Below are positions 1-58,223 of a stretch of 58,223 nt of DNA, piece by piece. Location of the stretch: NCBI GenBank assembly GCA_020692205.1, contig JAIMKV010000025.1:1-58223 (forward strand), written 5' to 3'. A program made the position numbers and the translations under genes. Each line of letters starts with the position of its first letter. Within the stretch, counting starts at the first letter, position 1. The DNA comes from Myxosarcina sp. GA_180221_E-2-1-MAG-40_15. Lineage in GTDB: Bacteria; Cyanobacteriota; Cyanobacteriia; Cyanobacteriales; Xenococcaceae. The notes beneath the pieces are model-generated. The model was given only the letters and a program-made list of their open reading frames with translations, ran no database searches and was not told the DNA's origin.

Positions 1-291
1 ATAAAATACTTTTTAGCAGTTTTGGCGATCGCTTGAGTAATATTATTATTTACCCGAATGAATTCACCGCCAAATTGTTCGCATAGCTTTTCGCAGGTTT
101 CCAAATACAAACTTTCTTCTCTAGTTAAAAAGCGATCTGAATTACTAACATATAAAACATAAAGAAGCGATCGCATTTGACTGGCAAGTCTTGCCAACTC
201 CTGGAGACATCCCAATATAGATTCTGTGTTTACCGCGATGTTGAGAGTACTCGTAGGCAAAAGAAGCGTCTATTTCATTACTTTCAATCAT
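1..291 (-). pseudogene. kdpD: KdpD sensor kinase remnant (5' end, internally deleted, runs off window)
   Basis: The reverse strand from an ATG at 291 reads a KdpD-like N terminus with the P-loop segment GMSPGVGKT. The frame then breaks near 180 and stops. Another frame continues with a stretch resembling the KdpD universal-stress domain (LETCEKLCEQFGGEFIRV). I infer a deletion of the region between the P-loop and the USP domain, with a frame change at the junction. KdpD is the osmosensing kinase of the Kdp potassium ATPase operon, and kdpC lies upstream on the same strand at 2133. The rest lies beyond the window, so this could also be a shortened cyanobacterial KdpD-type protein carrying a frameshift. 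Confidence 0.6.
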
Positions 292-305
292 GATTTAAGT
301 TGTCT

Positions 306-449
306 TTAATTGATTAACTTTTCTGCTGCATATTTATTGATGTCCCCAATATCTACAGTTTTTGAAAGTGTTAAAATCCATTCAATTGCAGAAATTATAT
401 CCGCAAGTTGAGCTACGGCTGCACCAATACCTCTACTAGCTCCTATAAC
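306..449 (-). other. Truncated reading frame, unidentified C-terminal fragment
   Basis: The reverse strand carries an open frame of about 48 codons ending in TAA at 306-308 (reads VIGASRGIGAAVAQLADII and ends AAEKLIN). It has no start codon and begins at the border of the 35-bp repeat copy. It looks like the tail of a lost gene. I do not recognise the family. Confidence 0.3.
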
Positions 450-450
450 G

Positions 451-485
451 TAGTACTAGGACGAGAGATAAAATAGCGATCGCTT
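451..485. repeat. 35-bp imperfect duplicate of a kdpC segment
   Basis: This stretch matches 2489-2523, inside kdpC, at 32 of 35 positions in the same orientation. Both start TAGTACTAGGACGA and end ATAGCGATCGCTT. The two copies bracket the two small modules at 493-2057. Confidence 0.6.
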
Positions 486-492
486 ATTTTTT

Positions 493-930
493 TTATAGTG
501 TAATACCTGTTTGATTTTCTCTGGGTCGAATTTCAAAAGCTAACTCATGCCGATAAAAACATACGTTGAACTCTAAGAAAAAATTCATGTGTCCAAGGAT
601 TACAGGAACATCTCTCGATTGAGTCCAGGCAAATGCTAGCAAAACAGGTGAAAATTGAGCAACTATAGCAGACAAAACCAATCCTCGCGATTCACTACGA
701 GCTAAATTTCCGCTTAATGGAATGGAAACGCTTTGAGCTTCCCAGACTGCTCCTAACTCGACACCAACATTATAAGGCAGAACATTTACGCTTGCACCAG
801 TATCTAACAATGCCATCACTTCAACAGTACGCCTTTCGTTAGTGAGAGTTAATGGTAAATACGGCATGATACTTATCTGCCCAATGTTATTGGTTCGTTC
901 CGTAAAAGAAAAACGTTGACCATCAAGCAT
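493..930 (-). CDS. Retropepsin-like aspartic protease domain protein
   Basis: This 145-residue soluble protein has the aspartyl protease signature LLDTGASVNVLP near residue 42 (the D-T-G-A/S catalytic motif) and a later hydrophobic segment VPVILGHMNFF that fits the second conserved loop of single-domain retropepsins. Such proteins act as homodimers because each chain supplies one DTG. There is no signal peptide. Its ATG overlaps the stop of the upstream 86-residue gene by 8 bases, so the two are probably co-translated. In cyanobacteria such protease genes are commonly preceded by a small partner like this one; the substrate is unknown. The family assignment is good, but the cellular role is not known. 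Confidence 0.7.
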   Translation of the reverse strand: MLDGQRFSFTERTNNIGQISIMPYLPLTLTNERRTVEVMALLDTGASVNVLPYNVGVELGAVWEAQSVSIPLSGNLARSESRGLVLSAIVAQFSPVLLAFAWTQSRDVPVILGHMNFFLEFNVCFYRHELAFEIRPRENQTGITL

Positions 931-1183
931 TGGCTTCTTTCTTGGCTGTAATTAGAAGATCTGATAATGCTTGAACTGCTGTATTATCTGCTTGAGGAGA
1001 CCAGACAACTGCTTCAGTTTCTGCTAATTGAGTCAAAAGCGTATCCTTTGAATTACTATCTTGATTAGATTCCAAGCTGCATCCTTCCTCTTCAGCAACT
1101 GCAAGAAGGAGAAAATGAATTAGTCGCAGTTTGTCTTGATGAGATAGTTGACTGACAGTAGGTAGAACTTCGTTAAGAGACAT
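923..1183 (-). CDS. Small antitoxin-like partner of the retropepsin-like gene
   Basis: An 86-residue acidic protein. I take the ATG at 1183, giving MSLNEVLPTVSQL, rather than the upstream in-frame ATG at 1216, because this N terminus resembles a common cyanobacterial small-protein family (MxLxEVLPTVxxLxxxDKLRLI). It has two predicted helices and an acidic tail. It overlaps the protease start by 8 bases (ATGCTTGA). The layout resembles a toxin-antitoxin or regulator-protease pair, but there is no direct evidence that it neutralises anything. Confidence 0.55.
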   Translation of the reverse strand: MSLNEVLPTVSQLSHQDKLRLIHFLLLAVAEEEGCSLESNQDSNSKDTLLTQLAETEAVVWSPQADNTAVQALSDLLITAKKEANA

Positions 1184-1360
1184 ATTAGTTTTCTTTCTAC
1201 AAAGCTTTGGATACATCTGTAGTTTAGCTCAAAACATACAATGCCTCATAGCTCAATCACGATCGCTAATATTGCTTTCATACTGCTAGAAACTGACGAG
1301 CGATCGCATTTTTAACTTTCAATTAAGCGAACATCGCTCATCACCAGGTATATTACAATT

Positions 1361-1447
1361 GTTAACGGCTAGGAGTTGAGCGGCGGCAAATATCCTTGAA
1401 CTCTTACCGATAGCCTCTGTACCGTCCGCACCAACGCATTGTTAGCC
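1361..1447 (-). repeat. attC-like palindromic site
   Basis: Read on the minus strand, the segment starts GGCTAAC and ends GTTAAC. The inner arms GTTGGTGCGGACGG and CCGCCGCTCAAC are complementary except for one extra-helical A and a small mismatch, around a variable loop of about 35 bases. Bulged imperfect arms with CTAAC/GTTA ends are the structure of integron attC sites. The core boxes do not fit the consensus perfectly and no integrase is in the window, so a chromosomal repeat remains possible. Confidence 0.4.
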
Positions 1448-1488
1448 ACTCTTCGCAACTATACCCTAGAATTGAAGAAGCGCATTTT

Positions 1489-1728
1489 ATGGATTCTAGC
1501 CGCATGGAAAAAATTACAGTTGATCCCCAAATTCACTTCGGCAAGCCTTGTATTGCTGGTACACGTATTCCAGTGCAAAGCATTCTTGAACTGCTAGATG
1601 AAGGTCTTTCTTTCACTGAAATTATCCGTGACTACTACCCTGACCTGCAAATTGAGGATATTCGTGCATGTCTACGATATGCTATCGCACTGATAGCGTC
1701 TGAAGACATTCGCCTTGTATCGGCTTAA
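1489..1728 (+). CDS. DUF433 antitoxin
   Basis: This 79-residue protein carries the DUF433 core DPQIHFGKPCIAGTRIPV followed by a helix-turn-helix-like region (LLDEGLSFTEIIRDYYPDL, then ACLRYA). DUF433 proteins are antitoxins and probable autoregulators of the DUF5615 PIN-like toxins. The toxin gene follows after 2 bases, which supports a two-gene operon. The ATG at 1489 is used; the in-frame ATG at 1504 (MEKITVD) is an equally possible start. It looks intact. Confidence 0.85.
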   Translation: MDSSRMEKITVDPQIHFGKPCIAGTRIPVQSILELLDEGLSFTEIIRDYYPDLQIEDIRACLRYAIALIASEDIRLVSA

Positions 1729-1730
1729 TT

Positions 1731-2057
1731 ATGAGATTCCTGCTTGACCAAGATGTTTATGCTATCACTGCAAGATTTCTGTCCGATGGTGGACACGATG
1801 TAGTTCTAGTTTCTCAGATTGGCTTATCACAAGCCAGTGATGAAGAGATTCTTAGGACAGCTCAGGAGCAGAATCGAATTCTTGTAACCAGGGATAGAGA
1901 TTATGGAAACCTTGTTTTTGTCCGAGGGATAGGTAACGGTGTACTCTATCTCCGAGTCTTACCATCTACTGTAAATTCAGTCCATGATGAACTTGCACGA
2001 GTTATACAGAGCTACTCTGAGAAAGAACTGGCTGGTGCATTAATTAATAGTTTTTAG
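1731..2057 (+). CDS. DUF5615 PIN-like toxin
   Basis: This 108-residue protein begins with MRFLLDQDV, the acidic first strand of the PIN-like fold. The later segment ILVTRDRDYGNLVF is the conserved D-x-D-F/Y motif of the family. PIN-like toxins are metal-dependent ribonucleases. The gene starts 2 bases after the DUF433 antitoxin stop. The length is normal and the acidic residues are present, so the pair may be active. It sits between the attC-like site and the kdpC remnant. Confidence 0.85.
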   Translation: MRFLLDQDVYAITARFLSDGGHDVVLVSQIGLSQASDEEILRTAQEQNRILVTRDRDYGNLVFVRGIGNGVLYLRVLPSTVNSVHDELARVIQSYSEKELAGALINSF

Positions 2058-2132
2058 AGGTAAGTTTTAATCCATTGATTGTTAGTCGGATCGGAAAATT
2101 TATAATATTCCTAACTATCATTAAATCTAACT

Positions 2133-2708
2133 TCAATTTAAACTATCCAACGCCAAATTTAATTTCAAAACATTAACTCCTGGTTCGCCGAAGATACTTA
2201 AAAATCTTCCTTCTGTATTTTTAGTAACTAAAAGTTCGACTTGATTATTATCTAATCCTCTTGCTTGAGCAACTCTTTGAATCTGTGCTTTGGCTGCTTC
2301 GGGGCTAATATGAGGATCTAAGCTAGAGCCAGAAGTATAAACTAAATCGGCAGTGGGTTTAATTCCTTGTTGTTTCAGTTGGGTAATAGTTTCTTGAACT
2401 CTTGTTTTTAATTCGGGATTGCCAGGGGCTAAATTACTTGCACCACTAACACCTGTGGGTTTGGCATCATCACCAGTGCTGTAATTACTAGTACTAGGAC
2501 GACTGAAAAAATAGCGATCGCTTGTGAAATTTTGTCCAATTAAAGCCGAACCAATTATGTTACCTTCGGCATTAGTAATTAAACTACCATTTGCCTGATA
2601 AGGAAATACAAATTGCCCTATTAGTATTAACAGAAATGGATAAATTAAAGCAGTCAATAACCACAAGATAAAAGTGGTACGAATTCCTGTTATTGTTTCT
2701 CGAATAAT
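2133..2708 (-). pseudogene. kdpC: KdpC, potassium-transporting ATPase subunit C, start lost
   Basis: The frame encodes a KdpC-like chain: one N-terminal membrane segment (ILWLLTALIYPFLLILIG), then the periplasmic domain with GSALIGQNF and SRPSTSNYSTGDDAKPTGVSG-like motifs and the C-terminal SIFGEPGVNVLKLN. KdpC stabilises ATP binding by KdpB in the KdpFABC K+ pump. The open frame continues upstream of the first TTG (2666) to about 2708 (IIRETITGIRTTF), where sequence similar to an IS630 end begins and no ATG remains. No kdpA or kdpB is found upstream. I infer that the operon was cut by the insertion and that this copy is not functional. Confidence 0.75.
2489..2523. repeat. 35-bp segment of kdpC duplicated at 451-485
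   Basis: This lies inside kdpC. See the partner copy at 451-485 (32 of 35 identical, direct orientation). Confidence 0.6.
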
Positions 2709-2761
2709 ATAGCAAGCCTAAATGATTATGGAGAAAAAGCCGTAAAATAAATAGAAAAAGG

Positions 2762-3046
2762 ATGACCCTAGAAGAGCTAATCGCAAGCAACCCTGATCCA
2801 AGAGAACTAAAACGAGCCTTAGTAGTAAAAATGCGAATTCAGGGAATGAAGCATCGAGAAGTTCGAGCGATTTTGTCAGTACATTCAAGTTATCTCAGCC
2901 GTTGGGAGAAGAAATATCCAACAGAAGGAGTAATCCGCAGCCAAATCAGCAGTTTTAGAAGAACTCGTATCACGGAGCCTAGCATGGCGATTGATCGCCT
3001 AATAAACTCGTTTCAAAACAAATGTTCTCAATCTGTAACGGTATAA
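2762..3046 (+). pseudogene. IS630-family transposase, N-terminal remnant
   Basis: The first 58 or so residues match the helix-turn-helix head of cyanobacterial IS630-type transposases (MTLEELIASNPDPRELKRAL, then MKHREV and SSYLSRWEKKYPTEGVI). After that the frame loses similarity and ends at 94 residues, far short of a full transposase, with no DDE domain. Its left flank abuts the broken 5' end of kdpC, so this element is the likely cause of that damage. No matching right end is visible. Confidence 0.7.
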
Positions 3047-3065
3047 AAGCGATCGCAAGCAACAT

Positions 3066-3389
3066 TTAATCTTCTTCTAAGTCTTGTTTTAGTATTGCCT
3101 CAATATCCCTTTTACCATGAATGACTCGAACGATCTCAACTTCAGAATCAGTAAGGCGATAAAAAATAATATGTTTTCTAAATCCTTCAATAGCTTGTTG
3201 TCTGACATCTCTTAGTTGAGGATGAGTCAAATTTGATAGTTTTCCTCTCTGGGGAAATTGTGATAACTTCTGAAAAGTCTTTTCTGCTGCAAATAAAAAA
3301 CGTTCTGAAACATCTAAGTTATCTTCAGCTAAATATGTTGCTAATTCAATCAAATCCTTGATAACTTGGGGTCTTTTAAGAATTCTCAT
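3066..3389 (-). CDS. parE: ParE/RelE-family toxin
   Basis: A 107-residue protein with the ParE-type layout: an N-terminal helical segment (RPQVIKDLIELATYLAED), FPQRGKL, then GFRKHIIFYRL and EIVRVIHGKRD, the conserved C-terminal strand and Arg. ParE toxins inhibit gyrase; RelE relatives cleave mRNA on ribosomes. The gene starts with ATG overlapping the antitoxin TAA (TAATG), typical of translational coupling. No truncation is evident. Confidence 0.85.
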   Translation of the reverse strand: MRILKRPQVIKDLIELATYLAEDNLDVSERFLFAAEKTFQKLSQFPQRGKLSNLTHPQLRDVRQQAIEGFRKHIIFYRLTDSEVEIVRVIHGKRDIEAILKQDLEED

Positions 3390-3658
3390 TAACCCACAGG
3401 ATTGTTTTTCCGCGCTGCAATTTTATTTGTCACTGCCTGACGAATTTCTGCCCAATCTTTTGCTGTCATGGGGGTAGCTTCACCAGAATTTAAACCCTCT
3501 AATAATAATTGTTCGAGTTGCTTTTCTGCTTTTTGTTGGCGATCTTGACGAATTAATTGGCGAATATATTCACTGGTGGTACTATAGCCCTCACTAGCTA
3601 CTTGTTCCTCTACATATATTCGCATTTCTTCTGGTAGAGAAATATTAATACTTTTCAT
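3389..3658 (-). CDS. parD: ParD-like ribbon-helix-helix antitoxin
   Basis: An 89-residue protein starting MKSINISLPEEMRIYVEEQV, the ParD ribbon-helix-helix N terminus, then STTSEYIRQLIRQDR and a charged C-terminal toxin-binding region. It should bind its own promoter as a dimer and neutralise the downstream ParE-like toxin. Stop and start overlap in TAATG. Confidence 0.85.
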   Translation of the reverse strand: MKSINISLPEEMRIYVEEQVASEGYSTTSEYIRQLIRQDRQQKAEKQLEQLLLEGLNSGEATPMTAKDWAEIRQAVTNKIAARKNNPVG

Positions 3659-3893
3659 GGTCAGATAGTTTTAGCCCTACATGACAGATTATGACATTTT
3701 TTGCCATTTTTGGATAGAGCGATCGTAAACTAACTATTTTTCTGCGTGTTTTATCGCTCTATTCAGAATCAACCGAGTCTATACAAACCAGAATATGTCT
3801 TCATTTATCTTTTACGCGATCGCTATTAACGATCTAACTTACTTAAAAACGAGTTTTTTAAAATTTGTAACGGAAGAAAAGCGATCACCGTAT

Positions 3894-4058
3894 TTAAAAA
3901 CTATTGATTTCAATCAATTCTCCTGGTTTAAGAGTAAACAAAATTTCGCGTACTTTTGGGATTAATGGCAATAAATCGGGAAGGCGATTTGTACGCGCCA
4001 CCATAACTATTACTGCAATACCAGCTTGTTGTAGATTTTGCTCGTAATTGGTAGCCAT
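3894..4058 (-). pseudogene. C-terminal remnant of a PIN-like (DUF5615-type) toxin
   Basis: A 54-codon frame from the ATG at 4058 reads YEQNLQQAGIAVIVMVARTN and then LPDLLPLIPKVREIL. I recognise this as the C-terminal part of cyanobacterial PIN-like toxins of the DUF5615 group. The N-terminal catalytic half and any antitoxin partner are missing, so it is a relic. The upstream 3659-3893 stretch has no other supportable gene. Confidence 0.45.
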
Positions 4059-4209
4059 ATGAAGTGACTTGAAATTTGTGCAAGTTTTTCTACAAAATAA
4101 CGCACAAAGTTAATCTATTTAGCGATCGCTTTTCTAGTTAAATTCTCTATTATAAAAATTAAGACGATTGTGCTACTCAATAACGACCAACTTCAATTTG
4201 TAGTCAATA

Positions 4210-4987
4210 ATGCGATCGCCTATTATTAAAACTGTGAAAGAAAATAAGTATTTTAAATTTACTAATCGCCTCGATCTCATTGTTTGGCTAATTATTCTTA
4301 CCTTTGTGATTGTGATTTTGTTGGAGTATAGTACACCACCAGAGTATGTTTTTGGTTATTTGTATATGGGTACTATTTTGCTGGCTAATTATGGTTTGGC
4401 AAAAAAAACCATTTGGCGGATTACTTTAGCAGCGATCGCACTAACTATTTTTAATTTATTTTTTCCTAACTTTGAACCTCACAGCCCTGCTACTATTGCT
4501 AATAGATCGATTGCCGTAATGGCATTAGCAGTAACAGGATGGTTGAATATCCGCAATCGTTACTCTGAAGAAGCAGTAGCCCGTTCTCAAGCACAGTTGC
4601 GTACTCAAGAACAATTAGCTATTTTACGAGAAGACTTTGTTTCTACCTTAACTCACGATCTCAAAACTCCCTTACTAGGGGCAATTGAAACAATTAAAGC
4701 CTTTCAAAACGGACAATTTGGCGCAATTACTCCCACTCAAGCCAAAGTTCTAATTCATCTAGTCAAAGTTATCGACAATGGCAAGGGATATTAGCACAAC
4801 AGAATTGCCTCATTTATTTGAGCGTTTTTATCAAGGAGGAGGAGAAAAAGTATCTTTTTCCTCGCGTGCTTCTACTGGTTCGGGTTTGGGATTATATTTA
4901 GCCAGACAGATTATTAACGCTCATGGCGGTACAATTTGGGCAGAGAATCGGTTACCTCAAGGTAAGGAATTGAAGCCGAAACCTTAA
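4210..4987 (+). pseudogene. Sensor histidine kinase with internal deletion and frameshift
   Basis: The first part (4210-4794) has membrane segments and the H-box STLTHDLKTPLLGAIET near residue 150. The sequence then jumps directly from the dimerisation helix to IDNGKG, which belongs to the ATP-binding domain, so the region between is deleted. One extra base near 4790 shifts the frame. The C-terminal part continues from 4778 (ISTTELPHLFERFYQGGG, then TGSGLGLYLARQIINAHGG) and stops at 4985-4987. It cannot make a working kinase. It is joined to the response-regulator remnant that follows. Confidence 0.75.
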
Positions 4988-5223
4988 TTTTAGCTTTGCG
5001 TTCCGTGGCTGCGGGTGCTTCTTGGTGGGATGCAGCTACAACCGCAGAAATTAGGTCAGCGTTTAAACCTACGTCAGCTAGAGAAATTAAAGAAACTAAT
5101 TCTTTAACTAGCAGAGAAACTGAAATTTTAACTTTAATCACAGCAGGAAAAAGCAATGGTGAAATTGCTCAGCAACTACACATTACAGTTGGTACGGTTA
5201 GAGTCCATGTCCATGCAATCTTA
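4969..5223 (+). pseudogene. NarL/LuxR-type response regulator remnant
   Basis: In a frame different from the kinase tail, the sequence reads EAETLILALRSVAAGASWWD, then the LuxR helix-turn-helix (LTSRETEILTLITAGKSNGE, QQLHITVGTVRVHVHAILQ). The receiver domain with the phospho-Asp is absent and the end diverges after HAILQ. The kinase tail and this DNA-binding tail have been fused by deletion at about 4965-4970. Confidence 0.7.
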
Positions 5224-5252
5224 CAGAGGGGATTCAAACTCAAGTCTTCACT

Positions 5253-5441
5253 TCAATCTTGGAAAAGATCAAGACAAGCAACACCTGCCCAACCCATCAA
5301 AACTATACCGCCCAAGAAAGAAGCAACATAAGCAATTGGTCCCCAACCCAGATCTGTAGTCATGATTAAACAGAAAAAACAGGTAGAAATTAATAGTATG
5401 ACGATCGCTACCAAAAAGTTGATTAATTCCATATTAGGCAC
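5253..5441 (-). CDS. Small two-helix membrane protein
   Basis: A 62-residue hydrophobic protein starting at GTG 5441; the alternative ATG at 5432 gives 59 residues. It has two predicted membrane helices (INFLVAIVILLISTCFFCLI and YVASFLGGIVLMGWAGVACL). It begins at the stop codon of the ClC channel gene (5434), so it is probably the second gene of that operon. I do not recognise the family; it might be a modulator of the channel, but that is only a guess from position. Confidence 0.5.
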   Translation of the reverse strand: MPNMELINFLVAIVILLISTCFFCLIMTTDLGWGPIAYVASFLGGIVLMGWAGVACLDLFQD

Positions 5442-6858
5442 GCACTAATTTTTTTAGTTGATTTAAACCAGGGATTATAGTTTTTTGCTCTTGGACTAAG
5501 GCCACTTCTTCCAGAATTAGATTAGAAGAGTCAACTTCTTCTAGGTCTCGGCAGCGTTGAGTTTTAATCATCGAAATTTGGCTAGTTAAGACAAAACTCA
5601 CAAAAGAGGCGATCGCAATTACGGGCAGCATTGCCGTTCCCGAGAGTACGCTGAGGATAATACTGGTACTTACTGGAGTCTTGGTTACAGCTACGTTTAC
5701 TGCTGCCATCAGACATACCATACCTACTGTGGGATGAACTTGAGGTACTGCTAAAGAAACAGCATAGCCTACATTAGCACCGATAAAAAACAGGGGGAAA
5801 ATAAAGCCACCCAAGAAGCCAGAATGCAGCGTGAAACTAATTGCTAACATCTTAGCCACAGCGATCGCTAGTAACATACTAATGCTTAAAGTAGCTCCAG
5901 TTTCAATTACAGTTTGAATTTGCGCCTCGCTAAAAAATAGGGTTTGAGGAAAAGCCAAAGCAATCAGACCGATTGACAAACCACCCAAAGTTGCTAAAAT
6001 AATCCGATAGTGTTCTAAGGGTTTGAGCAGTTTGCCGACCACACGAAAAATCACGATAAACATCACTGCCAAACCCGCCCCAATAATACCCAAAACCAAG
6101 CCTTCAAACAAGTTTTGGGGAGAAAGGGCGGGAACTTCTTCAAAGTGATAAAAACCACCGATAGTTATGCCCGTGTTAAGTCGAAATACAGCAAAGGAAA
6201 AGATAGCAGCGATTATCGCTGGGGCGATCGCTTCAAAATATTGCAAACCGCGACGGTGAGGAATTTCTAAGGCAAACAAAGCAGCACCGATGGGTGCGCC
6301 AAAAAAAGCTCCTAAAGCCGCACTCATGCCGCAAAAAGTGAGAATTCTGACTGAAGTTTTAGTTAACTTCAACTTATCCCCTAACCAGCTACCAAAGCTG
6401 CCATTGACTTGAACCAAAGGTGCTTCGGGTCCCGCACTGCCACCAGAGGTAATGGCGATCAAAGAAGCAATAATCATCGCTGGAGTTTTACGGATATCAA
6501 TCTTGCCTGGATTATGAATTTTATCAACTACCTGAGCCATTTCTCCAGGAAGTCCTAAGAAATAGATCGCTAAACCGACAAAAAATCCCCCGATAGTGGT
6601 AGCAATCCAGACATAGTTACCAGTAGGAAGCCAGCTAGGAAAATAAGGCTCAATTTTTTCGGGCAGTGTCTGCCACATAACGTGCATCATAGCCTCTAGC
6701 ACGAAGTAATATATGGTAGCTACAAAACCGCCAAAGATACCAATAACTACAGCACAGAGAATAAGCTGAGAATAGGTCAATTGTCGATCATCGTGATCCA
6801 TGTAATCCACTGAGCTAGGAGAAGCGTAATCGTTTTCTATTTGACCATTCGACGACAT
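5434..6858 (-). CDS. ClC-family chloride channel or Cl-/H+ antiporter
   Basis: A 474-residue membrane protein with many helices. The segment SGGSAGPEAP at about 138-147 corresponds to the ClC G-x-E-G/A-P motif with the gating glutamate (Glu145), and GGFIFPLFF corresponds to the GxFxP motif that lines the anion path. I chose the ATG at 6858 (MSSNGQIEND) because it has a good ribosome site (AGGAG, 7 bases upstream); the longer frame to 7008 adds a non-membrane extension without a site. ClC proteins move Cl- or nitrate as dimers, either as channels or in exchange for H+. Cytoplasmic CBS domains are absent. Confidence 0.88.
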   Translation of the reverse strand: MSSNGQIENDYASPSSVDYMDHDDRQLTYSQLILCAVVIGIFGGFVATIYYFVLEAMMHVMWQTLPEKIEPYFPSWLPTGNYVWIATTIGGFFVGLAIYFLGLPGEMAQVVDKIHNPGKIDIRKTPAMIIASLIAITSGGSAGPEAPLVQVNGSFGSWLGDKLKLTKTSVRILTFCGMSAALGAFFGAPIGAALFALEIPHRRGLQYFEAIAPAIIAAIFSFAVFRLNTGITIGGFYHFEEVPALSPQNLFEGLVLGIIGAGLAVMFIVIFRVVGKLLKPLEHYRIILATLGGLSIGLIALAFPQTLFFSEAQIQTVIETGATLSISMLLAIAVAKMLAISFTLHSGFLGGFIFPLFFIGANVGYAVSLAVPQVHPTVGMVCLMAAVNVAVTKTPVSTSIILSVLSGTAMLPVIAIASFVSFVLTSQISMIKTQRCRDLEEVDSSNLILEEVALVQEQKTIIPGLNQLKKLVRA

Positions 6859-7018
6859 AATCGCTCCTAATATTTGAATAAAATCTGTGTAATTCCTTAC
6901 TTTTTTATTTGGAAAAATAGTAACAATTGCTACATTTTTTTCGGTTATTTTTGTATGATTGAGATGTATGCTGCACGCGCTATTTCCGAAAACTTGTTGA
7001 CCGATCAAAGAGATTGAA

Positions 7019-7234
7019 ATGAAATCCCCAAAAATGTCCCGCGATGTGTTGTTTGTTCCCCTTTATTTACGCAGTTTCAACGTTAGCGAGAAAATAATCG
7101 TAACCTTGTTGATTTTTATCAGCTCAGTTACTGTGAGTTTAATTCCATTTGCTTGTGCCTTAACTAATACGGCAGAACCAACTACAAACTCCATTTACAG
7201 TAGTGAAGCCGAACTTTGGCGAGTCTTTGGGTAA
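7019..7234 (+). CDS. Short hypothetical secreted or membrane peptide
   Basis: A 71-residue frame divergent from the ClC gene, with one hydrophobic stretch (IIVTLLIFISSVTVSLIPFA) followed by a cysteine, like a signal or anchor segment. The upstream AGAGATTGAA is a weak ribosome site. No family is recognised; it could be a chance frame. Confidence 0.3.
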   Translation: MKSPKMSRDVLFVPLYLRSFNVSEKIIVTLLIFISSVTVSLIPFACALTNTAEPTTNSIYSSEAELWRVFG

Positions 7235-7314
7235 AGTAATTAGAGTTAGATACTCGTTCTGAACCTAAACCAAAGTTTGTATCCCCAAAGTCAGTAATCC
7301 TAATGTAGAGTAAA

Positions 7315-8823
7315 TTACTGCCGATTTACCCCAGCCTGATACGCCATTGATTCTTCTGAAGAAGGGTGTACTGCTTCTGGTTCACCATGACCTCCAGTAG
7401 GTTCTTTGAGGAAAAAGGCACAAAGACTAGCCACAATCAAAGCTACTACTCCTAGCATTTGGAAAAAGAATTTATCGCCACCACCCCCTTCTGGAAGCAA
7501 GCTATAGATAGTCAGATAAGCTACTGCCCCCACATTGCCGTAAGCTCCTACATTACCTGCTATTTGACCAGTGACGCGATGTTTCACCAGAGGAACAATA
7601 GCATAGGTCGCACCTTCAGATGCCATGACAAAGAACGAGGCAAGCATAGTCATCATCACAATTAAGGGAAGAGCTACTGTACCGAGACTGCTAAAAATTA
7701 GATAACCAATACCAGTACCAGCTAGGGTTACAGCTAGTGTCCACTTACGACTGCCAATTTTGTCAGAAATAAAACCACCACCAGGACGAGCGACTAAATT
7801 CATAAAGGCATAAGTTCCAGCAATTCCCCCTGCCAGTGTTGCCGTTAAGCCAAAAGTACTTTCAAAAAAGGCTGGGAGTATCGAAACAACGGCTAATTCC
7901 GAGCCAAAGTTAGCAATATAAGCAAGTTCTAAAAGCGCGACTTGGGAAAACTGATAGCGGTCTGCTGCTGGATAGCGTTTTGCTCCAGTGATCAGTTTGC
8001 GATTGACTTTGTAAATATTGAACGCCTGAAATAAATATAGAGCCACTAGACTAACCCAGAGCAAATACATCGTAACGCCGCCATACAGCCCTGCTTTTTG
8101 TAACCGCCAAACAATTACACCTAAAATTCCTACTAGAGGTATGTTCATTAAAAGTAAAAACCAGAAATCTTTTTTGCTGGTTACTTCTAGTCCTGCACTA
8201 CTTTCTGGTCGCTGATAAACTTTGCCTGGAGGGGTATCTGCGACGTTAAAAAAATAAAAGACTCCATAGAGAGCCGCAATAATTCCTGTCAGAGCGATCG
8301 CCAATCTCCAGTTGAGTTGACTAGCGGTAAAAACAGCAGCTAACGTAGCAATAGTCGGTAGCGTAAATGCCGATGCTGCCGAACCAAAGTTACCCCAACC
8401 ACCATATATTCCTTCTGCTAAACCAATTTCTTCTGAACTGAACCACTCGGCTACCATCCGAATCCCAATGACAAACCCACAGCCGACAATACTCAAAGCC
8501 AAACGACTAATAATTAACTGAGTAAAGTTTTGCGAGAGTGCAAAGGCAATAGAAGGAATAGCTGCATAGATCAGCAAACAAGAATAGGTGATTCGTGGGC
8601 CAAGGCGGTCTAAGATCATCCCGACAATAATCCTTGCGGGAACTGTAAGAGCGACATTACAAAGAGCGATCGTTCTTATCTGTGCTGGCTCTAGACCAAA
8701 TTCTGCTTGCACTGCGGTGGTAAAAGGAGCAAAGTTAAACCAGACGACAAAGCTTAAGAAAAAAGCAAACCAAGTAAGATGCAAAATGCGGTAGCGACCA
8801 CTAAAGGAAAAAATTCCAGACAT
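7315..8823 (-). CDS. nrtP: NrtP-type nitrate/nitrite permease (MFS)
   Basis: A 502-residue major facilitator protein with about 12 membrane helices. The N terminus (TWFAFFLSFVVWFNFAPF) and the family motif GWGNFGSAASAF near residue 145 identify the nitrate/nitrite porter (NarK/NasA/NrtP) family. In cyanobacteria NrtP imports nitrate and nitrite, replacing the ABC transporter NrtABCD in many marine and mat forms. A consensus NtcA-activated promoter lies about 100 bases upstream (8920-8961), consistent with nitrogen control. No nirA or narB gene is adjacent. Confidence 0.9.
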   Translation of the reverse strand: MSGIFSFSGRYRILHLTWFAFFLSFVVWFNFAPFTTAVQAEFGLEPAQIRTIALCNVALTVPARIIVGMILDRLGPRITYSCLLIYAAIPSIAFALSQNFTQLIISRLALSIVGCGFVIGIRMVAEWFSSEEIGLAEGIYGGWGNFGSAASAFTLPTIATLAAVFTASQLNWRLAIALTGIIAALYGVFYFFNVADTPPGKVYQRPESSAGLEVTSKKDFWFLLLMNIPLVGILGVIVWRLQKAGLYGGVTMYLLWVSLVALYLFQAFNIYKVNRKLITGAKRYPAADRYQFSQVALLELAYIANFGSELAVVSILPAFFESTFGLTATLAGGIAGTYAFMNLVARPGGGFISDKIGSRKWTLAVTLAGTGIGYLIFSSLGTVALPLIVMMTMLASFFVMASEGATYAIVPLVKHRVTGQIAGNVGAYGNVGAVAYLTIYSLLPEGGGGDKFFFQMLGVVALIVASLCAFFLKEPTGGHGEPEAVHPSSEESMAYQAGVNRQ

Positions 8824-8919
8824 AGTAATGTTAGATTGATTATTCTTTTGGCGATTTACGGTTTTTATTGTCTATAGTGAATCGTCTATTTGTTCTGATC
8901 TTTGAAAAACATTAGAACA

Positions 8920-8961
8920 ATATTAATAAAACACTAATTAATTGACAGTAAAGTTTATTAC
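8920..8961 (-). promoter_or_regulatory. NtcA-activated promoter of nrtP
   Basis: On the minus strand GTA-N8-TAC (8961-8948) matches the NtcA consensus exactly. After 22 bases comes TAATAT (8925-8920), a TAN3T -10 box at the spacing of class II NtcA promoters. The predicted transcript would have a leader of about 90 bases before the ATG at 8823. The rest of 8824-9124 shows no gene. Confidence 0.85.
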
Positions 8962-9124
8962 CGTTTGCCAATCAATATAGAAAAATCTCAATCGAACAAA
9001 ATGTATATTTAGTTACCCTTACTTGGTCTAACAACTCTTTTGATGCTGTTTAGGTTGGCTATTGATGCGATTATTGAATTAAAACTAGCAAATAATTTAA
9101 ACCAGTATTGCGCTGAAACGCAAT

Positions 9125-9892
9125 TTATTTACTGGTTTTTTCTTGAAATATTTCTCTAATCTCTTGCCAAAGCTCTTTTAATAGCTGTTTTACCTGCTTT
9201 TCTTTGCGGGCGACTGCACCGCCAGTTGCACCTAGCTTTTCCTCAAATTGGGCTCTTTTGCGTTTAACGGGTTCGGTAAAGACTTCTGGATCTTCTTTGG
9301 CTTTGTCATACCAGACTTTGGCATCATCCAGATATTTCCCAACATCGCCTTCACCGTAACGACTAGCTAAATTTGCCTGTAATACGGCAGTTTGAGCTTT
9401 TAAGCGAGCATAATGTTTTTGCAGGATGGCAAACTCTTCGCTATTGCCGATATTGATGATCGCTTCAGCGATCGCCTCTTTTATTTTATCTGGTTGCGAC
9501 TTACTTTCGGTTTCAACTTCTGCTAAAGCCTGATCAATTTCCTGCTGTAGTTCTTGTTCTTCTGAGACTACTTGAGCTTCTAAAGTAGTAATTTCTGATT
9601 GAGTTTGCGCGATTTTTTGTCTTCTGGCTTCGCTGATGCCATCAATTACACCTTGAATAGACGCAGTGACTTCTTCTTTTACTTCACCACCTGTTTCTTT
9701 AGCCGTTTCGGTAACAGCCGAGATCGCATCTTGGACTAAGCTGGTTATTTCGCCTCTACCTGATTTGATTTCTGAGACTGCTTCAGCGATCGCATTTTTG
9801 ATAATTTCGCGAATCTTTTCAGTTTTTAATTCTCCAGTCTGTTTTGCCTGTTGCAAATCAGCAATGATTCTTTGTTTTCTTGAGTCAGACAT
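9125..9892 (-). CDS. Helical coiled-coil protein, function unknown
   Basis: A 255-residue, Glu/Lys/Ala-rich protein that appears almost wholly helical. Amphipathic repeats (EVKEEVTASIQGVIDGISEA) recall phasin- or apolipoprotein-like helices, and the C terminus is a basic coiled coil (KEKQVKQLLKELWQEIREI). There are no signal peptide or membrane segments. The ATG at 9892 is preferred over the TTG at 9898 because AGGG lies 9 bases upstream of it. It may bind surfaces or stack with itself, but no function is established. Confidence 0.65.
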   Translation of the reverse strand: MSDSRKQRIIADLQQAKQTGELKTEKIREIIKNAIAEAVSEIKSGRGEITSLVQDAISAVTETAKETGGEVKEEVTASIQGVIDGISEARRQKIAQTQSEITTLEAQVVSEEQELQQEIDQALAEVETESKSQPDKIKEAIAEAIINIGNSEEFAILQKHYARLKAQTAVLQANLASRYGEGDVGKYLDDAKVWYDKAKEDPEVFTEPVKRKRAQFEEKLGATGGAVARKEKQVKQLLKELWQEIREIFQEKTSK

Positions 9893-10223
9893 AATCAACC
9901 ACCCTGGTTATCGATTAACTTGAATTCATCTTCAAGTCTTGTATATTCATCTTAGGATTGAAGCAGTGCCTGTCGTGTAGTACTAATGGTAGAAAAAACC
10001 CCACCTTGAAGTCAGGAGTCGGGAGTCAGTGGACTTACGGCAAGAGAAGCGATCGCTTTTGTTAGTTTGTCGGCGGCAGAGATGGCTTTTGGCTTGAGAA
10101 TTACCTTATTGATTCACCCTTTTAGTCTTATTGTTTATCGAGAACAATTTTATTTTCAACCAAGATTAAAAATAAATAACCCCCGACGCTCAAAATATTT
10201 TGATTAGAGGTAGTCTAAAAACA
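9893..10223. other. Intergenic region with heptamer repeat tract
   Basis: This 331-base gap separates two divergent genes. It holds a heptamer-type tract at 10008-10028 (GAAGTCA, GGAGTCG, GGAGTCA) and one HIP1 octamer. I see no gene, and no clear promoter box that I would defend. Confidence 0.5.
10008..10028. repeat. Short tandem heptamer repeat (three units)
   Basis: Three consecutive 7-bp units GAAGTCA/GGAGTCG/GGAGTCA. Such short tandemly repeated heptamers (STRR) are common in cyanobacterial genomes. The same unit appears at 11647-11671, on the other side of the ATP-grasp gene. Confidence 0.7.
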
Positions 10224-11648
10224 ATGAGACTAAATCACTACGATACAAAAGACTGCTATGACGAATATATGCTTGCTTCTGGAGAATCACGCTCGGAAGT
10301 AGTCCCTATTGTGAAGTGGATTCAAGAACTTGCTTCTGGAGAACTTCAGCATCACCAAGAAGCTGCCCAACAGCTCTTAGCCGCCAAAAATGTCACTTTT
10401 AGAGTCGGAGAAGAAGAGAGAGTGTTTCCTTTCGATCTGATTCCTCGCGTTATTCCAGCAGCCCAATGGCGCTATCTTAAACAAGGACTTCAGCAACGAG
10501 TTGCGGCCCTTAATCTTTTCTGTGCTGATATTTATCACCGTCAGCTAATCGTTAAAGACGGCGAAATTCCGCAATCAATTATTGATTCAGCCGTGAACTT
10601 TATTCCTGAATGTCGGGGTGTAAAACCACCAGCAGGTGTTTGGTGTCATATCAGTGGGACAGATCTGGTGCGCGATCGCCATGGAATCTGGTATGTTTTA
10701 GAAGACAACCTGCGAGTGCCTTCTGGAGTATCTTACACCATGGAAAATCGTCAGGTAATGAAAAAATTGCTGCCTCAGCTTCTAAGCAAATTAGCGATCG
10801 CTCCTGTAGATGATTATCCTCAACAGTTGCGCAAAACTCTGCTTAATTCTACTCCTGATGGAGTTAGCGAACCTAATATCGCTATTCTTACCCCTGGTAA
10901 ACAGTCGTCCGCCTATTTTGAACACGCTTATCTAGCCAAACAAATGGGGGTTTATTTGGTGGAGGCAAAGGATATAGTGCTAGAAGATGGCTATCTGCAC
11001 ATGCATACTGACCAAGGACTACAACGAGTTGATGTAATTTACCGACGGGGAGGAGAAAAACTTTTTGACTCTTTAAAGTCAGGCGGGAATTACCCTTCTG
11101 GTACTGCTGCGATCGCCGATCTGTGTCACCAAGGCAAACTCTCTGTAGCTAATGCTTTGGGTACGGGGGTAGCAGACGATAAAGTTGTCTATGCTTATGT
11201 CCCTAAGATGATTCGTTATTATTTAGGTGAAGAACCAATTTTGCCTAACGTCCCTACTTATTTATGTTGGCAGGAGTCAGATTGCCAGTATGTTCTCGAA
11301 CATCTTGATGAGTTGGTGGTAAAATCAGCCAGCGAAGAAGGGGGACATGGAATGTTAATCGGCACTAAGGCTACTAAATCTGAACGAGAAGCATTTGCTA
11401 AGAAAATTAAATCCCAACCTCGCAGTTATATAGCACAACCAATAATTAAGCTTTCTAGCATTCCTACCGTCTTTGGCGATCGCTTAGAAGGGCGACATAC
11501 AGATCTACGCCCTTACATTATCCATCAAGGGGAAGAGATTTATGTTTATCCTGGTGGACTGACGCGGGTGGCAATGGAGTCAGGACAATTAGTAGTTAAC
11601 TCTTCTCAGGGTGGCGGGAGTAAAGATACTTGGGTACAGATTAATTGA
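10224..11648 (+). CDS. Circularly permuted ATP-grasp type 2 protein
   Basis: A 474-residue soluble protein of the CP_ATP-grasp_2 (DUF404/DUF407) family. Conserved stretches include YEDNLRVPSGVSYTMENR-like (here LEDNLRVPSGVSYTMENR) near 165, VIYRRGGEKLFD near 275 and VKSASEEGGHGML near 370. The family probably forms carboxylate-amine or peptide bonds and is usually encoded with an alpha-E domain and a transglutaminase-like gene; neither is present here, so it is an orphan. I chose ATG 10224 (MRLNHYD) because it fits the usual N terminus better than TTG 10200. Its substrate is unknown. Confidence 0.85.
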   Translation: MRLNHYDTKDCYDEYMLASGESRSEVVPIVKWIQELASGELQHHQEAAQQLLAAKNVTFRVGEEERVFPFDLIPRVIPAAQWRYLKQGLQQRVAALNLFCADIYHRQLIVKDGEIPQSIIDSAVNFIPECRGVKPPAGVWCHISGTDLVRDRHGIWYVLEDNLRVPSGVSYTMENRQVMKKLLPQLLSKLAIAPVDDYPQQLRKTLLNSTPDGVSEPNIAILTPGKQSSAYFEHAYLAKQMGVYLVEAKDIVLEDGYLHMHTDQGLQRVDVIYRRGGEKLFDSLKSGGNYPSGTAAIADLCHQGKLSVANALGTGVADDKVVYAYVPKMIRYYLGEEPILPNVPTYLCWQESDCQYVLEHLDELVVKSASEEGGHGMLIGTKATKSEREAFAKKIKSQPRSYIAQPIIKLSSIPTVFGDRLEGRHTDLRPYIIHQGEEIYVYPGGLTRVAMESGQLVVNSSQGGGSKDTWVQIN

Positions 11649-11671
11649 AGTCAGAAGTCAGAAGTCAGAAG
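11647..11671. repeat. Tandem heptamer repeat GAAGTCA x3.5
   Basis: Three full and one partial GAAGTCA unit overlap the stop codon of the ATP-grasp gene. This is an STRR-type repeat. Confidence 0.8.
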
Positions 11672-11736
11672 GTAAAATATAAATGTAGTTGCTTTAAATT
11701 ATACTATAATTTAAAATCGTTTTCAGTTGCAGTTTG

Positions 11737-13275
11737 CTACTTAATTTTGCTCAGTCCTAATAATCCACCCAGCAAAAGTAATGTTGGGGTTAGCCAGTCT
11801 CCCCAACGCACATATAAAGTTTGGTTTTGCCGACGGTAGATAGTGTGTTGGTGAATTGCATACTGATCTATCTGGGAAATCCACAAAGTATTGCCGTGAG
11901 GATCGACGATCGCTGAATAACCTGTATTAGTTGCTCTGGCTGCCCAGCGATCGCTTTCTATGGCTCGCATTACGTCATGGGCATGGTGTTGAGTTGGCAT
12001 CACTGTACTATAATGGGCATTATTCGATGCAGTAATGATAAACTCTCCCCCCGCTTTTGCCTGTCGCCAAAAGTGTTGCGGAAAGGCTGATTCGTAGCAG
12101 ATAGCCACAATTGCTCGACCAAAGGGAGTATCAAAGATTTGCTTGGGTTTACCTGCTGCTAGATGAGCTTCTAGAGGCGATAAGCGATCAATCAATTCTC
12201 CTAAAACTGATTCAAAGGGAATATATTCCCCCAAAGGTACAAGCTTATATTTATCGTAACGACTATATGTTTCTCCTGCGCCTGTTAGGGTAAATAAACT
12301 ATTGGTATAGCTATCACCATCTCTACCGTTTGCACCAACCCAAGCAGGTACTTTTTGCGTAATTACTGCCTGATAAAAACTAGAATTATCAATAATATCC
12401 TCCCAATAAAAAGGTAATGCTCCTTCGGGAGTTAAGACTACATCTACACCTTGTTTAGCTAGTCTTTGATAGCCAGAAGTATAGCCAGCGATCGCTCTAC
12501 GCCATCCTTCGGAATATAGTTTGATTGCATTGGGTATATTGCCTTGAATCATGCCAACTTTTAATGGGGCTAAGTTATCTTTGGCTATTGGTATTTGGTA
12601 GATGTAGAAACCTAATACATGACTAAATATTAATACTATTAAAGCAAAAAAAAGTAAGACTTTACTTTTTGACTTAATCTTATATTGCCAAGCTAAAATA
12701 GATTCAGCAATAAGTCCATTAACGGCAATAATTACCGCAGTAACTGTATTAATTCCTGATATTTTTCCTAGTTGTAGGATTACTAAATTATGGGGACTTT
12801 GAGTATAGGAGATCGCTGGCCACCATAGAGGGGTATAAGTCCACAAGGTTTCCAAACCACACCATAAAGCTATTCCCATTAAAACTCGAATTAAACTACT
12901 TGCAAGATTTTTACCTGTAATTTTTTGATTAATTAATCCCCACAAAAATGACCAGCTAATTACTACTCCCGCACCCCACAAAGTAATAAAAACCCAACAA
13001 AAAAGTGCAATTAATAAACTGGATAACCAGGGTACTCCCATCCAAGTCATAGGATGGACTCCAGTAATCCAAAATAAAGCTAAACCATCATAACCAACTC
13101 CCCAAACTAAACCCAGAATAATGAATTGTTTGAGAGATTTTTCTTGTCTAATTAAAATCCATAAAGGTACTAAAGCAACCCAAGCAAAATACCAGGCATT
13201 AAATGGTGCAGGTGCTAATCCCATTAGAATTCCACTAAGTAAAGATATGATTGTTGGTTTAGTTTTTAATGACAT
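11737..13275 (-). CDS. lnt: Apolipoprotein N-acyltransferase
   Basis: A 512-residue inner-membrane enzyme that adds the third acyl chain to lipoproteins. There are several membrane helices in the first 235 residues, then a nitrilase-like domain with the catalytic triad visible: Glu284 in VVLTPEGALPF, Lys344 in KYKLVPLGEYIP and Cys393 in AICYESAFP. One C-terminal helix (LTPTLLLLGGLLGL) anchors it. It follows argS after 40 bases and probably shares its transcript. Length and motifs are typical. Confidence 0.93.
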   Translation of the reverse strand: MSLKTKPTIISLLSGILMGLAPAPFNAWYFAWVALVPLWILIRQEKSLKQFIILGLVWGVGYDGLALFWITGVHPMTWMGVPWLSSLLIALFCWVFITLWGAGVVISWSFLWGLINQKITGKNLASSLIRVLMGIALWCGLETLWTYTPLWWPAISYTQSPHNLVILQLGKISGINTVTAVIIAVNGLIAESILAWQYKIKSKSKVLLFFALIVLIFSHVLGFYIYQIPIAKDNLAPLKVGMIQGNIPNAIKLYSEGWRRAIAGYTSGYQRLAKQGVDVVLTPEGALPFYWEDIIDNSSFYQAVITQKVPAWVGANGRDGDSYTNSLFTLTGAGETYSRYDKYKLVPLGEYIPFESVLGELIDRLSPLEAHLAAGKPKQIFDTPFGRAIVAICYESAFPQHFWRQAKAGGEFIITASNNAHYSTVMPTQHHAHDVMRAIESDRWAARATNTGYSAIVDPHGNTLWISQIDQYAIHQHTIYRRQNQTLYVRWGDWLTPTLLLLGGLLGLSKIK

Positions 13276-13315
13276 GAGGGAAGTCTAATAATTTGTCAAC
13301 CACTATATCCACGGC

Positions 13316-15073
13316 TTACATTCTTTCTAATACTTCAATTCCTAATAAAAATAACCCTAACTTAATAGTTCTAGCGGTTAAATCAGCCAAGATTAAACGA
13401 TAAGTTCTTTGAGGTTCATCTGCTTGTAAGACAGGACATTGGTCGTAAAATTGATTAAATTTTTGACTTAACTCAAACAAATATAAGCAAATACGGTTCG
13501 GTAATAAATCCTTTTCGACATCTTTAATATTTGTCTCAAATTGCAAGATATGTTTAGCCAAACTTAATTCAGCTTCTTGCTCTAAAACAATTTCGACATT
13601 ACTTAACTTAGAAAAATCAATGTTGCCTTTACGACTAATTCCTTGTACCCGTACATAAGCGTAAAGTAAATAAGGAGCAGTGTTACCTTTAAGGTCTAGC
13701 ATTTTATCGTAGCTAAACCTGTAATCTGACACACGATTGTGGCTAAGATCTGCATATTTAACGGCACTAATACCAATTACTTGCGCAGCATGGTTAATAA
13801 ATTCTTCTGTTTCGTTTCTATTTTCTTCAGCAAACCTAGCTTCTAAGTCAGCACGAACTCTTGCTATGGCTTCATTTAATAAATCTTGCAGCCTAACCGC
13901 CTCTCCTGAACGAGTTTTGAGCTTTTTGCCATCTTCTCCTAAAACTAACCCAAATTCCGCGTGAACAAAGTCGTGTTGTTCTGTAATCCAGCCGGCACGT
14001 TTACCCACTTGAAAGATTTGAGCGAAATGATTATTTTGTTCTGAACCTACGGGATAGATAACTCGTTGAACTTTGTCTTCTCTAACTCGATAACGAATAG
14101 CTGCCAGATCCGTGGTGGCATAGTTATATCCCCCATCAGATTTTTTGACAATTAACGGTAAAGGATCACCATCTCTATTGGTAAAACCTTCTAGAAAGAC
14201 ACACATTGCCCCTTCACTGGCTTCTAAGAGATTTAACTGATCTAGCTCTTGTAAGGTATCGGCTAAAAAAGGATTGTAAAAGGATTCGCCTCGTTCAATG
14301 AACGTCGATAATCCCATCAAGTCATATATTTGGCGATAGGAACGACTGGATAATTCACAGACAATTTTCCAGGCTTTAATGGTGGCTGGGTCTTCTGCCT
14401 GTAACTGCACTACCGCTTGTCTGGAAGCTTCACGGAAATTTTCATCTTCGTCAAATCGCTTCTTTGCTTGACGATAAAAAGTGCCTAGTTCTCCTAAATT
14501 AAGTTCTTGCTGGCTTGTCAAAGCTTCAGGATAAGCTTCTCTTAAATAAGCAATTAACATGCCAAACGGAGTACCCCAATCACCTATGTGACTAATACGT
14601 AGAACATCGTGACCCACAAATTCTAAAATTCGACTGAGACACTCACCAATAATTGCCGATCGCAAATGTCCCACGTGCATTTCTTTGGCAACATTGGGAC
14701 TAGGATAATCGACTATAATTCGTTGCGGATTTTTGGTTGTTTCAATACCTAGTCTGGGATCAGAGTGGATTTTACGCAATACTTTCCCAATATAATTAGA
14801 TTTTACCATAAAGTTGATAAATCCTGGGCCAGCAATTGTCGGTGTCTCACACATCTGCTCAATTTGAAGTTGGTCAATAATCGCTTGGGCGATCGCACGA
14901 GGATTTTGCTTGAGGGGTTTGGCTAGAGATAGAGCTATGTTAGACTGATAATCGCCAAATTGAGGATTATTAGTTGGCACGACCAGAGGATCGCTATCCT
15001 CAAATTCTGAACCAAAAGCAGATACCAGAGCTTGGCTAACCGAATCTTGAAGCTGTTGGAGAATGGAAGTCAT
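13316..15073 (-). CDS. argS: Arginyl-tRNA synthetase
   Basis: A 585-residue class I synthetase. The N-terminal additional domain is followed by the HIGH-type motif HVGH at 133-136. As usual for ArgS, a canonical KMSK is replaced (KKLKTRSG). The C-terminal anticodon-binding domain ends [10 protein letters not shown]. It charges tRNA-Arg in the cytoplasm. It is probably first in an operon with lnt. Confidence 0.96.
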
Positions 15074-15145
15074 GATGTTTATTTATTTGAGCCAGAAGAC
15101 AGTTTTAGCCGATCAGCAGCTATTCCCAGGATAATTAATTTACCA

Positions 15146-15937
15146 TCAATTTGTTCCAAGCCGATCTGCCGTAGACATAAAAATTGAACCTGTATGGGCT
15201 TGAGGGGCAGATTTGTCTTCTACCGTAATCGCAATTTGATTAATCGTCCTCGGTTCGAGATGTGGTTGGGGAACAGCAATTTCTCGATTAAAATCGCCTG
15301 ATTCGTTTACTTGAAAAACCGCAGTCAAAATTGCTCCTTTATCATCTGTGGTATACGGAACGTCTTTACCCACCACCGTCCATAAAGCGTAAACTTTTTC
15401 TGGAGGTAAAACTGGTAGATTATTAGCGATCAGAGTAGCGTTTAGTTGGTTAGGGTTAACAACTAGCTTGGCTGTTGTTGTCTTGGGTAAATCTTCTCCC
15501 TCCAATAAGTAGGTATTTTGAGCGATCGCTGAATCGACATCAGTTTGAACCGTTTGGATCGTGCGCCACAGACGATAGTTAGCAATACCTAGTATGGCAA
15601 TTGTTGCGCTCGCGATCGCGCCTAGAATTTTACCCAATAATTTGGGCTTAGATGATGTGGTTGCTTCTAAGTTATTAACCGCAGGTTTTGCTGTTGCCAC
15701 ATCAACTTTTTGAGCATTGGCTGCGGTTAAAACGCGATCGCGCAAAGCAACTGGCGGTGATATTTCTGGAGAAGTGTAAGTTAAATCTAAAGCCTGCTGC
15801 ATGGTTGTTACCTGGTCGATCAGGTGAGGATTTTCGCTTAACATCTCTTCAAACAATAAAGCTTCGGCCGGACTCAAATTTCCCAAGACATAACCTGAAA
15901 TTAGTAGCTGTTCGCAATCTGATGGTAGTGTTGACAT
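15146..15937 (-). CDS. RskA/anti-sigma-K type membrane anti-sigma factor
   Basis: A 263-residue protein. Residues 1-75 form a helical cytoplasmic anti-sigma region (LISGYVLGNLSPAEALLFEE), 103-121 a single membrane helix (ILGAIASATIAILGIANYR), and 150-260 the RskA-type extracytoplasmic domain (VLPPEKVYALWTVVG and a C-terminal TVEDKSAPQAHTGSI). The gene starts 4 bases after the ECF sigma gene, so the pair is co-expressed. It likely sequesters the sigma factor until an envelope signal triggers its proteolysis. A zinc-binding HxxxCxxC motif is not seen. Confidence 0.87.
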   Translation of the reverse strand: MSTLPSDCEQLLISGYVLGNLSPAEALLFEEMLSENPHLIDQVTTMQQALDLTYTSPEISPPVALRDRVLTAANAQKVDVATAKPAVNNLEATTSSKPKLLGKILGAIASATIAILGIANYRLWRTIQTVQTDVDSAIAQNTYLLEGEDLPKTTTAKLVVNPNQLNATLIANNLPVLPPEKVYALWTVVGKDVPYTTDDKGAILTAVFQVNESGDFNREIAVPQPHLEPRTINQIAITVEDKSAPQAHTGSIFMSTADRLGTN

Positions 15938-15941
15938 AATG

Positions 15942-16523
15942 CTAAGACTGCCCCCTCAACTTGATTAGGGCTTGACGCAGTTTGAGTAAGCCACGGCGCG
16001 ATCTTGATTTAACTGTTCCTAGTGCAATATTTAACTGGTTGGCAATTTCTGACTGGCTTAAGCCTTGATAGTATGCCATTTTCAACACTTCTTGTTCTTG
16101 AATTGATAGCTGTTTGAGAGCCTCTTGTACCTCATGCGATCGCTCTAATTGAGCAACTTTGACCATCGGGCTTTCGGACAACACCTTAGTGGTTTCATCT
16201 AATGATTGATTGCGGAGCTTTTTTTGGTTTCTGCTACGGGATCTCAAACGGTCTAAGGCACGCGATCGCGTTAATATTCCCAAATAAGTACGTAAAGTTC
16301 CTCGCTTGGGATCGTAAGAGCATTTTCTAGTCAGAAGCAAAAATATATCCTGGGTCAAGTCTTCTGCTTCAGTAGTATTTTGAAGCAGTCGTAATGCTAC
16401 CCCATATACTAAAGCAGCATGGCGATCGTATAAAATGGCTAAAATATCAGTCTGCCCATTCTGCAAGAGCAAAAATAAGTCTGCATCAGCCTGAGAAACA
16501 TGGCTGGGTGATTCAGAAGACAT
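15942..16523 (-). CDS. ECF-type sigma factor (SigK-like)
   Basis: A 193-residue sigma-70 family protein with region 2 (LYDRHAALVYGVALRLL, AEDLTQDIFLLL, RAYL-like TYLGILTRSRALDRLRS) and region 4 helix-turn-helix (LSQSEIANQLNIALGTVKSR). No regions 1 or 3 are present, as in ECF sigmas. It is coupled to the RskA-type anti-sigma gene downstream. Its targets are unknown. The hairpins at 16680-16737 lie in its 5' region, next to the DUF4394 gene. Confidence 0.92.
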   Translation of the reverse strand: MSSESPSHVSQADADLFLLLQNGQTDILAILYDRHAALVYGVALRLLQNTTEAEDLTQDIFLLLTRKCSYDPKRGTLRTYLGILTRSRALDRLRSRSRNQKKLRNQSLDETTKVLSESPMVKVAQLERSHEVQEALKQLSIQEQEVLKMAYYQGLSQSEIANQLNIALGTVKSRSRRGLLKLRQALIKLRGQS

Positions 16524-16679
16524 ATATGAAGACGAAGAGTAGCATACTTACATAATATCTTCTCTTGACCAAACTAGAAATGTAGGATAAAAAGCTTAAA
16601 TCAAAGCAAAGTAACCTTGGTTGTATATCCTAAAATACTGACATGGCATTACAATTCAGCAATGCCCTCAAATTTTGCT

Positions 16680-16737
16680 GCGCTCAATTACTTATCTGGG
16701 GAATTGAGCGCCTTTCGATGACGATAATTCCCCAGAT
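16680..16737. promoter_or_regulatory. Two overlapping, mutually exclusive perfect hairpins
   Basis: Arm pair A is GCGCTCAATT (16680-16689) with AATTGAGCGC (16702-16711). Arm pair B is ATCTGGGGAATT (16694-16705) with AATTCCCCAGAT (16726-16737). They share 16702-16705, so only one can be fully formed at a time. They lie 39 bases after the DUF4394 stop and upstream of the sigma gene, on the same strand. There is no U-tract on either side, so this is not a plain terminator; it may act as an attenuator or mRNA 3' stabiliser. Confidence 0.55.
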
Positions 16738-16775
16738 CCTGCTACCAATTAATTACGGTACTTGAATCAATTATT

Positions 16776-18080
16776 TTAAGCAAAATCAAATTCAACAACC
16801 AAATCACCATAATCTAGATCGCCACCATTAAGCGCATCTTCAAATCCGAGAATGTTTTCTCCCAAGCTACGAATATGTTCTGTGTTATCAGAGTTGGCGC
16901 CTAGGAAGGGGAAATACACAGCAGGATCGTTACTGCTGTCTCCATCTTCTAGCTGTTCAATTGTGCCGTCAACTACTAGGAAAGGTGCATAAATCGCACC
17001 GCCCGCCAACTCTGAGGTAAACTCGCTTGATGCTCCATTGATTCCATTGAGGCTGATATCAGAACGATTGGCGATCGCAGCTGCAGTATAATCTTCATCT
17101 CCTGGGGCGATCGTATTACCAGATACAGAATCAGTGACATTGCCTTGGGGGTCTACTTTGTAGAAACCAACGGTATTTTCCAACCCAGCATCTCGATCAA
17201 CAGTAAAGTTAATTGTAGAATCGTTGATGTCGTTAAGATCGAGCAGAGGCTGATAATTTTCCGTATGAGCGTCAATTTCTACATTGCGATCGCTGTCGTG
17301 AGAAACAATAGTTAATCCCTGTAAGTTAGCATTATCTGAAGCGATCTCACCCACACTAAACGCCATTCCCGTATCAAGATCGACAGTATATAAGGTAGAG
17401 TCAGAAACGGCAAAAGCAGCGTTGTCACCATTAGGAGAAGAAAGAATATCGAAACCGCCTAAAGTATCAAAATCAATTTCCAAATCTCCTACTGTTACCA
17501 ACGTTCCATCATTGGGTGGGTTTTGTAATACCAGGTCATTTAATAAAGTGTCGATGTTATATAGCTGAGTGCTATCCGTACCGTCAAAGGAATTGGTATA
17601 GGCAGCAGCAGTAATGTTAGGATTGACACCCTGATTAGCATCTCCTTCGGCAAAAGCCAAAGTACCATCAACGGTTACTTCTCCCGTGTCGACGTTAATC
17701 CGAAAGTTTTGGTCATTATCTCCGACTAGACGCAAGCGATCGGCAACAGGATTAAAGTCAAATCCCGATATTGTTCCCCCCTCAAAAGGCGTATCCAAAG
17801 TGCTGATATAGGTCACTGCACCGCTATCGGCATCGATCGTGTAGATATTATTAGCGGTAGTAATACCATAAATTAAACCATCTGCTGGGCGAGTATCAAT
17901 ACCTAGTAATGCCCCGTCAGCTCCCGTAACTGCTACTGAATCTGTATCTGTAGGGTTGCTCGGGTCAAAAGAGATTAAAGTGTTATTGTCAGTTAAAGCG
18001 ACAAATTTTGAGTCTAGAGCGACTTCAGGTATGGTTGGTTCTGAACCGTTGAGGGTGTTTGAATCTGCGGTGTATTGCAT
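16776..18080 (-). CDS. DUF4394 / DUF4114 two-domain protein
   Basis: A 434-residue, strongly acidic protein without a classic signal peptide. Residues 20-260 form a DUF4394 beta-propeller-like domain (LLGIDTRPADGLIYGIT, TISGFDFNPVADRLRLVGD, NQGVNPNITAAAYTNS). Residues 285-434 are a DUF4114 domain (FTVDRDAGLENTVGFYKVD, ending GDLDYGDLVVEFDF). In cyanobacteria DUF4114 sits at the C terminus of many exported, calcium-rich surface proteins, often secreted by type I export. It lies upstream of the ECF sigma gene on the same strand and could be its regulatory target; the role is unknown. Confidence 0.85.
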   Translation of the reverse strand: MQYTADSNTLNGSEPTIPEVALDSKFVALTDNNTLISFDPSNPTDTDSVAVTGADGALLGIDTRPADGLIYGITTANNIYTIDADSGAVTYISTLDTPFEGGTISGFDFNPVADRLRLVGDNDQNFRINVDTGEVTVDGTLAFAEGDANQGVNPNITAAAYTNSFDGTDSTQLYNIDTLLNDLVLQNPPNDGTLVTVGDLEIDFDTLGGFDILSSPNGDNAAFAVSDSTLYTVDLDTGMAFSVGEIASDNANLQGLTIVSHDSDRNVEIDAHTENYQPLLDLNDINDSTINFTVDRDAGLENTVGFYKVDPQGNVTDSVSGNTIAPGDEDYTAAAIANRSDISLNGINGASSEFTSELAGGAIYAPFLVVDGTIEQLEDGDSSNDPAVYFPFLGANSDNTEHIRSLGENILGFEDALNGGDLDYGDLVVEFDFA

Positions 18081-18413
18081 AAATTACTAATTTTTACGAT
18101 GTTTTTTGCATAGCGAAGCCAGCCCCATTCAATTAGTAAATAGGGCAAGCGATCTCCTTTTTATATAGCAGCCATAAAGCACTACAGCGCTTTTGACTGA
18201 CAAACCTGTATCCAGCTATGGGACTTAAGTTAATTGCCGTAACAACCCTAAAAGGTCTGAGTCACAAATAGTATTAGCTAATCAGCTATTCCCTGACTTT
18301 TGCCTAGTCCAGTGAGCCAAGTTAATACTGTTACGGCTGACAGAGATTAATTTTGCCCTGCCTGTATTATTAATACGCCAAAGTAACGAGATTGGATTCA
18401 GCTAAAATTTACA
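18081..18413. other. Intergenic region, nothing recognised
   Basis: A 333-base gap between two minus-strand genes. It must carry the promoter of the DUF4394 gene. I see no ORF, hairpin or consensus box that I would defend. Confidence 0.4.
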
Positions 18414-19856
18414 TTAATGAAAATCTGCTGCCCAAACCGCCATATAGATACGGTCTTGTTGATTACGCTGAATAATTCCTTCTAAGCCACCTGCGGTAAA
18501 GTTATGGGTAGCTTGTTGACGCTGATATACAGCTTTTAAACCTGGTTCGAGATCGGCGGGGAGTGTTTCTGCGGTTAATAGCGAATCTAGAGCAGAACGC
18601 ACTGCACTAAAGTTAGTTGAAGGGGGAACTGCTATTTCTGCCTGACGTAGTTCATTGGTTTGGCTGTCAAAGATATATCCCAGGTCAATTCCTTCAGCAA
18701 TAACATCTTCATAAGACCAAGCAATACTGTTTGCCCAAAAACCTGGTTGGCGCCAAACGGGTTCGCCCAAAGCTTGAAGAATTTTGTTTTCTTCAGTCCC
18801 AGGAGTGAAAATTACAGCTTGAAGCGCCTTATTTTTAGTTGCTAAAATTGTCGCTTGGGCATCATTCTCAATCTCAGCTTCAGTTGGCAGGGGCAATTGT
18901 GCTTGAGGTAAGTCGGCAAAATTTATTGGCGGTTGCTCATTTAGTTCCGCAGTTAGATAACGCCAACCAAGATACGACCCAGCAAGCTGCATCCCGATCA
19001 ATAGGCATATTCCCCATGATCTTGGATTAAATTTACTAGTATTGGCTTTAGTTGCAGATGATAGTTCCTCTGAATACTGCAACGCCGATCTCATCTCAGT
19101 GGCAGAGGCAAATCTTTGCTCGGTTTGAGGTGCGATCGCCCGCTTGATCACGGTCATGAGATTACGGCTAAAATAAGATTGATAATGCTCCAAATTAATA
19201 TTTTGAGGCGGTTTTCCTGTCAGCAGATGAATTGCCGTCAAACCCAAGCTATAAAGATCATTGTCATAGGCTGCTTGACCCATTGCTTGTTCTAAGGACA
19301 TATACCCAGGAGTTCCCACGATAATTTTCGGTTCACGGCGATCGCCAATTTGAGCAACACCAAAATCAATCAATACAGGTAGATTATCTTCTGACCGTAA
19401 AATAATATTATTGGGTTTGATATCGCGGTGAATAATCCCCAGGCGGTGAATACACTCTAAAACAGATAATAGGCTGAGTAAAATCTCTTTGGTTTCCGAC
19501 TCAGATAGCTGGTGCTGCTGGTGCAGCTTTTGTTCTAAGGTGATGCCTGAAATCCATTCCTGCACCAAATATAAAGCATCATGATCCCTAAAATAGCCGT
19601 AAAACTGACAAATTTGTGGGTGTTTGCCAGTCAGCTTGTTTAATATTTGTGCTTCTTGCCAAAACATAGATTCAATTGCTTGCTTTGCCTTGGCAGGACA
19701 CAAATTAAGACACAACTGTTTGACTACACATTTTCGATTTCCCACTAGGTCACTAGCTAAAAAGACTTGGGTATAATTGCTTTGAGCAATTAAGTCATGA
19801 AGATAATAGCGATTATTTAATAATTGACTGCTTAAATCTAAGCTAGAGTTGGTCAT
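18414..19856 (-). CDS. Membrane Ser/Thr protein kinase
   Basis: A 480-residue Hanks-type kinase. The catalytic lysine is Lys46 (KCVVKQL), the catalytic loop is HRDIKPNN with Asp145, and the DFG Asp is 164. The glycine-rich loop is degenerate (LIAQSNYTQVF, without GxGxxG), which is unusual. A single membrane helix at about 285-303 (GICLLIGMQLAGSYLGWRYL) leads to an extracytoplasmic domain of about 175 residues with an unassigned fold. It is monocistronic and probably senses an envelope signal. Confidence 0.9.
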   Translation of the reverse strand: MTNSSLDLSSQLLNNRYYLHDLIAQSNYTQVFLASDLVGNRKCVVKQLCLNLCPAKAKQAIESMFWQEAQILNKLTGKHPQICQFYGYFRDHDALYLVQEWISGITLEQKLHQQHQLSESETKEILLSLLSVLECIHRLGIIHRDIKPNNIILRSEDNLPVLIDFGVAQIGDRREPKIIVGTPGYMSLEQAMGQAAYDNDLYSLGLTAIHLLTGKPPQNINLEHYQSYFSRNLMTVIKRAIAPQTEQRFASATEMRSALQYSEELSSATKANTSKFNPRSWGICLLIGMQLAGSYLGWRYLTAELNEQPPINFADLPQAQLPLPTEAEIENDAQATILATKNKALQAVIFTPGTEENKILQALGEPVWRQPGFWANSIAWSYEDVIAEGIDLGYIFDSQTNELRQAEIAVPPSTNFSAVRSALDSLLTAETLPADLEPGLKAVYQRQQATHNFTAGGLEGIIQRNQQDRIYMAVWAADFH

Positions 19857-20002
19857 GTTTAACTTCGTATGGTCGCAATTCTAGTTGATGGCAATTGTGT
19901 TTACATTTAATTATTACGCTGATTAATCGCAATTGGATTGACTCAAAACAACTAAAATAAACCTGGCTGGTAAATATTTCTAGAAGCTGGTGATTGAAAT
20001 TG

Positions 20003-21286
20003 ATGAATGAAGAATTAGAATCCTTGCTTTACCTGGCATCTCGCCGAGGAATAAGCCATGCAGAAGTTTATCAGATCACATCCCAATCTCAACCAATTTT
20101 TTTTGAGGGGAATCGCCTCAAGCAACTAGAAAGTTCTCAATCTGTAGGTACAGCTTTAAGATTGTGGCAGGATAGTTGTCCTGGTTTGGCCGTGGCCTAT
20201 GGCAAAATTGAACCAGAATTATTAGTCGAGAAGGCGATCGCGCTATCGCAACTAAACGAACCTGAAATCATTGAATTAGCACCACCACGCCAGGCAATTC
20301 ACGATTTGACAGGGGTAACTGTTTCGGTAGCGGATCTGATCGAGTTAGGTAATCAAGCAATTACTAAACTACGAGAAGAATATCCTGATTTAGTTTGTTC
20401 GGCAGAATTAGAATTTGAACAAGAAACTACAACTTTAATCAATTCTCAGGGGTTGCACTGTCACTATAAAGAGTCTGGTTCTAGCTATTCTCTTGGTGTA
20501 GAGTTAGTCCGCGGGGAAGACTTTTTAGGTATTTATGACGGAGAATACAGTAAACAAAAACTCGATGTTGATCCAGTAATCGAGCAAATTATCCAGCGTT
20601 TGGATTGGGCAAAACGCAACGTTGCCCCACCTCAGGGGAAAGTTCCCGTATTACTTACTGCTAGTGCTGCAACCGTCCTTTGGAGTACTGTCGCATCGGC
20701 TTTAAATGGCCTGAGTGTTCAAGAAAAATCTTCTCCCTGGAGTAGTCGGCAACAAGAGTTGGTAGTTTCGGAACTAATTAGCTTATCGCAACAACCAAAC
20801 TTGCCGCCCTATGACTGTCCCTTTGATGATGAAGGAATGTCAACCCAGAAGCTAACTCTAATTGATCGAGGAGTATTAAATCAATTTTATTGCGATCGCA
20901 CTATTGCCAGGGAGTTAAACCTTAAACCTACAGGAAACGGCTTTCGTCCCGATTTAGATAGTTATCCTAGTCCCTCGTTGGTTAATTTGATTGTTGCACC
21001 AGGGAACAGTTCTTTTGCTGAGTTGCTTGCTAAACTAGATAACGGCATTATTGTCGATCAAATGCTTGGTGGTGATGCCGATATCAGTGGCGACTTCTCG
21101 GTTAATGTCGATCTTGGTTATCGAGTTAAGCATGGCAAAATAATCGGGCGAGTTAAAGATACGGCGATTGCCGGCAATGTTTATCAAATTTTAAACCAGG
21201 TAGTTGCCTTAGGCAGCGACTTAATTTGGAATGATTCTTGTTACACTCCTGCTTTAATCGTCGAAGGGATTTCTGTAGTGGGTTAG
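20003..21286 (+). CDS. TldD/PmbA family protein
   Basis: A 427-residue soluble protein of the TldD/PmbA (TldE) metalloprotease-type family. The N-terminal domain has RRGISHAEVYQ and the C-terminal domain has GFRPDLDSYPSPSLVNLIV and MLGGDADISGDFSVNV. TldD/TldE heterodimers degrade unfolded peptides and mature some modified peptides. The HExxxH zinc motif of TldD is not seen, so I regard it as the TldE/PmbA type. I chose ATG 20003. Its TldD partner is not in the window. Confidence 0.85.
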   Translation: MNEELESLLYLASRRGISHAEVYQITSQSQPIFFEGNRLKQLESSQSVGTALRLWQDSCPGLAVAYGKIEPELLVEKAIALSQLNEPEIIELAPPRQAIHDLTGVTVSVADLIELGNQAITKLREEYPDLVCSAELEFEQETTTLINSQGLHCHYKESGSSYSLGVELVRGEDFLGIYDGEYSKQKLDVDPVIEQIIQRLDWAKRNVAPPQGKVPVLLTASAATVLWSTVASALNGLSVQEKSSPWSSRQQELVVSELISLSQQPNLPPYDCPFDDEGMSTQKLTLIDRGVLNQFYCDRTIARELNLKPTGNGFRPDLDSYPSPSLVNLIVAPGNSSFAELLAKLDNGIIVDQMLGGDADISGDFSVNVDLGYRVKHGKIIGRVKDTAIAGNVYQILNQVVALGSDLIWNDSCYTPALIVEGISVVG

Positions 21287-21320
21287 TGATTAAATGCTCA
21301 TCGCAGTTTTCACTTCTCAA

Positions 21321-21375
21321 GATTTATTACCTAGTGCGATCGCCTGTGAGTAAAGCAATAGACTAGTAGATACAA
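21321..21375. repeat. 55-bp direct repeat, left copy
   Basis: This is similar in direct orientation to 21734-21788, with both copies carrying GATTTATT, GTGCGATCGC, TGTGAG and CTAGTAG. The copies flank the toxin remnants between them. Confidence 0.7.
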
Positions 21376-21408
21376 TTGTGCAGCAATGCTTGAGCGCGAA
21401 GACAACTT

Positions 21409-21465
21409 ATGGCTCTTAAACGCGGTGATGTTTGGTTGCTAGACCTGTCGCTTATCATAAAATAA
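21409..21465 (+). pseudogene. MazF/PemK-type toxin remnant, N-terminal part
   Basis: A short frame starting MALKRGDVWLLDLS, the conserved N terminus of MazF/PemK ribonuclease toxins, followed at once by unrelated sequence and a stop at 21463-21465. Only 18 codons remain. It is a clear relic and not functional. Confidence 0.6.
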
Positions 21466-21509
21466 AAAGTACAATCGTATCCAGGTAAGATAAAAACTAT
21501 CTTTTCTGA

Positions 21510-21701
21510 GTAATACTGTATCTATTCAACAAGTTATTGAAGATTTTGAAACCTCATAAATTAAGTGGTCACTTGGAAGGTTTATGGGCTTGTTCTGTAG
21601 CTTATGATTCTCGAATTGTCTATACTTTTAGACGAGAGCGAGATACAGATAAGGAAGCAATCCTATTGATTGATATTGGAACTCATGACGAGGTGTATTA
21701 A
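21510..21701 (+). pseudogene. RelE-family (YafQ/RelE-like) toxin C-terminal remnant
   Basis: A 63-codon frame with no usable start reads LKPHKLSGHLEGLWACSVAY and ends EAILLIDIGTHDEVY. This matches the C-terminal half of RelE-type mRNA interferases of cyanobacteria. A stop codon directly upstream (21507-21509) shows that the N-terminal half is lost. No antitoxin remains. Confidence 0.6.
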
Positions 21702-21733
21702 AAAACTTAGGTGTATCCTACTCTAATTCTAAG

Positions 21734-21788
21734 GATTTATTGCCTGGTGCGATCGCTTGTGAGCAAAGCAATAAACTAGTAGCTACAG
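21734..21788. repeat. 55-bp direct repeat, right copy
   Basis: Direct repeat of 21321-21375. The segment between the two holds the MazF and RelE remnants. Confidence 0.7.
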
Positions 21789-21902
21789 TATAGTACTAGT
21801 CAATACTTATATTTTGAAGTGGACGGAACAGAATTTTCATAACAAACTAGATGGTTGCAGAAAATTTCTAAAATGTTAAGTGTGGGATGAATAATTTAAG
21901 TA

Positions 21903-22952
21903 ATGGAAATTATTTCTTTATTTTCAGGGTGTGGAGGATTAGATTTAGGTTTCTCCCGAGCAAAATTCAAGATTATCTGGGCAAATGAATATGATAAGTC
22001 TATTTGGAACACTTACGAATTAAATCATCCTCAAACTACTTTAGATCGCAGAGATATTAGAGATATTAATTCTTCAGAAATACCCGAATGCTTGGGAATT
22101 ATTGGCGGACCACCATGTCAAAGTTGGAGTGAAGCAGGTGCAGGCCGGGGAATTAATGATTCTCGCGGGCAATTATTTCATGACTATATCAGAATTGTTG
22201 AAGATAAACAGCCTCTTTTCTTCTTAGCTGAAAATGTTAGCGGTATTTTAGCCCAAAGACATACAAAAGCTTTTACTAATATATTAAATCAATTTAGAAA
22301 TATAGGATACGAAGTTTCTTATCAACTTTTAAATGCTAATAATTTTGGTGTTCCGCAAGATAGACGAAGAGTAATTATTGTTGGATATCATCATAAACTA
22401 GATGGTATTTTTAATTTCCCATCAGCCGTTAAGCCTGGTTTAAAAATCAAAGATGCTATATATGATTTAAGATTAATCGAACCAATTAGAATAAAAGATA
22501 AGCTTAATAAAACATGTAAAGTAGTTCCAAATCATGAATATTTAGATACAAGCTTTTCTAGTATTTACATGTCTAGAAATAGAGTGAGAAGTTGGGAAGA
22601 ACCATCTTTTACTATTCAAGCTGGAGGAAGACACGCGCCTTTACATCCTCAAGCTAATAAAATGATTTTTTTTGAGAAAGATCAAAGAATCTTTGATCCT
22701 TTATCTCTTAAGCCATATCGTCGATTATCTGTCAGAGAATGTGCCAGAATACAAACATTTGCTGATAATTTTATTTTTAAATATGACCAGATAAATAATG
22801 GCTATAAAATGGTTGGTAATGCTGTACCCGTTAATTTGGCATATATTCTAGCTCAAAAAATATTTATAGATATTCAAGAATATTTGACTACAGGAACTTG
22901 TAATAATTTACGCAAGCTGGAAGATGCCAAACAATTAACTTTGCTTAATTAA
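21903..22952 (+). CDS. Cytosine-C5 DNA methyltransferase, HaeIII-like
   Basis: A 349-residue m5C methyltransferase. Motif I is [11 protein letters not shown] (7-17), motif IV is GGPPCQSWS with catalytic Cys72, motif VI is ENVSG, motif VIII is QDRRR, motif IX is [10 protein letters not shown] and motif X is [11 protein letters not shown]. The target region [20 protein letters not shown] and the flanks closely resemble what I remember of M.HaeIII, so GGCC is the likely target. No restriction enzyme gene is adjacent, so it looks like an orphan. The gene is more AT-rich than its neighbours, suggesting transfer. Its last 18 bases overlap the dnaE-N gene tail to tail. Confidence 0.9.
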
Positions 22953-23288
22953 ATGCAGATTGCTAGTTAATACTGATACTTTCAATTCATTCGGTTTTAA
23001 TTCCAATAAATCTAAACCTTTTTCAAATATTTCATCAATAGGTAGCATTTGCCCATCAGAGGTCATAAATTTATGATCTTTAGTAGCTTTAATTGTTGCA
23101 CCATTAGCTAAAGTATATTCAAATATTTCTTGCGTACCGCGATCGTGCCATTGAACAATTGGTTGAGTATAAACAAAGCCGTGGCGATCGACACTATAAA
23201 TCGAACATTTTATTTGCGATTCGACAATTTTGCCAATAGGTAGCGCACCATACTCAACAGTATACACTTCCGTGTCATAACTTAGACA
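22935..23288 (-). other. Split DnaE intein, N-terminal half (Int-N)
   Basis: It encodes 117 residues beginning with the splicing nucleophile Cys (codon 23286-23288), with block B TKDHKF (Thr and His conserved). This length lies between the Int-N halves of Npu (about 102) and Ssp (about 123), as I recall them. The extra tail ([10 protein letters not shown]) overlaps the methyltransferase gene. Confidence 0.95.
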
Positions 23289-25667
23289 ATATTCGGCAAA
23301 TAAGACCATCTGATCGAATAGTTCGTTAGCTAATTCTTTTCTCACCCCGTTTTTAGCCGAACCATCAATAAACTTCTCCCGATGCTTTTCCATTTCGGCT
23401 AATTTCTTCTTACCCATACAGCGACGAAGTAGATCGGCTTCGCCCAACGAATAGCCTGCCAATTCTTGAGCAATTTTCATAATTTGCTCTTGATATACAA
23501 TCACGCCATAGGTTTCTTTAAGAATTGATTCTAATAAAGGATGTTGATAACTAACCTTTTCTCTGCCATGTTTGCGATTAATAAAAATTGGAATTAATCC
23601 TGCATCTAATGGTCCTGGACGATAGAGAGCGGAAATGGAGGAAATATCTTCAATACCTGAAGGTTTTAAGTCTCTGGTAATCTGCTTCATGCCATCAGAT
23701 TCTAGTTGAAAAATACCTTCTAAGTTTCCCGCACGGAACAGTTTATGAGTCTCTTGAATATCTGCTGGCAGTTTCTTTTGCTTGCCTTTAGCCATGATTT
23801 CTAAAGCTTTTTTCTCATCCAAAGGTATTTGATCTAAATCGAGAGTAATCCCTTTAGTTTTTTGAACTAAACCTGCCGCCCGTTGGATCGTCGTCAAATT
23901 TTTTAAGCCTAAAAAGTCCATTTTTAATAGACCTAAAGCTTCAATATCCTCCATATAATATTGAGTAATTACTGACCCGTCATTATTTTTTTGTAGAGGG
24001 ACAATTTCATCTAAAGGCTGGGAAGAAATTACCACGCCAGCAGCATGAACGCCAAAGGTTTTATTAGTACCTTCAATCCGAATCGCCATATCAACCCAGT
24101 TGCGAACTTTAACCGAACCAACTTCTTCTTTGTTATCGTTATAAACTTTGACGCTTTCGCTTTCGTACGCCTGTTTAAAAGCAGGTTCTGGAGTACCATC
24201 CGAGATCATCACCTGAAGTTTGGTTGGTTTACCCCGCACTACGGGAATCATCTTGGCAATACGATTTTGCTCGCCAAAGTCGATGCCTAATACCCGCCCT
24301 ACATCTTTTAATACCGCTTTAGAAGTCATGCGGTTGAAGGTAATAATTTGAGCAACGTTAGCTTCACCGTACTTGTTTGTAACGTATTTAATCATATCGC
24401 CACGGCGATCAGGACAGAAATCTGTATCCACATCAGGCATCGATTTGCGTTCGGGATTAAGAAACCGCTCAAATAATAAGCCGTGATGGATTGGATCGAT
24501 GTTAGTGATTTTAAGACAATATGCCACTAATGAACCTGCTGCGCTTCCCCTACCTGGCCCAACAGGGATTTGATTATCCCTAGCGTATTTAATATAGTCC
24601 CAAACTACCAAAAAGTAGGTGGAAAAACCTTTTTCTTGCATTACTTTGAGTTCAACCTCAAGCCGTTGCATGTATACAGGATCGACTTCGTTATGATTAC
24701 GGCATTTAAGTCTTTCGAGTAATCCTTGGCGCGTAACTTCTTCTAAATAACTATCAGCAGTATGCCCGGCAGGAACGGGATAATCTGGAATACGGGGTTC
24801 CCCTAAAATATTGTAAGGCTGAATTTTATCAGCAACTTCTAGAGTATTAGCGATCGCTTCTTCGATTACATCATCCTCTAGGTGATCGCGAAACAGCAGC
24901 CTCATCTCCGCCGCAGATTTAAGGTACTCTGTACCGCTATAGCGCAGCCTTTTGTCATCGGTAATTCGTTTCTGGGTAAGGATGCATAATAGCGCGTCAT
25001 GGGCTTCTACGTCATAGCAAGAAATAAAGTGAGAGTCGTTAGTTGCCACAATCTTAATCCCTAGTTTACGAGCAATATTGACAATTGCTACGTTCACCAT
25101 GCGATCTTCTGGCGAACCATGATCCTGAATCTCTAAGTAATAATCATCGCCAAATACATCTTGATACCATTTAGCTACCTTCTCGGCATGGGCTAAATCT
25201 CCTTTTAAAATCGCTTGGGGTACTTCTCCTCCCAAACAAGCACTAGTGACAATTAAATCTTCGTGATATTGCTTCAATAACTCTTTGTTAATACAGGGAC
25301 GAGCAAAGATACCGCTACCCTGATAGCCTTTGAGATGCGAAATAGTGGTTAGCTTGACTAAGTTTTTATATCCTTGAGTATTCTTGGCTAACACCACCTG
25401 ATGATATTTTCGGTGACGTTTTTTCTTTTCTGTAATATTGACTTCGATATCGCCATTAATTACATACATTTCATTGCCAATAATTGGCTTAATACCTTTG
25501 TTGCGACAGACTTTAATCAGTTCGATCGCCCCATACATTACCCCATGATCGGTTAGAGCGATCGCTGGCATATCTAATTCTAAAGCGCGATCGATTAACT
25601 GAGGTATTTGAGATGCACCATCGAGTAAGCTATAGTCGCTATGGATATGTAAGCCAACAAAAGACAT
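22935..25667 (-). CDS. dnaE: DNA polymerase III alpha subunit, N-terminal half with split intein DnaE-N
   Basis: A 910-residue chain. The PHP domain starts with [12 protein letters not shown] and LTDHG; the polymerase core has GRGSAAGS near 372, PDVDTDF with Asp412 and Asp414, and [11 protein letters not shown]. The extein ends at residue 793 (FAEY). Residue Cys794 starts an intein N-half of 117 residues ([36 protein letters not shown]). The chain is therefore not truncated by error: a separate dnaE-C gene elsewhere supplies the C-half and trans-splicing joins them. Confidence 0.96.
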
Positions 25668-25772
25668 AAATCATTTAACGCTCAACAGTAAACAGTTATT
25701 AATTATCAATGATTTTTGCTGTTCATGGGGATAAGAAGTGAAGATATTTAAGATTGACGAAGTCAGAGTCAG

Positions 25773-25816
25773 CCCCGTCGTTTAACACCCCAAGGCGATG
25801 GGTGCAAGCGGCGGGG
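25773..25816. ncRNA. Nested stable hairpin, possible IS200/IS605-type right-end or omega-RNA remnant
   Basis: CCCCGTCG (25773-25780) pairs with CGGCGGGG (25809-25816), and CACCC (25786-25790) with GGGTG (25800-25804) inside it. TTT follows. This strong GC-rich bipartite hairpin lies alone, without tnpB or tnpA. It resembles structured ends of cyanobacterial IS200/IS605 elements that I remember, but identity is not proven. Confidence 0.3.
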
Positions 25817-25886
25817 TTTCTCTAACCGTCTATGGCGATTGCTCTAGGCATTTTATCCTAATAATTATTTAATATTTAAAATTACC

Positions 25887-25915
25887 AAGGCGCAAATAGT
25901 AATAGTTTGCGCCTT
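25887..25915 (-). terminator. Hairpin terminator of the helical-bundle gene
   Basis: Perfect 10-bp arms AAGGCGCAAA and TTTGCGCCTT with a 9-base loop, followed on the minus strand by a modest T-run. It lies 28 bases past the stop of the gene at 25943. Confidence 0.65.
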
Positions 25916-25942
25916 TGAATTAGCCAATTTAATTATTGAGAA

Positions 25943-26518
25943 TTATTCAGTTAGTCCACCAAATGCGCCTTTTAAAGCGGCGATCGCATCATCAGCAGCA
26001 CCCCAAATGTTAGCTTCAGGTTCTTCTCCAACTAGTTCACGCACACCATAATAGTAAATAATAGTTTTTAGCTGTTCTTGATGAGCGCGGTTTTTAAAAT
26101 TCACTTTATTAATGGGGTCAATTGATTTTTGTAGCACACCATCAGTTGCTTGTGCTGCTTTATGGATCAATAAACCTGTCATAACTAACTGGTGTTTTAA
26201 ACCTTCATGTTGCAGAATTTTTTCATACAGATCAAGCTGGGTTCCTGACATGATTTCTTCAATCTTTTGAGACATATTAGTCACTGTATCGCTTGGCTCA
26301 GAAGACACTTCTAATTCTACCATGGCTTCATCAAGCGCCGTGATACTTTTGCGATCATCTTCCAACATATCAGTGATTGCTTTAGTAGCTCTTTCATTGC
26401 CTTGGGTTGCTTGTAATAGCTTTTCTTCATTAGAAATCATCAAGTTTTGCAGCACCTTCATGTCTGCTAATTTGGTAGCGATCGCCTTTTTTTGAGTTGC
26501 ATCTAATGTAGCTGCCAT
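25943..26518 (-). CDS. Putative hemerythrin/ferritin-like four-helix-bundle protein
   Basis: A 191-residue, soluble, almost all-helical protein. Candidate metal ligands are SNEEKLLQ near 30, QHEGLKHQLVMTGLLIHKAA near 103-121 and NRAHQEQLK near 143, a His/Glu arrangement as in hemerythrin HHE or ferritin-like bundles. The full set of family ligands is not clear from reading alone. It is abundant-protein-like and has its own terminator. Function is unassigned: iron or oxygen binding is plausible. Confidence 0.5.
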   Translation of the reverse strand: MAATLDATQKKAIATKLADMKVLQNLMISNEEKLLQATQGNERATKAITDMLEDDRKSITALDEAMVELEVSSEPSDTVTNMSQKIEEIMSGTQLDLYEKILQHEGLKHQLVMTGLLIHKAAQATDGVLQKSIDPINKVNFKNRAHQEQLKTIIYYYGVRELVGEEPEANIWGAADDAIAALKGAFGGLTE

Positions 26519-26700
26519 AGTTATATATTGCTCCTATTAAAACCGTATTGCTGAATATCTACAGTGTTACGTGAAATTCCAGCACAAGCATCTAACTTAC
26601 GGTTGATCGCAGATAATAGATGGTTTTTATGCCTCTGGGAGGAGGGAAAAGACGCTGTCAATGCTGTTTACCTCAATTTGTAGACTTTTAATCAAACCAT

Positions 26701-27483
26701 TCATTGATCACTCGCTGCTTGATGAGCTTGAGGTAGCTTATACCATGGTAAATATGGATATTGATGATGTTCCCAATGATAACCAAAATGGTAACAGCTA
26801 AGAAAAGAAACCAAGACTGAATAGTTACTGCTTTTAGCTCGATGGCGATCGCTATATCCTGATTTTCTAGGGCAGTGGGGTAAAAATATGCCAAAAGTAA
26901 ATAGTTGCAGTGAACTAATGATAATTGGAATTACCCAAAACAAAAAGATGTTAGCGATAGAAATATGTAATAAAATCAAAATCCAGAAGATAATTGTCAT
27001 GCCCCAAAACAAAATCCAAAACTGCCTACCCTTTTGATAATCTTGCATAAAGCTGATGTACCAAAGTAGAAAGTTATGTGGATTTGCAGCATAAAAATCT
27101 GGATCTTGTTCGCTAGCAGGGTAATTGTGATGCAGCCGATGATTTGTGGCTAGTGTTTGATAAGGCAAGATGGCATATAAGAACGAAGCAAGATAGCCCA
27201 TCAAATTGTTGATCTGCTTATTTTGGCAAACTACACCGTGGATCGCATCGTGAATGATGATAAATATTCCTGTGTGCAAGAAAACTCTTAACCACATTGC
27301 TAAGATAATCAAGATCACAGGCAGATGGTTGAGATCTAGCTTTAACAAGCCGACCAAACTTACTGACCAAAGAACTATAATTGTAATGGCGATCGCCATG
27401 CTAAACCAAGAATTGGTTTTAGTCTTGAATAAGATTGAATTAGGTTCACCAACTATGGGTAGACTGATTTTAGCTGGCGACAT
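26701..27483 (-). CDS. crtW: Beta-carotene ketolase, CrtW family
   Basis: A 260-residue integral-membrane di-iron oxygenase of the fatty-acid-desaturase fold. The three His boxes are HDAIHG (78-83), HRLHH (115-119) and HFGYHWEHHQYP (about 233-244), the set shared with Nostoc CrtW as I recall it. It adds keto groups to beta-carotene to make echinenone or canthaxanthin, which is needed for example by orange carotenoid protein. Its first 14 bases overlap the end of the cytochrome b6-like gene, so the two are translationally coupled. CrtW normally takes electrons from ferredoxin. Confidence 0.9.
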   Translation of the reverse strand: MSPAKISLPIVGEPNSILFKTKTNSWFSMAIAITIIVLWSVSLVGLLKLDLNHLPVILIILAMWLRVFLHTGIFIIIHDAIHGVVCQNKQINNLMGYLASFLYAILPYQTLATNHRLHHNYPASEQDPDFYAANPHNFLLWYISFMQDYQKGRQFWILFWGMTIIFWILILLHISIANIFLFWVIPIIISSLQLFTFGIFLPHCPRKSGYSDRHRAKSSNYSVLVSFLSCYHFGYHWEHHQYPYLPWYKLPQAHQAASDQ

Positions 27484-28141
27484 TTTCTGCCTTAGCCTGG
27501 GGATCTTGAGTAGACATTGATGTCAGTAATTTTTTCAACTTTTGAAGTCTTAAACCTTTCAATTCTTGTTCTTGAATGGTCAAAGCGACTAGGTGAATTA
27601 CAGATAAAGAGATCGCCACTACGGATAAAATATAGCCATGAATGGTGTAGAAATGGACAATTGTACTGGTATTGATCCCACCACCTCCAGTGAGGATATT
27701 TTTAATTGTTTGTCCGACTAGAGGAATGGCAGCGATCGTTCCTAGTTCAACTTTCAAACGCCAAAAGCCTAGCTGAGTCCAAGCAAGAATCATTGCTGTC
27801 CAACCCAAACCAATAGTGGATAAGGTTAAAACAATCCCGCTAATCCAGGCAGTGAGCCAACTACGTTTAAACTGTCTGCCTAAAAACATCACAACTAGCT
27901 GAACCAAAGAAACTATAATAATTCCATTCCCTGCCCAATTGTGTAGTCCATAGATTAGTGTTCCTTGTGGTACGTCTTCAACAATTGTGGCGAGAGATTT
28001 GTAGGCATTTCCTGCTGCTGGTTCATAATAAAATCCAATTAATATACCTGATACAGCTGCAATAATTGCCAGGGTTAAAATTGCTACAGATAAAATAGTT
28101 GCACTTCGTCGTAAGATGAAGCTGTATTGTAGAGAAGTCAT
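27470..28141 (-). CDS. Cytochrome b6-like membrane protein
   Basis: A 223-residue four-helix cytochrome b N-domain. Against cyanobacterial PetB, His67, His168 and His183 fit three of the four heme ligands (b6 H86, H187, H202), but the fourth (b6 H100) is Gln81. The PetB heme-c Cys is not evident either. The PetB-like segment WTQLGFWRLKV corresponds to the quinone-side W-D-Q-V-G-Y-W motif. It lies between hli and crtW on the same strand and overlaps crtW. It is thus unlikely to be the main cytochrome b6f subunit. It may be a specialised electron carrier, possibly to the ketolase (guess). Confidence 0.8.
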   Translation of the reverse strand: MTSLQYSFILRRSATILSVAILTLAIIAAVSGILIGFYYEPAAGNAYKSLATIVEDVPQGTLIYGLHNWAGNGIIIVSLVQLVVMFLGRQFKRSWLTAWISGIVLTLSTIGLGWTAMILAWTQLGFWRLKVELGTIAAIPLVGQTIKNILTGGGGINTSTIVHFYTIHGYILSVVAISLSVIHLVALTIQEQELKGLRLQKLKKLLTSMSTQDPQAKAENVAS

Positions 28142-28308
28142 TTATTGTTGTGTGCTAGCGAATCTATTAGATTTAATTGCAAAAAAATAAGAGATTTCAG
28201 TCAAATTAAACTTTGATTAACTTACTTTCTCTTAACTTTTTGTTTGAGTTAAATATTAATAGCCAATCCCAACTGTAAAATAATCGAATTAGCTAAATAA
28301 ATGCCTGG

Positions 28309-28458
28309 TTACATAATACCTAATTGTCCAAGGATGCCTTGACCAGTAGCCATTTCTACCACAATAGCGGAGACGAACCCAATCATTGCTAGACGGCCAT
28401 TCCATAGTTCAGCGAATCGAGTAAATCCTAGTTTTGGTTCGGGTGTTTGAGCTTGCAT
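28309..28458 (-). CDS. High-light-inducible protein (Hlip, one-helix CAB-like)
   Basis: A 49-residue protein with the CAB/Hlip signature: [20 protein letters not shown] contains the E-x-x-N-G-R-x-A-M-I-G-F chlorophyll-binding motif and one membrane helix. Hlips bind chlorophyll and carotenoid and quench excess energy near Photosystem II assembly. It starts at 28458 and lies upstream of an HLR1-like promoter box. It precedes the cytochrome b6-like gene on the same strand by 167 bases. Confidence 0.93.
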
Positions 28459-28511
28459 ATTATTAGACCTCGTTAAAGTTAAACCTTACTTATTGCTAGT
28501 TGCTTATTTAC

Positions 28512-28529
28512 AATGTAACGAAATGTTAT
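28512..28529 (-). promoter_or_regulatory. HLR1-like RpaB box upstream of hli
   Basis: On the minus strand ATAACATT-N2-GTTACATT fits the HLR1 pattern (G/T)TTACA(T/A)(T/A)-N2-(G/T)TTACA(T/A)(T/A): the distal half matches 6 of 8 and the proximal half 8 of 8, spaced exactly 10 bases apart. HLR1 is bound by RpaB and controls high-light genes such as hli. It lies about 54 bases before the ATG. Confidence 0.65.
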
Positions 28530-28670
28530 GTTGTAAAACTCTATCATAAGTAGTATTGTTTAAACAACCTAAATGTTCAATCAGAACAGTTTTAGAAGGC
28601 GTGTTCTCGACTTCATGATTACTACCGAACCTGATATCATTTATATACTCAAAAGTGATCGCCAAAACCA

Positions 28671-28699
28671 AAAAAAGGGTCAGCATTGCCAACCCTTTT
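28671..28699 (-). terminator. Rho-independent terminator of the BON lipoprotein gene
   Basis: On the minus strand AAAAGGGT...ACCCTTTT forms a stem with GC-rich inner pairs (GGGTTGGC with GCTGACCC), followed by TTTTTTT. It sits about 26 bases after the stop at 28725. Confidence 0.85.
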
Positions 28700-28724
28700 G
28701 TACATATTTCAGTTAGTTAACCTC

Positions 28725-29192
28725 TTAAGATTCAGCTGGAGGCACAACTTTCACGTCCCTAATAATTACTTCATTAACTCCTTGGATTTCCTGTGCCAAA
28801 GGCACAATACTGTCATAATCTTGCTGGTTAGGAACTGTACCCACAATTATTACGCGACCATTTTCAGCTTCTACAGTTAACTGGCCTTGAGTAATATTAG
28901 CTTCTAACTTAGCTCTAACTTGACTTTGAAGATCAGAGTCGGCTCTCGCTTGTTCGTCGTCTCCGAAAACCTCGTCGCGCTCTTCTCTAGCGCGAATATC
29001 GGCATCTAACTGCTCCCGACGAACTTCGCTAGTAGCATCGTCTTGAGTTGCTTCAACTTGAGTGGGGTCGTCAACTTGCGCACCTTCTTCAACAGTGGTA
29101 GGAGCATCACCGCTAGTTCTAGCAACGTCATCGCAACCGACTCCAGCAAACAGTAATGTACCGCTGAGGACTAATAATGTTAGTTTGTTCAT
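28725..29192 (-). CDS. BON-domain lipoprotein
   Basis: A 155-residue protein with a signal peptide ending in a lipobox (LLFAGVGC, Cys20). After an acidic charged linker, residues 85-150 form a BON domain (LQSQVRAKLEANITQGQL, VEAENGRVIIVGTV, EIQGVNEVIIRDVKVV). BON proteins such as OsmY bind phospholipids and stabilise envelopes in osmotic stress. Its terminator at 28671 separates it from hli. Confidence 0.88.
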   Translation of the reverse strand: MNKLTLLVLSGTLLFAGVGCDDVARTSGDAPTTVEEGAQVDDPTQVEATQDDATSEVRREQLDADIRAREERDEVFGDDEQARADSDLQSQVRAKLEANITQGQLTVEAENGRVIIVGTVPNQQDYDSIVPLAQEIQGVNEVIIRDVKVVPPAES

Positions 29193-29261
29193 TTTGTTTT
29201 TGATTTAATTAATGTTTAGTTTGTTAGTCTGGGACACTATAATTTATAGTTAAAAGTGTTT

Positions 29262-30062
29262 TTAACTTACCGTAGCCACTGAACCACCATCTACCCGATA
29301 ATTTGCACCGACAACAAAGCTAGAATGTTGCGAGCAAAGAAAAGCAATGACCGCAGCTACTTCCTGTGCTTTACCGCGACGATGTAGCTCTAGATGAGGA
29401 CGCTTCTCATCGAGAAAAGTCTCGATCGCCCGTTCAAAACTGATGCCTTTTTCTTGCGCCCGTTTTTCCATCATCGCGTCAGTCATCGGCGTTGCGATAT
29501 AGGCGGGAGAAACAGAGTTAATTAAGATACCATCTTTGGCGTAGGCTTTCGAGAGATTTTTGGTTAGATTAAGGATTCCTGCCTTAGCGGCACAGTAAGG
29601 CATTTCATCGGTGTATGGTTGCACTGCATCTTCCGAACCAATCAGCACAATTCTGCCCCAGCCTTCTTGCTGCATCACTGGAATAAAAGCGCGGCATACC
29701 CGTACCGCACCCATAAAGTCAACGTCGATAGTTTCTAGCCAATCTTCATCGGTTAATTCTAAAAACTCCTTAGTAGCCCCAGTAATACCAGCGCAATTAA
29801 CCAAAATGTGAACCGTCCCAAAACGGTCGATAATTTGCTGCTTTGCTGCTTCAACCTCATCGACTTTGGTTAAATCTGCCGTAACTGACAACACCTCGCT
29901 GATTTTGCCAATTTCTTTGGCGGTAGACTTTACTTTGTCTGTAGTTTTATCTATCAGCGCAATTTTTACTCCTTCGGCTGCCAGCAGCTTGGCTGTGGCT
30001 TTGCCCATGCCTGAATCACCGCCCGTAATTACCGCTACTTTTCCTTGAATCCCAAAATCCAT
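29262..30062 (-). CDS. Short-chain dehydrogenase/reductase
   Basis: A 266-residue classical SDR: cofactor motif TGGDSGMG at 14-21, NCAG at about 88-91, the catalytic Ser in GSEDA and Tyr-x-x-x-Lys in YCAAK at about 155. The C-terminal GANYRVDGGS is the usual SDR tail. The cofactor and substrate cannot be read from sequence. It looks monocistronic. Confidence 0.9.
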   Translation of the reverse strand: MDFGIQGKVAVITGGDSGMGKATAKLLAAEGVKIALIDKTTDKVKSTAKEIGKISEVLSVTADLTKVDEVEAAKQQIIDRFGTVHILVNCAGITGATKEFLELTDEDWLETIDVDFMGAVRVCRAFIPVMQQEGWGRIVLIGSEDAVQPYTDEMPYCAAKAGILNLTKNLSKAYAKDGILINSVSPAYIATPMTDAMMEKRAQEKGISFERAIETFLDEKRPHLELHRRGKAQEVAAVIAFLCSQHSSFVVGANYRVDGGSVATVS

Positions 30063-30509
30063 ATATATTTTGCTCGATTTAGCTTAAATTTGTCGTTAGA
30101 ATTATCTCGGGTGCTTGATCGCGAATGTAATTTGAATTAACAGTATGTTTGAATTTACAAGTTGTTGGTTTTCTCGCTTGTGGTTGGAAATTAGCTTACC
30201 AACCACAAAAGACTAATTATTTATGTGTGTTCTTATACTTAATTCTTCGCTATTTCTCCACAATTGTGTTCTATCTTTAGATTTAATTATTAGAACCCAA
30301 CTATAGAGAAAAAATCCCCTATGAGGATTAATTCAATAGTTGTAGACATCATGAGCAAGCTTATTTTTGGCGATCGCTTTAAAACTGAAAATAGGGATTA
30401 ATCACCATTGGAACAAAATCCCTCCTCCAGATAGATGTGGTTTAAAAAACTTCTGTTTTAACTTGATGAGTGAGCCAAAAAACCAAATTATTTATATGGT
30501 TTAAATTCT
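30063..30509. other. Divergent intergenic region with hairpin
   Basis: A 447-base gap between the SDR gene (-) and the first MscS gene (+). It has a perfect 10-bp palindrome TTGTGGTTGG (30178-30187) and CCAACCACAA (30199-30208) with an 11-base loop but no T-run, so it is probably an operator or leader hairpin. I saw no ORF of note. Confidence 0.4.
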
Positions 30510-31520
30510 ATGAATTCTTTTACGCCCATGCAAACAGTTTGGCAGCAGCTCATCTCAATGTTTAAGGGCGCGATCGCGCTATTGCCTAATATATTAATTG
30601 CTATAGTTGTCTTTATTATCTTCTGGTTTTTGGCAAAATTCTCCAGAAGATTAATCAAGAACCTAACTAGACGTAAACGCTCCAGTAACTTAGGCATAGT
30701 TCTTGCCAGATTAGCTCAAGGACTAATTATCCTTTTGGGTGCTTTTGTAGCTTTAGCGATTATTATCCCTTCTTTTCGGCCTGGAGATCTGGTGCAGCTA
30801 TTAGGAGTTAGTGGGGTTGCAGTTGGTTTTGCTTTCCGCGACATTCTGCAAAACTTTTTGGCAGGTATTTTGATCCTTATCACCGAACCTTTTGTAATCG
30901 ATGACCAAATTGTTTTCAAAGAATTTGAGGGAACAGTAGAACAGATTCAAACCCGTGCTACCAAGATTAGAACCTACGACGGTAGCCGAATTGTGATTCC
31001 TAATGCAGAACTATTTACCAATTCAGTCAAGGTTAACACCGCCTTTGAAAAACGCCGCTTAGAATACGATATTGGTATTGGCTACGGCGATGATATTGAA
31101 GCGGCTAAACGGGTTATTTTGGATGTTTTGCACGAGCTACCAGAAACATTAGCAGATCCTGCACCTGAAGCATTGGTGGTAGATTTGGCAGCAAGTACGA
31201 TTAACATTCGCGCTCGCTGGTGGATCACGCCTCCCCGTCGTACTGATGCGATGAATGCACAGGATAAAGTATTAACCGCGATCAATAACCGCATGATTGA
31301 GGCTGGGATTGATTTGCCGTTTCCCACTCAGCAAATCTTGTTCCACGACCAAACAGAATCAACCGATGGCGATCGCACTCGTCAAAGAGAAGGATGGCCA
31401 GCAGCCAAAGGAGACAACCCAGAACCTAGAAGAATTAGTGATTCCTTGCGCCAGCTAGCCGAGAGTCGTAATAGTAACCAAGGCAACGGTCATAGTAACG
31501 GTAACCAACCCCATACATAG
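30510..31520 (+). CDS. MscS-family mechanosensitive channel (MscS-A of operon)
   Basis: A 336-residue MscS-type channel. Membrane helices lie at about 22-45 (LLPNILIAIVVFIIFWFLAK) and 68-90, and the pore helix at about 95-125 (LLGVSGVAVGFAFRDILQNF). Residues 126-260 form the cytoplasmic MscS beta and alpha/beta domains (IDDQIVFKEFEGTVEQIQTR, YDGSRIVIPNAELFTNSV). The tail is Asn/Gly-rich. MscS channels open under membrane tension and release solutes on hypoosmotic shock. The next gene starts 6 bases later, and the last of the three is a second MscS. Confidence 0.9.
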   Translation: MNSFTPMQTVWQQLISMFKGAIALLPNILIAIVVFIIFWFLAKFSRRLIKNLTRRKRSSNLGIVLARLAQGLIILLGAFVALAIIIPSFRPGDLVQLLGVSGVAVGFAFRDILQNFLAGILILITEPFVIDDQIVFKEFEGTVEQIQTRATKIRTYDGSRIVIPNAELFTNSVKVNTAFEKRRLEYDIGIGYGDDIEAAKRVILDVLHELPETLADPAPEALVVDLAASTINIRARWWITPPRRTDAMNAQDKVLTAINNRMIEAGIDLPFPTQQILFHDQTESTDGDRTRQREGWPAAKGDNPEPRRISDSLRQLAESRNSNQGNGHSNGNQPHT

Positions 31521-31526
31521 CTAAAG

Positions 31527-32729
31527 ATGTTCAAGCAATTTAGAAACTGGTTAGCCAACAACCGTCGGTTTCTGTTTTCTCGTTACACCAAAGATTCTCA
31601 AGAAACTCAAGAGCCAGAGCGTAGCTTAATTGAACTACCTCAAGAAATACGAGCCAAGCTGATTGAGCGGAGCGAAGCCTTACCAAGTAATCCTGGCGAT
31701 CAAAAAGCGATCGCCGACAAACTCAATGAGGCGTTTGAGCTGTGGCGTGCTAATCCTGAAAATGCCAACAATTCAATTGTAATTATCAGTAGTCCAGTTA
31801 CTGCCGTATCTCGTATCCTCGCGGAAACATTAGAAAATTGGGCAGAACAAAAGCAAATCCCCATCAGGCTGATGCCTTTAAAAGCCAGACCAGATCATGT
31901 AGATATGATTAAATCCAAGCTCAAGCATTACTTAGAACCAGAATTGGTCGAGGAAGATGCTGAGACTCACCAGTCAGAAGTGGTAGTGATTCCTAATCTT
32001 AGCTGGTGCTTTCTTCGTTCATTAGACGGGTTAGAGGGTATAGACTACTTACAGTCTAGACTATTTGATAGTTTTAAAGACCGCTTTTGGATCATCGGCG
32101 GAGGACAGGTTGGTTGGAAATATCTCAATTCGGTTTGTAACATTGAAGCATATTGCGGCGAGGTATTTACCTTACCTGCACTCAATTCTGAACAACTGCA
32201 AGAATGGTTTGACCCAATTGTTAATGATTTAGATATTACTTTTGACAGTCCTAGAATCGACCAAAAAATCCTCGACGGCGACAAAGACAACAAAACCAAC
32301 TACTTTAACCGTCTGGCAGATATTTCTAACGGAGTCAGCACTGTTGCTGTACAGGGTTTTCTTAAGTCAATTCGTTATCAAGAAACCGAAGCGGAACAAA
32401 GATTGCCTGATAAGCTTGAAGCATACGAGCTACAAAAATCGCCTCAAAAAATCATAGTTGCTCAAATTCCTAAATTACCTGAACTACCTGAGCTAGAACC
32501 AGCAGATCGATATCTTTTATACTCTCTTTTGCTTCATGGAGATTTAACTATATCTGCATTGGCTGAAAGCTTGGGAGATCTTCAAGCAGAAGTGCAAGCG
32601 AGAGTTCAAGTATTGCGCCATCAGGGTGTAGTGGAACAACGTGGGAAAATGATTAAAATCAATCCCATTCATTATCCCAATATAAAAAAAGAGCTGACGA
32701 GTAATAATTTCGTGATCGATCAACGTTAA
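31527..32729 (+). CDS. MscS-linked protein: degenerate AAA/Orc-like domain plus winged helix
   Basis: A 400-residue soluble protein. Residues 80-240 show an ATPase-like alternation of strands: IVIISSPVTAVSRIL where a P-loop would be, but no GKS/T; VVVIPNLSWCFLR as a Walker-B-like strand; and FWIIGGGQVGWKYLNSV as a sensor-like strand. The C terminus (about 325-395: LTISALAESLGDLQAEVQAR) fits a winged helix. I infer a non-hydrolysing AAA/Orc-like regulator. It lies 6 and 8 bases from two MscS genes, an unusual sandwich. No known family name is certain. Confidence 0.6.
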   Translation: MFKQFRNWLANNRRFLFSRYTKDSQETQEPERSLIELPQEIRAKLIERSEALPSNPGDQKAIADKLNEAFELWRANPENANNSIVIISSPVTAVSRILAETLENWAEQKQIPIRLMPLKARPDHVDMIKSKLKHYLEPELVEEDAETHQSEVVVIPNLSWCFLRSLDGLEGIDYLQSRLFDSFKDRFWIIGGGQVGWKYLNSVCNIEAYCGEVFTLPALNSEQLQEWFDPIVNDLDITFDSPRIDQKILDGDKDNKTNYFNRLADISNGVSTVAVQGFLKSIRYQETEAEQRLPDKLEAYELQKSPQKIIVAQIPKLPELPELEPADRYLLYSLLLHGDLTISALAESLGDLQAEVQARVQVLRHQGVVEQRGKMIKINPIHYPNIKKELTSNNFVIDQR

Positions 32730-32737
32730 AAATTAAA

Positions 32738-33631
32738 ATGAACTATTTTACCCCCTCTAATTTTTATTGGTTAGCTCAGTCTGCGGGTGAATCTGCGGGA
32801 GATGCCGCCAGAGAGACAGTAGAAGAGACTAGAGATATTGTCGCTAAAATTTCTCCAGAAAAAATTGCCCTGGCAGTATTGGTTCTGCTAGGTACTTACT
32901 TAACTTTAAAGCTAATAGATCAGCTGATTAACTGGCTTTCCGAGAGAATTGCTAAGGAATGGCGTTTGCGGGTTAAACAGTTTTTGCCCTTTTTGCGGAT
33001 GGTGTTGTTAACCATCGTGACGGTATTTTTAATGAACCTGTTTCTTAATCTGTCCAGAGACAATATTTTAGCAGTAACTGGTACAGTAGCCGTGGCTTTG
33101 GGTTTTGCTTTTAAAGATTTTGCTAGTTCGATTATTGCAGGAATTGTGGGTTTATTTGAATCTCCTTATCGAGTAGGCGATCGCATTAAAATTGGCGATC
33201 ATTATGGCGAAGTAATTAGCTATGGTTTGCGTTCGATTAGAATTCAGACTCCCACTGATAATACTGTTACTATTCCTCATAACAAGATTTGGACAGAAGC
33301 TGTTTCTAATGCCAACGCAGGAGCATTAGAGGCGCAGGTAGTCACCAAGTTCTATTTTGCCCATGAAGTCGATCTCGATTTGGTTAAAAAAATTCTTGAT
33401 CGTGTTGCCCAAACCAGTAAGTATACTTATCTGAAGTTACCGATTGTAGTTGTGATGGAGGAAAAACCCTGGGGGAGCTTATTTAGACTTAAATGTTATC
33501 CCCTCGATGCACGAGATGAATTTATCTATATGACCGATCTGATTACTAGAGCTAAACGCGCTTTTGTCAAACACAACCTGACTTATCCCCATCTTTTTAA
33601 TCCCGAAATTTTTCCAGAAACTGAAGCTTAA
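32738..33631 (+). CDS. MscS-family mechanosensitive channel (MscS-B of operon)
   Basis: A 297-residue channel with an N-terminal amphipathic stretch (SAGDAARETVEETRDIVA), membrane helices at about 43-65 and 85-105, the pore helix at about 110-140 (TGTVAVALGFAFKDFASSII) and the cytoplasmic MscS domain (VGDRIKIGDHYGEVISYG, TVTIPHNKIWTEAVSN). It differs strongly from MscS-A, so it is not a recent duplicate. It starts 8 bases after the winged-helix gene, so all three probably share one mRNA. Confidence 0.88.
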   Translation: MNYFTPSNFYWLAQSAGESAGDAARETVEETRDIVAKISPEKIALAVLVLLGTYLTLKLIDQLINWLSERIAKEWRLRVKQFLPFLRMVLLTIVTVFLMNLFLNLSRDNILAVTGTVAVALGFAFKDFASSIIAGIVGLFESPYRVGDRIKIGDHYGEVISYGLRSIRIQTPTDNTVTIPHNKIWTEAVSNANAGALEAQVVTKFYFAHEVDLDLVKKILDRVAQTSKYTYLKLPIVVVMEEKPWGSLFRLKCYPLDARDEFIYMTDLITRAKRAFVKHNLTYPHLFNPEIFPETEA

Positions 33632-33755
33632 ATTTAACGTTGATGCTCAAAGCTATAAGTCAGCAAGAAACAACCGTAAGTATTTCTGTCCAATATATTT
33701 ATTAACAGACGATATTAATAGCGATCGCTATTAAATACTTTTAGTCATAATAATT

Positions 33756-34169
33756 TCAACTAATTGCTGCCGTAGAAGAGGCTTCAAGGTGATTTTTTCT
33801 GGAGCGATCGCGAGTCAGTTCGCTAACTTTGTCAATTAACTGTTCTATATCGAAGGGCTTATAAATAATAGCGTCCGCTTTACTCTGAGAAAACTGTTCC
33901 TCTTGGAGACGGTCAACCGCAGAAACTAACAAAATTGGCAACGACTGATAGTCTGGCTTGTCTTTGATCTGACGAGAAACCTGCAAGCCGTTAATTTCTG
34001 GCATCATAATGTCCATCACAACTAGCTGCGGTCTAATTTTTGCTAATTGAGTTAGAGCGTCTCGCCCGTCTTCCACGGTATCAACCTGATAACCTGCGGA
34101 TTCTAAGACCAGCTTAAATAATAACGAAAGGTCGCTATTGTCCTCTACCACCAAAATTGACTCGGACAT
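33756..34169 (-). CDS. Single-domain CheY-like response regulator
   Basis: A 137-residue receiver domain: the acidic pocket is in VVEDN, phospho-acceptor Asp53 is in VVMDIMMPE, and the conserved Lys is in IIYKPFD near 105. No output domain follows, so it must act by protein contact or phosphotransfer. No kinase is adjacent. It is flanked by MscS genes but points the other way from the first operon. Confidence 0.92.
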   Translation of the reverse strand: MSESILVVEDNSDLSLLFKLVLESAGYQVDTVEDGRDALTQLAKIRPQLVVMDIMMPEINGLQVSRQIKDKPDYQSLPILLVSAVDRLQEEQFSQSKADAIIYKPFDIEQLIDKVSELTRDRSRKNHLEASSTAAIS

Positions 34170-34403
34170 ACAGTAAGTTAGTACGATAATGACAATCTAA
34201 GGTTAACTAATAAGTCTTCCTAAATCATCCTAAAAAAGGTATATATCTTAAGTCGGAGCAATATTAATGATTGGAAAAACTAGTTAAAATCAATTTCAAA
34301 GCTGTTTTCAACCAATTTTGGCTATTGGAACCCATTGCACAACATTGTAAACTTAATTATATTTTTATGTTTGTTTGACAAACATGAAAGTACGATACCG
34401 TTT

Positions 34404-35732
34404 TTAACTTTCCTTAAGCTTTATTTCGTGGGGCAATTTTTTGAGAACTAAAGTATAAATGTCTGTTGGCATCTCAATGCCCGCAGTTTCCAGTGCTTCT
34501 TTGACAACTTGCGCTACCCTGGAGGTAGTTGCCAAGAACCCAGAACGACGAGAGTCGACCCAAAAGCGAATCTCTAAATTAACCGTACTAGCAGCCAGTT
34601 CGCAAACTAATACGTCTGGTGCTGGGGTTGCTTCCACTGATTCAATATTATTGATAACTTTAGTGATCACAGCGATCGCTTCACTAATATCTTCCCCATA
34701 GTCAATTCCTACCGTAACTGAACTACGACGACGGGGAGAAGCTGTATTATTAATAATGCTGGCTTGGAAAACCTCTTGGTTGGGAATATAAACCACTCTG
34801 CCATCGTAGGTTTTCATCGTTGTTGCTCGTAACTGAATCTGAGTGATTGTGCCTTCATAATCACCAATGACTACCTGATCGTTAATCCGAAAGGGACGGG
34901 CAGCTAATAAAATAACTCCAGAAATATAGTTACTCAAAACATCTTTGAGACTAAAACCAATCGCTACGCTGGTAAGCCCTAAAGCTCCTAGCAAGGCCCC
35001 AAAATCTAACCCCATGACTCCGAGTGCAATCACAAAACCGACTACCCACACTCCGCCATAGCTTAATCTACCAATTAGAAGTTCCGTCGAAGAATCCCCT
35101 TCAGTTTGTTTTGCCCAGCTATAGGCAATATAGCGCACACCCATCGCAACACCCCAGGTAAGCCCAATAACAACTATCGCCCCCACTAACGCAGGTAAGT
35201 TACCGATAATATCTCGTAACAGTTCCCTGGTAGTAATGTAAAGACGTTGGGTAACGTCAATTGCCAAAGGAGGTTGATTAAATGCTGCATTTAGTTGCTC
35301 TGCCCATCTTTGGGCTAGCTGCTCAACGCTAAGACCAAAATCTTCGGCATCTTGTTGGGTAACGGTCATCAAAATGCGATTGTTGACTCTTAGGGTGGCT
35401 ATTTGACGCGGGTTGTCTGGGGCAATATTGACTTGACCTGGATCGTTTTGTGCCAGCAAGCTGGCGATACGGCGGTTAATAATTGCCGCCCTGGCACTAG
35501 CATCTAGCTGGGGTAGACTACCAATTTGAAAAATGGGACGATTTCTAACTACTATATCGGCAAAATACAGCCCATCGCTAGGCATGATTGTTGGTGCAGG
35601 TTCGCTGGGAGTAAGCAGGTTCTCGTTTTGAGCTACTCCTGTAGTGGCAATACTAAAACAAGAAGCGATCGCAATTAATAAAATGGCAGTTAATCGCGAT
35701 CGCTTCAAAGGTAAATCAAATAACTGTGACAT
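34404..35732 (-). CDS. MscS-family channel with periplasmic N domain
   Basis: A 442-residue protein with a signal peptide or first helix (LTAILLIAIASCFSIATTG), a soluble region of about 130 residues, then membrane helices and the MscS pore region (GALGLTSVAIGFSLKDVLSN) and cytoplasmic domain (RINDQVVIGDYEGTITQIQL, YDGRVVYIPNQEVFQASI). It is larger than a core MscS and is the third MscS in about 5 kb. Its 3' part resembles MscS-A more than MscS-B. Confidence 0.88.
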   Translation of the reverse strand: MSQLFDLPLKRSRLTAILLIAIASCFSIATTGVAQNENLLTPSEPAPTIMPSDGLYFADIVVRNRPIFQIGSLPQLDASARAAIINRRIASLLAQNDPGQVNIAPDNPRQIATLRVNNRILMTVTQQDAEDFGLSVEQLAQRWAEQLNAAFNQPPLAIDVTQRLYITTRELLRDIIGNLPALVGAIVVIGLTWGVAMGVRYIAYSWAKQTEGDSSTELLIGRLSYGGVWVVGFVIALGVMGLDFGALLGALGLTSVAIGFSLKDVLSNYISGVILLAARPFRINDQVVIGDYEGTITQIQLRATTMKTYDGRVVYIPNQEVFQASIINNTASPRRRSSVTVGIDYGEDISEAIAVITKVINNIESVEATPAPDVLVCELAASTVNLEIRFWVDSRRSGFLATTSRVAQVVKEALETAGIEMPTDIYTLVLKKLPHEIKLKES

Positions 35733-36234
35733 TTAAGGCTCATTTTCTGATCTAGCTGAAAATGTTTCAACTTAGATTTCTATCTCATCCAGAGTTTACA
35801 AGCTTCACTCAATTAACTCGCTCTATCTTAAGATATAAAATTAGCCTAATCACAGACTATAAATTTTTGATCTTCTTTAGCTGCAACAACCTCAGCAAAA
35901 CGTGAATCCCAAAAAGATATATTCCGCCGATAAATGGAATAAGCAATGACGAGCTGATGTGCATATGAACCTTTTACTGCTACTATTTTCTTCAGAAATG
36001 GGCTGGTTTCGTTCAAGTTAAGCCTGCGATGAGTACACCAATTAGGAAACAACATCCGTGTCGTTTTACGACTGCAATAAATTGCTCTGCTAAACAAAGT
36101 TGATTAGTAACACTCAACTTAACGTGTGTCGTTATTGATTGTTTCGTTAGTGTTGCCATATACAATAAACAACATTCATCAGTTTAGCAAATAAAAAATG
36201 TTGTTGAACGCATTAAAGCGTAGAACAGGATCAA
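35733..36234. other. 502-bp region with one doubtful ORF
   Basis: It holds a possible 83-codon minus-strand frame at 35846-36097 (ends AKEDQKFIVCD) with no recognised family and an Arg/Ser-rich start; I rate it as probably spurious or a decayed gene. I see no other feature. Confidence 0.4.
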
Positions 36235-37266
36235 TTACTTCCTATTCCTTTCCCCAAGGGCAGACATATCGAGATTAAACTTAACCGCAATCTGGCTGAG
36301 AATTTCTTGCTCAGCAAGAGTTATATTACCTGTAGACATAGCAATGTCATAACATCTGTTTAAGGTTATTGCAGCAAACTCAGGCAGCAGTTGATCAAGT
36401 AGTGTCGATAAGTCTTCTGAGTATTGCAGATTAGCGGCGATTGTTTCTACAGAAGCTGGTGAAATTTCTTTAATTTTGGGTAATATTTCTGCCCACTCTT
36501 GATTTGAATAGCTAACTTTAACCATCTGTGCCAAAATGCGATCCATGGTTTTAGACTGATTTAAAGCCACCTGCCAGTCAGTATCGGTTTGTTGCTGCAT
36601 CGATGCAAATTCTGTTTGATTGACTTTGGCATCATAAAAACGACAAGCTGTTTGCCCTAAGACATAAAGTATAGCAGCGTTTGTAGAAGCTCCCACTACT
36701 GCCCCAATCCCTGGGATAATTTCAACTATACTTAAGCCAGTTTTTAGCACGTCTGCGCCCAAAGATAAGCCAAATATCGCCAGGACTTCTCCTCTACGGG
36801 CAGATTCTGTGAGATCTAAATCATAGGCTGCCGCAATTTCATAAACCATTTCGGTTTGCAGTTTGGTAGTGGCGATCAGTTCAACTCCTAACAATAATGC
36901 TGCAATAGGGGGAATAATATTAGTGAGTAATCCCAAACGTCCTGCTGACCATGCTTTCTCAACAATTAAACGGTGAGCAATTTGAGCGGGAGATTCATCT
37001 GGATATTGCGATCGCATCAGGTCTACTGTCGCTTTGACCTTCGCGTTATCCACTTTACCCAAAAAAGTCATGATCCAGTCTAAGCCAATTATTTTATCGG
37101 CCGACTTGAGAATTGGGTTAGAGGCAATCGCATCTAAGGTTTCCCCAGTGGTAACAGTAGTCTGTTCCACAAATTGTTGCACCTGAGTAGTGAAGCTGGT
37201 CGTTAGTTCACTAATACTATTAGCTGCTTCGGCGATCATGTCAAATGGAGTATCTGATTGAGACAT
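36235..37266 (-). CDS. EcsC-like protein
   Basis: A 343-residue protein with a helical N-terminal part, hydrophobic segments around 115-135 (LLTNIIPPIAALLLGVELIA) and 165-205 (LSIVEIIPGIGAVVGASTNA), and a C-terminal helical domain that ends like a TerB-type segment (LAEQEILSQIAVKFNLDMSA). I read it as an EcsC-family membrane-associated protein. EcsC homologues are poorly understood; some are linked to lipid or stress functions. The family call is moderate. Confidence 0.5.
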   Translation of the reverse strand: MSQSDTPFDMIAEAANSISELTTSFTTQVQQFVEQTTVTTGETLDAIASNPILKSADKIIGLDWIMTFLGKVDNAKVKATVDLMRSQYPDESPAQIAHRLIVEKAWSAGRLGLLTNIIPPIAALLLGVELIATTKLQTEMVYEIAAAYDLDLTESARRGEVLAIFGLSLGADVLKTGLSIVEIIPGIGAVVGASTNAAILYVLGQTACRFYDAKVNQTEFASMQQQTDTDWQVALNQSKTMDRILAQMVKVSYSNQEWAEILPKIKEISPASVETIAANLQYSEDLSTLLDQLLPEFAAITLNRCYDIAMSTGNITLAEQEILSQIAVKFNLDMSALGERNRK

Positions 37267-37457
37267 GTTTGATATTTTTGGATTTATCTAGATAAATATT
37301 AAAATTCCTGACTATACTTATTCAGCAAAGAATTAAGCATAATCAGGTTATCAAAGATTAAATGGTCTTGCCTATTTAGTTAACGTAAACAGTGAAAGCT
37401 AAAAACTGAATGTTTTTTATCTGCTCAAATCACAAACTAACTATATTACTTAATTAG

Positions 37458-37814
37458 TTAAGGTTTTAGATTTTCTAGGAAATTAGCAGCTTTATCTTTA
37501 ACTGTAGTTGCATTAGTGTCTTCGGGACTAATCATCTTATCTTTGTCGGCATCACCTTGAACCTCGTTTAGCCCTCCTTGCGCCTTTTTAGTGGTTTCTT
37601 CAAGTCCTTTTGGATAAGCGCTGGGGTTACCCACCTTATCTGTTTCATTTTGGATGCTGTTTAAGTTAGCTTCGCCATCAGTCGGTTTGCTATTAATTGC
37701 TGCCTGCACAGGATAAGCACTAGCAATAAATAGTAAGCTACAGATAAAAGCTGTCAATATCAAACGCAAGGATGATTTTAACCAGTTGTTTAATTTATTG
37801 AATAACATAAGCAT
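37458..37814 (-). CDS. Low-temperature-induced-protein-like exported protein
   Basis: A 118-residue protein with an N-terminal signal or anchor (LRLILTAFICSLLFIASAYP, then VQAA) and a mature hydrophilic part (NPSAYPKGLEETTKKAQGGL, KDKAANFLENLKP). This resembles cyanobacterial low-temperature-induced proteins (lti46-like) as I recall them. It is probably a periplasmic or thylakoid-lumen stress protein of unknown activity. Confidence 0.55.
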   Translation of the reverse strand: MLMLFNKLNNWLKSSLRLILTAFICSLLFIASAYPVQAAINSKPTDGEANLNSIQNETDKVGNPSAYPKGLEETTKKAQGGLNEVQGDADKDKMISPEDTNATTVKDKAANFLENLKP

Positions 37815-38280
37815 TCCTCAACATTTATTTTTGCGGTCGACTATATTAATAGCAATTGTCAGAACCTGGCAACATCATCCCTTAGAGGTAAATTGCGCTC
37901 AAATTGTGAAAAACGCCTCAAAGATAGATGAATCATCAAATTTTATTGTAACTAAATTGCCTAAAATTGATTATACACTGATTGCAATCTATCTAATGAC
38001 AGATATCGCTTTAACTATAGCGATAGAGCTAAGCTTAAACACACAAAATGCGCTCGTGTAGGCTACTTTTGTAAAAAAACTTAAAATTATTCCGACTTTT
38101 GATGGAAGATAAACAAATTTTTCCAGGTTAATCTGAATGTAAAGTTGCCCTAGAAGGACAAGCCGCATACTCCCAGAGCGATGGTAAAAGATAATATTAT
38201 CAAAGAACTAATTAAGCAAGATTTGGCTTAGTAGTTTAACGCAATAGTTAACCCAGCAATCTGGAGTAGCAGTCATAAAC
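37815..38280. other. 466-bp intergenic region
   Basis: This is the divergent gap between the low-temperature-induced-like gene and the M48 protease gene. It must contain both promoters. A plus-strand frame at 37786-38061 (91 codons) overlaps the gene start and has no family or ribosome site, so I reject it. Nothing else is clear. Confidence 0.4.
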
Positions 38281-39141
38281 ATGAATAGTAATAATTTCAG
38301 TTGGCGATCGCCAATGATCGCCTTAGGCATAATCAGTCTCAATATCTTACCTGTGGGTGCCAGCCAAAGCGCAACCGATACAGTCTCCCCAGATCGCTCA
38401 GAATTGGTAGCAATAGACGTTTTTGACGCTATCAGAGGTGCTGTTCAATATATTCAAGTGTCTAATATTTCTGATGAACAAGAAGTAGCGATCGGACAGC
38501 AGACTAACGAGCAAGTTTTATCACAATATCAGCTGTACAATAATGCTCAAATTCAAGAGTATGTAAGTAATCTGGGGCAAGAATTAGTCAGCAATAGCGA
38601 TAGTCGCGATATTCCTTTCAATTTTCAGGTGGTGGCTAGCGATGAAATTAATGCTTTTGCTACTCCTGGTGGCTTTGTTTACGTTACCACAGGACTGATG
38701 CAAGCTGCTGAAAATAGAGCGCAGCTTGCATCGGTAGTAGCGCATGAGATCGCGCACATTAATGAGAGACATGGGGTTAAAAACCTCCAAAAAGCAGTAG
38801 CAGCACAAGGTATTGCTAGCACTGTAGGAGTCGATACTAATACCTTGGCACAAGTAGCATATCAGTTAACCGTCGATCTGCCTCAAAGTCGTTCTTTTGA
38901 ATATGAAGCAGACAGCAGTGGATTAAGCATACTACAGCAGGCTGGATATCCAGCAGAAGCATTTGCCCAGTTCCTCACTAAACTAGAGGATAGTGGCGGT
39001 ACACCAGAATTTCTCCGTACTCATCCCTCCAGCGACAATAGAATTGAAGCTATTAATCAAAAAGCCCAAGCTTCTCAGGTTGCTAATAACAAAGGACAGG
39101 ATAATGCAGAGTATCGAAATAACGTTTTGGCTCTTCTGTAG
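38281..39141 (+). CDS. M48-family metalloprotease, exported
   Basis: A 286-residue zinc protease with an N-terminal signal (MIALGIISLNILPVGASQS), an M48 catalytic core with HEIAH at 155-159 and a third ligand Glu in FEYEADSSG near 207, and a C terminus with THPSSDNRIEAI. It resembles BepA/Oma1-type envelope proteases that degrade misfolded outer-membrane or periplasmic proteins. The TPR domain of BepA is absent. Confidence 0.9.
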   Translation: MNSNNFSWRSPMIALGIISLNILPVGASQSATDTVSPDRSELVAIDVFDAIRGAVQYIQVSNISDEQEVAIGQQTNEQVLSQYQLYNNAQIQEYVSNLGQELVSNSDSRDIPFNFQVVASDEINAFATPGGFVYVTTGLMQAAENRAQLASVVAHEIAHINERHGVKNLQKAVAAQGIASTVGVDTNTLAQVAYQLTVDLPQSRSFEYEADSSGLSILQQAGYPAEAFAQFLTKLEDSGGTPEFLRTHPSSDNRIEAINQKAQASQVANNKGQDNAEYRNNVLALL

Positions 39142-39284
39142 CACAATGTAAATCTAATAAATAATAAAAAGCTCAATTAATCGATAGAATTTTTGACAGT
39201 CAGTTTAATCTATCAATAGCTAGATCACAATTAGCTTGAAATAGCTTTTAATGATAGTTAAGAATGAATTTAATTAAAGTAATT

Positions 39285-39578
39285 ATGAGTAATAAAGAAC
39301 ACGAAAAAGTATATGATGAAAGCCATGAAGAAGATGCGTTTCGCACCTCTAATGAAGGCGATGTAGTTGACGAATCCAAATCTTTAGAAGAGAAAAAAGA
39401 ACAGGTTGCTGTCGACACTTGGGATATTGCGGGTCATGTTAAAACCCCTGCCTACTTCCCCGTAGAAGGAGAAGATGGAGAAGAGAAAGCATTACATCAC
39501 GTAAGAGATGCCGAAGAAATTTCTGATGTTATTCGTCAAGCTAGAACTGATGAAGATGGCGATCGCAAGTGGTGGTAA
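39285..39578 (+). CDS. Small acidic hypothetical protein
   Basis: A 97-residue, very acidic protein (ESHEEDAFRTSNEGDVVDES) with a C-terminal motif DEDGDRKWW. The upstream in-frame ATG at 39264 is less likely because MSNKEHE at 39285 gives a compact start. A terminator hairpin with a T-run follows at 39666. It may be a stress-related disordered protein. No family is recognised. Confidence 0.6.
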   Translation: MSNKEHEKVYDESHEEDAFRTSNEGDVVDESKSLEEKKEQVAVDTWDIAGHVKTPAYFPVEGEDGEEKALHHVRDAEEISDVIRQARTDEDGDRKWW

Positions 39579-39920
39579 AACACTCGATATTTATAATTGA
39601 GTATTTAACTTTTGTTTGGCTAGACTAGTCTGCCTGAACCACAGTTATTAATAAATAAACAAGGGCTGTAGTTATTTAAATTAGCTACAGTCTTTTTTCA
39701 AGTTTGCTAATTTTCAGCTTCATACTTACTTTAGTATATTATTCAACCGAACCTCATATGAGACAGTGACTTGCCCACCAACTAAAGATTAACCATAATC
39801 AAGACCAAACTCTACCTGAAGATTTAGACCTAGTGAAAGATGTGAATTCAAGTTGACTCTTATATGCTATGGAAACCGTTATAAATTTTCATTATCTATT
39901 ATTCACACATAACTACGGTC
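39579..39920. other. Intergenic region with terminator
   Basis: A 342-base gap. It contains the terminator at 39666-39698 and the unmapped promoter of the glycosyltransferase gene. I see no other ORF or RNA. Confidence 0.5.
39666..39698 (+). terminator. Rho-independent terminator
   Basis: CTGTAGTTA pairs with TAGCTACAG, including one G-T pair, followed by TCTTTTTT. It ends the transcript of the acidic protein gene. Confidence 0.75.
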
Positions 39921-41189
39921 ATGTTGACAAAAAACAGAGGAAAAATAGCTCTTATCTCCGTTCATGGCGATCCTGCGATCGACATTGGTAAAGAGGAAGC
40001 AGGAGGACAAAACGTCTATGTTAGAGAGGTGGGAGAAGCCTTAGCGCGCCAAGGTTGGCAGGTCGATATGTTTACTCGTTGCAGCGATGCAGGGCAGGAC
40101 AAAATTGTTGAACATAGTCATAATTGCCGTACAATTCGCTTAACCGCAGGGCCTCAAGAGTTTATTGCTAGGCAAAAAATATTCAAGTACTTACCAGAAT
40201 TTCTCGAAGCCTTTATTCAGTTTCAACATGAGCAAAGAACAATTTATCCCATAATTCATACCAACTATTGGCTTTCTGCTTGGGTAGGCATGGAACTAAA
40301 AAAACGCCAGTTAGTTCAGCACCTGCACACCTATCATTCTCTAGGTGCAGTGAAATATCGAGCGGTAAATACAGTGCCGATGATTGCCAAAACTCGCCTA
40401 AAAGTTGAGCAACAGTGTTTGGAAACTGCTGATTTAGTAATTGCTACCTCCCCTCAAGAAGAAGAGCATATGCGATCGCTGGTGTCGACTAAAGGCAAGA
40501 TCACAGTCATCCCCTGTGGAACAGATATCAGTGCTTTTGGCAGTATTTCGACCGAAGCAGGAAGAGCTAAAATCGGCTTGCAGCCAGAAGACAAGGTGGT
40601 TCTTTATGTCGGACGTTTTGATCCTCGTAAAGGAATTGAAACCTTGGTTAGAGCAGTTAGTCAATCCGAGGTTAGAAAACAGCAAAATCTCAAGCTAATC
40701 ATCGCAGGCGGCAGCACCCCTGGTAGAAAAGACGGCAAAGAAAGAGAACGTATTGAAGGTATTGTCAACGAATTAGGATTACAGGATATCACTACTTTTC
40801 CTGGTCTAGTTCAGCATCAAGATTTAATCTACTACTATGCAGCAGCCGATGTCTGCGTTGTCCCCAGTCACTACGAACCTTTTGGTTTGGTGGCAATAGA
40901 AGCTATGGCTTCTGGCACTCCTGTAGTAGCTTCCCAGGTTGGTGGCTTAAAGTATACCGTTGTCGATGAGGTAACAGGATTACTTGCTCCACCACAAGAA
41001 GAACAGGCTTTTGCTAGCGCGATTAACCAAATTTTGTCTAACCCATCGTGGTGCGAGCAACTTGGTCAAAACGCTAGGGAAAGAGTTGAGTCTAAATTTA
41101 GCTGGGATGGCGTGGCCTCTCAATTAGATCGACAATATCTATCCGAGTTGAATAAGTTACACCGGGAGTTTTTAACCCCAGCCGTGTAA
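39921..41189 (+). CDS. GT4-family glycosyltransferase
   Basis: A 422-residue GT-B fold enzyme. The N-terminal half has GGQNVYVREV near 30 and the C-terminal half has VLYVGRFDPRKGIETL and the E-x7-E retaining motif in HYEPFGLVAIEAMASG. It resembles sucrose-phosphate-synthase or MshA-like GT4 enzymes, which use a nucleotide sugar. The acceptor cannot be read. It is followed by a palindromic repeat at 41201. It is monocistronic. Confidence 0.88.
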   Translation: MLTKNRGKIALISVHGDPAIDIGKEEAGGQNVYVREVGEALARQGWQVDMFTRCSDAGQDKIVEHSHNCRTIRLTAGPQEFIARQKIFKYLPEFLEAFIQFQHEQRTIYPIIHTNYWLSAWVGMELKKRQLVQHLHTYHSLGAVKYRAVNTVPMIAKTRLKVEQQCLETADLVIATSPQEEEHMRSLVSTKGKITVIPCGTDISAFGSISTEAGRAKIGLQPEDKVVLYVGRFDPRKGIETLVRAVSQSEVRKQQNLKLIIAGGSTPGRKDGKERERIEGIVNELGLQDITTFPGLVQHQDLIYYYAAADVCVVPSHYEPFGLVAIEAMASGTPVVASQVGGLKYTVVDEVTGLLAPPQEEQAFASAINQILSNPSWCEQLGQNARERVESKFSWDGVASQLDRQYLSELNKLHREFLTPAV

Positions 41190-41200
41190 TCAGTCTTTGT

Positions 41201-41263
41201 GGCGTTGCTGATTTGAAGTATGACGCACAAGCAAGACTTGCACTAAAGCACTTCAGCAACACC
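41201..41263. repeat. MITE-like inverted repeat
   Basis: GGCGTTGCTGA (41201-41211) pairs with TCAGCAACACC (41253-41263), with one mismatch, around about 41 bases. The ends resemble short inverted termini of small cyanobacterial transposable elements that I remember, and A7 follows. It is not a terminator on the plus strand because no T-run follows. Confidence 0.4.
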
Positions 41264-41381
41264 AAAAAAATTATCAGTTTTATCTGCGTAAGTTGAAAAT
41301 CAAACTCTAGCTAGATGTATGGCGATCGCAACCTCATATACGCTTTTAGTCTAATAACTAACACTGTCGCCAGCAACAATC

Positions 41382-42053
41382 ATGAAAATTCTCTTGGTAG
41401 AAGATGATCGAGAACAGCTAGAACCGATGCAGGCGGTTTTATCAGAATTCGGTTATCTAGTAGATGGCATTGAAGATGGCAAAATAGCACAATGGCTACT
41501 GTCTCAAAAAGAGTACGACCTAGTGATTTTGGATTGGTTGCTGCCCAAAATCAGCGGCTTAGAACTCTGTCGCCAGTATCGAGATGCTGGAAAAACTGCA
41601 CCAGTATTAATGTTAACCGCCAAAGATACGATCGCTGATAAAGTCATGGGTTTAGATGCGGGTGCTGACGATTATTTAGTCAAGCCTGCTAACGTTATCG
41701 AACTGCTAGCGCGAGTGCGAGCCTTATCGCGGCGCTCACCCCTGTGGCAAGGAGACACCTTAGAAGTTGCCGATCTAAAGCTACATTTGACTACCTTAAG
41801 CATCGAACGAGATACAATAACAGTAACTTTATCAGCCCGCGAATTTCAGTTAATTGAATATTTTTTACGCCATCCTCATCAAGTTTTAACCCGCAATCAA
41901 ATCGAAGAATATCTATGGGAATGGGGAGAAGAACCAGAAAGTAATGCCGTTACCGCAGCAGTGCGCCGACTCAGGCAGCGTTTAAAATCGATTGAGGCGG
42001 CAGATTGGATTGAAACAGTGTATGGTATGGGTTATCGTCTCGCTCCTCCCTAA
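41382..42053 (+). CDS. rppA: OmpR-type response regulator, RppA-like
   Basis: A 223-residue regulator: receiver domain with Asp51 (LVILDWLLPK) and Lys101 (DDYLVKPAN), then a winged-helix output domain (LSAREFQLIEYFLRHPHQVL, AVRRLRQRLKSIE, TVYGMGYRL). It closely resembles cyanobacterial RppA/NrsR, which controls photosynthesis redox responses and nickel genes. The kinase gene follows after 28 bases. Confidence 0.85.
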   Translation: MKILLVEDDREQLEPMQAVLSEFGYLVDGIEDGKIAQWLLSQKEYDLVILDWLLPKISGLELCRQYRDAGKTAPVLMLTAKDTIADKVMGLDAGADDYLVKPANVIELLARVRALSRRSPLWQGDTLEVADLKLHLTTLSIERDTITVTLSAREFQLIEYFLRHPHQVLTRNQIEEYLWEWGEEPESNAVTAAVRRLRQRLKSIEAADWIETVYGMGYRLAPP

Positions 42054-42081
42054 CCAAAGCAATAATATTCATTCTCGCTGT

Positions 42082-43335
42082 ATGTTTAATCGTAGCCGTC
42101 GGAATTTAGCTCGTTGGTTCACTTTCTCAATGGGCAGCATCTTAATTGCTTTTGCTGGGGTACTTTACTATGTAGAAACTGTAGATGAGCTAAAAAAACT
42201 CGATCTTTTGCTATATCGCAAGACAAGAGTGATGGCAACTAATGTTAAATACAACCCACAAACTGACACTACCAACTTAGAAAATGTACCGTTACTAGGG
42301 AGTAATACCCGCCTACTCAGCACTGAACTTGTATACGCCCGTTGGTACAATACTCAAAAGCAATTAGGACAATTTTTTGGTAGCCCTGGCAACGAACAGT
42401 TAATGCTAGGTTCTGGTTTACAAACTATTAAAAGCGATCGCCCTTGGATTCGGCAAATTACCCTACCTGTTTATCAAAAACAGCAGCTTATCGGCTATCT
42501 TCAAATCGGTACGCCTTTGACTTCCACTCAAAATAACCTGGCTAAGTTACGTTTGGTTTTGACCATAGCAGTGCCGATCTCTTTGGGTATAATCGGTATT
42601 GCTGGTTGGGTACTGGCAGGAATCGCTATGCAGCCGATTCGTCAGGCATATAGTCAGCTTCAGCGTTTTACTGCCGATGCTTCTCATGAACTACGTGCGC
42701 CTCTAGCAGCAATTTTGACTAACGCTCAAGTGGGCTTAATTACCCCTGTTAGAGATGGTTCACCGCAGCTATTTCGATTAGAAAAAATTACCAAACTGGT
42801 AGAGTCAATCAGCACTTTAGTGAGTAATTTACTATTTTTAGCTCGTCACGAAGGACAATTTGCTAGCGAGTCTTTACAACAACTCGATCTCAGTAATTTA
42901 CTGCAACAAATCGCCCGTGATTATCAAACTTCAGCCAAAGAACAAGGCTTGAATTTTACTTACGATCTACCTTCCCAACCCATTCAAGTATTAGCAGAAC
43001 CTACTTTACTGACTCAGGCAATAACTAACTTACTGACTAACGCCTGTAAATATACGCTTGCTGGAGGTGAGGTAAAGTTGCATCTAGCAGAAAAATTGCG
43101 TCAGGCAATAATTGAAATTGAAGATAACGGAATTGGCATTCCCGAAGCCGATTTACCTCATATCTTTGAGCGATTTTATCGGGTAGACAGTGAGCGATCG
43201 CGCAATACTGGTGGTTTTGGGTTAGGATTGGCGATCGTCAAGCAAATAATTGAAGCTCATGGCGGTAAAGTTACCGTCTCATCACAGGTAGACAGAGGAA
43301 CCACCTTCACGATTAAATTACCTGCACAACGCTGA
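42082..43335 (+). CDS. rppB: Sensor histidine kinase, RppB-like
   Basis: A 417-residue kinase. I use ATG 42082 (MFNRSRRN) because the longer frame from 41992 lies in the regulator gene. There are two membrane helices (WFTFSMGSILIAFAGVLYYV and a second near 175-195). The H-box is ADASHELRAPLAAI near 200, the N-box NLLTNACKYT and the G-boxes EIEDNGIGIP and FGLGLAIVKQIIEAHGG. It resembles RppB/NrsS and partners RppA. Confidence 0.85.
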   Translation: MFNRSRRNLARWFTFSMGSILIAFAGVLYYVETVDELKKLDLLLYRKTRVMATNVKYNPQTDTTNLENVPLLGSNTRLLSTELVYARWYNTQKQLGQFFGSPGNEQLMLGSGLQTIKSDRPWIRQITLPVYQKQQLIGYLQIGTPLTSTQNNLAKLRLVLTIAVPISLGIIGIAGWVLAGIAMQPIRQAYSQLQRFTADASHELRAPLAAILTNAQVGLITPVRDGSPQLFRLEKITKLVESISTLVSNLLFLARHEGQFASESLQQLDLSNLLQQIARDYQTSAKEQGLNFTYDLPSQPIQVLAEPTLLTQAITNLLTNACKYTLAGGEVKLHLAEKLRQAIIEIEDNGIGIPEADLPHIFERFYRVDSERSRNTGGFGLGLAIVKQIIEAHGGKVTVSSQVDRGTTFTIKLPAQR

Positions 43336-43372
43336 CTTCGATTTGATCCTTGCCTAATCTTTAGCTCTGTCT

Positions 43373-44005
43373 CTAAAAGTTATAGCCAACGCCTAACAAT
43401 AACCCCACATCAGTGTCATTGATAAAAGTAACATTAGCTCCAGCATTTGCCGTAAATTGAGAAGACAGCGGAACATCTAAACCACCAGAAATAAGTGCGC
43501 CAAAGGTGTCACCACTCCCTGTAGAAATCGCTAGTCCACCTCCTAAATAGGGAGCGATGCTAAACTCAGTATTCGGAACTTCATCTCCAGAAAAATCAAA
43601 GGTTACGGGTAAAAGAAAAACTGCATCATCTTCAATTAAAGCTGAAGGGCGAGCAGACAAGTAGTCAGTCAAGCCTACTTTACTAATAACTGCAAAAGCC
43701 CCATTTCCTACACTAGTATCTCCACTAAGGCCAATATTGCCACCAATACCGATATAGCTAGAGCCAGAACGAGTTGCTGTTCCTGGTTCAACTTCAAAAT
43801 TACCCTGAGTTATTTTTAAATTTTGAGAGTTACTTGATCCGACATTTAGATCGGCGGCAGAACTAGATTGTTTAATTGTATCTTGGTTGCTCTTTAAATC
43901 GTTTGTTACAGTAGTTTCTGCCTGTACCGTTTGTCCGCTTAAAATAAGAGTAAAAGCTGTAATACTAATTCCTGCAATAATTGATTGAGTAAAAATGGAC
44001 TTCAT
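43373..44005 (-). CDS. Outer-membrane beta-barrel-like protein
   Basis: A 210-residue protein with a clear signal peptide (IIAGISITAFTLILSGQTVQA). The mature part has alternating hydrophobic/Gly strands (SSYIGIGGNIGL, IAPYLGGGLAIST) and ends GVGYNF, the aromatic C terminus of outer-membrane barrels. It resembles OmpA-like or opacity-type small barrels. Its substrate is unknown. Confidence 0.7.
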   Translation of the reverse strand: MKSIFTQSIIAGISITAFTLILSGQTVQAETTVTNDLKSNQDTIKQSSSAADLNVGSSNSQNLKITQGNFEVEPGTATRSGSSYIGIGGNIGLSGDTSVGNGAFAVISKVGLTDYLSARPSALIEDDAVFLLPVTFDFSGDEVPNTEFSIAPYLGGGLAISTGSGDTFGALISGGLDVPLSSQFTANAGANVTFINDTDVGLLLGVGYNF

Positions 44006-44191
44006 AATTCACCTATTTTCAAAATATTTAAAATACTAAGATTGTTGTTAGTTTTTAATCTTTGTACTTTTAATTTAAGGATTAAATATGACGTAAATAT
44101 GACCAATCAATAAATAGTTTTTTTACAAATTTTCTAACTTTAGATAGAGGTCGATTAAAAAAATTAATTAACCAAAAATTTTTATAGCGTT

Positions 44192-45589
44192 TTATAGCTG
44201 TAAAATTCTTCGAGCAACGGAAAGATAAATAAAGACACCCAAAACATCAACAACAGAAGTAATAAAGGGAGCAGACATTAAAGCTGGATCTAAATTCAGC
44301 CGGCGAAATAAGAAAGGAAGAGCAGAACCAGAGACTGAAGCTAAGATAGAGATCGCCAGTAAACTAATACCTACAGAAACTGCCACTCCTAAGTTTCCCT
44401 GAAGAAAGTAAGCCCACGCCGTTACCGCTACTGCTAAAATCGTTCCTAGTAATATTCCAGTAATCGCTTCTTTGCCGATGATTTGGATGGCATTATCCAT
44501 ATTCACTTCATCTGTATTTAACCCCCGAATGACAACTGTAGAAGATTGCGCCCCAATATTACCACCTGCATCGATCAATAAAGGAATAAAGGCAGCTAAA
44601 ATCACAACTTGCTCCAAAATATCTTCCTGATTTTGAATCACCGCACTGGTAGCTGTATTAGCAATGAGGAGAACAAGCAACCAGACAACTCGTTTACGAG
44701 CAACCGTCAATAAATTAGTTTGAAAATAATTATCGCCTTTAGATTCAACTCCACCAAGAGTGTAAATATCCTCGGTTGCTTCTTGTTCTAAAACATCCAT
44801 AACATCATCAATCGTCACAATGCCTACTAAACGATGCTCCCGATCTACTACTGGTACGGCAACAAAATCGTAGTGCTGGATAATGCGCGCCACTTCTTCT
44901 CTATCAGTGTCTGTCTCTACATACACCACATTACGAGTCATTATTTCGTCAATCTTTTGCTCTGGCTGAGCAGTTAATAAATCCCGCAAAGAAGCAATTC
45001 CTGTCAGATGGCGAGAAGCATCAATAATATACAGATAGTAAATAGTTTCCGTGGTACTAGCTGAACTGCGAAGTCGCTCTAAAGTTTGGGCAATGGTTAG
45101 ATTTTCGCGGAGCGAGACATACTCTGGAGTCATGATTCGCCCCGCCGTTTCTGGTTGATAACCCAAGAGCAGAGAGGTAGCTTCTCGTTCCTGTGGACTA
45201 AGTTGTTGTAAAAGACGATGGACGACTTTAGCTGGTAATTCTGCCAAAAGCTTTACTCGATCATCTGGCGACATCCGATCTACAATATCGAGAACGTCTT
45301 GATGCTTGAACTGTTTGAGGAGCGATCGCTGTGAATTCGGTTCTAGATGTTCGTAAACTTTAATCGCCTCCTCTTTGGAAAGTAAACGAAAAGCAATCAA
45401 TTGCAGTGGTTCTGGCAATTCTTCAATAGCATCAGCAATATCAGGAGGTTGTACAGGAGTCAGCAATACTTTAACCCCCTGAAAATTCTCTTGTTCTAGT
45501 AATATCTGTAGCTGCGATCGCAACAATTCTCTTATTTCTTGGTGAGAAGAGGCGTAGCGAGATAAAGCAGAATCTTGAGGTTGAGTCAT
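44192..45589 (-). CDS. mgtE: Magnesium transporter MgtE
   Basis: A 465-residue channel with an N-domain (about 35-140: LLTPVQPPDIADAIEELPEP), a CBS pair (about 150-270: GRIMTPEYVSLREN, ITRNVVYVE-like IMTRNVVYVETD, VVDREHRLVGIVTIDDV) and five membrane helices (about 285-465: GGNIGAQSSTVVIRGL, the selectivity region). MgtE is a Mg2+-gated channel that closes when intracellular Mg is high. A ribosome site AAGGTGG precedes the ATG. Confidence 0.93.
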   Translation of the reverse strand: MTQPQDSALSRYASSHQEIRELLRSQLQILLEQENFQGVKVLLTPVQPPDIADAIEELPEPLQLIAFRLLSKEEAIKVYEHLEPNSQRSLLKQFKHQDVLDIVDRMSPDDRVKLLAELPAKVVHRLLQQLSPQEREATSLLLGYQPETAGRIMTPEYVSLRENLTIAQTLERLRSSASTTETIYYLYIIDASRHLTGIASLRDLLTAQPEQKIDEIMTRNVVYVETDTDREEVARIIQHYDFVAVPVVDREHRLVGIVTIDDVMDVLEQEATEDIYTLGGVESKGDNYFQTNLLTVARKRVVWLLVLLIANTATSAVIQNQEDILEQVVILAAFIPLLIDAGGNIGAQSSTVVIRGLNTDEVNMDNAIQIIGKEAITGILLGTILAVAVTAWAYFLQGNLGVAVSVGISLLAISILASVSGSALPFLFRRLNLDPALMSAPFITSVVDVLGVFIYLSVARRILQL

Positions 45590-45740
45590 AATAAATCCAC
45601 CTTGCCTTAGTTTTATGGCCCTCTAAACAAATAGCTACTATGTCACAAACTATTGCCAGTTCGCATAGTATTATCTGGCATAATTATTTCTTAGATTAAG
45701 TTTTTGGTTAATGAATAAACCCAGTAATTGCAGGAGATAT

Positions 45741-45789
45741 ATCCATCATTTTGATTTAACGAAAGAAGCTAGATCCATCATTTTGATTT
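45741..45789. repeat. 17-bp direct repeat at the methyltransferase 3' end
   Basis: ATCCATCATTTTGATTT at 45741-45757 and 45773-45789, perfect copies 32 bases apart. The methyltransferase stop codon lies in the first copy, and the second copy is coding (KIKMMD). Confidence 0.85.
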
Positions 45790-46468
45790 TGAAAATTTCC
45801 AATGGATTCAATTGACTTTTAAGTTCGAGATTATTATATTTACCAGTTAAATCTACAAAGGAAAATGAGTCAGTTTCGCTCTTTTCCATCAAAAACTGTG
45901 AATAAGGTAGGGCATATATTTTAGCTCCCACAGCTTCAGCAAAATATACTGCAAAAGGAAAAATCAGAGTAGGCTCATAGTTGGGGGTGTGTTGCCAAAT
46001 TGATCTACTAAAGTCATCTCCTGCGATCCATCCTCCGACTTTAATTTTGTCAAATAAGCGAATTAAATCAATCGTAATTCCTTTTAAGGTATGGTCGCCA
46101 TCAATATAAGCAAAGTCGAGCGACTCATGGGGAATTTGATCAGCTACTTCTGTTGTTTTACCACGTAATATGACTCTTTTCTCGGCTGCAAAACTAGTTT
46201 TTTCTTTTACTTCTAAGAAAAATTGCTCAAAAGTATTATCATTCTTATTTGCAGGTTTCTTCCAATCTTCTAGGTGTCGCCAAGGATCAACCATATAATA
46301 TTTTTCGATTGAACCACACTTTTGGAGCAGTTGATAGGCAAAATCCCCTTTATAAACCCCTACTTCTGCCATAGCTTTGACTTGTAAGGATTCAACTAGA
46401 TTAATCCACAGATCAAACCTAGAGTCGGATTTTTCTAGGCATTTTTCAACGATTTCTCGGGTATTCAT
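45746..46468 (-). CDS. Class I SAM-dependent methyltransferase
   Basis: A 240-residue enzyme of the Methyltransf_24-like group: motif I AEVGVYKGDFAYQLL near 34, acidic DPWRHLEDW and motif SLDFAYIDGDHTLKG near 125, GGWIAGDDF near 147. Such enzymes often modify glycans or small molecules. It lies between mgtE and a pentapeptide gene and does not appear to be in an operon. The C-terminal end was altered by a 17-bp duplication. Confidence 0.82.
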   Translation of the reverse strand: MNTREIVEKCLEKSDSRFDLWINLVESLQVKAMAEVGVYKGDFAYQLLQKCGSIEKYYMVDPWRHLEDWKKPANKNDNTFEQFFLEVKEKTSFAAEKRVILRGKTTEVADQIPHESLDFAYIDGDHTLKGITIDLIRLFDKIKVGGWIAGDDFSRSIWQHTPNYEPTLIFPFAVYFAEAVGAKIYALPYSQFLMEKSETDSFSFVDLTGKYNNLELKSQLNPLEIFKIKMMDLASFVKSK

Positions 46469-46603
46469 AATTAATTAATTCTTTTACTGCATCAGGATTC
46501 AGGTATTATACTAGACCTTCTTTTTTGAGCCAGAACTTGCGTTAACAAGTAAATACACAATTTGAAGGCGTATTAGCTTAATCAGATCGCTATTTCTGTA
46601 AAA

Positions 46604-47143
46604 CTATTCCAAATTACGAATAGTACCATCTGGCATAATTGTTTCGTCGAATTCTGCTGCGGCTAGATTAGCGTCGTCAATATTTGCTTCCCGCAAGTTA
46701 GTTCTGGCCAAATTTGCTTGGGTCAAATCTACTCCTTCTAAGCTGGCTTCTACTAAATTCGCTTCACTAAGGTCAGTATTATTCAAAATGGCATTATCTA
46801 AGTCAGCACCAGTTAAATTGGCACCAGTTAAATTGGCACCAGTTAAATTAGCGTTTTCTAGATTAGCTTCAGTCAGTACAGCATTACTTAGATCTGCCCC
46901 TGTCAGAATAGCATCTTCTAAATCTGCTTCAACCAAATTTTGACCACTTAGATCACATTCGGAACATTCTTTAGTCGAGAGTAGACGGTTGGCTTCTTCA
47001 GATAAACTTGGCTCAGTAGAAGGCGGTGTAGTTGTCACTTCTGGCTGTTGAACTCGTCGTTCAAATACGACGCAGCTACTAAGAGAAATCAGTGATGTTA
47101 AAGCGATCGCTCTATAAATTATCGGTTGTTTTAAAAAACTCAT
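46604..47143 (-). CDS. Pentapeptide-repeat lipoprotein
   Basis: A 179-residue protein starting at MSFLKQ (47143) with a lipobox ending LISLSSC (Cys24). Residues 75-165 form pentapeptide repeats (A-[D/N]-L-x-x: LTGADLSNAVLTEANLENAN, LTGANLTGANLTGADLDNA). Pentapeptide proteins form a right-handed beta-helix. The function is unknown. The in-frame start at 47173 is rejected because its N terminus is hydrophilic and would bury the signal. Confidence 0.82.
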   Translation of the reverse strand: MSFLKQPIIYRAIALTSLISLSSCVVFERRVQQPEVTTTPPSTEPSLSEEANRLLSTKECSECDLSGQNLVEADLEDAILTGADLSNAVLTEANLENANLTGANLTGANLTGADLDNAILNNTDLSEANLVEASLEGVDLTQANLARTNLREANIDDANLAAAEFDETIMPDGTIRNLE

Positions 47144-47259
47144 ATTGTCAGTTTCTTCCCGTTGATTCTGCACTTAGCCTGAAATTTAAATATGACCAAA
47201 AAGTGACGAGTTTTTTAAACCATCTAATCAATCTTGCTACCCTGACTTAATCACTCAAA

Positions 47260-47604
47260 TTATTGCTGATATTCATCATTGTTCCAAGTCCCTTCTACTG
47301 TCGTACCATCAGCGAAAGTGTAAACACCAGTACCGTGTTTTTGACCGTTGAGAAACTGTCCTTGATAAGTATCACCACTCTTGTAGTCACAAACGGCTTG
47401 ACCAGTTAATTGTCCATCTTGAAATGTTCCCTCACAGCGATCGCCTGTGGGATAGGTTCTGACTCCTTTTCCCGCAATAGTGTCATTAGTAAAAGTTCCC
47501 TGATACTTACCACCATTAGCAAAAGTATAAATTCTCTGACCTTGCTTTTTGCCGTCAACGAAATTCCCCTCATAGCGATCGCCATTACTATAGGTGCAAA
47601 TCAC
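47260..47604 (-). CDS. MORN-repeat protein, probably missing its signal peptide by frameshift
   Basis: A 114-residue protein from GTG 47604 with about five MORN repeats (NGDRYEGNFVDGKKQGQRIY, GGKYQGTFTNDTIAGKGVRT, SGDTYQGQFLNGQKHGTGVY). MORN repeats bind membranes or form beta hairpins. An ATG frame at 47675-47601 reads MTKFLIGITIILTNLIVHLP, signal-peptide-like, in another phase and stops at 47601-47603. I infer an original longer gene broken by a single-base indel or a sequencing error. Confidence 0.7.
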   Translation of the reverse strand: MICTYSNGDRYEGNFVDGKKQGQRIYTFANGGKYQGTFTNDTIAGKGVRTYPTGDRCEGTFQDGQLTGQAVCDYKSGDTYQGQFLNGQKHGTGVYTFADGTTVEGTWNNDEYQQ

Positions 47605-47730
47605 TTTACCAAAGCTGGAAGATGAACTATCAAGTTGGTCAGAATAATTGTGATCCCGATTAAAAATTTAGTCATTGGTTCTTTAGTCATTGGTCATTTG
47701 GCAGTTCTCAGCTTTACTCCCCAGTATTTC

Positions 47731-48810
47731 TTACTCTTCCTGATGTTGTTCGATTCGTTGTCTAAACTTCCGTAACATCTGATCATCAACTTCGTTTTCA
47801 ATCGGAGTCGGTAAAGGTTTGGGTGCAGTCTGAGAATTTGGCATAGGCTGTGGCTGTGTTTTTGCTGGTTGTTTTAATTGCTGTTGTCTTACTTGTCTTT
47901 CTCGTTCTAATTGTTCTTGTCGCGCTGCTTCTTGTTCAAGTCGTTCTTTTTGATCTTGTTCTTGTCCTTCTTGTGCTTCACGGGCAGCGCGATCGTATTC
48001 CGAACCTGCTACGGTAAACTCAATCTTGACCTGAACTGAAGCATTATTACCACCAGCAGGAGAACTAAACTGCATCTCTCTGGCAGCCAAGAGAGCTTGC
48101 CGGTTAATTTGACTGTTACTGTTGGCGGTGGTGAGTTCTGCACCGATTACATTGCCATCGGCATCAATAGTTAATTGTACTCCCGCATTACCTTCTGTTC
48201 CTGCCAAAGCGGCGGGATATTCTGGTTCGCAGTTACTAATGCAGCTAATACCTTCACTGCCACTAGATTCTGGACGAGGTGGCGCGCTATTGCTGGCAGT
48301 TACTCTCCCTGGTACACCTGGGTTGCTGCCAATATTATCAGACTCGACAGCAGTTGAGCTATTGGAGGTAGTAAAACTATTACTCAAAGCAGGTGTGGGA
48401 GTACTATCTTCAATGGGTGCAGAGACAATTGGTTGCGAAGGTGCAGGAGTGGGAGTAGTTACAACTTTTTGGGGGACTGGTTTAGGTGGAGCAGCTTGAG
48501 CTTTAACTGGTTCGGGTGGTTTGACCGCAGGCGGAGGTGTTTGAGCTTTAACTGGTTCAGGTTTAGGGAGTGGTTTGGGTTCTGGCTCAACTATTGGTTT
48601 GGATTCAATTTTTGGTTCTGGCTTAGGCTGATCAACAATGATCAACTCCATTGGTTCGGATACTGTTGGCGATTCGACTGACCAACGAGGAATAGCCCAG
48701 GCAAGTATTCCATGTAACAATGCCGAACTAGTAAAACCCAATACCAGCAGTCTTTTAATTTTCTGTTGTTCTTGTTGGCGTTGTTGAATACAGAACTGAG
48801 AATTAGACAT
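47731..48810 (-). CDS. tonB: TonB-family energy transducer with long C-terminal tail
   Basis: A 359-residue protein with an N-terminal membrane anchor (LLVLGFTSSALLHGILAWAI, 21-40), a Pro/Lys/Glu-rich spacer (60-135), a TonB C-domain at about 195-268 (CEPEYPAALAGTEGNAGV, ADGNVIGAEL) and, unusually, about 90 further residues of Glu/Gln/Arg-rich coiled-coil (269-359). TonB links the ExbB/ExbD proton motor to outer-membrane receptors. Its C domain normally ends the protein. exbB-exbD lie on the opposite strand across a 346-bp gap. Confidence 0.85.
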   Translation of the reverse strand: MSNSQFCIQQRQQEQQKIKRLLVLGFTSSALLHGILAWAIPRWSVESPTVSEPMELIIVDQPKPEPKIESKPIVEPEPKPLPKPEPVKAQTPPPAVKPPEPVKAQAAPPKPVPQKVVTTPTPAPSQPIVSAPIEDSTPTPALSNSFTTSNSSTAVESDNIGSNPGVPGRVTASNSAPPRPESSGSEGISCISNCEPEYPAALAGTEGNAGVQLTIDADGNVIGAELTTANSNSQINRQALLAAREMQFSSPAGGNNASVQVKIEFTVAGSEYDRAAREAQEGQEQDQKERLEQEAARQEQLERERQVRQQQLKQPAKTQPQPMPNSQTAPKPLPTPIENEVDDQMLRKFRQRIEQHQEE

Positions 48811-49156
48811 GAGAGATGATTTTAGGAGTTACGAGCAAGATTAATAATGAGGACACTTATTGATAATTACTTTGATTAAAAAATATATCACGAAAAATAT
48901 ATTTTTCAGCTTGTTGCTAATTGTAGTACTTAACTGTATGTCATTCAGGGCTTGAAGACATACAGTTAACTAGCCTATATCAAGTTCTGTAAAGATTGAA
49001 TGTTATTAATATATACCTTTTTTGTCTGTCGGTAATTCAATTTGAGGGGGTCACCATAACTGTAAATTTAAATGCTCAATATTACTAATAAGCATGATAA
49101 AGTTTTAAATCAGTAAGATGATAATCTTTTTCAACTAGCTGTTTTGAGTAAAACTT
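48811..49156. promoter_or_regulatory. Divergent tonB / exbB intergenic region
   Basis: A 346-base divergent control region. It has a perfect 13-bp inverted repeat at 48930-48942 (TTAACTGTATGTC) and 48957-48969 (GACATACAGTTAA) and AT-rich GATAAT/ATTATT-like elements near 48880 and 49117 that might be Fur sites, though no full Fur box is present. No gene is seen. Confidence 0.5.
48930..48969. promoter_or_regulatory. 13-bp palindrome with 14-base loop
   Basis: A perfect inverted repeat in the middle of the tonB-exbB gap, with no T-run on either side. It is better explained as an operator or a mobile-element remnant than as a terminator. Confidence 0.5.
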
Positions 49157-49804
49157 ATGGCAATTGACAATATTTGGACAGCAGGAGGAATTGTCAGTAT
49201 TCCGTTACTGGCATTTTCCTTGCTTGCTGTGGCTTTGATTGTAGAGCGGGTGATTTTTTGGCTGAAGATTAAGCGCCAACAAAAGGGTATAGTCAAAAAA
49301 GCTTTATCTTTATATCGCACCGATGCCTATAGCGCGATCGCTTTGTTAAAAAAGAATGCCCAGTTACCGATCGCGCGGATTTTTTTAGAAGCTTTGGAGT
49401 TAGAACAACCTACTAGCGATGAGTTTCGTTTGGCTTTAGATAGTGCGACTCAAGCAGAAATACCCACCTTAAGAAAATTTGGGACTTTGTTTCAAACCAT
49501 TATTACCGCTTCGCCGTTATTGGGTTTATTGGGGACGATTCTGGGTTTAATTCAATCCTTTGCTGCCATGGATTTGGGTGACGCTGCTGCTGCTAATTCG
49601 GCTGGGGTAACGGGGGGATTAAGCGAAGCTTTAGTCTCAACGGTAATGGGTTTAGTGGTAGCAATCTTTACTTTATTGTTTGCCAATGCTTTTCGTGGTT
49701 TATATCTGCGAGAAATCGCCTTGATTCAAGAATATGGTGGTCAATTGGAATTACTTTACCGTCGCTATCATCAAGGAGCAAAAGAATATGCGACCCATCA
49801 ATGA
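49157..49804 (+). CDS. exbB: ExbB/TolQ-type proton channel
   Basis: A 215-residue membrane protein of the MotA/TolQ/ExbB family: first helix SIPLLAFSLLAVALIVERVI, then a cytoplasmic domain and two helices (LFQTIITASPLLGLLGTILG near 115-135 with G-L-x-G-T, and VSTVMGLVVAIFTLLFANAF near 163-182). With ExbD it converts proton flow into torque for TonB. It overlaps exbD by 17 bases. Confidence 0.93.
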   Translation: MAIDNIWTAGGIVSIPLLAFSLLAVALIVERVIFWLKIKRQQKGIVKKALSLYRTDAYSAIALLKKNAQLPIARIFLEALELEQPTSDEFRLALDSATQAEIPTLRKFGTLFQTIITASPLLGLLGTILGLIQSFAAMDLGDAAAANSAGVTGGLSEALVSTVMGLVVAIFTLLFANAFRGLYLREIALIQEYGGQLELLYRRYHQGAKEYATHQ

Positions 49805-50189
49805 GCCAGAAGAGCAGTTCGAGATTAATATTTTGCCAATGATTGACGTAATTTTTTCAATTTTGGCGTTTTTTATAATCTCTAGTTTATTTCTGACGCG
49901 ATCGCAAGGTTTGCCTGTAGATTTACCTTCAGCCCAGACATCCGAACCCAAACAGTCGGTACAGCTAAATATTACCATCAAAGCAGATGGCAAGATGTCT
50001 CTTGATCGCCAGCCAATTGAATTGGAATCGCTCAAAGCTGCGTTGAGCGAGAAGATTGAACCTAATTCCGAATCGGTGGTAATTATCAATGCGGATGAAA
50101 AAGTCGAACACGGCACTGTAGTTAAAGTAATGGATCGTTTGCGTCAAGTACCAGGAGCAAAAATGGCGATCGCCGCAGAGCCAGAGTAG
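49788..50189 (+). CDS. exbD: ExbD/TolR biopolymer transport protein
   Basis: A 133-residue protein: INILPMIDVIFSILAFFIIS near 15-34 is the membrane helix with the proton-carrying Asp (in MIDVIF), followed by a periplasmic domain (GLPVDLPSAQTSE, LNITIKADGKMSLDRQPIE). I chose ATG 49788 because an AAGGAG site lies 9 bases upstream; the frame extended to 49734 lies inside exbB. Confidence 0.93.
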   Translation: MRPINEPEEQFEINILPMIDVIFSILAFFIISSLFLTRSQGLPVDLPSAQTSEPKQSVQLNITIKADGKMSLDRQPIELESLKAALSEKIEPNSESVVIINADEKVEHGTVVKVMDRLRQVPGAKMAIAAEPE

Positions 50190-50332
50190 TTCAAAAGTCA
50201 CATTGTGCTAAAGCATACACCTTCGGATATCCTGCTTGACAGGAAAAGTTAAAAGTTTAACCTCTGACTTGAGGCAGAAGATTCAACAAATTAAATTATC
50301 AGTTTTTAGACATTCAAACTCAATAACGAATC

Positions 50333-51160
50333 ATGACCAACAAATTAAAATCTGTAGAACTATTTTTAGCTTTAAGTTGCACAATTACAATTGGTAGCAT
50401 TACTGTTAATGCTGAAGAAGTTGACCAAGTTGGAGCAGGCAAGGGATCGTCGCCTGAGGTCTCCCCAGGCGTTTATGAACTCCGCTCCGTCCGTTTAGGG
50501 CCCAGTACCTTCGACTTATTACCCACAACTAACGGGTTATTGGCACAAGATCAAGGTGGTGAAGGTGGTGAAGGTGGTGCTGAATTAAGCCCTGGAGAAC
50601 AGGCCAATGCGGATTTTCAAGACAAACTTAGTGGTGCAGAATTACTCAGTGCCTTACAAGAAGGTGGTCACATTATTTATTTTCGACACGCCCAAACTGA
50701 AAAGGATTACGCCGATCAAGTCACAGCTAATGTTAACGATTGTTCAACCCAGCGAATGCTTAGTGAAGTGGGATGGCAACAGGCTAAAGCGATCAAAGAA
50801 GGATTTGCAGAAAACTCGATTCCTGTAGGTCAAGTGATTTCTAGTCAGTTTTGTCGGGCCTGGCAGACTGCCGATCTTGCTTTTGGTAAGTATGAAAAGA
50901 ATCCCGCACTAAATTTTCCCAAAGCCGAAGAATATACTGAAGCACAAGTAGCACAAATGAAGACTAATGTTATGCCCATGCTAAGCGCCCAACCTGAAGG
51001 CGGAACTAATACAGTGATTGTGGGTCACGATGATATTTTTGAGGCAGCTACAGGTATTTATCCTGATCCTCAAGGAATGGCTTATGTCTTAACCCCTGAC
51101 GGGAATGGTGGTTTTGAAATTATTGCTAATATGTTGCCCGAAGAATGGTCGCAGTTATAA
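50333..51160 (+). CDS. Histidine phosphatase family protein, exported
   Basis: A 275-residue exported protein with signal peptide (residues 1-27, ending VNA). The phosphohistidine motif is YFRHAQTEKD with Arg118-His119 (R-H-A in place of the common RHG), and the second His is in VIVGHDD. Residues 34-62, coded by the GC-rich stretch 50432-50518, form an unusual insert before a Gly/Glu repeat (GGEGGEGGAE). Histidine phosphatases remove phosphate from small molecules or proteins. The substrate is unknown. It lies downstream of exbBD but is separated by 143 bases. Confidence 0.8.
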   Translation: MTNKLKSVELFLALSCTITIGSITVNAEEVDQVGAGKGSSPEVSPGVYELRSVRLGPSTFDLLPTTNGLLAQDQGGEGGEGGAELSPGEQANADFQDKLSGAELLSALQEGGHIIYFRHAQTEKDYADQVTANVNDCSTQRMLSEVGWQQAKAIKEGFAENSIPVGQVISSQFCRAWQTADLAFGKYEKNPALNFPKAEEYTEAQVAQMKTNVMPMLSAQPEGGTNTVIVGHDDIFEAATGIYPDPQGMAYVLTPDGNGGFEIIANMLPEEWSQL

Positions 51161-51319
51161 GTTCTTAATTCCGACTGATTCTCCAAGATTAAATTATCGC
51201 TAAAACCTCTGGGATTATGAATCATAATTAAAGTATTATTTTATTCGCAGATTTGAGTGTAGCGATCGCTGGCTAAGTTAAATGTTGTTCTTTAACAAGA
51301 CAATTCTATTACCCAAAAT

Positions 51320-53065
51320 CTATGGGAGTTCAATCTGTTGCTTCGCCATTTGTGGTCTGCCCCAAATTACCGTTTCCTGTTTGTAAATTACCATTCCTGG
51401 TTTGGCACCTTTGGGTTTATAAACGTGTTTTGGCTGAGTATAAACTACTGGTACTTGTTCACTTTCGCGTGCTTGACTATAATAAGCCGCCAGATCTGCC
51501 GTAAACTGAAGATCTGGTTCACTAGGGACTGCACCTGGGTCAAGTCTTAGCAACAGATGACTTCCAGGAATTTCTTGAGTGTGAAACCAAAGATCGTATT
51601 CCACCGCAGTCCGAAAAGTCAAAATATCGTTTTGGCGATTATTACGACCTATCCATATTTCATATCCTGATGGTGAAGTATGGCGATAGGGTTGAGAGTC
51701 GCGGTCTATTTTCTGAGTATCTCCTTGACGTTCGGCGGCAATATATCCTTGCTGAATTAATTCTTCCTTAATCTCTTCTAAAGCCTGTAAATCTTCGTTG
51801 CTACCTGCTGGTTTTGGACTCTGTAGCTGATTTAAAGCTGTCTGCACCTGAGTTAGATAATTAATTTCGGCATTTACTTTCTCTAGTAGAGGTACTACTG
51901 CGCTTTTAGCACGTTTAAGCTTTTGACTTTGTTTATAAATAGCCTGGGCATTTTGAGCGGCATTTTTTTCAGGATTAAGCTTAATTGTGACTGGTTTACC
52001 CGTCTCAAAGTCGTTAAGCGTAATCGAATTCATGCCTGGCTGCCATTGGTGAAGATGCGCCATTAATAAATCTCCCTGAAGGCGATAGCTGTCGGCAGCA
52101 GTAGACTGTTCTAAACGTTGACTAAAAGTATTGGCTTTGACGCTAAGTTTTTTTAGTAGATTAGACAGTTTTTGGTTTAACTGATGGTGTAGCTGTTGAA
52201 ACTGTTGTTGATTTACCTCGTTAGTATAATAGCGATTAAGTAAAGTTTGTACCTGTTTTACTGGTTTGATTTGGTTCCAGCCTAAAACTGTATAGCCATC
52301 TACCAGCCAGCCTGGGTTAAATTGCTTTTGTTCTAAAACAATTAACCATTTCTGCCAATAGCTAAATAGTTCTTGCCACTGTTCGGGTTGCAGAGTATCT
52401 GTCTTGTGGTGAGGAGACAAACCTGCAGCGATCGCTATTTCTTCGGCGACTCTCGGACTCAAGCCACGATAAGATTTGAGTAGCTGGCGTTTAATTTGAC
52501 CGGGAACTAAACTCACTCTTTCTTGCCATCTTGCCAAGGATTCTTCTCGCTTAGGAGTAGTACCAGTAAGGGAGGGAGGAACTTGATAACGTTGTCCAGT
52601 TTGGATCGGGCGGACACTAGATTGGGTAGTACTGATCTGGCGGGCGGGGGTAATAATTAGCCCCTCGGCATCAGTTAGAATGACGTTACTATATTTACCC
52701 ATGATTTCTACATATAAGTGCCATAGGGCAGGTTCTCCAGGGCGTTGGGCAAACTGGAGATCTAAGACTCGTTCCCAAGGAGCGATCGCTTCTATGCCAG
52801 TTAAAGCTAAACCATTAAGCTGGTGACGTAACTGATCGCTAAAGGTAAAAGTATCTTTAATGCGGGGTGGTGGATCGCCGATATTGATTCGGGCTGCTTC
52901 AGGATGCCAACAGATAGTCAGCCAGGGCTTGGCTGTTAAAGTTCTTAATGCTAACGAGATCGTAAAGCGATCGCGCTGATATACTTGCTCTAAACGAGAT
53001 GGAATCCAATCTCGATTTAGTTCTTCACGGCTTGCCATTAGGGTCGTGTAATCAACTGGTTGCAT
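51320..53065 (-). CDS. rqcH: NFACT / RqcH ribosome quality-control protein
   Basis: A 581-residue protein with an NFACT-N domain (about 1-270: MASREELNRDWIPSRLEQVY, VEIMGKYSNVILTD), a coiled-coil middle (about 290-440) and an NFACT-R domain (about 465-575: GYEIWIGRNNRQNDILTFR, EYDLWFHTQEIPGSHLLLR). RqcH binds stalled 50S-peptidyl-tRNA and recruits Ala-tRNA to add C-terminal alanine tails. It is monocistronic. The length is typical. Confidence 0.92.
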   Translation of the reverse strand: MQPVDYTTLMASREELNRDWIPSRLEQVYQRDRFTISLALRTLTAKPWLTICWHPEAARINIGDPPPRIKDTFTFSDQLRHQLNGLALTGIEAIAPWERVLDLQFAQRPGEPALWHLYVEIMGKYSNVILTDAEGLIITPARQISTTQSSVRPIQTGQRYQVPPSLTGTTPKREESLARWQERVSLVPGQIKRQLLKSYRGLSPRVAEEIAIAAGLSPHHKTDTLQPEQWQELFSYWQKWLIVLEQKQFNPGWLVDGYTVLGWNQIKPVKQVQTLLNRYYTNEVNQQQFQQLHHQLNQKLSNLLKKLSVKANTFSQRLEQSTAADSYRLQGDLLMAHLHQWQPGMNSITLNDFETGKPVTIKLNPEKNAAQNAQAIYKQSQKLKRAKSAVVPLLEKVNAEINYLTQVQTALNQLQSPKPAGSNEDLQALEEIKEELIQQGYIAAERQGDTQKIDRDSQPYRHTSPSGYEIWIGRNNRQNDILTFRTAVEYDLWFHTQEIPGSHLLLRLDPGAVPSEPDLQFTADLAAYYSQARESEQVPVVYTQPKHVYKPKGAKPGMVIYKQETVIWGRPQMAKQQIELP

Positions 53066-53290
53066 AATTGTCTCAAGGTCTAAAAGCTTAACTATTAATT
53101 AAGTTATTGTGATTCTGGCGACAGAGGTATTTATGTTGAAGCAGAAAGCTAAAATTTACTTAAATAAAGGCATTCACATTTCTTTTTGCTTGTAAATCAA
53201 GTTTTTTAACTATAGTATTAAGACTATATTTTCTAATTTTTTTATACTTGGCAATACATTATCTAAAAAAGTCGTAAATGAATAATAATT

Positions 53291-53551
53291 ATGGATATTC
53301 AATTAATCAATATCGGTTTTGGTAATATTGTTTCAGCTAATCGTATTATTGCTATTGTCAGCCCAGAATCCGCACCAATCAAAAGAATTATTACTGAAGC
53401 CAGGGAAAAAAGCTTACTAATAGATGCAACTTATGGTCGTCGTACTCGTGCTGTGATTATTACAGATTCCTCCCATGTGGTGCTTTCGGCAATACAGCCT
53501 GAAACTGTAGCTCATCGCTTTGTAGTCAATAAAGATAGTAAAGAATCTTAG
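53291..53551 (+). CDS. remA: RemA-like DUF370 protein
   Basis: An 86-residue protein starting [20 protein letters not shown] and containing [19 protein letters not shown] and [20 protein letters not shown], the DUF370/RemA signature. In Bacillus RemA forms rings and activates matrix genes as a DNA-binding protein. In cyanobacteria the role is not clear. Just as in Bacillus it precedes gmk, 19 bases away, which supports a conserved operon. Confidence 0.9.
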
Positions 53552-53570
53552 CTAAATCAGATTATTGCCA

Positions 53571-54134
53571 ATGTCAGCCGAACAGCCAGGAAAACTGATT
53601 GTCATCACAGGGCCGAGTGGGGTAGGCAAAGGAACACTAATTAAATTACTGCTACAACGCCATCCCCAGCTGCGTCTATCCACCTCTGCTACTACTAGAC
53701 TACCTCGTCCAGGAGAAACAGATGGAGTAGAATATTATTTTCTCAATCAACAAGATTTTGAGACAGCTATTGCTAATCAGGAACTTTTAGAATGGGCAGA
53801 ATATGCAGGTGATTACTATGGTACGCCGAAGGCTCAGGTATTTCAACAGCTAGAGTCGGGAAACTCGGTTCTATTAGAAATAGAGTTAGCTGGTGCCAGG
53901 GCGATCGCTAAGATTTTTCCTGATGCCATACGTATTTTTATCCTACCTCCTTCCATCGCCAAACTTGAGCAAAGAATTAGAACCAGAGGTGCCAATTCGG
54001 AAGAATCTATTGCCAACAGACTAGCAATTGCCCAACAAGAAATTGCGGCTAGTGATGAATTTGAGTTTAAGATTGTCAATAATGACTTAGAAAAAGCGAT
54101 CGCTAGTCTAGAAACTATTATCTTTCGTGCTTAA
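53571..54134 (+). CDS. gmk: Guanylate kinase
   Basis: A 187-residue kinase with P-loop ITGPSGVGKGTL near 12-22, the GMP-binding TRLPRPGETDGVEYYFL near 43-59 and WAEYAGDYYGTP near 77-88. It makes GDP from GMP and ATP. ATG 53571 (MSAEQPG) is used; the frame could extend to TTG 53565. Confidence 0.96.
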   Translation: MSAEQPGKLIVITGPSGVGKGTLIKLLLQRHPQLRLSTSATTRLPRPGETDGVEYYFLNQQDFETAIANQELLEWAEYAGDYYGTPKAQVFQQLESGNSVLLEIELAGARAIAKIFPDAIRIFILPPSIAKLEQRIRTRGANSEESIANRLAIAQQEIAASDEFEFKIVNNDLEKAIASLETIIFRA

Positions 54135-54209
54135 TTAGTAATTTCCCTCCCATCGTTTAGCCTAGAAAATAGTTACAATCAAAGACAACATTATATATAG
54201 CATAGCTGC

Positions 54210-54821
54210 ATGATTCCTACCGTTATAGAAAGTTCAGGTCGCGGCGATCGCGCCTTTGATATTTATTCTCGTTTACTCAGAGAAAGAATTGTCTTTTTGG
54301 GACAACAAGTTACCGATGAAATCGCCAACCTAGTTGTTGCCCAGTTGCTATTTCTAGAAGCAGAAGATCCAGACAAGGATATTTACCTTTACATTAACTC
54401 TCCTGGTGGTTCGGTATCGGCAGGGATGGGGATGTTTGACACCATGAATCAGATTCGTCCTGATGTTTGTACTATTTGTATTGGTTTAGCGGCTAGCATG
54501 GGTGCTTTTTTGCTTAGCGCAGGACAAAAAGGTAAGCGGATGAGTTTGCCCAATTCCCGAATTATGATTCACCAGCCATTAGGTGGCGCACAGGGACAAG
54601 CAACTGATATTGAAATTCAGGCAAAAGAGATTTTATATCTCAAACAGAAACTTAACGGACATTTGGCAGATCATACAGGACAGCCTTTGTCCAAAATTGA
54701 AGAGGACACTGAAAGAGACTTTTTTATGTCTGCCGAAGAATCCAAAGAGTATGGTCTAATCGATCAGGTAATTTCGCGTCGCCCTTCTGCCACGAATCCT
54801 CCTGAACCAGTTGAAGCCTAA
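54210..54821 (+). CDS. clpP: ATP-dependent Clp protease proteolytic subunit
   Basis: A 203-residue ClpP with an intact triad: Ser96 in LAASMGAF, His121 in IMIHQPLGG and Asp170 in TERDFFM. It assembles with a Clp ATPase into the degradation barrel. Cyanobacteria have several ClpP and a ClpR without the triad; this is a catalytic one. No clpX or clpR is adjacent. It ends at a palindromic terminator. Confidence 0.95.
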
Positions 54822-54859
54822 GTAGCCAAGAGTTTGAGATTGCTAACATCAATCTGTAT

Positions 54860-54907
54860 CAATAAACTGCGATCGCTGTGATTATTTAAGGCGATCGCAG
54901 TTTATTG
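54860..54907. terminator. 17-bp palindromic bidirectional terminator with HIP1 in both arms
   Basis: CAATAAACTGCGATCGC (54860-54876) and GCGATCGCAGTTTATTG (54891-54907) are perfect inverted arms with a 14-base loop. It lies between the converging clpP and DUF2808 genes. No T-run extends beyond, so it may depend on arm length. Confidence 0.75.
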
Positions 54908-54913
54908 ACCAAA

Positions 54914-55492
54914 TTAAATGTCAAAATCACGGTCACTAGACTCGTCAAACTGCAATCGAGCTGCCCCTAAATATATTCCTTGAGATTTTTCTCCCGCTGG
55001 AAAAGCAGTAACACCAAACAGATAAGTACCACCAAAATCGGGATTACGTTTGGGTTTTAAACCAATCGTAAAGGTAGTTCCAGGAGATACAGGTTCTGCT
55101 AGAGTTATCGTTATGGTTTCTGTCTCTGCATCCCATTGGGTTTCGGCGATCGCAATTGATTCGGTTCTGTTTCTGGCTGTCCCCACTGCGGCGATCGTTT
55201 GATCGAGTCGATAGTCAATTTTATCTGCTCCCTGACGCAGATTGATCTGAACCTTTTGCAGTGGTTCGTCTGCTGTTTGGGGCAGCAATAAGGTGAAATA
55301 GTATTTAGCGAATCTTACTCTAACCGTCCTAAAAGTAGTTATGGCATCGATTAACGTGGGTGGTTTGGCAAAAGTAACTGTACCATCAGCTAGCTGAACT
55401 GCTTGGGTAGCTGAAACAGTTAATCCCCATAGGCTTGTTCCTAATGCCAAAGTTATTCCCAAGCGTCGCCATTTTAACCTTAACTTATTCAT
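54914..55492 (-). CDS. DUF2808 exported protein
   Basis: A 192-residue protein with signal peptide (ITLALGTSLWGLTVSATQAV). The mature part has TFRTVRVRFAKYYFTLLLP and FTIGLKPKRNPDFGGTYLFG, the DUF2808 signature in which the motif K-P-x-R-N-P-x-x-G-G-x-Y-L-F-G is typical. The domain is nearly limited to cyanobacteria and its function is unknown. Confidence 0.85.
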   Translation of the reverse strand: MNKLRLKWRRLGITLALGTSLWGLTVSATQAVQLADGTVTFAKPPTLIDAITTFRTVRVRFAKYYFTLLLPQTADEPLQKVQINLRQGADKIDYRLDQTIAAVGTARNRTESIAIAETQWDAETETITITLAEPVSPGTTFTIGLKPKRNPDFGGTYLFGVTAFPAGEKSQGIYLGAARLQFDESSDRDFDI

Positions 55493-55621
55493 TAGCTTTA
55501 TTGATAAAATTAGCTGAAGTGAGCGGGTACTCGGTTTGTCGCCTCCATCTTATAGGGTAGATTACGCCTCACTCTAAGATTAATCAGATAAATTGAGGAA
55601 TCTGTGAGTTTTTTATTTGGG

Positions 55622-56518
55622 CTATTTATTTTGATGTTTTCTCATCGTATCTAGAAAAGCAAAAACCGCTGGGCTATGAAGGGCATTTTTGACAATTGCG
55701 GCTTTAATAACTCTTTCTAAAGGAATTGGTAAAGAATATACTTGAAGTTCAGCAGGAATAGGTTGAGCAGCCAGTCGCGGCATGATTGCAGCACCTAATC
55801 CTTGCATGGCCATACTGGTGATCGTTGAGTCTTCGCGCATCTCATAAGCGATATTGACTGATTCTTCTGAACGCTGTAAATATTTACGCACCGTTGCCGA
55901 ACAACTTTCAATCGACGAAAGAATTAAAGGATATGTCGCCAACTGTTTCCAAGTAAGTTTTGTTTGGCTCGAATTTAAGCTGCGGGGTAGCAACACCACG
56001 TATTCATCACGCTTAATTTCCCAGGTTTCCAACTCCTCAGAACAAGGTAAATGAATTAAACCAATATCAGCTTTACCCGAACGGAGTAAATTTTCTGTCT
56101 CAAGATCCTCTTCAGCCTCGGTAACACTGACGCTAATCAAAGGAAATTGACTACGAAACTGAGCAATCAATGCGGGTAAAATATGAGTTGCGGCACTACG
56201 AAAAGATACCAGTCTGACATTTCCTCCTTTTAAACCTTTAGCTCGATTGGCTTCTGTTGCCATCTTCTGTAACAGATCTAAGATCTCTCTGGCTGGTAAG
56301 ATTAACTGCTCTCCTACTGAAGTCAGATCCGCGCCATTACGCCCCCGATGAAATAAGTTTATCCCCAACTCTGCTTCTAGGGTAGCGATCGCATGACTCA
56401 CGGCTGACTGGGAAATTTCCAGATGTAAAGCAGCCTCACTAAAATTGTGATAATCTGCTACCGCCACTAGGATTCGTAGCTGTGAGATTTTAAGTTTGTA
56501 TGGATTGATCGCACTCAT
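55622..56518 (-). CDS. LysR-family transcriptional regulator
   Basis: A 298-residue LysR regulator with N-terminal helix-turn-helix (LRILVAVADYHNFSEAALHL, SQSAVSHAIATLEAELGI) and a C-terminal periplasmic-binding-like effector domain (about 95-290). No obvious target is divergently placed, apart from the two small ORFs at 56749-57184, across 230 bases. The effector is unknown. Confidence 0.93.
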   Translation of the reverse strand: MSAINPYKLKISQLRILVAVADYHNFSEAALHLEISQSAVSHAIATLEAELGINLFHRGRNGADLTSVGEQLILPAREILDLLQKMATEANRAKGLKGGNVRLVSFRSAATHILPALIAQFRSQFPLISVSVTEAEEDLETENLLRSGKADIGLIHLPCSEELETWEIKRDEYVVLLPRSLNSSQTKLTWKQLATYPLILSSIESCSATVRKYLQRSEESVNIAYEMREDSTITSMAMQGLGAAIMPRLAAQPIPAELQVYSLPIPLERVIKAAIVKNALHSPAVFAFLDTMRKHQNK

Positions 56519-56748
56519 AAATCTAATTATTAATCTCTACGCCATATCTTGGTCGAATGTCTAGCTTGCATTATCGATCCCATCTGTTGACAAATTATGC
56601 TGACGGCTACCTTAAGATGCAATATTTACACTATTAATTTTACTCATACTTACCATGTTTGTTTTGTTTTGTAGATCACAAGTTAAGTAGTTACAGTTTA
56701 TTTAAAGCAACAAACAAGATTATAAACCTTAATCAATGGGAGTGAAAG

Positions 56749-56916
56749 ATGAAAATTATCTTACAGCCAGAAGCAAAAACTATTAGCGATCGCGAGTTAT
56801 TTGACAACCAAAAATATTTGATTAATTTAATTGATAAAATACCAGGTTTTTCTACCAATTTTCGTTCTAATTCGTGCCAGCAAGTAAAAGATATAAATCG
56901 TAAGGCTACATCCTAA
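56749..56916 (+). CDS. Small hypothetical protein (55 aa)
   Basis: A 55-codon frame with a GGGAG ribosome site 6 bases before its ATG (56749). It starts MKIILQPEAKTISDRELFDN and ends VKDINRKATS. The good ribosome site and its place behind a LysR gene make it plausible. No family is recognised. Confidence 0.5.
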   Translation: MKIILQPEAKTISDRELFDNQKYLINLIDKIPGFSTNFRSNSCQQVKDINRKATS

Positions 56917-56974
56917 CTTTCTGGTCAAATTACCGTTAATCTCGCTACAGTCGTTGAATATGGAGGTTGCAACT

Positions 56975-57184
56975 ATGAAAATAATTAAGTCAATTAATAA
57001 GTTATGGCAAAAAATAGCCAGCGGTTTGGTTACTCACAAAAATGAGCCGCAGATCGAACAAAAACACGATCATAATGGCAATTTATATTGGCAGGCATAT
57101 GATTTTGCTACCAATAAATCTTACACTTTTATTTCCGAACATGATGTTAGGGTGTGGATTGAAGAGCGTTATCACTGCTTTTAA
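56975..57184 (+). CDS. Small hypothetical protein (69 aa)
   Basis: A 69-residue protein starting MKIIKSINKLWQKIASGLV at ATG 56975, with a GGAGG site 8 bases upstream. Its core HNGNLYWQAYDFATNKSYTF and VRVWIEERYHCF look like a compact folded unit. It probably shares a transcript with the 55-residue gene 58 bases before it. A terminator follows. Function unknown. Confidence 0.6.
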   Translation: MKIIKSINKLWQKIASGLVTHKNEPQIEQKHDHNGNLYWQAYDFATNKSYTFISEHDVRVWIEERYHCF

Positions 57185-57231
57185 TTGAATTTTGGGTAAA
57201 TCACTGAGCGTGATCGACAGTCCTTAAATAT

Positions 57232-57256
57232 GCGCCGTCGCTCGGCGCATTTCCCC
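57232..57256 (+). terminator. GC-rich hairpin after the small ORF pair
   Basis: ATGCGCCG (57232-57239) pairs with CGGCGCAT (57245-57252) around a 5-base loop, followed by a short TTTCC tract. It lies about 48 bases past the stop of the 69-residue gene. Confidence 0.6.
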
Positions 57257-57475
57257 TGACTAAAAATATATTAAGCAATAATGAATTGCTCCAAACTGTT
57301 GTCTAGAAAATTTCCGAGTCAAAAATATTAATCAAGGCGATCCCCAATGATTAGCAATCAGTAGCCAAAGCGATCGCTTTGGAAGTAAGCTCAAATTCAA
57401 CTGCTGTCTAATTTACGCAGATATTACTATCTTCTTAAATTCCGTAGCATCATGGGATATATTTTTAGACATAGA

Positions 57476-58097
57476 TTACTTTTGCATGTCTTCCATGTCC
57501 ATGTCTGAGTTGTTCATTTCTTCGGTAGACATAGAATTAGAGTCATCTTCTGAATCTGCACCTACTTCTGAATCTTCATTGATGTAGACTTCGCCATCTT
57601 CTTCGATTCTAACTACACCTGTATTCCGCTCTCCAGCTTCGTCGAGAGCTACTTCTAACACACCATTTTCGTTCACCATTGGTTCAAGTGGCAACAAAAC
57701 CATCATCCTGTCGTGCTGCACGAATAACCACAGGTACAGGTAATCCTTGCAAGGTATGCTCCTCGCCACCTTCTAAAGTTTGGTTTTCAGTAAAGCCGAT
57801 CGCTTGGTAATCAATCGCTGCGTTAGTGTTGTTTTTTAATATGACCTCTATCTCACCTTCGGTTTCGGGAAGAGTAACTACAGGTTCGCCATCATAACCT
57901 TCATCAATACTGTCATAAGCTCCTGATTCTGGTTCTACATTATCATTACCTTGTTCCAGCTCTAGATCGCCTTGAGGCATATTTTCGTGCATATCTGCCT
58001 TAGCTTCCACAGTAGTCAAAACTGGTAGCCCAATTAAAAAGGTGCTGAATAAAAGTTTGACTAGTCGAGAATTTAGTTTGGTTGATTTTTTGTTCAT
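57476..58097 (-). pseudogene. Frameshifted exported acidic protein
   Basis: The gene starts at 58097 with a signal peptide (LVKLLFSTFLIGLPVLTTVE, ending AKA) and reads to about 57700 (VVIRAARQDDG), then stops. The sequence continues in another phase with VLLPLEPMVNENGVLEVALD and EEDGEVYINEDSEV, ending at 57476. Near 57700 a T4 run (minus strand GGTTTTG) could lose one T to restore D-D-G-L-L-P-L-E-P. The whole would be about 205 residues, Asp/Glu-rich. It is either a recent pseudogene or a sequencing error. No family is recognised. Confidence 0.65.
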
Positions 58098-58223
58098 TAC
58101 TGTGCGTTGATATTTTTTGCTTGTAATTAAGATTAGATAATTACCTGGCTCAACTTCGTCTATTGCAAGTATGAAAATGCTGATGATAAATTATGCTTCA
58201 AATTGAATATGTCTAAAGGTATA

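Follow-up and report, generated by a model that had tools for sequence, protein, structure and literature searches.

Three genes on the minus strand of the window (the whole 58,223-nucleotide stretch of DNA analysed here) are tentatively explained as a light-stress-linked ketocarotenoid unit, with a core consisting of a membrane protein derived from cytochrome b6 and a divergent CrtW ketolase. These two proteins are likely to form a functional pair. The window is contig 15 of a 4.87 Mb genome in 131 contigs, the nearest named relatives of which are a Pleurocapsa and a Hyellaceae MAG. In transcription order, the genes are hli, the cytochrome-b6-like gene and crtW. The leader gene hli (28309..28458) encodes a one-helix Hlip of 49 residues with the 13-residue motif (PF00504, 27.5 bits for a cut-off of 22.3), which we take to be HliC-like. 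It is separated by a gap of 167 bases (28142..28308) from the cytochrome-b6-like gene (27470..28141), a petB paralogue encoding 223 residues (PF00033, 91.1 bits for a cut-off of 27.2; PF13631, 62.6 for 27.0). The end of the latter overlaps by 14 bases (27470..27483) the start of crtW (26701..27483), which encodes a membrane di-iron β-carotene ketolase of 260 residues with intact histidine boxes (PF00487, 89.5 bits for a cut-off of 29.7). The single strand, the gap and the overlap are exactly as given in the initial annotation, coordinates included. A gene for a 191-residue protein lies downstream (25943-26518), with no Pfam family above cut-off and no convincing PDB match. It adjoins the cluster in the window and in two relatives (G406 and G404), but was rejected as a member of the unit, as in G409 the relative of this gene (72%) is located about 2 Mb from the operon.

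The conservation of the cluster was examined in 27 genomes of the same family, 13 of which belong to the same genus. Eight of these 13 possess an operon-type cytochrome with 68-100% identity to that of the window. In all eight, which are coccoid cyanobacteria, an hli frame precedes the cytochrome gene and crtW adjoins it on the same strand, although the crtW of G407 is cut by the contig end. The conserved hli/petB-like/crtW order envisaged in the initial annotation is therefore found, order and orientation being kept in every genome of the genus that bears the cytochrome. The other five have neither the cytochrome nor crtW, two of them (G405 and G408) being 81-82% complete. Outside the genus, the cytochrome occurs without crtW in two genomes of the family (G386 and G392), and crtW occurs without the cytochrome in three (G394, G395 and G389). 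The spacing from the cytochrome stop to the crtW start is -14 bases in the window and G406, -20 in G404, +33 in G409, +18 in G402 and G399, +17 in G403, and +96 in G407 when its first listed start is used. Such an overlap or short gap supports the view that the two genes may be cotranscribed, and the 14-base overlap likely couples their translation.

This synteny could be due to descent only, one ancestral juxtaposition having been inherited without meaning. Cytochrome and crtW of the operons each look single-origin within one genus. In a quick tree with long branches (68 rows chosen from 112 distinct paralogues plus four PetBs), the operon cytochromes fall under one node (SH-aLRT 98), which also takes in the long-branch row L038 and the broken duplicate L138. 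Among the CrtWs, those of the operons cluster together (99/97), adjacent to those of G394 and G395. Descent alone is nevertheless a very improbable explanation. The dS exceeds 1 in several pairs, indicating large divergence, and no same-side flanking gene is common to 21 of the 28 pairs of operon loci (flanks up to 6 kb), yet cytochrome and crtW are never split in the eight genomes. Flanking genes shared with the window number three in G406, one in G404 and none in the other five, the flanks of G407 and G402 being short in this comparison.

A candidate HLR1-type (RpaB) box is found on the minus strand upstream of hli (28512..28529, ATAACATTTCGTTACATT), with two mismatches to the consensus KTTACAWW-N2-KTTACAWW, as given in passages of PMC13421787. 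G406 carries exactly this 18-mer, the corresponding site of G404 has three mismatches, and the other five operons show 4-5 on the forward strand; in one of these (G409), the opposite strand of this upstream block holds a match with two mismatches. About 0.008 matches with two mismatches are expected per 200-base upstream strand (0.05 when those with three mismatches are pooled with them), so that the box at hli exceeds chance at that site. Significance over the window was rejected, as both strands together hold five matches with two mismatches; 28 have three. The HLR1-type box placed before hli by the initial annotation is a candidate site, above chance at that place and poorly conserved across the operons. 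What is conserved is a block on the minus strand (28512..28547) made up of TGATAGAG and, within the HLR1 region, a TTNGTTA core. In an alignment of the upstream regions, TGATAGAG and TTNGTTANNTT are common to all eight operons, including those with a decayed hli. A simple promoter scan gave nothing convincing, with 4 sites for 8.0 expected by shuffling. According to PMC13421787, an HLR1 box that overlaps the transcription start (-38 to +23) represses in low light. The locus resembles the Hlip/Scp genes of cyanobacteria under HLR1-RpaB control, as described in the literature, in having a one-helix Hlip with an HLR1-like box upstream. It differs from them in that cytochrome and ketolase genes follow, the box is poorly conserved and hli is partly decayed.

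Within the gap between hli and the cytochrome gene, a hairpin followed by seven T (28180..28242, minus strand) has the appearance of a terminator or attenuator. All five operons in which hli is intact have the inverted repeat and T-run; comparison of their folding with shuffled sequences yielded z values of -2.36 (window), -1.34 (G406), -2.01 (G407), -0.28 (G409) and -3.15 (G404), that is, -2 or lower in three of the five. G402 and G403 lack the repeat, and G399 has an eroded form of it (z 0.96). A terminator scan, the rules of which admit short loops only, did not report the hairpin. Hairpin and T-run indicate that hli may be a partly separate unit, and suggest that its transcription can terminate alone, with read-through into the cytochrome gene and crtW.

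The hli gene is 84-98% identical to the window copy in G404, G406, G407 and G409. It is degenerate in three of the eight operons (G399, G402 and G403), the motif being lost or the gene truncated; other hli genes are still present in these genomes. The three cluster together in the cytochrome tree (support 97), so the decay was probably a single event. Computed on 117-147 sites, the dN/dS of hli is 0.02-0.13 among intact pairs, 0.60 for G402/G403 (117 sites), 0.33 for G407/G402 and 0.10 for window/G402, a pair with saturated dS. Within the clade of decay, values are 0.14-0.16 for the cytochrome gene and 0.23-0.25 for crtW; judged by these ratios, both genes stay constrained where hli is decaying. 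As cytochrome, crtW and promoter block persist in the three genomes where hli decays, the core of the unit is taken to be the cytochrome and the ketolase, and the hli promoter would there serve these two genes alone. The photoprotection operon first proposed for this locus accordingly keeps the Hlip and the partial HLR1 box in its favour; hli is not an essential part of it, having decayed in three of eight operons in one clade, and in the other five is followed by the hairpin.

Adjacency of cytochrome and crtW is confined to one genus in the loci examined. At 29 further loci of the cytochrome family in the phylum, neither crtW nor hli was found within flanks of 1.5 kb. A scan of one genome per species returned 451 stretches encoding a relative of the window cytochrome; of the best 80, 79 are in cyanobacterial records and one is in a MAG labelled Gracilibacteria. 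These 80 named loci, several of them short, include two with the triad (L033 and L034, apparently G402 and G403) and one with a crtW on the opposite strand at a distance of 6.4 kb; they overlap the other genome sets, L112 likewise being apparently G386. Upstream, the commonest neighbour is an alpha/beta hydrolase gene (45 of the 80, with a median gap of 108 bases); downstream, it is a converging Na/H exchanger gene (41 of the 80). Among the matches listed from the open-access literature on crtW with an Hlip, a cytochrome or an operon, none described an hli-cytochrome-crtW cluster.

Co-occurrence over the phylum was evaluated with tables of cytochrome presence by crtW presence (match at E 1e-20), built from 129 of 386 genomes, or 186 when family f25 was included; the 200 omitted genomes belong nearly all to other classes of the phylum. 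Among these 200, one genome (G035) has crtW, and no match of the cytochrome family type is listed there. Family f25 comprises 57 genomes, 25 with crtW and none with the cytochrome. Counting in turn genomes with both genes, with the cytochrome alone, with crtW alone and with neither, the figures are 23, 8, 22 and 76 without f25 (p=3e-7), and 23, 8, 47 and 108 with it (p=7e-6), tests from which shared descent and habitat are only partly removed. Collapsing by genus gave 15, 5, 16 and 35 (p=0.001). Within family f6, the counts are 17, 7, 1 and 17, or 10, 4, 1 and 8 by genus (p=0.007), and size-matching (4.9-6.1 Mb, 22 of the 42 f6 genomes) gave 6, 2, 1 and 13 (p=0.002). The cytochrome without a crtW match is thus found in 8 of the 31 phylum genomes that bear the family, and crtW without the cytochrome in 22 genomes (47 with f25): CrtW alone is clearly common, and the cytochrome alone is rarer. 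The many genomes with crtW only indicate that CrtW does not generally need the cytochrome.

These distributions bear on a possible but doubtful alternative, in which the cytochrome and CrtW belong to one light-stress programme, the former for thylakoid redox poise and the latter for ketocarotenoid supply, and are co-regulated by a light-responsive promoter without biochemical contact. It would account for the upstream block being retained in the eight operons even where hli has decayed, for the other commonest neighbours of the family and its distance from crtW outside the genus, and for the frequency of CrtW without the cytochrome. Against it, the pair is present or absent jointly in the genus (both genes in eight genomes, neither in five), and in the phylum the two genes also go together in genomes that do not have them side by side.

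As to the cytochrome itself, the AlphaFold model (pLDDT 88.3, 49 sequences) predicts the fold of cytochrome b6. The best PDB matches of the model in Foldseek are cytochromes b6, with TM-scores of 0.71/0.75 and an rmsd of 2.0 for 1q90_B. The protein shares with PetB of the b6f complex, besides the fold, about 30% identity, the His86/His187 pair, His202 and the WxQxG(Y/F)W motif. It differs in the replacement of His100 and the loss of Cys35 and Arg207, and in being an addition to the normal petB-petD without a petD of its own: petB followed by petD is found on contig 129 of the same genome, and this petD is the single match to PF00032. A second b6f complex was ruled out, as there is only one PetD match and ligands are lost. 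NCBIfam scores are similar for the ExtP b-type cytochrome (NF040969, 113.8 bits) and cytochrome b6 (114.3 bits), but the former is far below the ExtP cut-off of 290; no selenite or tellurite genes were recognised among the six annotated genes here. The paralogue family occupies 32 places in 31 of the 386 phylum genomes, including the present one, with at least 53% identity and E <=1e-63. A wide gap follows, canonical PetBs of the 386 genomes reaching only about 30% identity with E 1e-30 or weaker. No description of a second PetB or of such a paralogue was found among the matches listed from the open-access literature. The cytochrome may tentatively be regarded, as part of the explanation favoured here for the whole cluster, as a duplicated PetB that has left the b6f complex.

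Haem ligands are numbered according to what we take to be the scheme of M. laminosus cytochrome b6 (His86/187, His100/202, Cys35 and Arg207). In the window protein, H67, H168 and H183 are kept, Q81 takes the position of His100, a threonine that of Arg207, and there is no cysteine at all. Among the 112 distinct family members from the loci in hand, the His86 position is occupied by His in 110 and Tyr in 2, that of His187 by His in 104 and Asn in 7 with one gap, and that of His202 by His in 108 and Asn in 3 with one gap. At the His100 position, histidine is never found, but Gln (104), Glu (7) or Asp (1). The Cys35 column is a gap in all 49 aligned members, of which one has a cysteine within four columns and nine have some cysteine among the first 45 residues. 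None of the 49 has arginine in the Arg207 column (Leu 27, Val 10, Ile 8, and Thr, Phe, Met and a gap once each). The p-side haem site is therefore kept and the n-side site altered, and a covalently bound haem c_n would not be expected. As His86, His187 or His202 is lost in some members, haem binding may be dispensable in some.

Two further readings turn on these ligands. In one, the cytochrome-like protein and the Hlip would bind, as a membrane quencher or assembly factor without a role in electron transfer, the ketocarotenoid made by CrtW as well as chlorophyll or haem. The carotenoid of the b6f complex is not known to be held mainly by cytochrome b6, and His86, His187 and His202 are strongly kept apart from the exceptions above; moreover, hli decays in three of the eight operons while the cytochrome stays constrained. 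A scaffold is consequently judged unlikely, even though an Hlip is part of the cluster, a haem ligand is missing in some family members, and isolated Synechocystis b6f is enriched in echinenone according to PMC9342900.

In the other, the protein would be a haem enzyme acting on a carotenoid in series with CrtW, by means of a five-coordinate n-side site formed by His202 and a distal Gln/Glu. The residues required are there, with His202 in 108 and Gln, Glu or Asp opposite it in all of the 112 members, and the site presumably faces the side where CrtW should act. No catalytic role is known to us for proteins with the cytochrome b6 fold, and an enzyme of this kind is judged improbable. A haem-b membrane enzyme of carotenoid synthesis exists in Z-ISO (15-cis-zeta-carotene isomerase), as described in PMC9505123. 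It belongs to a different family, and the likeness is drawn here with no claim of homology.

The ketolase resembles cyanobacterial CrtW in its membrane di-iron histidine boxes, the histidines of which are invariant in the nine aligned sequences (the window, six other operons, G394 and G395), and in its best NCBIfam match, the CrtW equivalog NF045690. It scores 272 bits, below the curated cut-off of 350, as do relatives in G406 (276.5) and G394 (295.7). Four CrtW stretches from other lineages gave 388 and 365 bits, which pass, and 330 and 276, which are below the cut-off. The group formed by the operon CrtWs is its own, apart from a 28-row group that holds the CrtWs of family f6. On these sequence comparisons, the window CrtW would be a divergent ketolase, a view as tentative as the joint explanation to which it belongs. 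No relative of it was found in viral contigs or among PDB sequences. The same genome holds OCP-type genes and, elsewhere, two CrtO ketolases with 1013.8 and 1068.6 bits for a cut-off of 1000, reached via a search with PF13450, which is itself far too general for CrtO. With two CrtO above the cut-off, the window CrtW was ruled out as the sole ketolase of the genome; it is probably not the general source of ketocarotenoid, but rather an extra ketolase.

How the cytochrome might serve CrtW depends on the sides of the membrane. The His86/His187 site is on the lumenal (p) side, and di-iron sites of the desaturase type face the cytoplasm. The retained bis-His site is therefore at the wrong face for a simple donor to the ketolase iron, and the light-induced electron supply to CrtW proposed in the initial annotation is not supported as worded. 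Electron supply by the cytochrome in some form is possible. His202, on the n-side, is opposite Gln/Glu; a haem there, if present, would be unusual and could face CrtW. For carotene hydroxylases, which have iron of the same type, a ferredoxin donor is reported in passages of PMC2288588, in which no statement on the electron donor of CrtW was found.

The preferred explanation, a core pair of cytochrome and ketolase, would operate as follows. Under the control of RpaB, the cytochrome gene and crtW would be expressed from the hli promoter or by read-through from it. A duplicated PetB would have left the b6f complex, lacking its own subunit IV as well as His100 and the cysteine for haem c_n, but keeping the p-side bis-His pair and His202. 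We infer that it carries haem and contacts CrtW, as the dedicated membrane haem partner of the window ketolase. Electrons would be passed between CrtW and either the plastoquinone side or that of the lumenal carriers; alternatively, the activity of the ketolase might be coupled to the redox state of the chain.

That cyanobacteria have taken a duplicated cytochrome b6, which lacks one n-side ligand and the cysteine for haem c_n, as the dedicated partner of a carotenoid ketolase in redox or catalysis, wiring ketocarotenoid synthesis to the plastoquinone/lumenal electron chain under light stress, is a possible but doubtful conjecture. It bears on the question of the in vivo electron donor of membrane di-iron carotenoid ketolases. 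For this family of paralogues, which occurs in 31 of the 386 genomes of the phylum and in which haem ligands are altered, the operon supplies a concrete candidate partner. If the conjecture is true, a single membrane protein would couple the photosynthetic redox state to ketocarotenoid photoprotection.

The gene downstream of crtW, which encodes a protein of 191 residues (window 25943-26518, minus strand), has no Pfam family above the cut-off. In many other genomes, its matches lie within a larger open frame of about 350 residues. A paralogue is found on contig 76 of genome G000, near 28680-29240 (locus L229, 171-740), with another hli at about 1.4 kb and a CrtO-type ketolase gene at about 3 kb. 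A frame of 910 residues is also present in the window on the minus strand (22935-25667), which we take to resemble the N-terminal part of DnaE, with the N-half of a split intein at its end.

G404, one of the operon-bearing genomes of the same genus, contains a second operon-type cytochrome copy (L180, contig 221, 5562-6083), the frame of which is broken by a stop codon. No match to crtW or hli was detected on this 6.5 kb contig. One branch of the cytochrome family, from Symploca, Hyella and a relative (L080, L112, L181 and L182), possesses a long N-terminal extension, giving frames of 312-335 residues. The extended cytochromes are preceded by a gene of about 110 residues, which by eye looks like a PadR-type regulator.

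Certain frames recur in loci among L033-L112, mostly those from Nostocales. By eye they resemble a c6-type cytochrome in 31 loci, plastocyanin in 30 and a c550-type cytochrome in 28, which may hint at lumenal electron partners. Additional loss of haem ligands was observed in several of the 112 distinct family members: His187 is replaced by Asn in seven, His202 by Asn in three, and His86 by Tyr in two (L017, L057, L059, L063, L074, L089, L098; L088, L103, L105; L006). These members are of Nostocales type where named. It looks as though some parts of the family are abandoning haem binding.
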